This document shows, one piece after another, positions 1 to 43,506 of a DNA stretch of 43,506 nt. Each line of letters begins with the position of its first letter. Position 1 is the first letter of the stretch. The notes under the pieces are model-generated. The model did not search any database and was not told where the DNA came from. It was given only the letters and a program-made list of their open reading frames with translations. A program made the position numbers and the translations under genes. The stretch lies in the NCBI GenBank assembly GCA_029238785.1, contig JAQWFN010000132.1, positions 1 through 43,506 of the forward strand, in the 5' to 3' direction. The stretch comes from Flavobacteriales bacterium (GTDB taxonomy: Bacteria > Bacteroidota > Bacteroidia > Flavobacteriales_D > Sanyastnellaceae).

Positions 1-1160
1 CGAAAGAGGAAGCCGACAGAAAGGAAGCTGAACGTTTAGCAGCTGAAGAAGAAGAACGCCGCAGACAAGAGGAGTTCATGAACAATGCCAATACGAGCAC
101 TGAAGACGAAGCTGAAAAGTACTACCGAGAGGCACGAGCAAGTGAAGCACGAGCTAAGGCCAAAGCCAAGGAACAAGAAAAAGAAAATGTGATTGATTAT
201 CTAGCAGATAAAGCTGCAGATGCCAGTTACACAAGAAAACAAAACAAAGAAAACGGAGAAGCTCAAGAAGATGAACTTACAAGAATCTACCGCGATGGAG
301 AGATGAATCGTCAAGGCAAGTTGAGCGAAACGGATCGACTGAAAGAAAAGCAACTCGAAAAAACAGCCGATGATGCTGAAAGGGCAACTGCAAGAAGAAA
401 TGATGCAGATCAAGAATTAGAAGAGCTTGAGATTGATGCAGAAAAACTTTCTAGAAACGACCGTTTTCGTTTAGACCATGTTCGAGATGTTCGCGACATT
501 AAGGATGAAGATCAAGCCATTACACGTTCTTATGTGAAGCGCGGAAATGCACTTCGTTCAGACGGAGAGCGAACGGCAATTCAACAGAAAGAACAACAGG
601 CAAGTGTGGCACTAGAGGGACAAGAACTTCACGCAGAGGCAGTGGATGCGACAGCGGAAATAGTGGAGAATCACGAACGTTTTGAGCGTGACACCAAGTC
701 GGCTGCCGATGAGCGCAGAGCGTCTTCTATTGATGCAAGTGAGAAAGAAAAAGAAACCCTTGGCAGTATTTCCGAAGGAAAAGAAACCCTTAGGGAAGAC
801 AAGAGCTACGAGATCAATCAAGCCAAAGAAGATCAGGAGTTTTTCTTGGCAGAGAATGCAGAAGAAGCTCGTTTGAGAAACTATGACGCCCGAAAAGAGC
901 TCTTCGAGAAAGACGCAGGTAGCAATAAAAAGCCAGACGACTACATTCTGCCAGAAGGTGCAGAAGACCTTGAAGAAGGAGTGCAAGAGCGCTCTTATGA
1001 GCAAGGCAATAAGATGGTAATAGAGCGTACCGTGAAGCGCGGTAACAAAGTAGATTTATACCGAAAAGTAATTTCGAAAACAGGCATCTACTACTTTAAA
1101 AATGAACAAGCCATTACCGAAACAACTTGGGTTCGAGAAACGCTGGATGTGAAAGATTAG
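1..1160 (+). CDS. Charged coiled-coil protein, 3' part (5' end outside window)
   Basis: The reading frame is open from base 3 to the TAG at 1158-1160 with no stop, so the gene starts upstream of the window; the internal ATG at 78 is only the first Met seen. The protein is extremely rich in Glu, Lys, Arg and Ala with almost no hydrophobic clusters, as expected for a long alpha-helical coiled coil. Only the last 60 or so residues look folded: they carry a short beta-rich tail (VDLYRKVISKTGIYYFKN) of a kind seen at the C-terminus of uncharacterised Bacteroidota proteins. No enzymatic motif is visible. A structural or envelope-associated scaffold role is possible but not shown. The SLC12-like gene follows 59 bases downstream on the same strand. 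Confidence 0.75.
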   Translation, partial: KEEADRKEAERLAAEEEERRRQEEFMNNANTSTEDEAEKYYREARASEARAKAKAKEQEKENVIDYLADKAADASYTRKQNKENGEAQEDELTRIYRDGEMNRQGKLSETDRLKEKQLEKTADDAERATARRNDADQELEELEIDAEKLSRNDRFRLDHVRDVRDIKDEDQAITRSYVKRGNALRSDGERTAIQQKEQQASVALEGQELHAEAVDATAEIVENHERFERDTKSAADERRASSIDASEKEKETLGSISEGKETLREDKSYEINQAKEDQEFFLAENAEEARLRNYDARKELFEKDAGSNKKPDDYILPEGAEDLEEGVQERSYEQGNKMVIERTVKRGNKVDLYRKVISKTGIYYFKNEQAITETTWVRETLDVKD

Positions 1161-1219
1161 GGTTTCTAATTAAATCTTTAGTTCTTATCTTCCCCCCGAA
1201 ACCTAGAACCTGAACCAAT

Positions 1220-3478
1220 TTGAGTCTAAATAGTCAAAAGCGAACCATGGGGACCCTTCCGGTCTTCATGACAGCGATTTCAACCATTCTCGGTGCCATT
1301 TTATTTCTCCGCTTTGGTTATGCCATTGCCCATGTTGGATTGGCATTTACACTTCTTATTATTCTAGTTGGTCATCTCGTAACCATTCCTACTGCCATGG
1401 CCGTAGCCGAAATAGCCACCAACCAAAAAGTTGAAGGAGGAGGAGCGTATTACATGATTTCTCGCTCTTTCGGTTTAAACATCGGTGGAGCAATTGGTAT
1501 TGCTTTGTTCTTGAGTCAAGCTATTTCAGTGGCCTTCTATATCATCGCCTTTACAAGGTCTTGTAGTGATTTGATAGAATTCGTCAATCAGCGTTTCGAC
1601 TTGCTCGTCCAACCCTGGATGGTGAATTATGGTTTTATGGCACTGCTTACCTTGTTAATGCTGAGTAAAGGGGCCAATGTAGGTGTGAAAGCACTTTATG
1701 GAGTTGTAGTGATTCTCCTTGGATCTTTGGCGATGTTCTTTTTTGGAAGCGGACCAGGAAATGGAGGAAATGTCGATTTTTTCTCGAGTATTCCTGAAGT
1801 ACTAGTGTATGAGGAAGGTGGCGTAATGAAGGAAATTAAACGCTTCACGTTTTTTGAAGTATTCACTTTTATCTTCCCGGCATTTACAGGAATAGCAGCA
1901 GGATTAGGTTTAAGTGGCGATTTGAAAAACCCAAAAGTCAGTATCCCAAAAGGCACACTTTGGGCAACCATCTGTGGAATTGTAGTTTACATCCTCGTGG
2001 CCATCAAGCTTTACTATTCAGCTCCTTTAGATCAATTGGCCATTGATGAACTTTACATGGAAAAAATCGCTGTCTGGGGTCCGATTATACCAATTGGCCT
2101 TGCCTGTGCAGCAGTGAGTTCTGCACTCGGAAGCATAATGATTGCCCCAAGAACGCTTCAAGCTTTGGGAGCAGATTCCATTATTCCTGGAAATGTGAGC
2201 AGGTGGTTGGGTAAGGGACGTTTAAAAGACAATGAACCTATAAACGCGACTATCATCACAGTAATTATTGGTTTTCTGGTGGTTTCTCTGGATGATATCA
2301 ATGCTGTTGCTGAAATCATTTCGATGTTCTTTATGCTCACCTATGGTGCTATTTGCATGGTGAGCTTCTTTGAGCACATGGCTGCAGATCCAAGCTACCG
2401 TCCCAATTTCAAATCGAAATGGTACGTGAGCCTGTTTGGAGGTTTGTTGTGCTTCTACCTCATGTTCAAAATGAATTTCTCCTATGCCCTGGCAAGCGTG
2501 GTGTTAATGATACTTATGTATGTGTGGATCAGCAGTAGAAAAAAGGAGGCCAAAGGAATAGCTGAGTTGTTTAAAGGCATCATCTTCCAAATTACGCGAA
2601 GCTTACAAATCACCCTTCAAAAAAGAGATCAACAAAACCCTGATGAAGAAAGGTGGAGGCCATTTATTCTGAGCATTAGCAGTGATGGCTTCGATCGAAG
2701 AGCTGGTTTTGATATGGTTCGATGGATTGCCTATCGTTATGGCTTTGGTACTTACATTCATTTCATTGAAGGCTTTTTGAATGAAGAAACCAAGAAGGAG
2801 TCAGACAAGGTAAGAAAGCGCTTGATTCAGCTGGCCAGAGGAGTGAATTCTAGGGTTTATCTAGATACCATCATTTCGCCTTCATACACGAGCGCAATAG
2901 CTCAGGGAGTTCAACTACCGGGTGTTTCTGGTAAAGGAAACAACATGATTCTTTTCGAATACCCGGAGCACGACAAAGTGAACTTGAAGCACATGATCGA
3001 CAACTTTGGCATTTTGAAAGCAACGGAGATGGATATCTGTGCACTGAGGAGTTCAATGCGTGGCTTTGGCATGAAGAAAAACATCCATCTATGGATTACA
3101 AGCACCGATTTTGAAAATGCCAACCTGATTATTCTCATGGGCTACATGCTGCTTGGGCATCCAGAATGGAAAAATGCAAAACTGAGTGTTTTTACGATCT
3201 TTAACGACGATGATCGCGAAGCAAAAGAAGCCCGATTAATGGAACTCATTGAAAGCGGAAGGGTGCCTATTAGTCCGAATAACGTTCAATTCATTCGCCA
3301 AGCGGCGAGCAATAACTTCAAGGATGTTATCAATGAACGGAGTAAGGATGCAGACCTCACAGTTTTGGGCTTTAATGATCAAGATGTTCAAGGAAAATCA
3401 ACTACCTTTTTCGAAGCTTATGATGAGCTTGGGAACGCTTTATTTGTGAATGCCCATCGCGAGCTTAACATTGAATAG
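1220..3478 (+). CDS. SLC12-like cation-chloride cotransporter / APC-superfamily permease
   Basis: The 752-residue protein has about twelve hydrophobic segments over its first 430 residues, then a soluble C-terminal domain of about 300 residues. The N-terminal stretch GTLPVFMTAISTILGAILFL matches the TM1 region of the cation-chloride cotransporter (SLC12, Na-K-Cl type) branch of the APC superfamily, and the following VEGGGAYYMISRSFG matches TM3 of that branch. The C-terminal domain (WRPFILSISSDG..., then ITSTDFENANLIILMGYML) resembles the cytosolic SLC12 C-domain. It probably moves ions or amino acids across the inner membrane; the substrate cannot be read from sequence. The start is TTG at 1220; an ATG at 1247 nine codons later lies directly before TM1 and is an alternative. 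It ends 3 bases before aroQ, so the two are probably co-transcribed. Confidence 0.85.
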   Translation: MSLNSQKRTMGTLPVFMTAISTILGAILFLRFGYAIAHVGLAFTLLIILVGHLVTIPTAMAVAEIATNQKVEGGGAYYMISRSFGLNIGGAIGIALFLSQAISVAFYIIAFTRSCSDLIEFVNQRFDLLVQPWMVNYGFMALLTLLMLSKGANVGVKALYGVVVILLGSLAMFFFGSGPGNGGNVDFFSSIPEVLVYEEGGVMKEIKRFTFFEVFTFIFPAFTGIAAGLGLSGDLKNPKVSIPKGTLWATICGIVVYILVAIKLYYSAPLDQLAIDELYMEKIAVWGPIIPIGLACAAVSSALGSIMIAPRTLQALGADSIIPGNVSRWLGKGRLKDNEPINATIITVIIGFLVVSLDDINAVAEIISMFFMLTYGAICMVSFFEHMAADPSYRPNFKSKWYVSLFGGLLCFYLMFKMNFSYALASVVLMILMYVWISSRKKEAKGIAELFKGIIFQITRSLQITLQKRDQQNPDEERWRPFILSISSDGFDRRAGFDMVRWIAYRYGFGTYIHFIEGFLNEETKKESDKVRKRLIQLARGVNSRVYLDTIISPSYTSAIAQGVQLPGVSGKGNNMILFEYPEHDKVNLKHMIDNFGILKATEMDICALRSSMRGFGMKKNIHLWITSTDFENANLIILMGYMLLGHPEWKNAKLSVFTIFNDDDREAKEARLMELIESGRVPISPNNVQFIRQAASNNFKDVINERSKDADLTVLGFNDQDVQGKSTTFFEAYDELGNALFVNAHRELNIE

Positions 3479-3481
3479 AAC

Positions 3482-3904
3482 ATGAAAAACCTGGCAATCA
3501 TCAACGGGCCAAATTTGAACTTACTGGGTTTAAGAGAACCGAGCATTTATGGCGCAGAGTCATTTGAAAGCTACCTTTCTCGGCTTCGATCGAAGTACGA
3601 TGATTTGGAAATCACTTTCTTTCAGAGCAATCACGAAGGTCAACTCATCGACTATATCCAAAAAGAAGGCTTTGACTTAGATGCGATTGTGATCAATCCG
3701 GGAGGCTTGTCTCATACTTCAGTTTCACTTGCAGACGCGCTGAATGCCGTGCCGTGCAGGAAAATTGAAGTACACATCAGCAACATCCATTCTAGAGAAA
3801 CCTTCAGGAAAAACACCATTACTGGAAGTGCCTGTGAAGCTGTCTTGGGTGGCTTTGGATTAAAGGGCTATGATATGGCCATTCGCTTCTTGAAAGATAT
3901 TTGA
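3482..3904 (+). CDS. aroQ: 3-dehydroquinate dehydratase, type II
   Basis: This enzyme dehydrates 3-dehydroquinate to 3-dehydroshikimate, step three of the shikimate pathway, in the cytoplasm as a dodecamer in known members. The 140-residue length is normal. The family motifs are all present: INGPNLNLLG at the start, the flexible-loop Arg18 and catalytic Tyr23 in REPSIYG, the NHEGQL motif at 50-55, NPGGLSHTS at 72-80, and EVHISNIHSRETFR from 96 with catalytic His98. ATG 3482 follows the transporter stop by 3 bases, and a strong terminator lies 26 bases downstream. I see no truncation or odd residue. Confidence 0.97.
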   Translation: MKNLAIINGPNLNLLGLREPSIYGAESFESYLSRLRSKYDDLEITFFQSNHEGQLIDYIQKEGFDLDAIVINPGGLSHTSVSLADALNAVPCRKIEVHISNIHSRETFRKNTITGSACEAVLGGFGLKGYDMAIRFLKDI

Positions 3905-3923
3905 AATCAAAACCTTTAGACAT

Positions 3924-3955
3924 AAAAAAAGCGACCTCAGGGTCGCTTTTTTTTT
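3924..3955. terminator. Bidirectional intrinsic terminator between aroQ and the converging exported-protein gene
   Basis: A perfect 6-bp GC-rich stem GCGACC / GGTCGC (3931-3936 and 3941-3946) with loop TCAG is flanked by seven A on the left and nine T on the right. A-T pairing extends the stem, and the U-tract works in either direction. It sits exactly between two convergent genes. Confidence 0.92.
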
Positions 3956-3969
3956 ATACTAAGTTTGAC

Positions 3970-4446
3970 TTACATGGCTCGTTTGAAGTAAAAACGAGTA
4001 ATGTAGATTCCTTCTCCGTCATCCTTACCAGCGTCGCTTTCAACACCAGAGTTGATGCTAACAATTTCCCAACCTTGATCCATCATGGTTTGAACTTTAT
4101 TGTTCACAATGGCATCATTTGCAGCAATGTTTTGAAAACGGATACCACCCATGTTGTAGAAGTTCAAGATTTTAGTTTCCTCGAACTCGTTAACACGAAT
4201 CTCATCTCTTTTTGACTTGTTACGACCGTTTTCCTCTTCGGTACGAACAGAGGTGAATTCTTTGTAATCTCTTGTTTCAAGTGCGTTGATGATTCTTGAA
4301 CGACCGAATCCATTAGGAACGATAGATTCAATAACCGTAAAGGAGGTAAATTCATAAGCTCCTGCAGGACTTGGTTTGAAGGCTACAAATGAAGCAGCTA
4401 CTGCAATCAAAGCAATGGCTACAGTAAGCAAATTAACTTTTTTCAT
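3970..4446 (-). CDS. Small exported protein of unknown function, DUF4177-like tail
   Basis: The 158-residue protein has a Sec-type N-terminus: MKK, then a hydrophobic stretch LLTVAIALIAVAASFVAF. The mature part is mostly charged. The last 40 residues (DQGWEIVSINSG ... YITRFYFKRAM) resemble the 'GWE-x-V ... Y-x-KR' layout of the DUF4177 family; this is recognition by pattern only. ATG 4446 is followed directly by the signal sequence and a TTA stop complement ends the frame at 3970. It is monocistronic, with the shared terminator downstream. No function can be assigned. Confidence 0.8.
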   Translation of the reverse strand: MKKVNLLTVAIALIAVAASFVAFKPSPAGAYEFTSFTVIESIVPNGFGRSRIINALETRDYKEFTSVRTEEENGRNKSKRDEIRVNEFEETKILNFYNMGGIRFQNIAANDAIVNNKVQTMMDQGWEIVSINSGVESDAGKDDGEGIYITRFYFKRAM

Positions 4447-4575
4447 GATGTGTTTATTAAGTGAAATTTTGTGTTTTCAAGTTAGCCAATAGCAAATTGC
4501 GCGCCAAGTCTTTTTGTGGAACTTTTTACAGAAAAACATCTCCTCAAATAAAGCCTTATTCAATATGATGTCTAC

Positions 4576-5826
4576 TTAAATCTTTATGATTCTCTTACTC
4601 AATGCGGTATGACCTCGATATAAAATAACTTGGTAAGCACCAGGCGATAATGTACTGAGCTCAAGTGTGGCGTTTTTCACTTGGCTAAAAGATTGCTTTG
4701 TCTGAGTGAGTACAACAGCCCCTGAGCTATTGATGAGCTCCAAATAGTCCCAATTTACATCACTCGTTAATTGGATGGTCCCAGAAGTGGGATTGGGGTA
4801 GATTTCAAAAAACGCGTTGCCGTCTATCGATTCAAGATTGTTACTGATATCGATATCGTTCACAAAAATGCTCCCATCATCACCCACAAGAAAAACGACT
4901 TCACCATAACCGTTGATGTCCTTAATTGGTTTGTTGATATCCATAAAATTGATCTCAGGATATTCGAAAATAACACCAGAATTAGGATCTTTACCATTGC
5001 TTCCTGCAAAATATTGCTGACCCTCAGCGCTAGCATAAGCGGCATGCATGTCGGGATAATAGAAAGTAGCCAAGTCGCCATCAATTTCCCAATTATCGCC
5101 AGCATCAAGGCTCTTCATGATGCCGAAATTACTGTCGTCAGTAAAGAATGTGAGTCGGATCTCCTCTCCATCGAGCGAAACAAAATCACTAATGCTCAGC
5201 TCTCCGTTGCTATATACGTTCGTCCAGTTTACGCCACCATCTGTTGTTTTTAGCACACTGCCTTTACTCGTACCGGCAAAGCCCAAGTCATTGCCAAAAA
5301 AGCGAATACAAGTAACAAGGTCTTCGGTGTCCCAATTTTCTGGAAGATTCGCTGAATACCAAGTACCATCGATGTAGTAGTCGATCAGTGCACCGGTAAA
5401 ACAGCCTGCTCCACCTAAAAAAGCCGTACCGTCTTCTTTAAATTCTAAGGCCACTTTCTGACAAAATCCGTCGTTCATGGGAGTTAATTCTGACCAAGTT
5501 TCACCACCGTCATTCGTGGAATGCAAACCACTCCAATTGCTCAAAACAATCCACCCAGATGAAGCACTTTGCCAATGCATATCGCTAATCAAATAGTTGG
5601 AGTTGTTGTTGATGTTTAGATTATTCAAGTCAATTTCCGACCAACTAGCCCCTCCGTCTTCACTCTTGATTAATACACTATCGCCAGCAATGTAGCCTGT
5701 GGTGTTGTCAATAAACTGAATGCATTCAAAGTTTCGGTTGCTCGGGGATTCAATAGGGTAGAACGTACTTTGAGAAAAGCCGAGCAAGCTCAAAAACAAT
5801 AGGGGAAAGGTGAATAGTTTTTTCAT
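4576..5826 (-). CDS. Secreted Asp-box (BNR/YCF48-like) repeat protein with T9SS type A sorting domain
   Basis: I start the gene at the ATG at 5824-5826, which opens a clear signal peptide (MKKLFTFPLLFLSLLGFSQS). The frame is open further upstream but that would put coding inside the large UvrA-like gene and delay the signal peptide by 62 residues. The 416-residue protein has repeated Asp-box units (SEDGGASW, TNDGGETW, TTDGGVNW) typical of BNR/YCF48-like beta-propellers. The final 80 or so residues form a T9SS type A sorting domain with YPNPTSGTIQL and the end KRIIKI. It is expected to be exported by Sec, passed through the T9SS outer-membrane translocon and anchored or released at the cell surface. 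The binding target is unknown. Confidence 0.9.
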   Translation of the reverse strand: MKKLFTFPLLFLSLLGFSQSTFYPIESPSNRNFECIQFIDNTTGYIAGDSVLIKSEDGGASWSEIDLNNLNINNNSNYLISDMHWQSASSGWIVLSNWSGLHSTNDGGETWSELTPMNDGFCQKVALEFKEDGTAFLGGAGCFTGALIDYYIDGTWYSANLPENWDTEDLVTCIRFFGNDLGFAGTSKGSVLKTTDGGVNWTNVYSNGELSISDFVSLDGEEIRLTFFTDDSNFGIMKSLDAGDNWEIDGDLATFYYPDMHAAYASAEGQQYFAGSNGKDPNSGVIFEYPEINFMDINKPIKDINGYGEVVFLVGDDGSIFVNDIDISNNLESIDGNAFFEIYPNPTSGTIQLTSDVNWDYLELINSSGAVVLTQTKQSFSQVKNATLELSTLSPGAYQVILYRGHTALSKRIIKI

Positions 5827-5914
5827 GTTTTCAGTTTTATTCTGGATCGTAGGCAGTGAATATAATAAAGATCTCATGCGCTTCAAATTCACTTCCCTGA
5901 CATTTACTCTACTC

Positions 5915-8900
5915 CTAAGCAATGTTAAAGCTGGAGTTGGCGAACACCAAACAGTTTTGACGATCAAGTAAATCTTGAAATAGCGGGAGTAGCCTCTGAA
6001 CGTCGGCTTCACTCAAACCAGAAAAAATCTGATCGAATAAAAAGATCTTACCACGTTTTTGATGTTCTTCTGTCGTCATCAAACTGCACAGAAGCAAGGT
6101 GCGTTGCCATTCACCACTGGACAAAGTGGAGAGCTTTCGCCCGAGATTTAAATGAGCTAAGCCCAAGTTCATGATGAGCCCAAGGGCCTGGCTTAAATGC
6201 TCGTCCTTCTTCGAAAATTCAAAGAACAGTTCCCACTTCGGACTCAAATCAGCAATGCTCGATGCGAGCACTTCACCAATATGTTTTTGAGCAATACGGT
6301 GCTCTAGGATTTCAGGATTGAAGCCGCTAGCAGCACACCATTCGCAGGGAGTGTACAAATCATCAAGAAAATCCATGGCTATTTGTTCTTGGCCCTTTCC
6401 TTTGCAATGCGGACACCTACCTTCAAGACTGTTTAATGAAAAATGTTTGGCCTTTAAGCCAGCTTCAAGGGCACTTGTTGTTTTTCTGAACTTGTTTTGA
6501 AGAGGGAGGTCTAAATTCAGAAAGGAAAGCAAGGTGGTGTTCGGGCGTTTTGTTCGATTGTGGAAAAGGGATACTTCATCAGCCTTGAAATCGAACAATT
6601 CGAGTTTCGCGGTATGCATTGAAGTATGCTTAAATGATTTGTAAACAACACGCTCTAAAAATTGCGATTGAATAGAAGTTGGCGCGTCTTTCAATAAAAC
6701 CAGCTCTCCTTGATGAAACGTCAGTTCTGAAGGTGTTTGAGGATGAAATTGCAGCTGACTTAAACGAGCCAATGGTTTTCCTCTTTTTGAAATTAAGCCC
6801 TTCGCAGCAATAGCGTCTCCGTTTTTAAGCGATGATTTCTTCTGTTTTTGATAGTTAGAAAAGGAACCAGAAAAGAGAAGTTGTCCGCCTTTTTCACCAG
6901 CTTCCGGACCAAGTTCAATAATATGGTCGGCATGCTTTATGACCTCAGTATTGTGTTCAACAAGCACAATGGTATTCCCTTTGTTTTTCAATTGCTGAAT
7001 CAATTGAAGCATGGTCTTGATTTGATCTTGGTTCAAACCTAAACTCGGTTCATCCAAAATAAAGGTCATGGAACCCAAGGCTGAATGACTGGCAGCAGCG
7101 AGTTTGATGCCTTGTTTCTCACTCGGGCCAATTTCATTCATCGAAAGGGCCGTGTTGAGCTCACCAAGATTCAAGGCAATTAAGGCTTCTAAATGGGCTT
7201 TGAGCATGGTTTTGCTTCGAATAAAGAGTTTGTTTTCGAGCTCATTCGAACTTCCTTCCTCGAGAAATTGAAGCAAGTCAACAATACTTTTCTCGCACCA
7301 ATCATGATAGGATTCGCTTTTGTAGTGGTAACTTAAGGTTTGCTCATTCAGGCGTTTTCCTTCACAAGCGCTGCAATTTTCAGCTTCGAAAAGCAATTTC
7401 AGGCTTGCGCTATTTTTGTTGTTTTTCTTTAAGCTGTACTCTTCGTTCAAATAGTTTAAAAGACCTTTCCAGGGGGCGCTCAGGCTTTGTTCTCCAGACC
7501 TTGTTTTGTTTTTGAAAAACCATGTAGTTTCCCAAATTCGCTCACCGCTGCCGTAAAAAAGCAGGTGCAGGTCTTCTTCTTTCCATGAATTTAATGGGAG
7601 ATCAGGGATCTTGTTGACCTTTGCTACTTCACGCCAAATGGCCATGTATTGACTGTGTACATCACTATAGTAGTTCAATGCAGAGTTGAGCACAAAAGCG
7701 TGGTCGAGCATCTTTGTCCAATCAGCAACAAGGAGTTCTTTTTGAGCCAGCTTAATACTTCCTTTTCCCGCGCAAGTCGGACAAGCAGCTGCTTCTTTGT
7801 GAAAAGATAAATCCCCAGCTGAGATGGCAGCTTCGGGATGTTCTAAGTTGTATAAACGCGAGAACAAGAGTCGCAACTGAAAACTAATTCCACTGGTACT
7901 TCCGAGTGTTGATCTGCTGCTTTCGGTAAAGGCTTGAGCGCGCAAGGAAACACAAGGCGTAATTCCACTTGCCGATTCGAAATCAGCAGAATTATTGGTC
8001 CTCAATTGTGTTTTGAAATGCGGGTTCCAATTTTCCATGTAGCGCGCCTTACTTTCTGCGGCTAAGGTGTGGAAGGCAAGTGAGGTTTTTCCGGAACCAG
8101 ATGGGCCTACAATAATGTTTAGGCTGTTTTTCGGTAGATGAAGATCAAATCCCTTAAGGTTATGTGTCCGAACTCCTTTCAGCACAATAGCATCTTGAGC
8201 TGTATTTGAAGCAGGATTTTGTTGTTTACTTTGATCAATGGCTTGGAAAAAGCTGTCCAGATGACTTTCACCCAAAAGCGCATCTGCACCTTCAAGAATT
8301 GTCGCCCGAAAAGCATGCACTAGAAATGAATGTCCCTCAGCGCTCAGCTTCTTAAACACCTTCATTAATTTTTCAAGATCCAATTCGTGCAAACCTGCGC
8401 CCGGTTCATTAATCAGGAACTCCTGAGGCGTTTTATTGGAAGAAAGTAAAGCTTTGGCCAGCTTGATGCGCTGAGCTTCGCCACCAGAAAGGGTGTTCGA
8501 AGATTGTCCCAAGCTTAAATAAGACAAGCCAAGTTCGTGGAGTAGAAGCAAGTATTGACTGATGATTTCATCAGAAGTGAAGTGTTCTAGTGCTTCACGA
8601 ACGCTCATTTTGTAGACCTCTGCGATATTGGCCCCATGTAGTTTGGCTGCAAGCACTTCTGGTTTAAAGCGCTCACCGGCACATTCATCACAAAGCAATT
8701 CCACTTTTCCTAAGTAATGCATTCCAACTTCTAATTTCCCAGCACCAAGACAAGTTTCGCACCTTCCTCCTTTGGTGTTAAAGCTGAAACTACTTTTGTT
8801 CAAGTTCAGTCCTTCTCGCTTGGCTTCTTTCGCAAAACGGTCGCGTATAAGTTCAGCCAAACCAATGTAGGTGGCAGGGTTGCTCCTAGGAGTCTTTCCT

Positions 8901-10492
8901 ATGGCTTGTTGGCTGATGAACTTGGCATTTTTAAACTGAGTGAGATAGCGACTAAAAGCGAGTTGACTTGCTCTCTTTTCAGAGGCGGGCAAGACAAGGA
9001 ACTGGCCTTTTGGTAGCGTCTCAAGATCTGGCTCTAACTCAATAAATGGTGGAAGTTTGGTGGGCGAAGCTTTGCTTGTGATTTTAGATTTAACAAGTTC
9101 GGCACTTCTGCTATTCTGGCTGGTGAGAAAATCATTTAAACTCCCATTAAAAAGGAGCTCTCCGCCATTAATTCCGGCTTGCGGACCAAGTTCTACGATG
9201 TGATCGCACTGTGCAATCATTTGGAGGTCGTGCTCGACAATAAAAACGGTGTTACCTCTCTGTACCAAACTCCTGAATAAGTTCAAAAGAGCATCGCGGT
9301 GTTTTGGATGAAGTCCGGCACTAGGCTCGTCGAAAATGTAAATCATGCCGCTTAAATCGGCGGCAAGCTGGTTGAGTATTCGAAGGATTTGTTGCTGACC
9401 AGAGCTCAGTTCGGCAATTTTTGAGCTCAATGAAAAATCATCAAGTCCAAACAAAATGAAATCAGCCAATTGTTCAAGCATCTTGTCAAGCAATTCAGTG
9501 GCTTTGGGAACTTCAATTCGTACCTTTTTAAGATACGCTACGAGCCTCACAAAGGTCATTTCACTGAGTTCAGTGATGGTTTTGTTCAATAAATAGAATG
9601 ACCTTGCTTTCTCATTGAGCCTGCTACCACGACAATGCGGGCAAGTAAGTGAAGAAGTGTACTTGAGAATGTTCGGGTTTCGGTCGCGAAGCAGGATGTT
9701 TTCCATGCTGTTTAAAAGCCCCTTGTAGAAGTCAGACTCCCGAGCCTTAGCTTTCAATCCAGTCCATTTCAAGCGACTCTCTTCGCTGTGTTTTCCCAGA
9801 GGAACTTTTAAACGATCACTGCCATGAAAAACCACATTTTGTTGGGCTTCACTCAGTTGGTTCCACGGGATGTCAACATCAAATCCATGTGCTTCGCAAA
9901 CCATGTTTAAAGAGTCGATGGTAACTTGGGAATACATGATGTAGCCATTAGGCAAGGTGGGGCTCAGACATCCTTGCCTTAAGCTGAGCGATTCGTCTGC
10001 AATGAGTTTCTTTTTATCAATGATCTCAATCAAACCCAGTCCATGACAATGTTCGCATGCACCTTCTGTGTGCTTGAAAGAAAAGGTACTTCTCTTCGCA
10101 AACTGGTGTTCCTCGGAAACAGCAAAGCGGGCAAAGAGCAATCTTAAATAATCATAGAGGCCAGAACTTAAACCCAATTCAGCATGGCTTTGCTGCGAGC
10201 GTTTTGCTGCTTGCTTTAATGACACGCAGGGACGAAGTCCAGAAACATGATCTAAATCGGCAGGAGCGATGCTGCTTACAAAACGCTTTTGTTCATTCGG
10301 GATGAACTCGAGAAAGGCCCTGTGTGCTTCTTGAGCAATGAGATCGTGCACCAAAGAAGATTTCCCCGAGCCAGAAACACCGAGCACGCCAATGAGTTGG
10401 TCATGAGGAAGTTCTAAAGACAAGTTTTTAAGATTATTTTCTCTTGCCCCAGAGATCATCAAGTGCGTGTTTTTTACAAGCCTTTCATTCAT
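5915..10492 (-). CDS. Double-length UvrA2-like ABC ATPase (two tandem UvrA units, no UvrB-binding domain)
   Basis: The protein has 1525 residues; ordinary UvrA has about 940. Four ABC modules make two UvrA units (about 1-760 and 765-1525). Unit 1: Walker A GVSGSGKS (38-45), zinc Cys pairs CEHC 146 and CPHC 284, weak signature LSSGQQQ 362, Walker B IFDEPSAGLH 386; then a second module with no P-loop (LPASEKRAS 501), PRSNPATY 535, CETC 578, CDEC 601, perfect signature LSGGEAQR 668 and Walker B mutated to INEP 694. Unit 2 repeats this: GPSGSGKT 796, CPTC 904, CSAC 1040, lost signature near 1118, ILDEPSLGL 1145; then no P-loop near 1267, CPHC 1360, CEWC 1383, LSSGEWQR 1457, FDQIFSGL 1486. The 115-residue UvrB-binding insertion after the YDYLRLLFAR segment is missing in both units. 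It most resembles UvrA2/DrrC-class proteins: DNA-damage or intercalator tolerance is inferred, not shown. An alternative start is Met12 (10457-10459). Confidence 0.9.
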   Translation of the reverse strand: MNERLVKNTHLMISGARENNLKNLSLELPHDQLIGVLGVSGSGKSSLVHDLIAQEAHRAFLEFIPNEQKRFVSSIAPADLDHVSGLRPCVSLKQAAKRSQQSHAELGLSSGLYDYLRLLFARFAVSEEHQFAKRSTFSFKHTEGACEHCHGLGLIEIIDKKKLIADESLSLRQGCLSPTLPNGYIMYSQVTIDSLNMVCEAHGFDVDIPWNQLSEAQQNVVFHGSDRLKVPLGKHSEESRLKWTGLKAKARESDFYKGLLNSMENILLRDRNPNILKYTSSLTCPHCRGSRLNEKARSFYLLNKTITELSEMTFVRLVAYLKKVRIEVPKATELLDKMLEQLADFILFGLDDFSLSSKIAELSSGQQQILRILNQLAADLSGMIYIFDEPSAGLHPKHRDALLNLFRSLVQRGNTVFIVEHDLQMIAQCDHIVELGPQAGINGGELLFNGSLNDFLTSQNSRSAELVKSKITSKASPTKLPPFIELEPDLETLPKGQFLVLPASEKRASQLAFSRYLTQFKNAKFISQQAIGKTPRSNPATYIGLAELIRDRFAKEAKREGLNLNKSSFSFNTKGGRCETCLGAGKLEVGMHYLGKVELLCDECAGERFKPEVLAAKLHGANIAEVYKMSVREALEHFTSDEIISQYLLLLHELGLSYLSLGQSSNTLSGGEAQRIKLAKALLSSNKTPQEFLINEPGAGLHELDLEKLMKVFKKLSAEGHSFLVHAFRATILEGADALLGESHLDSFFQAIDQSKQQNPASNTAQDAIVLKGVRTHNLKGFDLHLPKNSLNIIVGPSGSGKTSLAFHTLAAESKARYMENWNPHFKTQLRTNNSADFESASGITPCVSLRAQAFTESSRSTLGSTSGISFQLRLLFSRLYNLEHPEAAISAGDLSFHKEAAACPTCAGKGSIKLAQKELLVADWTKMLDHAFVLNSALNYYSDVHSQYMAIWREVAKVNKIPDLPLNSWKEEDLHLLFYGSGERIWETTWFFKNKTRSGEQSLSAPWKGLLNYLNEEYSLKKNNKNSASLKLLFEAENCSACEGKRLNEQTLSYHYKSESYHDWCEKSIVDLLQFLEEGSSNELENKLFIRSKTMLKAHLEALIALNLGELNTALSMNEIGPSEKQGIKLAAASHSALGSMTFILDEPSLGLNQDQIKTMLQLIQQLKNKGNTIVLVEHNTEVIKHADHIIELGPEAGEKGGQLLFSGSFSNYQKQKKSSLKNGDAIAAKGLISKRGKPLARLSQLQFHPQTPSELTFHQGELVLLKDAPTSIQSQFLERVVYKSFKHTSMHTAKLELFDFKADEVSLFHNRTKRPNTTLLSFLNLDLPLQNKFRKTTSALEAGLKAKHFSLNSLEGRCPHCKGKGQEQIAMDFLDDLYTPCEWCAASGFNPEILEHRIAQKHIGEVLASSIADLSPKWELFFEFSKKDEHLSQALGLIMNLGLAHLNLGRKLSTLSSGEWQRTLLLCSLMTTEEHQKRGKIFLFDQIFSGLSEADVQRLLPLFQDLLDRQNCLVFANSSFNIA

Positions 10493-10496
10493 TAGG

Positions 10497-10504
10497 CAAA
10501 GTTA
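10497..10504 (-). promoter_or_regulatory. Bacteroidota -7 promoter element for the double UvrA2-like gene
   Basis: On the minus strand this reads TAACTTTG, a full match to the Bacteroidota consensus TAnnTTTG. No good -33 TTTG lies at the expected distance (GTTG is nearest, at 10521-10524). It ends only 4 bases before ATG 10492, so transcription would begin at or inside that codon. Either the mRNA is leaderless or translation starts at Met12 (10459), which matches the usual UvrA beginning better. Confidence 0.5.
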
Positions 10505-10604
10505 AGAAAGCAGTTAAGCCCAACCTTATTACCTCATTTCCGTATGTAAATTGGAAGTAGCATCTTGCCAATGGGAAGAATTACAGAAAATGTACATTTA
10601 CCTT

Positions 10605-12482
10605 ATGAAGTATATCACCACCCTGAGCCTTCTTTTAATTTCTTCTTGTTTGAGTGCCCAACTCGATTCTTTACTCAAAATTCAGTCGTTTTATAACGCT
10701 GAACACGAGTTGAGTGTTTATCGAGACATCGCCTATTACGCGGCGTATGAAGACATTAACACAGCTAAGATTTATGGCGGGAAGGCCATTGAACTAGCCA
10801 AAAGTTTGGACAATGATTCACTCTTAGCCTTGGCGTATAATGATGCCACATTTGCTTATCACAGCGAAGGAGACTTTGATCAACTAAAATCATTGGCTGA
10901 ACTCAGTTTGGAATTGCGCGAGAAAAACGGTGATCGAGCAGGAATTGCGGCCAGCCGAAGTAAAATTGCCTTGGCTTATCAAGAAATGGGCGATGTGAAA
11001 AAGGCAATGGAAGCGTATTCCAAAGCGGCTGAAATTTTTCTTGAGCTGGGCGATGCTTATAAATCAGCTCAAATAAAGAACAACATTGGAAATTTACTTG
11101 GGGTGGCAAAAAGCTACAGAGAAGCCTTTCAAGTGCAAGACGAAGCGGCAGGAATACTTCTTTCTACGGGCGATTCTTTGGCTTATTTGATTTCTAGAGC
11201 TAATGCAGCATCCCAACTTATTTCTTTAAATGAACTGCAAGAGGCAAAATCTTACCTCGAAAAAGATTGGCAATTAGCGCTTAGGAAAGAATTTGTCAGA
11301 ACCACGGAGTACTTCAGAAATTGGGCTGTTATTCAGGAGTTGACTGGAGACCTTCAAGGGGCGGAAGCTACTTTTGAAGGCATGTTGAAGTGGTATACTG
11401 AGGCAAATAGCAACTCGGGAATGGCCTACATTCATGCCCGCCTCGCTAGAACCTCAATCAAACTGAATAATCTTCGCGCAGCAAAAGACCACCTCTTCGA
11501 GGCAGAAGCACTTTATGGAAACAGTGGCTCTTGGAAAGAGAAAGAACACCTTTATCAAAGTTTTGTAGACTACTATTCGGCCAAAAGATTGTACAAAAAC
11601 GCCATTGAATATGTTGATTTGGTGAATGCCTACCGCGATTCAATGATGCAAGAAAAGGCGCAAGAGACGGTTATTTCTCTTGAAAAGCAATTGCAACTTA
11701 GAGAAACCAAAGCCCAGGTTTTGGAAAAAGAACTCGAGGTGGAGAAGGAGCGAGCAAGTGGAGCCATAAAAGACCTTTGGATCAAAGGAATAATCGTATT
11801 TGCCGCACTTATTCTAGTCATTGTTGTGCTCTACGCGCGCAAACGAATAGCCAATAAAGAGGCAAAACGAAAGCAATCTGAACTGGAGGCTCAGCAAGAA
11901 AAAGTGCGTATATCTCGAGATCTTCACGATCATATCGGGGCTGAGTTAACACTCATTACAAGTAAACTCGACATTCTTTCTCATAAGCATACAGACCCCG
12001 AAGTAAAAACGCAGCTGGACACCATTGCCGATTACAGTAGAGGTGCAATGCAGGAACTCAGAAAAACCATTTGGGCAGCTAAGGAAAATGCCATCAGTTT
12101 GAGCGATTTTGGTAAAGAACTCAATGCCTTTTTGGCTCGCTTTGAAGTGGAGTCAAATGTAGATTTCCCCAGAATTACAGAAGAGATTCCAGCGAGTAAA
12201 GCACTCGGGATCTATCGAATTTGCCAAGAAGCCATCAACAATGCTATAAAACACGCCAATTGTAAAAGCATCACAGTTAAGATCAGATCTGAACATGAAG
12301 CTTTTGCCTTTCAAGTGATTGATGATGGTAATGGATTTGTTGAAAGCACTGCGGATACAGGAAATGGATTAGAGAACATGAAGGCGAGGGTAGAAGCCCT
12401 CGGTGGAAACTTTAAGATGGAAAGCACTGGAGGAGGAACAACAATTACTTTCGAGATACCGAAAGACCAAGGAAAAGCATAA
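10605..12482 (+). CDS. TPR-containing sensor histidine kinase, NarL/HisKA_3 type
   Basis: Starting at ATG 10605 gives 625 residues and a signal peptide (MKYITTLSLLLISSCLSAQ). The frame is open upstream, but an earlier start would bury that signal. The layout is: periplasmic tetratricopeptide-like helical repeats (about 40-340), a coiled coil (about 345-390), one membrane helix (391-411), a HisKA_3 dimerisation domain with H-box RDLHDHIGAEL (phospho-acceptor His441), and an HATPase with N-box EAINNAIKHA (542), G1 DDGNGF (573) and G2 GNGLENM (586). The conserved ATP motifs look functional. It is the first gene of a signalling cluster; the canonical response regulator at 13301 is its most likely partner. 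The signal sensed is unknown. Confidence 0.92.
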   Translation: MKYITTLSLLLISSCLSAQLDSLLKIQSFYNAEHELSVYRDIAYYAAYEDINTAKIYGGKAIELAKSLDNDSLLALAYNDATFAYHSEGDFDQLKSLAELSLELREKNGDRAGIAASRSKIALAYQEMGDVKKAMEAYSKAAEIFLELGDAYKSAQIKNNIGNLLGVAKSYREAFQVQDEAAGILLSTGDSLAYLISRANAASQLISLNELQEAKSYLEKDWQLALRKEFVRTTEYFRNWAVIQELTGDLQGAEATFEGMLKWYTEANSNSGMAYIHARLARTSIKLNNLRAAKDHLFEAEALYGNSGSWKEKEHLYQSFVDYYSAKRLYKNAIEYVDLVNAYRDSMMQEKAQETVISLEKQLQLRETKAQVLEKELEVEKERASGAIKDLWIKGIIVFAALILVIVVLYARKRIANKEAKRKQSELEAQQEKVRISRDLHDHIGAELTLITSKLDILSHKHTDPEVKTQLDTIADYSRGAMQELRKTIWAAKENAISLSDFGKELNAFLARFEVESNVDFPRITEEIPASKALGIYRICQEAINNAIKHANCKSITVKIRSEHEAFAFQVIDDGNGFVESTADTGNGLENMKARVEALGGNFKMESTGGGTTITFEIPKDQGKA

Positions 12483-12545
12483 ATACGGCATTACTCGTAG
12501 CGCAATGTGATGTGATTCAATGAGTTTTGTAGAAAAGCTTATGGG

Positions 12546-13133
12546 ATGATTCATATTGGTCTTGCAGAACAAAATATACGTATTGCCGAAGTACTGAAAG
12601 AGAAAATAGAACTCTCTCCTGATTTCAAAGTAGATTTGATTTTAACACGGGGTGCTGAGTTGTTCGATATCAATGCTGATAACCAATGGGACCTCATGAT
12701 TCTTGATGGAGGACTTCTTTGTCCGCCAAAGGGTCAAGTCATTAAAGAATATTCACAAAGACTGCTAGAATTAGCTGCCCGTTTACCACTGGTTTTGGCC
12801 AGCTCGTTTGTGGATGTAGATCAACAAATATCTGCCTTTTTACTAGGTGCTCGGGGAGTTTTGAGCAAGTCTGATCAACCAGAAAAAATTCATCAAGCGC
12901 TATTTCAAAGTATTGAGGGAGGAATGAAATTAAGCTGGGAGATGAGAAAGTCATTTACTTCGAAATTTGAAGTGCTTAAAGAGAAAAACAGCTTAAGTAA
13001 AGACGACTTGCAACTGGCCTTAATGATTTCACAAGGTAAGAGCATAGAATTCATTGGAATGAAGCTGTTTCAGCCCAAAAAAGAGATCGCTCAACGAATA
13101 CAGGAATTGTTCAAAAAGGTATTTTTAAACTGA
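12546..13133 (+). CDS. Degenerate NarL/LuxR-type response regulator
   Basis: The 195-residue protein has the length and order of a receiver plus LuxR helix-turn-helix regulator. The receiver keeps a phospho-acceptor-like Asp54 (MILDGG) and the switch Lys108 (VLSKSD), but the acidic pair near the start is reduced to Glu8-Gln9 (LAEQN). The C-terminal region (LSKDDLQLALMISQGKSIEFIGMKLF) aligns with the LuxR helix-turn-helix, but the REREVL and TVKxH features are gone (LQLALM; KKEIAQRI). It may be a non-DNA-binding modulator or a decaying paralogue of the regulator at 13301. It lies 63 bases after the kinase stop on the same strand and is probably in the same transcript. Confidence 0.75.
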   Translation: MIHIGLAEQNIRIAEVLKEKIELSPDFKVDLILTRGAELFDINADNQWDLMILDGGLLCPPKGQVIKEYSQRLLELAARLPLVLASSFVDVDQQISAFLLGARGVLSKSDQPEKIHQALFQSIEGGMKLSWEMRKSFTSKFEVLKEKNSLSKDDLQLALMISQGKSIEFIGMKLFQPKKEIAQRIQELFKKVFLN

Positions 13134-13268
13134 GGTCAAATGCCGGCTTCAACATTCGCAGTAGCTGCACAATTTGGAATTTTTCAAGAAACCTGATACC
13201 TCTTTTACATGACTTTTAGGATGTGAAGCAAATTAAATTTATTCATACATTTTATGGCTATTATCAGA

Positions 13269-13285
13269 TATAAGCTTAACTTATA
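13269..13285. promoter_or_regulatory. Inverted repeat before the canonical response regulator gene
   Basis: TATAAG (13269-13274) and CTTATA (13280-13285) form an exact inverted repeat with a 5-base spacer, ending 15 bases before ATG 13301. It could be a binding site for the regulator itself, as many LuxR-type proteins bind short dyads, but the region is AT-rich and chance is possible. Confidence 0.3.
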
Positions 13286-13300
13286 CTATAATTCCTTCAC

Positions 13301-13915
13301 ATGTCGCAGTATCTAATCATAGATGATCATCCTTTAATCGCAGAAGCTATTGACTATTTCGTCAGAAAGCATGTTGGCGATTATGATCAACTTGTGTTAA
13401 AGAGCTGTGAGCAACTTGAGCTTTGGTTAGAGAAAGGGGAGTTCGTTGATTTTATTATTCTCGACTTGCATCTGAATGACGGGCTCACTGGAAGCTATGT
13501 CAAAGATTTAATGATTAAAACTGACCGTCTGATTATTTATTCTGCTGAGATGGAGAATGATGATATCCGCAATTGGATCGATGCAGGAGCTTTTGGTATT
13601 ATTTCTAAGTCCGACTCGCTCGCTGATCTTAAAGCTGCATTTGAAAGCAACTCGGTAACAACTTTCTTAAGCCATAGGATCAAAGATCAACTCTTGGCTG
13701 AAGTCAATAAGAAAAAGATTGAAAAGGAGAATGAAATCAAGTTGAGCAAAAGAGAACAGGAGGTGTTAAAATTGGTTTTAGAGGATAAAAAAAATCAAGA
13801 AATTGCTGAATCCCTCTTCATCAGCATCAAAACTGTGGAATCACACAAACGCAACATTTTCACAAAATATGAGGTGAGAAGTGCAATTGGACTCATGCAA
13901 AAATTAAAATCTTAG
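13301..13915 (+). CDS. NarL/LuxR-family response regulator (canonical)
   Basis: The 204-residue protein has a complete receiver: acidic pocket DDH (8-10), phospho-acceptor Asp55 in IILDLHL, switch Ser81 and conserved Lys103 in IISKSD. A linker leads to a full LuxR helix-turn-helix (LSKREQEVLKLVLED ... NQEIAESLFISIKTVESHKRNI) from about residue 149. It should bind DNA after phosphorylation, most likely by the TPR kinase at 10605. A 167-base gap separates it from the degenerate regulator upstream, enough for its own promoter; that gap holds the inverted repeat at 13269-13285 and a near-consensus -7 box TACATTTT (13246). Confidence 0.93.
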   Translation: MSQYLIIDDHPLIAEAIDYFVRKHVGDYDQLVLKSCEQLELWLEKGEFVDFIILDLHLNDGLTGSYVKDLMIKTDRLIIYSAEMENDDIRNWIDAGAFGIISKSDSLADLKAAFESNSVTTFLSHRIKDQLLAEVNKKKIEKENEIKLSKREQEVLKLVLEDKKNQEIAESLFISIKTVESHKRNIFTKYEVRSAIGLMQKLKS

Positions 13916-14010
13916 TGCCCGTAATAAGGGTTTTACTGAGATGATTTAAGATAAGCACCTATTTTATCGCGCGTTGTTTTGTTTCATTTTTGTTGTATCA
14001 ATCGGCAAAC

Positions 14011-14358
14011 ATGAAAAACAAAAACAAAAAAGTTCTAATTCTTGAATCAAATCCAATAGTGAGCATTTTATATCTGAACATCATAAGGTCGATCAATTCT
14101 AAAGTCGAACTTAATGCCTTTGAAAATGTTAAAGACTTCAGAAAACAACGCGCCTTAATAGCACCAACAATTGTTTATCTCGCAGAAGATTTTTGTTCAG
14201 AAATCCTCGATTTAATTCATGAAATTCAAGCTTCCTATCGAAAAGCTGAAATCTTTGTGCTTAGCCACAGCCAGAACTTAAAAATGAAAAATTTAGGCGT
14301 TAAATCTCTTTATCAACCCTTTTTCCTAGATGCTTTTAGCCGTCATTTAGCTTTCTAA
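14011..14358 (+). CDS. Receiver-like protein without phospho-acceptor
   Basis: I use the ATG at 14011, giving 115 residues; a TTG at 13990 is in frame but less likely. The fold looks like a receiver: KVLILESNPIVSILYLNIIR matches beta1-alpha1 and IVYLAEDF matches the beta3 region, but the beta1 acidic pair is Glu-Ser-Asn and no Asp sits at the phosphorylation position. Near the end VKSLYQPF keeps the place, but not the Lys, of the beta5 switch (K to Q). It has no DNA-binding domain. It is probably a pseudo-receiver of the neighbouring two-component system; the assignment rests on pattern and context. Confidence 0.5.
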   Translation: MKNKNKKVLILESNPIVSILYLNIIRSINSKVELNAFENVKDFRKQRALIAPTIVYLAEDFCSEILDLIHEIQASYRKAEIFVLSHSQNLKMKNLGVKSLYQPFFLDAFSRHLAF

Positions 14359-14391
14359 AAGTATGTATTCATGGTCAACTTAGCAGCTGTT

Positions 14392-15699
14392 TTACCTACT
14401 AATGACCAATTGCCTGGTTTCTTGCTTTCCTTGAATTTCGTCGTAAAAACGGATCAAATAAAGCCCTGAACTAAGCGCGTTGAGATCAATGCCCGCTCTT
14501 GTATACTCCCCCGAGAAGCAAATTCTACCGCAGGCATCAAGAATGTCAATTGCTTTGTTCAAGTCCACATTGCCTTCAATAAACAACCTGTCGCTTGCAG
14601 GGTTGGGATAAACAAAAGACAGCGGTTTTTCTTTATCCTCGTTCAAGTTTGAAGAGCAATCTAAACTCATGATGCGCTCCCAAATATCATCATGTAAAAT
14701 CGTGGAAACGAGCGCGTCTTCCGTGGCATTTCCCATGCGCACAACAATCAAGTCCTCACTTGGCGAAATGCTGAGAAGCTGTCCGTTTTTACCAATGGCG
14801 GCATAAACGTCGGCCGGGGCATTCGGACTAATATATCCGGGTATTTGTAACTGAAATCCAGGGAGCATGTAGTTTTCTTGTCCGTTCAACCACCAAAGGT
14901 AGCCGTAAGCCTTGTTCAGTGTTTGAGAAGGGCTAATCATGGCGTTGAAGTACTCTTGGTCTTCCATAATCGCTACACCATTCCACATGCCACCGTTGGC
15001 CATCAATACACCAAAGCGAGCCATGTCTCTAGGAGTGCTGAAAAAGACATTGTTGTAACCAATTTGAACAAATGCTCCTTGCATTCCAATGGGGATACCA
15101 AGTCGAGTGTAGGTGTAGAAGTTCAGGTTCATGCCTGTAGCATTGGAAATCACCTGATCGAGTAGGGTGTAGGGTGCATTGTGATACGACCATCTTTCTC
15201 CAGGAGTCTCCATGCAAGTCAAGCACTCAGGGTCAGTACAATCAAGATCTCCATTTTGATCATTAAGCCCAGTGGTCATGGTGAGTTGATTCAAAACGCT
15301 AATCTCTGCCTCATCAATCAAATCACAACTTGTCCAGCCTTCATCCAAATACAAATTCGCCGCATCATTAATGTCTAAAAAACCTTCTTCCTGAGCCATT
15401 CCAGTCATGAAGCCAGTTAAGGTTTTTCCCGCCGATGCCCAATACCACAGGCTATCCTGAGTGAAAGTGCCGTAATACTTTTCTAAAACTATTTTTCCGC
15501 CCTTCAATACAAGAAAAGCTTTGCTGTCTTCAGAGTCTAAAAAATCATAAAGTTCTAAGATGTGTTCCTCGCACCAATTCAAACTATCTGGCGAGAGCGT
15601 GGCCCATTCGTCGCCAACAACAGGAGGGAAGTAGCTTTCTTGTGCACTTAAGTTGATGCCAATAAGCGCAGCACTAATTATGAGTATAAATCGAGTCAT
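14392..15699 (-). CDS. Secreted serine hydrolase (beta-lactamase/class C fold) with T9SS sorting domain
   Basis: The 435-residue protein starts with a signal peptide (MTRFILIISAALIGINLSAQ). The beta-lactamase-type catalytic motifs are present: SxxK as SAGK (89-92), YxN as YHN (172-174) and a KTG-like GKNG (303-306). A Cys-rich loop (LDCTDPECLTCME) interrupts the domain around 152-163 and may hold disulphides or a metal. The last 75 residues form a T9SS type A sorting domain with YPNP at 364-367. The enzyme is expected outside the cell; its substrate (peptide, ester or peptidoglycan stem) cannot be deduced. It converges on the signalling cluster with only 33 bases between stops and no visible terminator. 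Confidence 0.88.
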   Translation of the reverse strand: MTRFILIISAALIGINLSAQESYFPPVVGDEWATLSPDSLNWCEEHILELYDFLDSEDSKAFLVLKGGKIVLEKYYGTFTQDSLWYWASAGKTLTGFMTGMAQEEGFLDINDAANLYLDEGWTSCDLIDEAEISVLNQLTMTTGLNDQNGDLDCTDPECLTCMETPGERWSYHNAPYTLLDQVISNATGMNLNFYTYTRLGIPIGMQGAFVQIGYNNVFFSTPRDMARFGVLMANGGMWNGVAIMEDQEYFNAMISPSQTLNKAYGYLWWLNGQENYMLPGFQLQIPGYISPNAPADVYAAIGKNGQLLSISPSEDLIVVRMGNATEDALVSTILHDDIWERIMSLDCSSNLNEDKEKPLSFVYPNPASDRLFIEGNVDLNKAIDILDACGRICFSGEYTRAGIDLNALSSGLYLIRFYDEIQGKQETRQLVISR

Positions 15700-15842
15700 G
15701 TAATTGAGACGTTCCTTAAGGTCAATGGTTTAAAGTTAAGTAAAATGATAGCGATAAATATTCAACTTTGTGAACTTCTATTCATCCACACACCATTCTC
15801 GAATTGATTTCGTTATCATTGCGACCAAAGTAAAAGTCAAAC

Positions 15843-17192
15843 ATGTTTCGCCTTTCATCTTTTCTCAAGAACGCTCATTATCACCTTTGTCTGCTCTTCA
15901 TTGGGGCCATTGCCTTTGCGCATCAATACAAGGTTTCTTTTTCAAGCGATGAATGGTCGAAAGTGGTGAAGGTAGATGGAAAAGGTTACTACGCATACTT
16001 GCCAGCAGTTTTCGTTTACCAAGATTTGAACTTTGGCTTTTTTGAAGAAGTGGAAATCGAAAATGCGGCAGATCCAAACCAAATCTATTGGTACATCTAC
16101 AACTTCGAAGGAAATAGAACCAACAAGTACTTCGCTGGAACCGCACTCTGCATTAGTCCCTTTTTCCTTCTGGCACACGCCTACTCTTATTTAAGTGGTG
16201 GAGAAATGTCAGGCTTCAGTTTCCCCTACATGTTTATGCTGGGAATGAGTGCTTTGTTTTATTTTCTCTTGGGGATTCATCTTTTGCGAAAGACGCTCGA
16301 ACTTTCCTCAGTAAAACCTTGGCTCATTGTGCTAACGATGCTGGCTCTGGCCTTTTCTACAAACCTTTACTATTACACGGTGAGGGAATTTAGCATGTCG
16401 CATGTTTATTCCTTTGCCTGGGTAAGCGTTTTTGTTTTCGGGGTGAAGTCCTATTTCGTGAAGCAAAACACAAAACACCTGCTCTTAGCGGCTTTAGCTT
16501 TGGGGATTGTGCTGTTGATCCGACCAGTAAACGGACTAATTGTTTTTTCGATTCCCTTTCTTGCTGGTAGTCTCGAGAGTTTGAAGGCGGGATTCAAAAA
16601 CTACCTTAGCCAGAAGCTAGTGCTGATATCGACGATCCTTATTCCCCTCTTCATTGCGAGCATTCAATTGATGATTTACAAAGTTCAGACGGGTAAATGG
16701 CTGGTATATTCTTATGCTGAAGAGGGCTTTAACTTCACTTCACCAGAGATGTTTAATTTCTTATTCAGCTATAAAAAAGGATTGTTTGTTTACACTCCTG
16801 CTACCTTTTTTATCGTACTTCTTGTGCTATTGATGCTGGTGTTTTCTTTCGCCAAGAAGAAGGTAAATACAAGAGATGAAGCTCGTTTTCAAAGCCTGAG
16901 TTTCTTAGGTTTTTTCTTATTGATTGTTTACGTTTTAAGCAGCTGGTGGATGTGGTTTTACGGAGGTAGTTTCGGCTCTCGAGCGATGATAGAGTATTAT
17001 CCTTTCATCTTTTTAGCCTTTGCCCTGAGCTTGAATAAGAAGTCAAAATGGTGGTTTAAGGTGCTTTTTATAGCGCTCATTTTGGCTTGTATTCAGTTAA
17101 ACATGGTCCAAAGTAAGCAGTACATCGCTGGCGCCATTCATTGGGTTGATATGGACAAAGAATGGTACTGGCGAATTTTTAAACTCTGGTAA
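15843..17192 (+). CDS. Polytopic membrane protein, GT-C glycosyltransferase-like
   Basis: The 449-residue protein has about ten hydrophobic helices. A large first periplasmic loop carries DGKGYYAYLPAVFVYQDLNF, then NKYFAGTALCISPFFLLAH. This arrangement (an acidic residue soon after TM1, then a long loop) is typical of polyprenyl-phosphate-sugar-dependent GT-C transferases of the GT39/ArnT type, and many Bacteroidota homologues are annotated that way. Acceptor and sugar are unknown. It is divergent from the serine hydrolase gene, with 143 bases between starts. The ATG at 15843 begins the protein with MFRLSSFLKN just before TM1. Confidence 0.7.
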   Translation: MFRLSSFLKNAHYHLCLLFIGAIAFAHQYKVSFSSDEWSKVVKVDGKGYYAYLPAVFVYQDLNFGFFEEVEIENAADPNQIYWYIYNFEGNRTNKYFAGTALCISPFFLLAHAYSYLSGGEMSGFSFPYMFMLGMSALFYFLLGIHLLRKTLELSSVKPWLIVLTMLALAFSTNLYYYTVREFSMSHVYSFAWVSVFVFGVKSYFVKQNTKHLLLAALALGIVLLIRPVNGLIVFSIPFLAGSLESLKAGFKNYLSQKLVLISTILIPLFIASIQLMIYKVQTGKWLVYSYAEEGFNFTSPEMFNFLFSYKKGLFVYTPATFFIVLLVLLMLVFSFAKKKVNTRDEARFQSLSFLGFFLLIVYVLSSWWMWFYGGSFGSRAMIEYYPFIFLAFALSLNKKSKWWFKVLFIALILACIQLNMVQSKQYIAGAIHWVDMDKEWYWRIFKLW

Positions 17193-17206
17193 AGAGCACT
17201 CAGAAA

Positions 17207-17788
17207 CTAGCTTCGAGCCTTGACTACTTCTCTCAAAGACTTGTCTATAAGTCGGAACAAGACCTTGGCGTCTTTCTCTTCTAATTGCTTCGCGAAGCCG
17301 TGTTCTTTTCCTTGATACGTGAAGCCAATGGTATCACCACCAATAACGTAAGAAGAACGATCCATAAACTCCATGAATTTCCCTACGTTATAAGTGATGA
17401 GGTAGAGTTTCTTTACATTTTCTGGGATGAAGCTTTTGGCTTTACCGTAATTGCCGTAAGCGTTTTTAAGACTTAAACCCTCTTCATTAATCAACAACAT
17501 CTCCTTGCCGATAAGTCGCCAAAGAATGGTTTTTCCAATACGAATCATGAAGTACACCACAAAAGCGGTAGCAACGCCAAAGAAAATGGCGTCAGACTGG
17601 GCGCTAGTGCTTTGCCAATAATAAGCGAATACAGCACCACAGGCGGAAATACCGAGCCACCACAGTATCATTAAGGCCAAATTCAACTGAGAAACTTCTT
17701 GCGTGATGATGATGCTGACACCTACCTTTTTCTTTTGAAAGGTGATGCGATTTCCAATGGCAATTGGGGACTCTTGAGTGGAACTCAT
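17207..17788 (-). CDS. Two-helix membrane protein of unknown function
   Basis: The 193-residue protein has a short cytoplasmic N-terminus, two adjacent membrane helices (about 37-58 and 67-84) and a soluble C-terminal half of about 100 residues (ending SLREVVKARS). The layout recalls bacterial PH-like (DUF304-type) membrane proteins, but no diagnostic motif is visible. Its ATG overlaps the bshA stop by 4 bases (ATGA), so it is translated from the bshA transcript and may be coupled to it. No function is assigned. Confidence 0.75.
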   Translation of the reverse strand: MSSTQESPIAIGNRITFQKKKVGVSIIITQEVSQLNLALMILWWLGISACGAVFAYYWQSTSAQSDAIFFGVATAFVVYFMIRIGKTILWRLIGKEMLLINEEGLSLKNAYGNYGKAKSFIPENVKKLYLITYNVGKFMEFMDRSSYVIGGDTIGFTYQGKEHGFAKQLEEKDAKVLFRLIDKSLREVVKARS

Positions 17789-18930
17789 TGTACTAGGTTT
17801 TTCTTGGTCACTTCTTCGTAAATAGCTTCATACTGAGGCAGTACTACACTAATATCGAAGTCTTTAGCGCGTTCTTTAGCATTCTTAGAGAACTTGGCCA
17901 GTCGTTTTTCATCACTCAATAAATAAATGGCATTCTTAGCCATGTCGGCAACATCACCAACGTCAGACATCATTCCAGAAACACCGTGGCGGTTCACTTC
18001 TGGGATTCCTCCAGTATTGGTGGAGATCACTGGAATACCTGCGGCCATGGCTTCGAGAGCAGCCAATCCAAAACTCTCACTTTCAGATGGAAGTAAAAAG
18101 AGGTCGGAAATGGCAAGCACTTCGGTAGGGTTCTTGAGCTTGCCCAAGAAAATAACGTCTTCGCAAGTTTTTAGTTCACGGCAGAGCATTTCAATGCGGT
18201 TTCTTTCCGGACCATCACCCACAAGAACTAATTTTGACGGAATCACCTTTCTAACTTCTGCAAATACACGAACGATATCGTCTACCCGTTTTACGGCTCT
18301 GAAGTTTGAAATGTGGGATAATATTTTCTCACCATTCGGAGCGTGGGCCTCTCTAAGGTCGGTATTGGCTTCAAAATTGAACGAATCCATGCAAACAAAG
18401 TTAGGAACTACAAGGATGTCTTTGTTCACCCCAAAGAGCTTGTAAGTGTCGTTTTTTAAACTGCTAGAAACAGCAGTAACGGCGTCGCTTTGGTTGATGG
18501 CAAAGGTAATTACGGGTTCGAAAGATGGGTCTTTCCCTAATAATGAAATATCTGTTCCGTGCAAGGTGGTGACTACTGGAAGGTCTATTCCTTCTGCCTC
18601 TAGAATTTTTTTAGCGGTATAGGCAGCCGAAGCGTGAGGAATGGCATAGTGCACATGTAAAAGATCAAGCTTCTCATAGCGAGCCACGTCAACCATTTTA
18701 CTTGCCAACACAAGTTCGTAAGGTGGATAGTCGAATAGTGGATAATCAGAAACGTTAACCTCGTGGTAGTAAATGTTCTTTCTAAAGCTTCCTAACCTTA
18801 CGGGTTGGTTGTAGGTGATGAAGTGTATTTCATGACCTTTTTGAGCGAGTGCTTTACCCAGTTCTGTTGCTACAACCCCAGATCCTCCAAAAGTGGGGTA
18901 GCATACTATTCCAATCTTCATCTTCTTCAT
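17785..18930 (-). CDS. bshA: N-acetyl-alpha-D-glucosaminyl L-malate synthase (bacillithiol biosynthesis)
   Basis: This GT4-family glycosyltransferase joins GlcNAc from UDP-GlcNAc to L-malate, the first step of bacillithiol synthesis, in the cytoplasm. The 381-residue length is normal. Visible motifs are the N-terminal CYPTFGGSGVVATELG, HVHYAIPHASAAY near 95-107, and the nucleotide-sugar EX7E motif inside SESFGLAALEAMAAGIPV. The start Met at 18930 touches the stop of the upstream NagZ fusion with no gap; Met4 (MKIGIVCYP) is an equally family-like start. It lies between the fusion gene and the small membrane protein in one operon; bshB and bshC are not in the window. Confidence 0.95.
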   Translation of the reverse strand: MKKMKIGIVCYPTFGGSGVVATELGKALAQKGHEIHFITYNQPVRLGSFRKNIYYHEVNVSDYPLFDYPPYELVLASKMVDVARYEKLDLLHVHYAIPHASAAYTAKKILEAEGIDLPVVTTLHGTDISLLGKDPSFEPVITFAINQSDAVTAVSSSLKNDTYKLFGVNKDILVVPNFVCMDSFNFEANTDLREAHAPNGEKILSHISNFRAVKRVDDIVRVFAEVRKVIPSKLVLVGDGPERNRIEMLCRELKTCEDVIFLGKLKNPTEVLAISDLFLLPSESESFGLAALEAMAAGIPVISTNTGGIPEVNRHGVSGMMSDVGDVADMAKNAIYLLSDEKRLAKFSKNAKERAKDFDISVVLPQYEAIYEEVTKKNLVQ

Positions 18931-21912
18931 TTATCCTTCTGCCTTCCAGTCTGGGAAGAGGTTTTGTTCGTTTTTCCGCACCTTGGCTTTTCGAATGGCT
19001 TCGTAAATAACTTCCTGAATGTCTGTTCGAATGTTCATGTTTAACAACTTTCGGTTTTCAGCATTGGGATAGACGCGGTTCGACAAAAATACATAAACCA
19101 ATCCTTCTTTTGGGTCGGCCCAAGCCATTGTACCGGTAAAACCGGTATGACCGAAACTAAGTTCACTTGCGGCTTCACACGTTGGACCAGTACCTTTATT
19201 CAAAGCGGGTTTATCAAAGCCAATTCCTCGACGCACGTCATCATCACAGTAATGACAGGTTGTGAAGTAAGAAAGTACTTCTTCGCTTAAGTAACGTTGC
19301 CCGCCATAAACACCACCATCCATAAACATTTGCATCATTGCCGCGAGGTCAAAGGCGGTAGAGAAAACTCCGGCATGTCCACCAACACCGCCCATCATGG
19401 CTGCTCCTGGATCATGTACATAACCCTGAATCAATTGTCCGCGAAAAGCCATGTCAAACTCAGTAGGAGCAATGATGTTCTTGTCCATTTTAGCAAGGGG
19501 GTGGTAGCCTATACTACTTAATCCCATTGGCTTGTAAAATACACTGTCAACATAATTGTCGAGTGTTGTTCCGCTGATTTTCTCAATAATGGACTTGATG
19601 TAATAGTAGCCCAAATCGCTGTATTTGTAACCATCACCTTGGCGAAATCCGCTATCGAGAATGCTCTTGTAGATGGTGTCTGCATAGGCGTTTTTGATGT
19701 AAAGGTCTTTGGCCACTTCTGTTGTAAAACCTGGTTCTGGACGCGTTCTGTAGAGCTCGGGCTTGAGTCGGCCTTTATCTAAGGTTTCCATGTAAAAAGG
19801 AATCCATGATTTTAGTCGAGCTACATGAGAAAGCATGTCTTTCAACTTGATGTGATAGTGTTCTGTGCTATCAGGTAAATCTAAATAATCACAGATCCAG
19901 TAATCTACATCTACCTTGCCTTCATCTTGCAAACGCATAATTGCAGCAGTGGAAGCGATGATTTTTGTAATTGAGGCCAAATCATAAACGGTTTCCGAAC
20001 TAACTGGCGATTTCTTCTCATAGGTGAGATGACCATAGCTTTTATCGAAAACGATGTTTTTGTCTTTGATGACCAAAACACGACAACCGGGGTAGGCTTG
20101 TTCTTTTATTCCTGAATTGGCGATACTGTCAATACGGGCTAAATCGGCACTTTTCCAGCCAATCATTTCCGGACTAGCTTGCCTTAAGCGGGTTAAACGT
20201 TGAGGTGGTTTTCCTGCCCCGTATTTATACCTGTTATTAATGGTAACGGGCAAGCGGCCATTCGCATTAGCAGCGCCGAATAACATTCTTCCACAGGTTT
20301 CAATGGTGGCATTATCATCATGATAAGCAATCACCAGCGCGTCCATGTGCTCTACTCCCGAAATGGAGTTCAATACGTAAGGATTAGCGAAAACATTAAG
20401 GATAACCTTGGTCTGTTCGTTGAGATCATTAGCCAATCTAATGGCCTGCTCGGTGATGCCATAAGTTCTTGAAGCGCTATTGCTTGTGCTCAAAAAGTTG
20501 ACAATCACGAGGTCGTATTTTCCGAGTTGTTCACTCAATTTTTTAGAAGTTTCGAAATCGGCTTTTCTTGGAGCGGTGAAAAAGTCAATATCGGCGTGCT
20601 GACGAACAGCTTTCTCAAAAGCCAAAGCTTTATCCTTGTGATCGGTAATACTTAAAACGGCAATACTTCTGCCATCAATCTTTTCAATGGGAATCAGCAA
20701 GTTGTTTTGCAAAACGGTCATCGATTGTTCAATCACCTTTTGATGAACACTTTTTGCCTTGCTGTTATTCAGGTCTTTGAACAAATTAGCGGTCTTGATG
20801 GGCGTGAAATCACTTGCTCCTGTCCATTCTTTGGCCTTTAGAATTCGCTTTACGTGGAGGTTGAGTTCATCCTCGCTCAATAGCCCTTCGTTCAGAGCAG
20901 CTTTGATGAGATTTGCGGCCTTGGGCACATCACCAGGAAAAAGAAGCACATCATTACCCGCAAGTAAGGCTTTGAGATCTACTTCACCCGGCTCGTAAAA
21001 TGAGGCTACTCCGTTCATGTTCAGTGCGTCTGTGAAGATGAGTCCGTCAAAAGCCAATTCTTCGCGAAGCAAACGAGTCACCACTTCATGTGAAAGGGTG
21101 GTAGTATTACTATCAAGAGATGGGACTTTCAAATGTGCAATCATCATGCTTCCCAATCCTTGTGCAATAAGCTGTCTGAAAGGATAAAGCTCAATACTGT
21201 CGATTCTAGATCGAGGATGCTGAATTACAGGAAGGCCTTTGTGGCTGTCCACATCGGTATCTCCATGGCCGGGGAAATGCTTGGCATTAGCGAGAATGTG
21301 ATTGTTCTGCAGTCCTCTCATGTAGGCTGCACCAAGTTGTGCAACGAGTGTTCTACTTTCACCAAAAGAACGCGAACCAATAACCGGGTTTTTGATGTTG
21401 TTGTTGATGTCTACAACGGGCGAGAAACTCACATGCACGCCCATTCGCTTGAGTTGTCGGGCCATTTCTTCACCATATTCATAAACGAGTTGTTCGTCTC
21501 TGCTAGCGCCTAGCGACATCTCTCTGTGGTACTTGATGGTACTGTCGAGACGCATCGAAAGTCCCCATTCAGCGTCCATGGCAATTAATAGCGGTGTTTT
21601 TGAAAGCGCTTGATAACGGTTGGTGAGGTGGGCTTGTCTGAGCGGACCACCTTGCATGAAAATTAATCCGCCAATGTGCTGTTCTTCGATGAGTTTTTCG
21701 ATTTCCCGCTCATGTGCCTCATCCCGATTGGAATAAGCTGCAACCATGAAAAGCTGTCCGATTTTTTCGTCAAGCGACATTGCCGCTAATGCGCTATCTG
21801 CCGAGGCGTGTTGTCCAACTAAGAAAGGAGGGGGGAGGCAACGGTAATCTTGTGCTTGAATTGACAAGCTGATTAAGATGCTGGTTGCCACTAAAATAAT
21901 TCTGTTCCTCAT
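18931..21912 (-). CDS. GH3 beta-N-acetylhexosaminidase (NagZ-like) fused to a serine beta-lactamase-type domain
   Basis: I start at ATG 21910-21912, which opens the signal peptide MRNRIILVATSILISLSIQA, giving 993 residues. The first 360 residues are GH3/NagZ: KHFPGHGDTDVDSH at 211-224 supplies the general acid/base Asp-His pair and Asp295 in IFTDALNM is the expected nucleophile. A GH3 C-terminal alpha/beta domain follows to about 570. The last 400 residues are a beta-lactamase/PBP fold with SITK (647-650), YSD (764-766) and GGHAG (844-848). Exported GH3/serine-hydrolase fusions are known in Bacteroidota and fit peptidoglycan trimming and recycling, one domain on sugar, the other on peptide. 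It leads the operon with bshA. Confidence 0.92.
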   Translation of the reverse strand: MRNRIILVATSILISLSIQAQDYRCLPPPFLVGQHASADSALAAMSLDEKIGQLFMVAAYSNRDEAHEREIEKLIEEQHIGGLIFMQGGPLRQAHLTNRYQALSKTPLLIAMDAEWGLSMRLDSTIKYHREMSLGASRDEQLVYEYGEEMARQLKRMGVHVSFSPVVDINNNIKNPVIGSRSFGESRTLVAQLGAAYMRGLQNNHILANAKHFPGHGDTDVDSHKGLPVIQHPRSRIDSIELYPFRQLIAQGLGSMMIAHLKVPSLDSNTTTLSHEVVTRLLREELAFDGLIFTDALNMNGVASFYEPGEVDLKALLAGNDVLLFPGDVPKAANLIKAALNEGLLSEDELNLHVKRILKAKEWTGASDFTPIKTANLFKDLNNSKAKSVHQKVIEQSMTVLQNNLLIPIEKIDGRSIAVLSITDHKDKALAFEKAVRQHADIDFFTAPRKADFETSKKLSEQLGKYDLVIVNFLSTSNSASRTYGITEQAIRLANDLNEQTKVILNVFANPYVLNSISGVEHMDALVIAYHDDNATIETCGRMLFGAANANGRLPVTINNRYKYGAGKPPQRLTRLRQASPEMIGWKSADLARIDSIANSGIKEQAYPGCRVLVIKDKNIVFDKSYGHLTYEKKSPVSSETVYDLASITKIIASTAAIMRLQDEGKVDVDYWICDYLDLPDSTEHYHIKLKDMLSHVARLKSWIPFYMETLDKGRLKPELYRTRPEPGFTTEVAKDLYIKNAYADTIYKSILDSGFRQGDGYKYSDLGYYYIKSIIEKISGTTLDNYVDSVFYKPMGLSSIGYHPLAKMDKNIIAPTEFDMAFRGQLIQGYVHDPGAAMMGGVGGHAGVFSTAFDLAAMMQMFMDGGVYGGQRYLSEEVLSYFTTCHYCDDDVRRGIGFDKPALNKGTGPTCEAASELSFGHTGFTGTMAWADPKEGLVYVFLSNRVYPNAENRKLLNMNIRTDIQEVIYEAIRKAKVRKNEQNLFPDWKAEG

Positions 21913-22083
21913 AATTTTTCGTCCTTCCTTTGCTAGCATAAAAGTAGAACGAGTATTTCACTGAAACGGTGTGTCTGCATCCTACTTTTCAACACTGCTT
22001 CGTCAATGGGCAAAAACCATTCCAGGCAAGGCTAATGCTAGCGGTATCAGCGCATGATGACTCAAGAAATAAGGGCTAGAGGA

Positions 22084-22788
22084 CTAAACTACAGGGATGT
22101 TTTCAAGAACACGTTTCACGTGCCCTAACATGAATTGAAACTGCTCGTCTAAAGTCAAGTTGGAGTTGTCAATCACGATGGCGCCTTCTGCTTGTTTTAA
22201 GGGGTCATGCTCGCGTGTAGAATCTATTTTGTCTCTAGAATTAACGTTTTCAAGCACTTCCTGAAATGCGATGTCAATGCCTCGGTCTTTCAATTCTTTA
22301 AATCGGCGCTCCGCTCTGATGTGTGCTTCTGCAGTCATGAAAAATTTCAATTCTGCACCTGGTAGAACAACAGTACCGATGTCTCTTCCATCCATCACCA
22401 CACCATTGCTTTCGGCCATTCTTTGTTGAAGGCGAACGAGTTTTTGACGAACAGCTTTTAAAGTGCTGATTGGACTAACGTATTTGGACACCTGCATGGA
22501 GCGGATTTCCTTTTCCACATTTGCTCCGTTCAAGTAAGTTTCCACTTTTAGGGTCTTTGGATTGTACTTAAAAGCGATGTACACTTTGTCTAACAATTCA
22601 ACCAGCTTTTCTTCTTTGGCGCCTTCTGAATCAACCAGTTTGTTTTGAAGAGCGTAGAGTGTCATTGCACGGTACATGGCACCAGTATCGATGTAGATGT
22701 AGTTGAACTCTTTGGCAAGGGCTTTGGCTAATGTGCTTTTCCCACAAGATGAGTGTCCGTCTATGGCAACGTTAATTTTTTTCTTCAA
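22084..22788 (-). CDS. cmk: Cytidylate kinase, (d)CMP kinase
   Basis: The enzyme phosphorylates CMP and dCMP with ATP. I choose the TTG at 22786-22788, which gives MKKKINVAIDGHSSCGKSTL and 234 residues, the usual family length. The frame is open to a GTG at 22866, but that adds 26 residues unlike the family, and no ATG is available. Present are the P-loop GHSSCGKS, DTGAMYRA, MDGRDIGTVVLPGAELKFF and the C-terminal DNSNLTLDEQ. Upstream lies porQ, then lon, all on the minus strand. A cmk-porQ-lon neighbourhood is familiar in Bacteroidota. Confidence 0.95.
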   Translation of the reverse strand: MKKKINVAIDGHSSCGKSTLAKALAKEFNYIYIDTGAMYRAMTLYALQNKLVDSEGAKEEKLVELLDKVYIAFKYNPKTLKVETYLNGANVEKEIRSMQVSKYVSPISTLKAVRQKLVRLQQRMAESNGVVMDGRDIGTVVLPGAELKFFMTAEAHIRAERRFKELKDRGIDIAFQEVLENVNSRDKIDSTREHDPLKQAEGAIVIDNSNLTLDEQFQFMLGHVKRVLENIPVV

Positions 22789-22879
22789 AGCGGTTTCGGT
22801 TTGCTGCGAATATACCGCAATTCGCTTTGCCTTCAAAAGGTGAAATGAAGGAATCTGAAAGAACACAGTTAAAGAAGGC

Positions 22880-23917
22880 TTACCTTCTCCAGTCGTTCAA
22901 GTTACTCGTAATTGAAAACTGGTTTGAAGCTCCAGCAAGATGGTAGGTACTGCGAGCGTATGAAATGTGAAAACGTTTGATTCTCATTCCTGCTCCCCAA
23001 GAAAAACCTGCGGTACCTGGCTTAGAACCAACTTTCATTTCTTGGCGACGTCGGTAGTTGTAACCAAAGCGCACGTGAAGGTTGTCAGAAAGCAACAATT
23101 CTGTTCCTATGGTAACGTGCCTCATCAAGAGATCACCAAATTCAAAATTCACACCACCACTAGTTTCACCAGTGATAGGGTCTGTTACTTCTTGAAAGTT
23201 CGGGTCGTTGTAGCTTAAATCCCAGCGTTGAAGTTGATCTAAGGTGATCAAGAAGCGAAAAGGAGCATGCTTCAATTGCTTTACAAAAGAAAGCTGAACA
23301 TCAAGCGGTAGCGAGTCTTGGACTTCGGTGTAACTGTTCACTTGTTGTCCTAAATTCCTCACCATCAAACTGGCAGAAAACTTCCGTTTCGGGTTCGAGT
23401 ATAAGGCACTCGCATCAAGCGCTACTGCAAAAGAGGAATATTGGGCCAGGTTGCTATAAATGGCCTTCAGGTTGGCACCAATCGTCCAAAGCGAATCCAT
23501 GGGCAAGGCAACTCCCCCTTGAAAAAGGTAATCTCCGGCATTGAAGGTGCCCAATTCTACCCCAGAGGCGTCGATCCTGTCCATAGCACCAAAACTGAGG
23601 TACTGAATTCCCCCCATGAAGGTGAGCTTAGAGCTATCTGGCTTAAAGGCCATGGAAACAGTTCCCATGTTGGTGCCTTCAAAATAGTTCAAGTACGACA
23701 GGTTCAAATTCAAGTGCTGTGTGGAATCTAAAAGGCTTGGATTCCCTATGCTGAGCTGAACATCGCCATCGTCAATCGCATTTGCAAATCCACCCAAAGC
23801 ACTTGCGCGAGCCGAAGTAGGAATGTTCATGAACTGATAGGCACTTTGTCCACCAATAGACTGCGCAAAAGCAAAGTGCCCCAGGAGCACGAAGAAAAGT
23901 GAAAGGCTTGTTTTCAA
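22880..23917 (-). CDS. porQ: Type IX secretion system protein PorQ
   Basis: PorQ is an outer-membrane beta-barrel protein of the T9SS attachment machinery. The start is placed at TTG 23917, which begins a signal peptide (MKTSLSLFFVLLGHFAFAQ) and gives 345 residues; the open frame reaches another TTG at 23953. Diagnostic features are the mature N-terminus GGQSAYQFMNIPTSARASAL, alternating beta-strand patterning throughout, and the C-terminal strand NQFSITSNLNDW. It fits the three T9SS cargo proteins seen here. It sits between lon and cmk. Confidence 0.92.
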   Translation of the reverse strand: MKTSLSLFFVLLGHFAFAQSIGGQSAYQFMNIPTSARASALGGFANAIDDGDVQLSIGNPSLLDSTQHLNLNLSYLNYFEGTNMGTVSMAFKPDSSKLTFMGGIQYLSFGAMDRIDASGVELGTFNAGDYLFQGGVALPMDSLWTIGANLKAIYSNLAQYSSFAVALDASALYSNPKRKFSASLMVRNLGQQVNSYTEVQDSLPLDVQLSFVKQLKHAPFRFLITLDQLQRWDLSYNDPNFQEVTDPITGETSGGVNFEFGDLLMRHVTIGTELLLSDNLHVRFGYNYRRRQEMKVGSKPGTAGFSWGAGMRIKRFHISYARSTYHLAGASNQFSITSNLNDWRR

Positions 23918-23995
23918 AGTTATCTTGATTCCATTTTCAAACGCAAGGTACAAACTCTTATTGTGCCAGCATTTATTCTTCGGTTTTTCGAAACA

Positions 23996-26434
23996 TTAAG
24001 CAATGCTCAGCGGCGAATTCACTTTTTCTTCCAAAAGTGCAATTTTCAGTACTTCATGCATTTCACTCACATAATGGAAGGTCAATCCCTTGACGTAACG
24101 CGGATTGATTTCTTCAATGTCCATTCTGTTCTTCTCACACAACACGATTTCTTTAATTCCCGCGCGTTTTGCTGCCAAAATTTTCTCTTTGATTCCTCCA
24201 ACGGGCAAGACTTCCCCACGCAAGGTGATTTCTCCTGTCATGGCGAGGTATTTTCTTACTTTTTTCTGGGTGAAGGCAGACGCTAGGGCGCTCAACATGG
24301 TGATTCCAGCACTCGGACCATCTTTAGGTATAGCACCTTGAGGTACGTGGATGTGGACGTTCCAGTTGTCGAACACTTCTTGCTCTAAACCAAGCAATTC
24401 GCTGTGCGATTTGAGGTATTCCAAAGCGAGTAGGGCAGACTCTTTCATCACTTCCCCTAAATTTCCTGTAAGGGTGAGTTTGCCTTTTCCTTTGGTTAAA
24501 GAGGTTTCAATGAATAGGATGTCACCACCAACGGGTGTCCATGCGAGTCCGGTAACAACACCAGCAGTTTCATTTCCGATGTATTTGTCTTTTTCTCTTG
24601 ACGGACCAAGGATTTTTTGCAGTTGTTCGGGCTTCATTTCGATTTCGAATGACTCTTCCAAAGCAATTTCTTTAGCTCTGAATCGCACGATTTTCGAAAT
24701 GCGTTTGTCTAATCCACGCACTCCAGATTCGTTGGTATATGCTTCAACTACTTTTTCGATCACTTCATCAGGAATGATGATTTGATCTTCGTTTAATCCG
24801 GTATCTTTAATGTGCTTCGGTACCAAATGGCGCTTGGCAATTTCAATTTTTTCTTCAATGGTGTATCCGCTCACTTCGATGATTTCCATACGGTCTCTCA
24901 AAGCGGGTTGAATGGTTTGGAGAGAGTTACAAGTGGCTACAAACATGACTTTGCTCAAGTCGTAATCGAGCTCTAAGTAGTTGTCATAGAAAGTGCTGTT
25001 TTGTTCGGGGTCGAGCACTTCGAGCATGGCCGAAGAAGGGTCTCCATGGTTATCTCTGCCTAACTTATCAATTTCATCCAACACAAAAAGGGGGTTTGAT
25101 GTTTCTGCCTTTTTGATGTTCTGAATAACCCTTCCGGGCATAGCGCCAATGTAAGTTTTTCGGTGTCCGCGTATTTCAGCTTCATCACGCAAACCACCCA
25201 AACTCATGCGAACATATTTTCTGCCTATAGCTTCTGCTACCGACTTTCCAAGCGACGTTTTACCCACGCCCGGAGGTCCAAATAAACAAAGTATTGGGGC
25301 TTTCATATCCCCTTTCAACTTGAGCACAGCGAGGTATTCAATGATGCGTTCTTTTACTTTTTCCAATCCGTAATGATCGCGATCAAGTACCTCCTGAGCG
25401 TGTTTTAAGTCGAAGTTGTCATCACTCACTTCGTCCCATGGCAAATCGAGTAGGAGGTCGATGTAATTCGCTTGAACACTGTACTCAGCGCTTTGGGCGT
25501 TGATGCGTTCAAGTTTCTTGATTTCTTTGTCAAAAGTGGCCTGTACTGTGTCGTTCCACTTTTTAAGTTTCGCGCGTTCTTTTTTATCCTTGATTTCGCT
25601 TTGAGCAGGATTGCTTCCAAGTTCTTCTTGAATTTGCTTCATCTGTTGATGCAGGAAAAACTCTCGTTGCTGTTTATCGATGTCCACCTTCACCTTGCTT
25701 TGGATGTCGTTTTTCAACTTCAACATCTGCAGTTCTTTGGTGAGGAGTTGCAATACCTTTTCAGCGCGTTCTTTGAGGTCTTTTAATTCGAGGAGCTTTT
25801 GCTTTTCTTCCACCTCAGCGTTCATGTTGGAGCTGATGAAGTTCACCAAGAAGGAAAGACTGTCGATGTTTTTAATTGCAAATCCGGCTTCGCTGGGGAT
25901 ATTCGGACTAAGGTTGATGATCTTTAGAGCAAGTTCTTTTAGTGATTCTTGCAAAGCGAGGTTTTCGTCTTTCGTTGCTCCGGAGCGGGCTTCGTCAAAT
26001 TCTGCAATTTGAGCGCGCATGAATGGCTCTGTTTGGGTGATCTCGGTCCACTCAAAACGTTTTTTCCCTTGAATGATGACGGTGGTGTTTCCATCGGGCA
26101 TTTTGAGCATTTTGATGATGGATGCTACCGTACCTACTTTATTGAGATCGTCTGCATTAGGTTCTTCAATGTTGGCGTCCATTTGGGAAACCACACCGAT
26201 GATTTTATCGCTTTTTTGCGCTTCGTTAATTAAACGAATCGACTTATCTCTACCAACCGTAATGGGGATAACGACACCTGGGAAAAGCACCGTGTTTCTT
26301 AAAGGAAGAATAGGTAAATTTTCTGGCGCTTTTTCTTTATTCATGGCCTCCTCATCTTCCGAAGAAATGAGAGGGATATAGTCGTTGTCAGCTGCGTTAT
26401 CAACACCTAACCAAAGTTTATCATCAAAAGACAT
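23996..26434 (-). CDS. lon: ATP-dependent Lon protease
   Basis: Lon degrades misfolded and regulatory proteins in the cytoplasm as a hexamer. The 812-residue protein has an N-terminal LAN domain (PILPLRNTVLFPGVVIPI from 41), a helical region, an AAA+ domain with Walker A GPPGVGKT (386-393) and Walker B FVLDEID (450-456), and the protease domain with catalytic Ser708 in PKDGPSAG and Lys751 in GGIKEK. The 43-residue spacing of the dyad is canonical. ATG 26434 is clear. A weak sigma-54-like element lies 53 bases upstream. It leads the lon-porQ-cmk cluster. Confidence 0.97.
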   Translation of the reverse strand: MSFDDKLWLGVDNAADNDYIPLISSEDEEAMNKEKAPENLPILPLRNTVLFPGVVIPITVGRDKSIRLINEAQKSDKIIGVVSQMDANIEEPNADDLNKVGTVASIIKMLKMPDGNTTVIIQGKKRFEWTEITQTEPFMRAQIAEFDEARSGATKDENLALQESLKELALKIINLSPNIPSEAGFAIKNIDSLSFLVNFISSNMNAEVEEKQKLLELKDLKERAEKVLQLLTKELQMLKLKNDIQSKVKVDIDKQQREFFLHQQMKQIQEELGSNPAQSEIKDKKERAKLKKWNDTVQATFDKEIKKLERINAQSAEYSVQANYIDLLLDLPWDEVSDDNFDLKHAQEVLDRDHYGLEKVKERIIEYLAVLKLKGDMKAPILCLFGPPGVGKTSLGKSVAEAIGRKYVRMSLGGLRDEAEIRGHRKTYIGAMPGRVIQNIKKAETSNPLFVLDEIDKLGRDNHGDPSSAMLEVLDPEQNSTFYDNYLELDYDLSKVMFVATCNSLQTIQPALRDRMEIIEVSGYTIEEKIEIAKRHLVPKHIKDTGLNEDQIIIPDEVIEKVVEAYTNESGVRGLDKRISKIVRFRAKEIALEESFEIEMKPEQLQKILGPSREKDKYIGNETAGVVTGLAWTPVGGDILFIETSLTKGKGKLTLTGNLGEVMKESALLALEYLKSHSELLGLEQEVFDNWNVHIHVPQGAIPKDGPSAGITMLSALASAFTQKKVRKYLAMTGEITLRGEVLPVGGIKEKILAAKRAGIKEIVLCEKNRMDIEEINPRYVKGLTFHYVSEMHEVLKIALLEEKVNSPLSIA

Positions 26435-26486
26435 ACTTGTGTCAATTTGTCACGCCTCTACGTTGAAACGATCACAGCACCCCCTG

Positions 26487-26503
26487 TGCCAATGATTGTG
26501 CCA
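26487..26503 (-). promoter_or_regulatory. Weak sigma-54-like element upstream of lon
   Basis: On the minus strand the sequence reads TGGCAC, five bases, then TTGGCA. The -24 half matches the sigma-54 consensus TGGCAC exactly and the spacing is right, but the -12 half has TTGG where TTGC is expected. GGCACA also occurs twice as a direct repeat here. No TAnnTTTG box was found for lon. Confidence 0.25.
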
Positions 26504-26529
26504 CAGCTATAAAACTGCTAAATTGTCGC

Positions 26530-27717
26530 TTAGGACTGTCTGAGTACTTGAGTAATGCTGAAAATGTGGCGAAGAATTGCCTTTTTGGGTTCATCGAAGG
26601 GGATGTTTCTTCGAGCGCAAACTTTCTCCGCCGTATCGAAGGCGGCCTCTATTTTATATTCAACGAAGCCATCAGCACCTCCCCAAGAGAATGAAGGGAT
26701 GAACTTGGGCGGGAAATTACCACCGTAAATGTTTGCGTTAACACCAACCACTGTTCCGGTGTTGAACATGGTGTTGATTCCACATTTGCTGTAATCGCCC
26801 ATCATCAAACCACAGAAAGTTAATCCTGTATTCTCAAAGCTTTTGCTTGCATAAGACCAGGCCTTCACGGTGCTGTAGTTGTTCTTGAGGTTAGAGGTAT
26901 TGGTGTCGGCCCCCAAGTTGCACCATTCTCCAATAATGCTGTTTCCTAGGTAACCGTCGTGACCTTTATTGCTGTATCCAAAGAGGATGGAGTTGCCCAC
27001 TTCACCGCCCACTTTACAAAACGGACCAACAGTAGTTGCTCCATAAATTTTAGCGCCCATTTTTAAGCTAGCGCCTTCACAAAGCGCAAGAGCACCACGT
27101 ACTGTGCATCCTTCCATTACCTCAGCGTTTGCAGCGATGTAGATCGGACCATCAGTAACATTGAACGTGCTCGCTAATACTTTCGCACTTGGGTCGATAA
27201 AAAGCTTTTCAGGATCTCCTATCAAAGTGCAATGGCTAGGAATAGGCGCAGAAGTTTTTCCTGCCGTTAACATAGCGAAATCATGCTCAATCGCCTTAGC
27301 GTTGAAGTGAAATAGGTCGGCAAGTTGTTTAATTTCTAGTACTTCATCGTCCCAAGATTTGAGCTGATTTAGAAGCGCTGGCTTTTGTAATGCGTCGAGA
27401 CTAAGATGGATAGCGCTTCTGAAAGCGAGTATTTGATTGTCTTTTTTAAGGCCTTCCTCGTTTTCAAGGGTGTGAATAGCGTTAATGAGAGATTGACTTG
27501 GTGAAAAACGGGCATTGATGTATATTATGGAGCCGTTTTGAGCCAAGGTGTCGGATTGCAAGTAGCTTTGAGTTAAAGCGCCAACAGGAGAGGTTAAAAG
27601 GTGCATCCATTTCTCTCTAATGCTTGTGATTCCAAAACGCAGATCACATAATGGGCGGGTGAAAGCGAGTGGGAGGAAAGCACTTCTATGTTGATCGTCG
27701 AAGAGAAAATAATGCAT
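26530..27717 (-). CDS. GlmU-family protein (putative sugar nucleotidyltransferase with left-handed beta-helix)
   Basis: The 395-residue protein belongs to the Bacteroidota 'GlmU family' group: the N-terminus MHYFLFDDQHRSAFLPLAFT RPLCDLRFG replaces the canonical nucleotidyltransferase loop LxxGxGTRM, so classical pyrophosphorylase activity is doubtful. The C-terminal half is a hexapeptide-repeat left-handed beta-helix (for example IYIAANAEVMEGCTVRGAL and GNSILFGYSNKGHDGYLGNS) seen in GlmU and other acyl- and nucleotidyltransferases. Function in cell-wall or surface sugar activation is likely but unproven. ATG 27717 lies about 36 bases after a consensus -7 promoter box. It ends 96 bases before lon's start. 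Confidence 0.85.
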   Translation of the reverse strand: MHYFLFDDQHRSAFLPLAFTRPLCDLRFGITSIREKWMHLLTSPVGALTQSYLQSDTLAQNGSIIYINARFSPSQSLINAIHTLENEEGLKKDNQILAFRSAIHLSLDALQKPALLNQLKSWDDEVLEIKQLADLFHFNAKAIEHDFAMLTAGKTSAPIPSHCTLIGDPEKLFIDPSAKVLASTFNVTDGPIYIAANAEVMEGCTVRGALALCEGASLKMGAKIYGATTVGPFCKVGGEVGNSILFGYSNKGHDGYLGNSIIGEWCNLGADTNTSNLKNNYSTVKAWSYASKSFENTGLTFCGLMMGDYSKCGINTMFNTGTVVGVNANIYGGNFPPKFIPSFSWGGADGFVEYKIEAAFDTAEKVCARRNIPFDEPKKAILRHIFSITQVLRQS

Positions 27718-27752
27718 AATATTAAGGTTGAGCTATTGAAAACAATTGAGGT

Positions 27753-27760
27753 CAAAGGTA
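27753..27760 (-). promoter_or_regulatory. -7 promoter element for the GlmU-family gene
   Basis: The minus strand reads TACCTTTG, a full match to TAnnTTTG. Transcription would begin near 27746-27749, leaving about 30 bases of leader before ATG 27717. No clear -33 TTTG is seen at the expected place. Confidence 0.5.
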
Positions 27761-27783
27761 CAAGATGCAATTCTTATGATTTA

Positions 27784-27799
27784 TTTCGTTTATGAACAA
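27784..27799. promoter_or_regulatory. Possible regulator half-sites upstream of the MerR gene
   Basis: TTTCGTTTA (27784-27792) differs by one base from the half-site core TTTTGTTTA found four times before the ECF sigma gene, and it abuts TGAACAA (27793-27799), the inverted version. The layout differs from the ECF array, so autoregulation is only a suggestion. Confidence 0.25.
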
Positions 27800-27840
27800 T
27801 TTATATCACTGAGTGTTTGAGTAAGAGAACAACTATATTC

Positions 27841-28734
27841 ATGCAACAGTTTTCAATAAAAGATTTAGAGAACTTCACGGGCATCAAAGCGCATACCATC
27901 CGCGCTTGGGAGCAACGTTACGAACTTCTTGCGCCCAATCGTACAGACACCAATATTCGATTTTACACGGGCAAGGAATTGAAGCTTTTGTTGAACATTG
28001 GCTTACTCAATAAGTTGGGGTACAAAATTTCCAAGATCGCTGAAATGAGCGAAGAGGAAATGCAAGAAGCCATCTCGGCTGCGAATAACCCTGAAGGACA
28101 AGAGGCGCATTTCTTGAACATGTTGAAGTTGGCGATGCTGAATTATGATGAAGATTTATTTCATGAGATCGCAGATCGCTTCTTGGAGATGTACACGATA
28201 CGAGAGACCTTTGGAAGATTATTCTTGCCCTTCATGCAGCACGTAGGTGTTTTGTGGTTAACAAGTACCATTTGTCCGGCGCAAGAACATTTCATTTCAA
28301 ACCTTATCCGACAAAAGCTCTTTTCGCTGACTGATTCAATGAAAGACAAAAAGTCGGAATCAAGCGAAGACGAAAGGATCTTTGTGATGTATTTACCGGA
28401 ACAAGAAATTCACGACATCAGTATACTGTTGAGCCATTTGTTGCTTCGCGAAGCAGGAAAGAAAACCATTTTCTTAGGACAGAGTGTGCCTTTTGAAGAC
28501 CTTGTCCAAGTGGAGAAGAAATTTAGAAATGTGCATTTCGTTTCGATTTGTACAACTCATCCTTCAAACCAAGAGGTTGATCAATATTTGCAGCGCATTA
28601 AGTTGACTTTTGCCAAATCTGATTGCCAGTTCCACTTTACTGGTCTGGTTTTCACCGATATTACCACTCCAGATGCCAAGCACATCTCTTTCCATCACAA
28701 CGCGAACGTGATGATTGACGCACTTTTGGCTTGA
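27841..28734 (+). CDS. MerR-family regulator with B12-binding domain (CarH/LitR type)
   Basis: ATG 27841 gives 297 residues beginning MQQFSIKDLENFTGIKAHTI; an upstream TTG at 27817 is in frame but unlikely. An N-terminal MerR winged helix (SIKDLENFTGIKAHTIRAWEQRY) is followed by a helical domain with W139-x9-E149-H150, the motif that caps adenosylcobalamin in CarH. A cobalamin-binding Rossmann domain follows with E189-x-H191, where His is the expected lower axial ligand; the usual Gly of E/DxHxxG is Ser194. CarH/LitR proteins repress in the dark with adenosylcobalamin bound and are released by light. The next gene is an ECF sigma factor, as in LitR-LitS pairs, after an intrinsic terminator. 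A target array lies in that promoter. Confidence 0.9.
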   Translation: MQQFSIKDLENFTGIKAHTIRAWEQRYELLAPNRTDTNIRFYTGKELKLLLNIGLLNKLGYKISKIAEMSEEEMQEAISAANNPEGQEAHFLNMLKLAMLNYDEDLFHEIADRFLEMYTIRETFGRLFLPFMQHVGVLWLTSTICPAQEHFISNLIRQKLFSLTDSMKDKKSESSEDERIFVMYLPEQEIHDISILLSHLLLREAGKKTIFLGQSVPFEDLVQVEKKFRNVHFVSICTTHPSNQEVDQYLQRIKLTFAKSDCQFHFTGLVFTDITTPDAKHISFHHNANVMIDALLA

Positions 28735-28767
28735 TCCTTTAAAATCTTGTTCTTTTAAATGCTTATT

Positions 28768-28791
28768 CTTCTAGGCTTCTAGAAGCTTTTT
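28768..28791 (+). terminator. Intrinsic terminator after the MerR gene
   Basis: CTTCTAG (28768-28774), loop GCTT, then CTAGAAG (28779-28785) make a perfect 7-bp stem, followed by CTTTTTG and a further T-rich run. It ends the MerR transcript and makes the ECF sigma gene a separate unit with its own promoter. Confidence 0.85.
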
Positions 28792-28806
28792 GTGTTTTTT
28801 CACATT

Positions 28807-28895
28807 TTTTGTTTAACGATTTCGATAAAAAATTGAACAAAAATTTGCTTTCAGACTAGTTTTGTTTAATCTTTGTCTCGATCACTTAAACAAAA
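28807..28895. promoter_or_regulatory. Four-half-site operator array before the ECF sigma gene
   Basis: Four 10-bp half-sites alternate in orientation: TTTTGTTTAA at 28807-28816, its inverse TTGAACAAAA at 28833-28842 (one mismatch), TTTTGTTTAA at 28860-28869, and exact inverse TTAAACAAAA at 28886-28895. The starts are 26, 27 and 26 bases apart; each inverted pair has a 16-base spacer. The array surrounds the -7 box at 28857-28864 and runs to 5 bases before the start codon, so bound protein would block transcription. The MerR/B12 protein encoded just upstream is the obvious candidate ligand (inference). Confidence 0.7.
28857..28864 (+). promoter_or_regulatory. -7 promoter element for the ECF sigma gene
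   Basis: TAGTTTTG is a full match to TAnnTTTG. A weak -33-like ATTG (28832-28835) lies 21 bases upstream. The box overlaps the third operator half-site, which would suit repression by steric block. The leader would be about 30 bases. Confidence 0.5.
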
Positions 28896-28900
28896 GAGCC

Positions 28901-29404
28901 ATGTCAACAGTCGAATTTAACAAACTGCTTACCAGCAACACAGAGTTTCTTCGTGGATTCGCTTATAGCTTCACCAGAGATACCCAGGATGCTGACGATT
29001 TAATTCAAGACACTTTTTTGAAGGCGCTTCGTTACAAGAACAACTTCAAAGAAGGAACCAACATCAAAGGATGGTTATTCACGATAATGAGAAACATCTT
29101 CATCAATAATTACAAGCGTAAGAAGTTTCAGAATACCATCACTGATAGCACAGATAACAACTACTTTTTGAACAGTAGTCAGGATTATTCTTTGGACTCA
29201 GTAACCACAAAGATTAACGAGCAAGACATTAGAGGGGCGATTAGCTCACTCAACAAAGAATTTAGGGTTCCTTTCTCTATGTTCTTAGAAGGTTACCACT
29301 ACGACGAAATAGCAGACAACTTGGAAATTCCAATGGGTACAGTGAAAAGTAGAATTTTCCATGCCCGTAAGAAACTAGCAGGAAAACTTAGCGACTTTAG
29401 ATAA
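28901..29404 (+). CDS. ECF-type RNA polymerase sigma factor (LitS-like)
   Basis: ATG 28901 gives 167 residues. Region 2 is clear (RDTQDADDLIQDTFLKALRY and IKGWLFTIMRNIFINNYKR), and region 4 follows a short linker (FLEGYHYDEIADNLEIPMGT, then VKSRIFHARKKL). No anti-sigma gene is adjacent, so control is probably transcriptional, through the operator array and the MerR/B12 protein. In many Flavobacteriia this sigma type lies between a MerR regulator and carotenoid genes crtI and crtB; here the next gene is an unrelated methyltransferase on the other strand, overlapping 8 bases tail to tail. Confidence 0.92.
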   Translation: MSTVEFNKLLTSNTEFLRGFAYSFTRDTQDADDLIQDTFLKALRYKNNFKEGTNIKGWLFTIMRNIFINNYKRKKFQNTITDSTDNNYFLNSSQDYSLDSVTTKINEQDIRGAISSLNKEFRVPFSMFLEGYHYDEIADNLEIPMGTVKSRIFHARKKLAGKLSDFR

Positions 29405-30104
29405 GTTGCATGGATACCAAATAGTCGTAATGCTCACCTTCGGCATGAAGAGTGAACTCTAGACCGACTTCATTGGCAATTAATTCCAGCAGGTTTGGGT
29501 CAGGATAGATCCAGTTGAAAGTGTTCTTTTGGTGCTCCCATTTGACTTCGAAATGAAGGGCTCCGTAATAGTTTTTTGATTGAAGGGACGGCGTTGGTCG
29601 TCCCTTTTCATTTGGAAACATATAGACCAAGTCGGAGGTATCTCCTAAGATCATTCCGCCTGGTTTTAAGCATGTTTTGAGGTGCTTCACTAAGGCCAAT
29701 GTTCCTTGAATGTCTTTTCCCATTCCCCATCCGTTCATCATTAAGAGGATGGTATCGAATTTCCCTTCGAGGTTCATCGCATCTTGGTTAATCACATCCA
29801 CAACACCTCTTTTTCTCATGACTTCACAAGCGTCTTTGTCTTGCTCCACAGCGCATACTTCCAGTCCCATTTGTTGAAGGTGCAGCGCATGGCATCCCGC
29901 TGCTGCTCCCAAATCCGCTATTTTTCCTTCGCACATGTTCATGGCATATTGCTCTAAGAAAGGCATGTCTTCATAGCTTCTAAAAAAGTGAGCCACATCA
30001 ATAGGATCATCTTTTTCACCGTTAATGCTAACTTCAATTTGTGCCGTTTCATCACCTTCTAAATAAGCCTTAAAGGCATTGCCAAAAACATTTGTTGCGT
30101 CCAT
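29397..30104 (-). CDS. SAM-dependent class I methyltransferase
   Basis: ATG 30102-30104 gives 235 residues and follows a consensus promoter box; the longer open frame to 30191 lies upstream of that promoter and is rejected. Motif I is IADLGAAAGCHALHLQQMG, motif II VCAVEQD ends in an acidic residue that would bind the ribose, and post-I motif DTILLMMNGWGMGKD and LKPGGMILGD are typical of small-molecule class I methyltransferases. No accessory domain identifies the substrate. It overlaps the converging sigma gene by 8 bases. Confidence 0.88.
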   Translation of the reverse strand: MDATNVFGNAFKAYLEGDETAQIEVSINGEKDDPIDVAHFFRSYEDMPFLEQYAMNMCEGKIADLGAAAGCHALHLQQMGLEVCAVEQDKDACEVMRKRGVVDVINQDAMNLEGKFDTILLMMNGWGMGKDIQGTLALVKHLKTCLKPGGMILGDTSDLVYMFPNEKGRPTPSLQSKNYYGALHFEVKWEHQKNTFNWIYPDPNLLELIANEVGLEFTLHAEGEHYDYLVSMQLI

Positions 30105-30123
30105 TGTGGTGTTAATTTGTTTG

Positions 30124-30131
30124 CAAAGATA
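30124..30131 (-). promoter_or_regulatory. -7 promoter element for the methyltransferase gene
   Basis: The minus strand reads TATCTTTG, a full match to TAnnTTTG, ending 19 bases before ATG 30104. It fixes the start: the extended frame to 30191 would lie upstream of the promoter. No convincing -33 box is visible. Confidence 0.55.
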
Positions 30132-30240
30132 AACGCTTGGACTTGTGAGATTCAGCTTTGCTTCGGATATTTCGATATGATAAGCAACCAATTGGTATTC
30201 AATGATGTCTTATCATCGAACTTTATCGAAACAACTTAAG

Positions 30241-33200
30241 ATGAAAAGAATTCTCGCACTTGCTGTGGTATTGCTCGCCTTTGGCATTCAGGCAAAAGCT
30301 CAACAGGTTACCTCAGGATTGACCCCTGAGGAATACGTTAACGATATTTTATTGGGTTCTGGTGTAACGGCATTTAACATTCAGTATACTGGGGCCGTGG
30401 AGCAAATTGGACATTACACAGAAGGTCAGGGCGATTGGTTTCCTTTGACTGAAGGTTTGGTATTGTCTACACAGTTCGCTACTGATTTTGCCCAAGAAGA
30501 CTGCATGGAAACTTTTGACATGCTCACCAACCCAGTATCAGGTGATCCTGATCTTTTGGATATTGCCAATTCAGTGGGTGGATTGATTGGTCAGCCAATC
30601 AACGTGACCTCGATTAACGATGTCTGCGCTTTGGAATTTGATTTCATCGCTACTGGAGATACGGTGAAGTTCAATTATTCTTTCGCTTCAGACGAGTGGC
30701 TTACTTGGATCAATTCTCAGTACAACGATATTTTCGCTTTCTTTCTTTCAGGACCAGGAATTACCGGTCCGTACAACGCTCCAGCTGGATTTCCTGGCGG
30801 AGCAGTGAACATCGCTGAAGTTCCAGGGATCACACCTCAATTGCCCATCACGATTTCTTCAGTGAATCCCGATTTGAATTCAGAATTTTACAATGACAAT
30901 CCCCAGAACGATGATGTTTGTGTGAATGGATTTACAGTAAGATTAGAAGCTATTTACCCTGTTACTTGCGGTGAAACGTACCACATCAAATTGGCCATTG
31001 CCGATGGGTCTGACACGGCTTTGGAGTCGGTGGTTGTGCTTGAAGCAGGCTCATTTACATCAAACTCTGTTGTGGATGTAGATCTTTCGATAGATGTAGG
31101 TGGTGGAGATAGTGATACGATGTATGAGGATTGTGGTATAGCTACCTTGACTTTTACTCGTCCAATCGAAACTGTTCTTGAGATTGAGGAAATGATCATT
31201 ATTGAATACACAGGAACGGCAACCAACGGAGTTGATTACACCCTGCTTCCAGACACCATTGTCTTCCCTCCTGGAGTGCAATCTGTTCAATTTGTGGTTG
31301 ATGCCTTTGAGGATGGAATACCTGAAGGTGCGGAGAACGTTCAGATGGAAATCTTGAACCTGGCTGCTTGTAATGGTGGTGGATTGGTTTCGTATTTTGA
31401 GTTTCAAATCCTAGATATACCTGAACCTTTGGTTGTAGAAGGGTATGAGTTTAACATGTGTTTGGGTGATGAAGCCGTGCTTACCCCGATTATCACAGGA
31501 GGATATGGTAATTTTACCTACGAGTGGGATACTGGAGAAACGACGCCAGAAATATTGGTTGCGCCAGCCATAACTTCACCATACAATGTGATCGTGAGCG
31601 ATACCTGTGGAATGCCCTCCGATGATGGAATCATAGAAGTAACCATTTTGGAATTTCCAGAAATTGGTGTGACCATCGATAATGGAGATCTCCTTTTGAA
31701 TTGTAATGATTTTGTTGAAGTCACTGGATCTGCATCAGGTGGAGATGGTAATTTTACTTATGAGTGGCAAGATCAAAACGGCAACAACCTCTTTGGTTTC
31801 CAAGGTTCATTGTTCTACGGAACATGGCAAGGAGCCTCAGAAATCCACCTTGTTGTGACCGACGGGTGTGGCTTTGAAGAATCGACATTCATCAATGTGG
31901 AGTTAAACGTACCACCAATTGTGATTGATATGCCAGAGGAAGTGATTACCGGTTGTGAACAGCCCATCTCTGTTACGCCAACGATAAGCGGAGGTGAACC
32001 ACCTTACTTCGGATTAAATTGGTTTAATGAAGCAGGCAATTTTATTGGATTTGGTGAAACATTGAATTATGTGCCATTGATGTCTGAAACCGTTGAAATT
32101 CAGGTGCAAGATGCTTGTGGACAGGTAGAATCTGCTTATGTTGATATCGTGATTTTAGAGCCAATAGTGGAAATTGCTTTGCCGCAAGGCTTGAACGGTA
32201 CTTGTATTGATGTGTTTGATATTGAAGTAGAGGTGATCCAAGGAGTTCCCGGTTTCCAATATCAGTGGACCAATTTGACCAGCGGTGAGGGACTTGGCGG
32301 CAATCAAGCTATTTCTGAGAGCTTTTTCGAAACGAGCCTTATTGAAGTGCAGGTTACTGATGCCTGTGATGGTATTGATGTGGCTACAACAGAAGTGGTC
32401 ATTAATAACCCACCTGCGACGCTTGACCTTGGAGAAGACATCTTTGCCTTGTGCACCGATCAAGTGGACATTGCTCCAGTGAGCGCAACGGGTGTTGGAA
32501 ATTTGAACTACCAATGGTCTTCAAATGGAGCTATTCTAGGGAATGACGATAACATCACTTTCCAATCTTATAACACTGTTCCAATTGTTTTAATGCTTAC
32601 CGATCAGTGCGGTTCTGTTGCGGAAGATGTACTGCAGTTCAACCTCATTGAGATTCCAATTGAACTCACGGTATCGAACGATACAGTGATTTGTGCTGGC
32701 AGTAGCGTTAACCTCTTCGCTAATGCTACTGGTGGGGAAGGTTTGCTTACGATTGAATGGACCAATATTGGTGCATTTGGTGATGAACAATACCTCAGTC
32801 CTTTGAACTCGATTAATTATGAAATTGAAGTGAATGATGCTTGTGGCAACGTGGCTACCGATGCCATTTTTGTTGAAGTACAGTACGTTGGAGCAACGTT
32901 TACCTATGATTATTTGAACGAGACTGATGTTCAATTTTACGCTGCTGAAGATCCAGATTGCGACGATTGTAACTTCTTCTGGGATTTTGGAGATGGAAAT
33001 GAGAGCACAGAGGAAAATCCTTTCCACGAGTTTGATGGTTTAGAAGCCTACATCACCATGTTTACTGTTGTGAATCCTTTGGGTTGTAGAGACAGCAGTT
33101 TTACTGTAATTGATGCGCCTATCATTCTCTATGTACCGAATGCCTTCACCCCAAATGGAGATGGGCTGAATGACTTCTTCCAAGTAAAAGGCGGGCAAAT

Positions 33201-33399
33201 TAGTGAGTATTCAATTCAAATTTTCAACCGTTGGGGTGAAATTGTTTTTGAATCAAAGAACATGGATGAAATTTGGAATGGATCTGTTTCAAACGGCGAG
33301 TATTTTGCCGAAGACGAGATTTACAACTATGTTATCAAGGTAAAAGGTATGGATACCAGAGCCTTTGAACGGGTTGGAACCATTACCGTTATTCGTTAA
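30241..33399 (+). CDS. Large T9SS-secreted surface protein: choice-of-anchor L, Ig-like repeats, gliding-motility C-terminal domain
   Basis: ATG 30241 opens a signal peptide (MKRILALAVVLLAFGIQAKA) and gives 1052 residues; the open frame begins 13 codons earlier. Residues about 25-280 match the choice-of-anchor L domain (EEYVNDILLGSGVTAFNIQY, FNYSFASDEW, NDIFAFFLSG). A Calx-beta-like segment follows (EYTGTATNGVDYTLLPDTIV). Six or so repeats of about 85 residues then have the pattern GG-x-G/P-x-(F/Y)-x-Y-x-W and end VTDxCG, like SprB-type Ig/PKD repeats. A PKD domain (FFWDFGDGNESTEENP) precedes the CHU_C type B sorting domain (YVPNAFTPNGDGLNDFF). It is probably an adhesin of the cell surface. 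Confidence 0.92.
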   Translation: MKRILALAVVLLAFGIQAKAQQVTSGLTPEEYVNDILLGSGVTAFNIQYTGAVEQIGHYTEGQGDWFPLTEGLVLSTQFATDFAQEDCMETFDMLTNPVSGDPDLLDIANSVGGLIGQPINVTSINDVCALEFDFIATGDTVKFNYSFASDEWLTWINSQYNDIFAFFLSGPGITGPYNAPAGFPGGAVNIAEVPGITPQLPITISSVNPDLNSEFYNDNPQNDDVCVNGFTVRLEAIYPVTCGETYHIKLAIADGSDTALESVVVLEAGSFTSNSVVDVDLSIDVGGGDSDTMYEDCGIATLTFTRPIETVLEIEEMIIIEYTGTATNGVDYTLLPDTIVFPPGVQSVQFVVDAFEDGIPEGAENVQMEILNLAACNGGGLVSYFEFQILDIPEPLVVEGYEFNMCLGDEAVLTPIITGGYGNFTYEWDTGETTPEILVAPAITSPYNVIVSDTCGMPSDDGIIEVTILEFPEIGVTIDNGDLLLNCNDFVEVTGSASGGDGNFTYEWQDQNGNNLFGFQGSLFYGTWQGASEIHLVVTDGCGFEESTFINVELNVPPIVIDMPEEVITGCEQPISVTPTISGGEPPYFGLNWFNEAGNFIGFGETLNYVPLMSETVEIQVQDACGQVESAYVDIVILEPIVEIALPQGLNGTCIDVFDIEVEVIQGVPGFQYQWTNLTSGEGLGGNQAISESFFETSLIEVQVTDACDGIDVATTEVVINNPPATLDLGEDIFALCTDQVDIAPVSATGVGNLNYQWSSNGAILGNDDNITFQSYNTVPIVLMLTDQCGSVAEDVLQFNLIEIPIELTVSNDTVICAGSSVNLFANATGGEGLLTIEWTNIGAFGDEQYLSPLNSINYEIEVNDACGNVATDAIFVEVQYVGATFTYDYLNETDVQFYAAEDPDCDDCNFFWDFGDGNESTEENPFHEFDGLEAYITMFTVVNPLGCRDSSFTVIDAPIILYVPNAFTPNGDGLNDFFQVKGGQISEYSIQIFNRWGEIVFESKNMDEIWNGSVSNGEYFAEDEIYNYVIKVKGMDTRAFERVGTITVIR

Positions 33400-33430
33400 T
33401 TGTGATGATGATTTTTTGATTTAGGTTTTA

Positions 33431-33456
33431 GCAGCAAGATGTTCTTATCTTGCTGC
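33431..33456 (+). terminator. Perfect hairpin between the T9SS gene and the sugar transporter
   Basis: GCAGCAAGAT (33431-33440) and ATCTTGCTGC (33447-33456) are exact inverse copies with a 6-base loop. The flank is not a clean U-tract, so it may act as a Rho-assisted terminator, mRNA end stabiliser, or leader structure of the transporter. It argues against translation from the TTG at 33450, inside the stem. Confidence 0.6.
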
Positions 33457-33473
33457 ACCTTAAATCAACTACC

Positions 33474-34802
33474 GTGAGTAAACGTTCTTATCTACTGCCC
33501 TTTGTTGCAGTCACCACTTTGTTTTTCCTATGGGGCTTTGTTACTGTTCTTGTAGACGCCCTAGTACCTCGATTAAAAGAAGTATTTGATTTGAGTTTTG
33601 CCAAGGCTGGAGTTATTCAGTTTGCTTGGTTTATCGCTTATTTCCTCTTCTCTATTCCAGGAGGGTGGATCATTTCAAAACTGGGGTATAAAAAAGGAAT
33701 CATTATGGGGCTCTCGCTTATTGGTAGTGGGGCCTTGTTGTTTTATCCAGCCGCTGATTACCGGGTTTATGGCTTGTTTCTCTTGGCCCTTTTCGTTGTG
33801 GCTTCAGGAATCACCATGTTGCAAGTGGCCGCTAATCCTTACATCGCAGTTCTAGGCCCGAAAGAAGGAGCTTCTAGCCGACTCAACCTTGCGCAAGCCT
33901 TCAATAGCTTAGGAACAACGATTGCGCCTATTTTGGCCGTTGTTTTCTTGTTGAGTGATGATATCCTTACTGCTGCCGAAATACAAAAATTAAGCGAAGC
34001 AGATAAAGCGGCTTATTTTCTGGCTGAAGCAGGAACTGTGCAACAATTGTTTCTTCTTATTGCCGTTTTTGTGGCTTTCCTGGCCATTGTATTTGCTCTA
34101 GTGAAGTTGCCTAAAATCATGGAAGATAGACCAAGTACTGGGGTTTTTGCAGGTTATTCAGCTGCTTTGAAGTTCCCTATTTTACGCTGGGGAATAGCAG
34201 CCATTTTTGTTTATGTAGGTGCTGAAGTAGCCATTGGAAGTTTTCTCACGAGCTACTTCATCGATCTAGGTTTGGTAGAAACCATTACGAATGTTGGTCC
34301 GCTCAGGGAAGTGGTTACCTTCATCTCAGAAACCTTCACCGGAAAACAATTTGAAGAATTAGACCAAAAGGGAATTGTAGGAAGTTTTGTCTTCTTTTAT
34401 TGGTTTTCAGCCATGGTAGGAAGGTTTATTGGGGCCTACCTGACAAAGGTGTTTAAACCATCGAAAGTGTTGAGTATTTTTGGTTTTGGAGCAATCGCCT
34501 TGATTCTGATCTCTATCAGCAGTTCAGGACTTACAGCGATGTTTAGCATTTTGGCAGTAGGCTTGTTTAATTCAATCATGTTTCCAACAATCTTCAGTCT
34601 TTCGATTGATCAATTGGGCGACTATAAAGCAGAAGGTTCTGGTTTGTTGTGCACCGCCATTGTGGGAGGAGCTGTAATACCAGCTTTAACCGGATTCTTG
34701 ATTGATTTCAAAGGTTTTTCTTTGGCTTTTGGTATACTAACTGTTTTCTATTTTGTTATTGTGCTCTTTGGTAGAAAGGCTATGAAAACCTTAAGCAATT
34801 AA
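33474..34802 (+). CDS. FucP-family MFS sugar transporter
   Basis: GTG 33474 gives 442 residues; a TTG at 33450 would start inside a hairpin stem. About twelve membrane helices are visible. The start FFLWGFVTVLVDALVPRLKE and the helix-4 signature TMLQVAANPYIAVLG are characteristic of the FHS (fucose/galactose/glucose : H+ symporter) family. It imports a hexose-type sugar by proton symport; which one cannot be read. A long loop between helices 7 and 8 (ITNVGPLREVVTFISETFTG) is longer than in FucP. No sugar-catabolic gene is adjacent. Confidence 0.9.
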   Translation: MSKRSYLLPFVAVTTLFFLWGFVTVLVDALVPRLKEVFDLSFAKAGVIQFAWFIAYFLFSIPGGWIISKLGYKKGIIMGLSLIGSGALLFYPAADYRVYGLFLLALFVVASGITMLQVAANPYIAVLGPKEGASSRLNLAQAFNSLGTTIAPILAVVFLLSDDILTAAEIQKLSEADKAAYFLAEAGTVQQLFLLIAVFVAFLAIVFALVKLPKIMEDRPSTGVFAGYSAALKFPILRWGIAAIFVYVGAEVAIGSFLTSYFIDLGLVETITNVGPLREVVTFISETFTGKQFEELDQKGIVGSFVFFYWFSAMVGRFIGAYLTKVFKPSKVLSIFGFGAIALILISISSSGLTAMFSILAVGLFNSIMFPTIFSLSIDQLGDYKAEGSGLLCTAIVGGAVIPALTGFLIDFKGFSLAFGILTVFYFVIVLFGRKAMKTLSN

Positions 34803-34840
34803 ATGAGCATCAAGATTGGAGAATCACGTAATTGTGCAAT

Positions 34841-34873
34841 AAAAAAAGGACCGCATTAGCGTGTCCTTTTTTT
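34841..34873. terminator. Bidirectional intrinsic terminator between convergent genes
   Basis: Seven A, stem GGACCGC (34848-34854), loop ATTA, GCG, a bulged T and GTCC (34863-34866), then seven T. The hairpin serves the FucP-like gene on the plus strand and the redoxin-like gene on the minus strand. Confidence 0.88.
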
Positions 34874-34910
34874 GTGTGAAGTATTTACGTTTTCAGGAAT
34901 TCGATGGGAG

Positions 34911-35447
34911 TTAGAGTCGAGCGTCTAGAACGGCTTCAATTTCTTCCATTTTCTTTTCGTTGAAGAGGCCTTTTGTGCTGTAGAGGATGCTTCCATTTTC
35001 ATCCAAAATAAACAAATAAGGGAACTCTTTATTGTCCATTTCTAGCTCTGAAACGTAGGGTTCGAGATCGCCTTTGTAGAAGAGGAGGTAAGGGTAGAGG
35101 TCTTCTCTGTTCGATTCCTTCATTTGTTTCATGCTCACGTTGTAGGCCGCTTTTTTGCCACCGGTGAACATTGGGACAAAGAGCAGGTTTACATCATACT
35201 GCGCATCAAAAATACCGCGTTTAAGCACGAATTTATCGAACATGGGCTGGTACCAGGTTTTCAGTGTAGCTTCTGATTTTTTACTGTAGGCCATGCCCAC
35301 AATCGACACCTTATCTCCAATGTCTTTAGGAATGCTCACTTGCTCACCCGTTAGTTTTTCTCCTTGAAGTTCCGGAAAGGTTTTTCCTTTTGGTGAAGCG
35401 ATGAAAAGCAAGCAAAGCAAGCTAGAAATTGAAAGTAATTTTATCAT
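34911..35447 (-). CDS. Exported redoxin-fold-like protein without cysteine pair
   Basis: The 178-residue protein starts with a signal peptide (MIKLLSISSLLCLLFIASPK). The mature part (FPELQGEKLTGEQVSIPKDI, then KVSIVGMAYS and FPYLFILDENGSILYS) follows the layout of thioredoxin/redoxin-like or ATP10-like domains, but the CxxC active site is missing, with Ser-Lys-Lys-Ser in the corresponding loop. Its ATG overlaps the stop of the M49-like lipoprotein gene by 4 bases, so the two are co-translated and probably act together in the periplasm. No catalytic function is evident. Confidence 0.7.
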   Translation of the reverse strand: MIKLLSISSLLCLLFIASPKGKTFPELQGEKLTGEQVSIPKDIGDKVSIVGMAYSKKSEATLKTWYQPMFDKFVLKRGIFDAQYDVNLLFVPMFTGGKKAAYNVSMKQMKESNREDLYPYLLFYKGDLEPYVSELEMDNKEFPYLFILDENGSILYSTKGLFNEKKMEEIEAVLDARL

Positions 35448-37117
35448 AGTCCGAGTGTTTCAACCCCTTGTTCAAAAACAATATCAACAGGAATACCAGC
35501 AGCAGAAAGCTTGTCTAAATCGGCTTGAAGTCGGCTGTCGATTTGACCTTTCTCATTCATCAAATTAACAACTGCTTCATAGTCTCCTTCTCCTTGAAGT
35601 TGAAGGATGAGCGCAGAAAGGCTGTTCACCGCTTCTTGCATTTTATCGAAGTTCACGCTGTACTGTTCTGTTGTTGTATTGTATTCGAAGGCGCCTTGTT
35701 CTTTAAAGTAGTTAAAACGCAACATGTTGGCTTTTCCGTGTGCAGAAGAAGCACCAAATCGCACAGATCTAAAAATGCCTGCAAGGAAAGTAACGTAGTT
35801 GTCCATGACTTCACCGTCTTGAATTTCTCCTTTTTCGAAGAGCTGTGTGACCATCCAAAGACCGAGGATATCTGCTTTCCCTTCTTCCAAGGCGCTGGCT
35901 TGTTCTTGCAATGCTTCGCGAACGGTTCCTTGTCCGTTTACCGTGTTTTTTACCCCCAATCCGTGAGCAACTTCGTGGAACATTGTATTGGCGAAGAAGG
36001 CGTCAAAAGTGATGTGCTTTTGTTGCTCTTCAGCAATTAGAACACCAGCAATCGGCATCAAAATCTTATCAAACTTAGCGCGCATGGCATTTTTGAGTTG
36101 AGATCTTCTTGTACCATATTGTTGCTGGATTTGCTCGTCGTTGGGCAAGTTTACCGCAATGGTTTTACTTCCCGCATTGCAATCTCCTGCATAATAAACT
36201 ACATCGTAAGCATTCAGTTGCGCGTTAGAGCCAATAGGGTCTTGCTTGTATTTTTCGTCGCAAGGCAATTCTTTTTGAAGCTCTGGAAGGAGGTCTTTAT
36301 AGCGCTTCAAGCGTTCGCTCCATTCGAGGTCTTTTACCAATACGTAGCATTCGTGAGCTGCTTTGTAGCCAAAGAGTTGGTCTTCGTAGTTTTCGATCGG
36401 ACCAATGATGATGTCGAGGGTGTTGTCTTCAAGTGCCAACCAAGCGATATCACTCGCATTGTAGGCATCTTTCAATAGCGCTTTTGCTCTAAGTTCAAGG
36501 TAGTATTTGAAGTTTTTGTCTGAAGTGATCTTCGCTGCTTCATACAGGAGCTCCGTAACTTTAAGCAGTTGAGGTCGGAAAGCTTTGTGGTAATACTCGT
36601 GTTTTAACCTTCCCAAAGAGTCTCTTTTCACTAAAGTGTACAGGCTTTTTTTGTGGGCGTTGTTCCAGTTTTCGAATTCTTCCTTCGTCATATCTGCAGG
36701 ATAGAATTGCGCGCCAGCTGGTTTTTCACCAAGCTGATCGATAAAAGAAGCATTGTTGTTCAATCGGTCCCATGGTCCGTAATTTACTTCAGCAAAAGCC
36801 TTGATTTTTGGATCTTTAATGCTGTCCATCAGGGCTTGTTTGTTTCCCCAAGATTCCATCCAGAAGAGTTCATTCATGATTTTACCTGCTTCAATCAGGA
36901 GAGGAAGTATTTGTTTGTCTTCTTCTGAAAGTTTGGATAAATCTGTGGTGAGCTTTACCGGAGTATAGATCTCTAAACGAGCCGGATCGATGGATGATGT
37001 CCAGGTAGCTTGGCTTTTCTTTTCAGGGTTTTCAGTTTGTTCATTATTTGAACAGGCGCTCAAAGCGAAAATCGCTAGAACGAGGAGCGCGGGCAGGAGG
37101 TGTTTTATAGTTTTCAT
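35444..37117 (-). CDS. Lipoprotein zinc peptidase, dipeptidyl-peptidase III (M49) family-like
   Basis: ATG 37117 opens a lipoprotein signal with lipobox LSAC (LLVLAIFALSACSNN), giving 557 residues; the longer frame to 37168 runs through a terminator and is rejected. The zinc site is HEVAH (381-385) with the EEGKAD motif (411-416) supplying the third ligand, close to the EExKAD form of M49. Classic DPP III has a six-residue HExxGH; this one has the shorter HExxH, as described for a few bacterial members. It is likely anchored in a periplasmic or surface membrane and cleaves short peptides. The next gene, a redoxin-like protein, overlaps it by 4 bases. Confidence 0.88.
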   Translation of the reverse strand: MKTIKHLLPALLVLAIFALSACSNNEQTENPEKKSQATWTSSIDPARLEIYTPVKLTTDLSKLSEEDKQILPLLIEAGKIMNELFWMESWGNKQALMDSIKDPKIKAFAEVNYGPWDRLNNNASFIDQLGEKPAGAQFYPADMTKEEFENWNNAHKKSLYTLVKRDSLGRLKHEYYHKAFRPQLLKVTELLYEAAKITSDKNFKYYLELRAKALLKDAYNASDIAWLALEDNTLDIIIGPIENYEDQLFGYKAAHECYVLVKDLEWSERLKRYKDLLPELQKELPCDEKYKQDPIGSNAQLNAYDVVYYAGDCNAGSKTIAVNLPNDEQIQQQYGTRRSQLKNAMRAKFDKILMPIAGVLIAEEQQKHITFDAFFANTMFHEVAHGLGVKNTVNGQGTVREALQEQASALEEGKADILGLWMVTQLFEKGEIQDGEVMDNYVTFLAGIFRSVRFGASSAHGKANMLRFNYFKEQGAFEYNTTTEQYSVNFDKMQEAVNSLSALILQLQGEGDYEAVVNLMNEKGQIDSRLQADLDKLSAAGIPVDIVFEQGVETLGL

Positions 37118-37146
37118 TTGAAGTGAAGATATGCTGTGTTTGGAAC

Positions 37147-37173
37147 AAAAAAAAGCATGCCGAAACATGCTTT
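37147..37173 (-). terminator. Intrinsic terminator of the small winged-helix gene
   Basis: Read on the minus strand: AAAGCATG, loop TTTCGG, CATGCTTT, then a run of T (eight A at 37147-37154 on the plus strand). It ends the gene at 37195-37464 and separates it from the M49-like lipoprotein gene. Confidence 0.85.
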
Positions 37174-37194
37174 CACTATTATTTAACTCAAGGT

Positions 37195-37464
37195 TTATGC
37201 AAGGTGCGTAGCGGGTTGTGCTGCAAATCGCAGTTGCTCGCGTCCTTTTTTAGTAAGCATGTAGCCTTGTTTGTTTTGAATTAAACCGGTGAGGTATAAC
37301 TTGGTAATGCGCTCTCCAATGCGGGCTTTACCAATGCTCAATGTTTCTTCTTGTTCGATGCGTTTCCAAAATTGTTCTTCCAGTGCACTGAGTTTAATGT
37401 GGTTTTGGTACTTCTTTTTGTGCGACTGAATTATGTCAAGGATCATATTATCGAACTTATCCAT
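37195..37464 (-). CDS. Small winged-helix-like protein, possible transcriptional regulator
   Basis: The 89-residue basic protein has helices with a short hairpin at the end: KARIGERITKLYLTGLIQNK then GYMLTKKGREQL. This is the recognition-helix and wing pattern of small winged-helix DNA-binding proteins (for example PadR or MarR-like tails), and the C-terminus is a plain tail. ATG 37464 is clear, there is a terminator directly after the stop, and a 20-bp near-perfect palindrome lies 43 bases upstream, so it may control its own gene. Family assignment is uncertain. Confidence 0.7.
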   Translation of the reverse strand: MDKFDNMILDIIQSHKKKYQNHIKLSALEEQFWKRIEQEETLSIGKARIGERITKLYLTGLIQNKQGYMLTKKGREQLRFAAQPATHLA

Positions 37465-37506
37465 GAAACGGGCTTTTGGGTGTATAGTATAATTCGTAAG
37501 GTCAAC

Positions 37507-37526
37507 CTTTCGGTTTAAATCGAAAG
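37507..37526. promoter_or_regulatory. Near-perfect 20-bp palindrome upstream of the winged-helix gene
   Basis: CTTTCG GTTTAAAT CGAAAG: outer 6-bp arms (37507-37512 and 37521-37526) are exact inverses, the central TTTAAA is self-complementary, and only the pair at 37513/37520 (G/T) is mismatched. Position and symmetry suit an operator for the downstream winged-helix protein. Confidence 0.5.
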
Positions 37527-37572
37527 TACAATAAACACATGGCTTTAGACCATTGAATTGCTGCTTATTAAT

Positions 37573-38121
37573 TCACAATTTATTAACGAAATCAGTAGCT
37601 GTTCGGAAGAAGGGTTTATAGTAGCCTTTCACGAATTTAAGATCTCGTTCATCGTTTTTTCCTGGGAGAAAGTGTCTGTGAAAACGCAGCACCGTTTTAC
37701 TTTCATCTTTTGCAATCATCGCCACGGGAATATGGGCTTCTTGGCAGCATTTATACCAAGCTAAAGTGGAGAATACAGGGAGTTTTTCTTGAGCTTTGAA
37801 AGGACAAATGAGTAAAACGAGTTTCGGTTTCTCTTTAAAATCTAGGGTGATTTGTTTCCAAGCTTTTGGGTCTTGATAATTGATAAAGCGAAAATTCATC
37901 AACTTGAGCAAAAATCGAGCGCTCGGGGAAACGGCATTTTCGTCGAGCACTGCTTTTGCCGGTACCTTCGTGATTTTTTGAACGGCTAAGAAGAGAAAGG
38001 CATCTATGAGTTTGAAGTTACACGGACCAGCGACGAACATCACTTTCGCTAATTTTTTGGGAAGCATGCCTGTAAAATGCCATGAACTCCTCTTGAACCA
38101 CAGCACGATCAGTGTTTTCAT
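37573..38121 (-). CDS. PlsC-like glycerolipid acyltransferase fold, catalytic motif altered
   Basis: ATG 38121 gives 182 residues and sits 11 bases after the aat stop. The protein follows the order of short lysophospholipid acyltransferases: a buried beta-strand then an HX4D-like motif, here AGPCNFKLIDAF with the His replaced by Asn35 (N35-x4-D40); the segment FLLKLMNFRFINYQD at the place of the helix after it; LVLLICPFKAQEKL at the EGTR position without E or G; and IPVAMIAKD like the 'vPIvPv' strand, ending LKFVKGYYKPF. Both catalytic motifs are degenerate, so activity is doubtful. It may be a pseudo-enzyme or use a different reaction. Pattern-based. Confidence 0.5.
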   Translation of the reverse strand: MKTLIVLWFKRSSWHFTGMLPKKLAKVMFVAGPCNFKLIDAFLFLAVQKITKVPAKAVLDENAVSPSARFLLKLMNFRFINYQDPKAWKQITLDFKEKPKLVLLICPFKAQEKLPVFSTLAWYKCCQEAHIPVAMIAKDESKTVLRFHRHFLPGKNDERDLKFVKGYYKPFFRTATDFVNKL

Positions 38122-38132
38122 CTTTTTCAGTT

Positions 38133-38816
38133 CTAAAACGCTTCCCAAGTGCCTTTTATAGTAGGCATTTTGAGCGCTTCATTCAGCAAAGATATAAAGT
38201 CTTCTCTAGGAACGTTGATTGCTCCTAAACTTGCTAGATGACTGTTCATGACTTGACAATCTACGGCTAGGAAGCCTTTCTCTGCCAGTACATTACTCAA
38301 ATGAATGAAGGCTATTTTACTGGCATTACTTCGCTTGGAAAACATGCTTTCACCAAAGAACATCCCCCCTAAAGACAAGCCATAGAGTCCGCCAACAAGT
38401 TCATCATCCATCCAAACTTCAACAGAATGGGCCAAACCCAGTTCATGCAAAGCAACATAAGAAGATTTGATGTCGTTTGTAATCCATGTGCCGTCTTCAC
38501 CTTTGCGCTCAATGCTGGCGCAAGCCTCGATAACCGCATCAAATTCTTGGTCGAAGGTGATGTTGTAGTTTTTACGGTTCAGCACATTTCTCATGCTTTT
38601 GCTCACCTTGAGTTTTCTGTGGTAGAGCACGCAACGGGGATCTGGACTCCACCACATGATCGGATCATCGTGGGAATACCAAGGGAAGATGCCTTTTTCG
38701 TAGGCCAATAAAAGTCGAGGAACACTTAAATCGCCGCCAATGGCCAGCAAGCCTTCGGGCAAAGCGTCTGTAACCGGTGGAAAAAAAAGTTCATCACTTA
38801 AGAGATACAAAGGCAT
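38133..38816 (-). CDS. aat: Leucyl/phenylalanyl-tRNA--protein transferase
   Basis: Aat transfers Leu or Phe from aminoacyl-tRNA to proteins with N-terminal Lys or Arg, marking them for ClpAP/ClpS (N-degron pathway). The 227-residue length is normal. Family motifs are GLLAIGGDLS, LLLAYEKGIFPWYSHDDPI, MWWSPDPRCVL, the acceptor-site segment HSVEVWMDDELVGGLYG, GGMFFGESMFS and VDCQVMNSHLASLGA. ATG 38816 is 39 bases from the divergent Nudix gene. The gene runs into the acyltransferase-like gene 11 bases later. Confidence 0.97.
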   Translation of the reverse strand: MPLYLLSDELFFPPVTDALPEGLLAIGGDLSVPRLLLAYEKGIFPWYSHDDPIMWWSPDPRCVLYHRKLKVSKSMRNVLNRKNYNITFDQEFDAVIEACASIERKGEDGTWITNDIKSSYVALHELGLAHSVEVWMDDELVGGLYGLSLGGMFFGESMFSKRSNASKIAFIHLSNVLAEKGFLAVDCQVMNSHLASLGAINVPREDFISLLNEALKMPTIKGTWEAF

Positions 38817-38855
38817 ATTGAGCTTGAAATTAAACTTAACTTTCGCTAATCGAAC

Positions 38856-39479
38856 ATGACAAGGGAAAAATTACAGCAGATCTGGCAAAATTATCAATCT
38901 TCTGCAGATGCGCATCAAGAAGTGATGTCTTATGAGCGTGCGAAGGTGGAAGAAATTCACGCAAATCCTCCCAAAGCACTGAGGCAAGGTGCGGTACTCA
39001 TTTTACTTTACCCCAAGGAAGAAAGTTGGTACTTTACTTTAATTGAGCGACCAGAATACGACGGTGTTCATAGCAAGCAGATTGCTTTACCCGGTGGAAA
39101 AATGGATCTCGAAGATCGCGATTTGGTGTTCACCGCATTTCGCGAAGCTGAAGAGGAAATAGGGGTAAGGCGAGAAGATATTTACTTGCTCAGTGCATTG
39201 AGTGAAGTGTACATTCCACCCAGTAATTTTTTAGTTAGTCCGTATGTTGGCCTCTTGGATTACACCCCGAAACTTGTACCTGAAGTGCGTGAGGTAGCCA
39301 GTATTATTGAAGTTCCTTTGTTGCCTTTCGTTCAAGAGCAAGAAATCTCAAAGTCCATTGTAGATATTGGTGTTCATCCTTATAAAATAGACGTTCATGG
39401 ATTCCATATTTCCACCCATTTTGTGTGGGGCGCAACCGCGATGATTTTGAATGAATTTCGAAAAGCGATGAGAGAGTGA
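38856..39479 (+). CDS. CoA-type Nudix hydrolase
   Basis: The 207-residue protein is a Nudix pyrophosphohydrolase of the coenzyme A (UPF0035) type: GVHSKQIALPGGKMDLEDRD is followed by the Nudix core TAFREAEEEIGV, whose Glu residues bind Mg2+. Known relatives split CoA or its derivatives into 3',5'-ADP and phosphopantetheine. N-terminal residues before 40 are helical. It is divergent from aat and is followed after 27 bases by the HEAT-like gene. Confidence 0.88.
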   Translation: MTREKLQQIWQNYQSSADAHQEVMSYERAKVEEIHANPPKALRQGAVLILLYPKEESWYFTLIERPEYDGVHSKQIALPGGKMDLEDRDLVFTAFREAEEEIGVRREDIYLLSALSEVYIPPSNFLVSPYVGLLDYTPKLVPEVREVASIIEVPLLPFVQEQEISKSIVDIGVHPYKIDVHGFHISTHFVWGATAMILNEFRKAMRE

Positions 39480-39490
39480 AAGCGGTGTTG

Positions 39491-39498
39491 TAAATTTG
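39491..39498 (+). promoter_or_regulatory. -7 promoter element for the HEAT-like gene
   Basis: TAAATTTG is a full match to TAnnTTTG, ending 8 bases before ATG 39507, so the transcript would be nearly leaderless. No -33 TTTG is evident. Confidence 0.45.
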
Positions 39499-39506
39499 CC
39501 GCCAAT

Positions 39507-40043
39507 ATGAGCAAAGAGAACGAGAAAAAAATCAAAGAAGAGATCAGAAAGCAACTGTTTTCTGCAAAAGAAGAGTTGGTTCTAGAGGCGGTTGAGAAAA
39601 CGAGAAAGCACGCAGATGCCAGCTTTATTGAACCCCTGCTCTTGGCGCGTTTAGCCGGGTCTGCAGATGTTCACCAAAGTGTGGATGGTGTTTTGAACGA
39701 ATTGAAAATTTCTGATGCCGAAGCCGCTTTGATCGAAGCTCTTGAAGATGAACGCTTTGTTACGCTTCGAGAGCAAATCCTCAGTTATATCTGGCATTCT
39801 GGTTTTCAAGCTGTTGATGCCGTGGCTATTATGGCCAAAATTGCGGTCAACGGAAGCTACATGGAAGCCTTTGAAGCGCTAACTGTTGTAGAGCAAATGA
39901 CCGACGAAATTCAAGAAGCATTTCTTTTGGAAGCGCTCATTGAACTTCGTGCTGGAATTTCAGAAATGGACGACTCAGACGCACGTTACCCCATCCTTGT
40001 TGGGATGTTGCAATACCTTACCGATACTGAAGACCAGCAGTAA
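39507..40043 (+). CDS. HEAT-repeat-like cytoplasmic protein of unknown function
   Basis: The 178-residue acidic protein is all helix by pattern: pairs of amphipathic helices of 30-35 residues (for example FIEPLLLARLAGSADVHQSV and AEAALIEALEDERFVTLREQ), the HEAT/Armadillo pattern. No catalytic motif or signal peptide is present. The ATG at 39507 follows a promoter box by 8 bases. It converges on the carboxyltransferase gene with 22 bases between stops. It may be a protein-interaction adaptor. Confidence 0.75.
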   Translation: MSKENEKKIKEEIRKQLFSAKEELVLEAVEKTRKHADASFIEPLLLARLAGSADVHQSVDGVLNELKISDAEAALIEALEDERFVTLREQILSYIWHSGFQAVDAVAIMAKIAVNGSYMEAFEALTVVEQMTDEIQEAFLLEALIELRAGISEMDDSDARYPILVGMLQYLTDTEDQQ

Positions 40044-40065
40044 ACCCTGAGTTGGATTCACCTGT

Positions 40066-41706
40066 TCAAGTTTGAAGAACGCCCACGTTGTACTTGTGGT
40101 TTTGCTTTCGGGTGTTTGCTGCTTCAATACCCATGCTGATCCACGTTCTCGTGTCTTGCGGATCGATGATGGCATCTACCCAAAGGCGTGAAGCGGCATA
40201 GTACGGACTCACTTGCTCGTCGTAACGGGCTTTGATTTTATCGAGCAGGGCCTGTTTGTTCTCCTCTGTGATTTCTTCACCTTTCGCTTTTAGTCGGGCC
40301 ATTTCAATTTGGGCCAATACCTTCGCCGCTTGTGAACCGCCCATTACCGCCAATTCAGCACTTGGCCAAGCCGCGATCAAACGGGGATCGTAGGCCTTAC
40401 CACACATCGCATAGTTACCTGCGCCGTAGCTGTTACCAACAATAATCGTGAATTTAGGCACCACGCTGTTCGCCATGGCGTTCACCATTTTCGCACCGTC
40501 TTTGATAATACCTCCATGTTCAGAGCGCGAGCCCACCATGAAACCGGTCACATCTTGTAAGAATACCAGCGGCGTATTTTTCTGGTTGCAGTTCATGATG
40601 AAACGAGCGGCTTTATCAGCACTGTCGGAATAAATCACCCCGCCAAACTGCATTCCGTCTTTCTTCGATTTCACCAATTCTCTTTGGTTCGCCACAATAC
40701 CCACACTCCATCCGTCGATGCGGGCATAGCCACAAACGATGGTTTTTCCAATACCCGCTTTGTACTCGGTGAAGCTGTCGGCATCAATCACATGCTCGAT
40801 GAGTTCCTTCATGTTGTAAGGCTTAGAGCGATCGAAAGGAAGCACACCATAAACGTCTTTTGGGTTTTTAGCCGGTGTTTTGCTTTCTGCACGGTTAAAG
40901 CCTTCTGGGAGGTAATGTGAGCCCATTTTGTCCATCAGATCTTTGATCGTATCCAAGGCGTCAGCGTCGTCTTTTGCCTTGTAATCGGTAACTCCACTGA
41001 TTTCGCAGTGCGTTGTTGCACCGCCCAAGGTTTCATTATCGATGTCTTCGCCAATGGCCGCCTTCACCAAGTAAGAACCTGCTAAGAAGATGGTACCTGT
41101 TTTATCTACAATTAAGGCTTCGTCTGACATGATGGGCAAGTAGGCTCCACCCGCAACGCAAGAGCCCATGATGGCTGAGATTTGGGGGATGCCTTGGGCC
41201 GACATCACCGCGTTGTTTCTGAAGATCCTACCGAAGTGCTCTTTGTCTGGGAAAATCTCATCTTGTAAAGGCAAGAAAACACCGGCACTGTCGACCAGAT
41301 AGATGATCGGAACGGCGTTTTCCATGGCAATTTCTTGAGCGCGAAGGTTCTTTTTTGCGGTGATGGGGAACCAAGCTCCGGCTTTTACAGTGGCATCGTT
41401 AGCTACCACAATGCATTGCTTTCCGCTCACGTAGCCCATTTTGACCACCACCCCGCCAGACGGACAACCACCGTATTCTTCATACATTCCTTCACCAACA
41501 AAAGCTCCAATTTCAATGCATTCTCGACCTTCATCCAACAAATAATCGATGCGTTCTCTTGCCGTCATCTTTCCTTTGGCGTGTTCTTTTTCAATTTTCT
41601 TATCGCCACCACCTTTGTAAACGCGTTCAAGATTTCGTTTTAAGTCGCCCAAAAGCAGCTTCATCTTATCTTCGTTCTTGTTGAATTCCATGTCTTGCTT
41701 TGCCAT
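40066..41706 (-). CDS. Acyl-CoA carboxylase carboxyltransferase (beta) subunit, methylcrotonyl-CoA-like
   Basis: The enzyme moves carboxyl from carboxybiotin to an acyl-CoA. Residues near the start (GGGDKKIEKEHAKGKMTARE) and the stretch VVANDATVKAGAWFPITAKK, LRAQEIAMENAVPIIYLVDS, then GSCVAGGAYLPIMSDEAL are closest to 3-methylcrotonyl-CoA carboxylase beta, a leucine-catabolism enzyme. The second crotonase domain follows (FLQDVTGFMVGSRSEHGGI). I use Met at 41704-41706 (546 residues); starts at 41691 and 41760 are also in frame, and 41691 (MEFNKNED) matches family N-termini well. No biotin-carboxylase subunit gene is nearby, so it lies alone. Confidence 0.9.
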   Translation of the reverse strand: MAKQDMEFNKNEDKMKLLLGDLKRNLERVYKGGGDKKIEKEHAKGKMTARERIDYLLDEGRECIEIGAFVGEGMYEEYGGCPSGGVVVKMGYVSGKQCIVVANDATVKAGAWFPITAKKNLRAQEIAMENAVPIIYLVDSAGVFLPLQDEIFPDKEHFGRIFRNNAVMSAQGIPQISAIMGSCVAGGAYLPIMSDEALIVDKTGTIFLAGSYLVKAAIGEDIDNETLGGATTHCEISGVTDYKAKDDADALDTIKDLMDKMGSHYLPEGFNRAESKTPAKNPKDVYGVLPFDRSKPYNMKELIEHVIDADSFTEYKAGIGKTIVCGYARIDGWSVGIVANQRELVKSKKDGMQFGGVIYSDSADKAARFIMNCNQKNTPLVFLQDVTGFMVGSRSEHGGIIKDGAKMVNAMANSVVPKFTIIVGNSYGAGNYAMCGKAYDPRLIAAWPSAELAVMGGSQAAKVLAQIEMARLKAKGEEITEENKQALLDKIKARYDEQVSPYYAASRLWVDAIIDPQDTRTWISMGIEAANTRKQNHKYNVGVLQT

Positions 41707-41819
41707 ACTGTCTTTGTTTGAGGCCTTGAAATTAGCCAAAAAGCGGCGAATTTCCTTCATTCATCGAGAAAGAGAACAGCGCTGTTGATATCTGCTTCAC
41801 GCAATCCTTTTCAAAGCCC

Positions 41820-41827
41820 TATTTTTG
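41820..41827 (+). promoter_or_regulatory. -7 promoter element for the ABC importer genes
   Basis: TATTTTTG is a full match to TAnnTTTG and ends 4 bases before ATG 41832, so transcription would start about at the start codon (leaderless mRNA). No -33 TTTG at the expected distance. Confidence 0.45.
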
Positions 41828-41831
41828 TGAG

Positions 41832-42971
41832 ATGAAAGCTGCGTTTGGATTCCTCTTACTAAGTTGTTTGTTCCTCTCTTGTGCCCAAGAAGTGGAGCAA
41901 AAGTCCCTAGTGCAAGATGCTCCATCACTTGAAGACCATTTTTCTGCTGCTGCCGTGGTATCCAAGGAAGTGCGCTGGGCAAAGGGATTTGCTTTTTATG
42001 AAGACCGCAATGAAAAAGGGGTGAAGCTTTATGCCAAGGAAAACAATTGGGAACTTGAAATTGCCCGTGTTGCCCGTTTGAAAGCAGGAGCTAAGCCAAG
42101 AGATGAGGTGATTTATTTGGACGATGAAAGCACTTTTGCTGCTCAAAGCACCACTCAAATGGCCTTGTTTGAAAGCATTAAGGCTTTAGAGCATCTGAAG
42201 TGTGTGGCTTATTTGGATTACGTGAAGAGCGAAGCCATTCATTCGGCGGTTGAAGGTGGTGAGATGATGGACATTTCAGGTGCCAAAGAAATTGATTTTG
42301 AAAAACTCGTATTGTGCGCACCAGATGCCGTTTTGGTTTATCCTTTTGGTTACGACAACGAAGCGCAATTCCAAGCTGCTGGAATTCCCACCATTCCCAT
42401 CAGTGAGTACCTCGAAGCGCATCCTTTGGGAAGAAGTGAGTGGGTGAAAGTGATTGGATTTCTTTGTAATGAAGCAGCCGCCGCCCAAGCTGTATTTGAT
42501 CAAATTGAAGCCGCTTATCTTGTTCAGCTCCAAGAAAACAGCGAGGATAAACCAAGCGTATTCACCGGGAGTTACAGCAGTGGAACTTGGTTTGCACCGG
42601 GGAACGACACCTTCATGGCCCAGTTCATTCGCGATGCAGGAGGGAGCTACTTGTTTAGCGATTATCCCGGTCAGGACAACATTCAACTTCCCTTTGAAAC
42701 CCTTTTCGTTAAAGCCCTTGAGGCCGATTTTTGGGGAAAAGTACTTTATGAACCGGGCGATTTGAGTTTGGAAGAAATCCGCTCCAGCGACGAGCGATTC
42801 ACCAATTTAAAGTCCTTCAAAAACAAGCAGGTCTTTTATTGCAACGCCGCAGAAGTCGATTACTTTGGCGCTGGAGTCATGGAACCCCATTTGATTTTAT
42901 CCGATTTGCGCGCCATTTTTCAGAAAAACGACAGCGTTCAATTTCACTACTTCAAACCAGTAGAACGATGA
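41832..42971 (+). CDS. ABC importer periplasmic substrate-binding lipoprotein (FecB/BtuF type)
   Basis: ATG 41832 opens a lipoprotein signal (FLLLSCLFLSCAQE; the Cys follows LFLS). The 379-residue protein has the two-lobe TroA/BtuF layout with a long linking helix: the N-lobe (KCVAYLDYVKSEAIHSAVEG) binds ligand together with a C-lobe (TGSYSSGTWFAPGNDTFMAQ). Ligand is probably a siderophore, haem or cobalamin; it cannot be told from sequence. Its stop overlaps the ATG of the FecCD permease by 4 bases. It is divergent from the carboxyltransferase gene. Confidence 0.9.
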   Translation: MKAAFGFLLLSCLFLSCAQEVEQKSLVQDAPSLEDHFSAAAVVSKEVRWAKGFAFYEDRNEKGVKLYAKENNWELEIARVARLKAGAKPRDEVIYLDDESTFAAQSTTQMALFESIKALEHLKCVAYLDYVKSEAIHSAVEGGEMMDISGAKEIDFEKLVLCAPDAVLVYPFGYDNEAQFQAAGIPTIPISEYLEAHPLGRSEWVKVIGFLCNEAAAAQAVFDQIEAAYLVQLQENSEDKPSVFTGSYSSGTWFAPGNDTFMAQFIRDAGGSYLFSDYPGQDNIQLPFETLFVKALEADFWGKVLYEPGDLSLEEIRSSDERFTNLKSFKNKQVFYCNAAEVDYFGAGVMEPHLILSDLRAIFQKNDSVQFHYFKPVER

Positions 42972-43506
42972 ATTGGAAGTTGGCTCTAGGTTTCAGCATC
43001 GTGTTGCTCTTGCTCCTTCTCGAGGTTTTTCTTGGGAGTGTGTCTTTGTCTGTCCATCAAGTTGTTGAGATTTTGGGCGATGGAGAACACCCTTTGCGTC
43101 CGCTCATCGATTCCCGTATACTTCGTGCCTTTACCGCAGCCATTGCCGGAGCTGCTTTGGGCTTGTGCGGATTGACCATGCAGACCTTTTTTAGAAACCC
43201 TTTGGCCGGACCAAGTGTCTTGGGGATCACTTCAGGGGCCAGTTTAGGTGTTTCTTTATTGATGATGCTCAGTGGAGGATTAGGTTTTGTATGGCAGAAT
43301 TGGGGAATAGGAGCGCCCTTAGCCGTTGCGGGAGCTGCTTTTTTAGGCGCTTTGTTGATCTTGGCCATCCTATTAATCAGTACAAAGAAACTTCGGTCGA
43401 ACACCTCCATTTTGATTTTCGGCTTGATGATGGGCTACATCACCAGTGCCCTTTTGAGTGTATTGCAGCAACAGAGCAGTAAAGACAGCCTGCGCAGTTT
43501 CGTCTT
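42968..43506 (+). CDS. FecCD-family ABC transporter permease, 5' part (runs off window)
   Basis: ATG 42968 overlaps the binding protein's TGA by 4 bases. The 179 codons visible read MNWKLALGFSIVLLLLLLEV, then SRILRAFTAAIAGAALGLCG, LTMQTFFRNPLAGPSVLGIT and SGASLGVSLL, the signature of FecCD/BtuC permeases (R-x-LRA, Q-x-x-x-RNPLAxPxxLGxxxGA). It forms the membrane channel of the siderophore/haem/cobalamin importer whose binding protein lies just upstream. The gene continues past the window; the ATPase gene would be expected next. Confidence 0.95.
   Translation, partial: MNWKLALGFSIVLLLLLLEVFLGSVSLSVHQVVEILGDGEHPLRPLIDSRILRAFTAAIAGAALGLCGLTMQTFFRNPLAGPSVLGITSGASLGVSLLMMLSGGLGFVWQNWGIGAPLAVAGAAFLGALLILAILLISTKKLRSNTSILIFGLMMGYITSALLSVLQQQSSKDSLRSFV

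Follow-up and report, generated by a model that had tools for sequence, protein, structure and literature searches.

A conserved array of two inverted half-site pairs between a CarH-like MerR/B12 gene and an ECF sigma factor gene in Flavobacteriales, likely a double operator

The CarH regulators of Thermus thermophilus and Bacillus megaterium combine a MerR DNA-binding domain with a B12 domain, and the Wx9EH and axial histidine motifs of the latter are said to define CarH homologues (PMC8156234). Their operators overlap the promoter and consist of 11-bp direct repeats, three or four in tandem, for which the core TnnACA (PMC9304148) and the longer consensus nAnnTnnACAn (PMC8156234) have been described. 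The CarA/CarH operator of Myxococcus and Cystobacter spans about 55 bp, was once described as two inverted repeats and is bound cooperatively by two dimers (PMC8156234, PMC9304148), although direct repeats are favoured there as the recognised element (PMC9304148). In Pseudomonas, the class II LitR proteins PmlR2 and PplR1 use two paired-repeat sites, one over the -35 element and the other in the leader, between the start site and the ATG (PMC9758184). In Bacteroidota, proteorhodopsin is common among marine flavobacteria (PMC5932025), and a study of light-responsive Chryseobacterium reported that car and lit genes are absent and that the regulator is unknown (PMC7064467). Neither a CarH/LitR operator in Bacteroidota nor a proteorhodopsin regulator of the CarH/LitR kind was recognised in the open-access literature searched, subscription journals being outside its scope. 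The terms MerR, sigma, motif and promoter are absent from the text of PMC5932025, in which proteorhodopsin-bearing flavobacteria were compared, and PMC11796333 and PMC12627116 contain no passages of relevance for Bacteroidota.

The locus described here lies in a stretch of 43,506 nucleotides from a Flavobacteriales bacterium (contig JAQWFN010000132.1), hereafter the window. A MerR/B12-binding gene and an ECF sigma factor gene are separated by an intergenic stretch of 166 bases, and the sigma gene is followed by a methyltransferase gene on the opposite strand. The features are the following.

27841 to 28734, + strand: MerR and B12-binding protein, CarH/LitR-like (Pfam MerR_1, B12-binding_2), the proposed reader of the array
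28807 to 28816, + strand: half-site 1, exact TTTTGTTTAA, partner of site 2 in palindrome 1
28833 to 28842, - strand: half-site 2, TTTTGTTCAA, one mismatch, partner of site 1 in palindrome 1
28844 to 28847, + strand: putative -33 element TTTG, conserved right behind site 2, role inferred
28860 to 28869, + strand: half-site 3, exact, partner of site 4 in palindrome 2
28867 to 28875, + strand: putative -7 element TAATCTTTG, overlapping site 3 and resembling TAnnTTTG, role inferred
28886 to 28895, - strand: half-site 4, exact, ending 5 bases before the sigma start codon
28901 to 29404, + strand: ECF sigma factor (Pfam Sigma70_r2, Sigma70_r4_2), the proposed target gene

The array is 89 bp long and comprises two copies of a palindrome of the form TTTGTTTAA-N16-TTAAACAAA, each 34 bp long, with centres 53 bp apart. 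An earlier note on this sequence had claimed four half-sites in + - + - orientation starting at 28807, 28833, 28860 and 28886, intervals of 26, 27 and 26, spacers of 16 bases in both inverted pairs and three exact copies out of four, and all of this held at exactly these positions, the single mismatch being in site 2. Its view that neighbouring sites, about 26.5 bp apart, lie on opposite faces of the helix was refined, since it applies to neighbouring half-sites only; from one inverted pair to the next the distance is 53 bp, or about 5 turns of the helix, which by arithmetic would place equivalent parts on the same face. With regard to the further claim that the array covers the -7 box and the start region, conserved promoter-like elements are enclosed by the array and the -7-like element overlaps site 3, with their roles inferred and no transcription start mapped. 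The -7 consensus is TAnnTTTG (PMC9723704). A perfect TAnnTTTG box (TAGTTTTG) is also found at 28857-28864, running into site 3; it lies outside the family consensus, unlike TTTAATCTTTG, and two alternative -7 boxes are possible in the window promoter. The TTTG(G) after site 2 and the TTTAATCTTTG running out of site 3 are better conserved in relatives than the 28857-28864 box.

The array shares the TnnACA half-site core with the Thermus and Bacillus operators, and the adjacent protein has the same domains and B12 motifs; an overlap with the promoter, as in those systems, is inferred from the conserved promoter-like elements that the array surrounds. What is new in relation to the CarH systems in the literature compared is that the window array does not consist of tandem 11-bp direct repeats, its half-sites being inverted at 26/27/26 with the pairs about 53 bp apart, and that the proposed target next door encodes an ECF sigma factor, with rhodopsin genes carrying the site as well. 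The array resembles the Myxococcus and Cystobacter operator as it was once described, with two inverted repeats, and differs in that its inverted repeats keep an almost constant spacing in many lineages. Among described layouts, that of class II LitR in Pseudomonas comes closest (PMC9758184); it differs in word and spacing (TGTACA-N12-TGTACA) and in being under LOV protein control.

Single half-sites occur in the window at chance frequency, with 13 matches at one mismatch or fewer against 12.9 expected, whereas the array does not. When such half-sites were required to be spaced by 20-32 bases, the real window held two inverted pairs and one four-site array; one inverted pair was obtained in 60 first-order Markov windows and seven in 30 windows of local AT-rich composition, and no four-site array in any of these 90. 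The earlier claim that single copies, unlike the array, arise by chance in coding DNA was upheld, its example at 8804 being corrected to 8794-8803. Additionally, a strict pair pattern (10-base half-sites, spacer 10-22) was found solely at the two pairs of the array in the whole 3.11-Mb genome (132 contigs). The four-site array is genuine, well beyond chance expectation and strongly conserved.

The conservation scan of relatives that the earlier note had proposed was carried out, and order, spacing and position all proved to be conserved. The standard palindrome test used TTTGTTTAA-N16/17-TTAAACAAA with at most three mismatches, the reversed motif as control and genes chosen without the motif; mismatch limits were fixed only after first looks at the data, and related species were counted separately in every test. 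In a sample of 199 genomes from the order, the window's own among them, the pattern TTTGTTYAA-N12-22-TTRAACAAA was present in 101, against 9 for the backwards control (Fisher p 3e-27), and the spacer was 16 in 24 and 17 in 4 of the 30 returned loci even with 12-22 allowed. A match to the MerR protein (E <=0.001, some weak) was detected in 168 of the same 199 genomes, that is, in 97 of the 101 with the palindrome versus 71 of the 98 without (p 3e-6, uncorrected for kinship).

The region between the two genes, from the MerR match to the ECF start, was then considered in 57 loci picked by their MerR gene regardless of the motif and having both genes in place; the window itself (L033) was kept, while L122, which coincides with L034, and loci without one of the two genes were excluded. 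The palindrome was found in 55 of these 57 regions, the window's included, and the reversed motif in none; L042 and L046 had no palindrome within three mismatches. A chain of four half-sites, allowing up to 8 mismatches over its 40 positions, was recovered in 42 of the 57 (L052 was too short for this test), the lowest reversed control having 10. Its spacing was exactly 26/27/26 in 27 of the 42, 26/28/26 in six, 26/26/26 in three and different in the other six, and it mostly began 91-101 bases ahead of the start codon of the sigma gene, L053 and L093 being the exceptions. From 52 own-family regions, 34 had a 26/27/26 chain with up to 9 mismatches, and in the 18 remaining after removal of near-duplicates the site columns averaged 1.59 bits and the columns between sites 0.78. 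Sites 1 and 4 were both conserved, site 1 more weakly in its first three bases. Conservation in the same 18 arrays extended to TTTGG behind site 2 and TCTTTG behind site 3, which are read as -33 and -7 elements, a role that is inferred, and to short runs of T and of A within pair 1, on its inner side.

Beyond the order, the best 80 loci of a longer list were obtained by ECF protein similarity alone from titled genome records; some of them (e.g. L231, L233, L237, L243) seem identical to places of other sets, a few to loci of the 57 regions. Their titles are mostly of Bacteroidota (Flavobacteriales, Chitinophagaceae, Saprospiraceae, Flammeovirgaceae, Sphingobacteriales, Bacteroidales), with a few metagenome bins named otherwise, e.g. 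Verrucomicrobia. A palindrome (spacer 15-17, at most three mismatches) was found within 350 bases upstream of the ECF gene in 62 of the 80, compared with 3 of 80 for the control (p 1e-23), and under these limits 18 had none. The palindrome was present in 45 of 46 loci with a MerR homologue in the fetched stretch and in 17 of 34 without. When the ECF upstream regions were pooled (152, of which 15 were motif-found, reduced to 141 by dropping 11 near-identical ones), two palindromes were seen in 94 of the 141 and in none of the controls. In a set of 188 palindromes the spacer was 16 in 161, 17 in 26 and 15 in one, only 15-17 being allowed. The 94 pair-to-pair distances fell at 33-37 (12), 44-46 (3), 50.5-58 (63), 62-64 (8) and above 90 bp (8). 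No specific 10.5-bp period was detected in these distances, with resultant lengths of 0.58-0.66 for all periods from 9 to 11; a helical phasing rule is therefore not upheld by the distribution, yet not excluded, and only the 53-bp arithmetic stands. The nine exact-pattern sites of two genus g38 genomes (G024 and G031) are all spaced by 17 bases instead of 16, a lineage-wide shift that would be expected if one protein reads all sites, which is no more than a suggestion.

The protein encoded next to the array scored above the Pfam cut-offs for MerR_1 and B12-binding_2, the Rossmann part giving no separate Pfam hit, and its best PDB hit was CarH (5c8d by phmmer, E-value 1.4e-11). CarH was also its best NCBIfam hit, at 79 bits and far below the 400-bit equivalog cut-off; therefore, the window protein is regarded as a CarH relative and not as the named orthologue. 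Among 28 chosen homologues, W139 and E149 of Wx9EH and the lower-axial H191 are invariant and H150 is kept in at least 90%; the window protein holds all four residues, with ExHxxS and not ExHxxG at the axial histidine. Its AlphaFold2 model has a mean pLDDT of 90 and CarH crystal structures as best structural neighbours, the full-length match to 5c8e reaching Z 18.9 with 10.2 A over 270 residues. This full-length deviation is attributed to domain orientation, the B12 domain alone giving Z 18.3 and 2.3 A over 196 residues. The protein thus has the architecture of a MerR winged helix, a helical bundle and a Rossmann-type B12 domain, and its sequence, its B12-ligand motifs and its predicted fold all mark it as CarH-like; its adenosylcobalamin-dependent, light-sensitive DNA binding is inferred.

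The half-sites point to the same family. Over nine positions in 376 half-sites, the best kept bases are T (98%), A (100%), C (99%) and A (99%), spaced as TnnACA, and all four are present in 363 of the 376. As for the longer CarH consensus, the A three bases before the T is unconserved here (153/376), and this extension was rejected. The earlier suggestion that a CarH-like repressor would fit is thus supported by protein sequence, B12-ligand motifs, predicted fold and the TnnACA core, with binding itself inferred.

The earlier note had treated the array as a feature of the ECF sigma promoter, a view that has to be widened, as the array is one of a larger set of sites. In the window's own genome, 8 sites with the fixed 16-base spacer and at most three mismatches were found versus 10 for the backwards control, and therefore counts alone prove nothing; the three-mismatch sites, one of them at window 14554-14587, look like chance and were set aside. 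At two mismatches or fewer, the only sites are the two of the array, one on contig 67 (two mismatches) with a rhodopsin gene 47 bp downstream, and another on contig 92 (two mismatches), 48 bp before a four-domain fasciclin gene. The latter is spanned by an open frame, and a photolyase gene starts 338 bp away on its other side. In a species of the same genus (L318), a perfect palindrome precedes the rhodopsin gene. The window genome also has a carotenoid cluster (L315:2791-9444) with two crtI-type genes and a crtB-like neighbour; no palindrome with up to four mismatches was present in 16 kb around the crtI genes, and the cluster was rejected as a direct target.

A non-exhaustive list of downstream genes was made at 70 motif-found palindrome loci, a few of them without a palindrome of the scanned type. 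By BLAST, these genes were ECF sigma factors (21), fasciclin-like (12), crtI-like (4) and FolE (3), followed at one to three loci each by rhodopsin, PTPS, START_2, DUF2805, DXS, MerR/B12, photolyase, DUF4397, TonB-plug and RpoD-like proteins and by several unassigned proteins. Pfam was used to check one or more members of every named group, and the ECF group was named by tblastn to the window sigma protein. Because these neighbours were motif-found, the rhodopsin and photolyase families were tested in reverse. Among the best-scoring 30 rhodopsin loci (Pfam model, with hits in 95 genomes altogether; L193 coincides with the motif-found L017), an upstream palindrome with at most three mismatches was found in 17, against 0/30 both for the reversed motif and for the stretch at the end of the same genes (Fisher p 6e-7, uncorrected for kinship); the other 13 had none within that limit. 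Among the best-scoring 30 PF03441 photolyase loci (the family being hit in 92 of 100 genomes; L210, L220 and L225 seem to have doubtful starts), no upstream site within three mismatches was found, equal to the control, and photolyase was rejected as a regular regulon member. Two palindromes do lie near photolyase-like genes, at 34 bp in L010 and at 338 bp in L164. A site was found upstream of the MerR gene in 20 of 39 loci outside the window's family and in 3 of 49 within it (23/88 overall; reversed control 1/88), and the best candidate upstream of the window's own MerR gene has 6 mismatches. MerR autoregulation is therefore suggested in many lineages and not in the window, an inference from sequence alone.

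The most likely explanation is a double operator of two palindromes read by the adjacent CarH/LitR-type MerR/B12 protein. The site anatomy, its conservation, the gene set as read from the sequence and the CarH features of the protein are shown, and binding, repression, light/B12 control and relay are inferred. According to this model, whose light mechanism is taken from CarH (PMC8156234), the adenosylcobalamin-bound protein would occupy both palindromes in the dark, probably cooperatively. With pair 1 ending at the -33 element and pair 2 lying over the -7 box and start region, RNA polymerase would be excluded, and the 53 bp between the pairs, about 5 turns, would place both complexes on the same face. 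Light would break the Co-C bond of adenosylcobalamin, the oligomer would dissociate and the ECF sigma factor would be made. The same protein would act on single palindromes before the rhodopsin and fasciclin genes and, in relatives, before crtI-like genes, folE and its own gene. Purely by inference, the sigma factor may relay the signal to palindrome-free genes such as those of the own carotenoid cluster.

Several points weigh against the double-operator reading. No binding, transcript or light data stand behind it, and the CarH/CarA operators of the literature compared are read as tandem direct repeats, not as inverted repeats 26 bp apart. The site is missing at all 30 photolyases, 13 of 30 rhodopsins, 18 of 80 ECF loci and 2 of 57 intergenic regions, and half of the ECF loci without a MerR homologue in the fetched stretch (17/34) still have the palindrome. 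Within the window's family, the MerR gene rarely carries the site (3/49). The extra sites of the own genome have two mismatches, the fasciclin one lies inside an open frame, and at three mismatches the count is 8 versus 10 in the control. Finally, the own carotenoid cluster has no site within four mismatches, no 10.5-bp period emerged, and only 79 of 400 CarH bits were reached.

Three other explanations were weighed. It is conceivable, and considered unlikely, that a different trans-acting regulator, for instance of the CRP/FNR type, owns the sites and merely neighbours the MerR gene. The palindrome before those 17 of 34 ECF genes speaks for it, as do four genomes with the pattern and no MerR hit and a Thermus CRP/FNR factor that also drives light-inducible genes (works cited in PMC7064467). 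Against it, the core bases equal the CarH TnnACA element, the MerR gene itself is preceded by a site in 20 of 39 loci outside the own family, and, of the four MerR-less genomes, G175 has only a hit with a 14-base spacer and the other three are 62-87% complete. Still less credible, and very unlikely, is that the repeats are a mere footprint of the -33 and -7 promoter boxes without any operator. In its favour, site 3 overlaps the -7 box, and words of the TTTG kind serve as promoter elements in the phylum (for the -7 box, PMC9723704). Against it, the two boxes are flanked by site 1 upstream and by site 4 downstream, both of them conserved, the order is inverted with near-fixed 16-base spacers, and hits of the reversed motif are few.

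The remaining alternative, which is possible, grants that the MerR/B12 protein binds the array and denies that it is a light switch: the protein could be B12-independent like CarA, could depend on a partner photoreceptor as class II LitR does, or could sense B12 supply. This is favoured by the binding of CarA to its operator without B12 (PMC8156234), by PmlR2, which is under LOV protein control and has two sites around its promoter (PMC9758184), and by ExHxxS in place of ExHxxG at the axial histidine. On the other hand, both motifs held to define CarH (PMC8156234) are kept in the window protein, and several of the site-bearing genes are light-related.

The double operator read by the MerR/B12 protein remains the preferred reading, and a bolder version of it can be formulated, towards which the evidence leans only slightly. 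In this version, the general light switch of Bacteroidota would be a B12 photoreceptor of the CarH type that has an inverted-repeat operator code to itself. In the dark it would directly repress its own gene and an ECF sigma factor, together with proteorhodopsin, fasciclin, pterin (folE, PTPS) and crtI-like genes, and would so be a missing transcriptional regulator of proteorhodopsin in flavobacteria. If this is true, a 34-bp operator code would allow a light regulon to be read from genome sequence throughout a large environmental phylum, the switching of flavobacterial rhodopsin would become a question for gel shifts and mutants, and CarH-type proteins would be able to use inverted, widely spaced half-sites besides tandem direct repeats.

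Some further neighbours of the palindrome were noted. Fasciclin-like proteins (e.g. L145, L156, L158, L160, L164) are the second commonest, and the two checked with Pfam both have a type IX sorting tail; the reason for light control of such a protein is not evident. In three genomes (L155, L159, L162), a palindrome precedes the gene of a CarboxypepD_reg/TonB-plug outer-membrane protein, possibly a transporter tied to the regulon. Additionally, two palindromes 54-55 bp apart are found in genus g33 of family f13 (L003:1447-1534 and L004:1446-1534), 163-226 bp upstream of an RpoD-like sigma gene of 287-288 aa, whose L004 copy has regions 1.2 to 4. RpoD-like copies number two each in G017, G047, G042 and G024 and one in the window genome, and a primary-type sigma paralogue may possibly be under a palindrome operator in genus g33.
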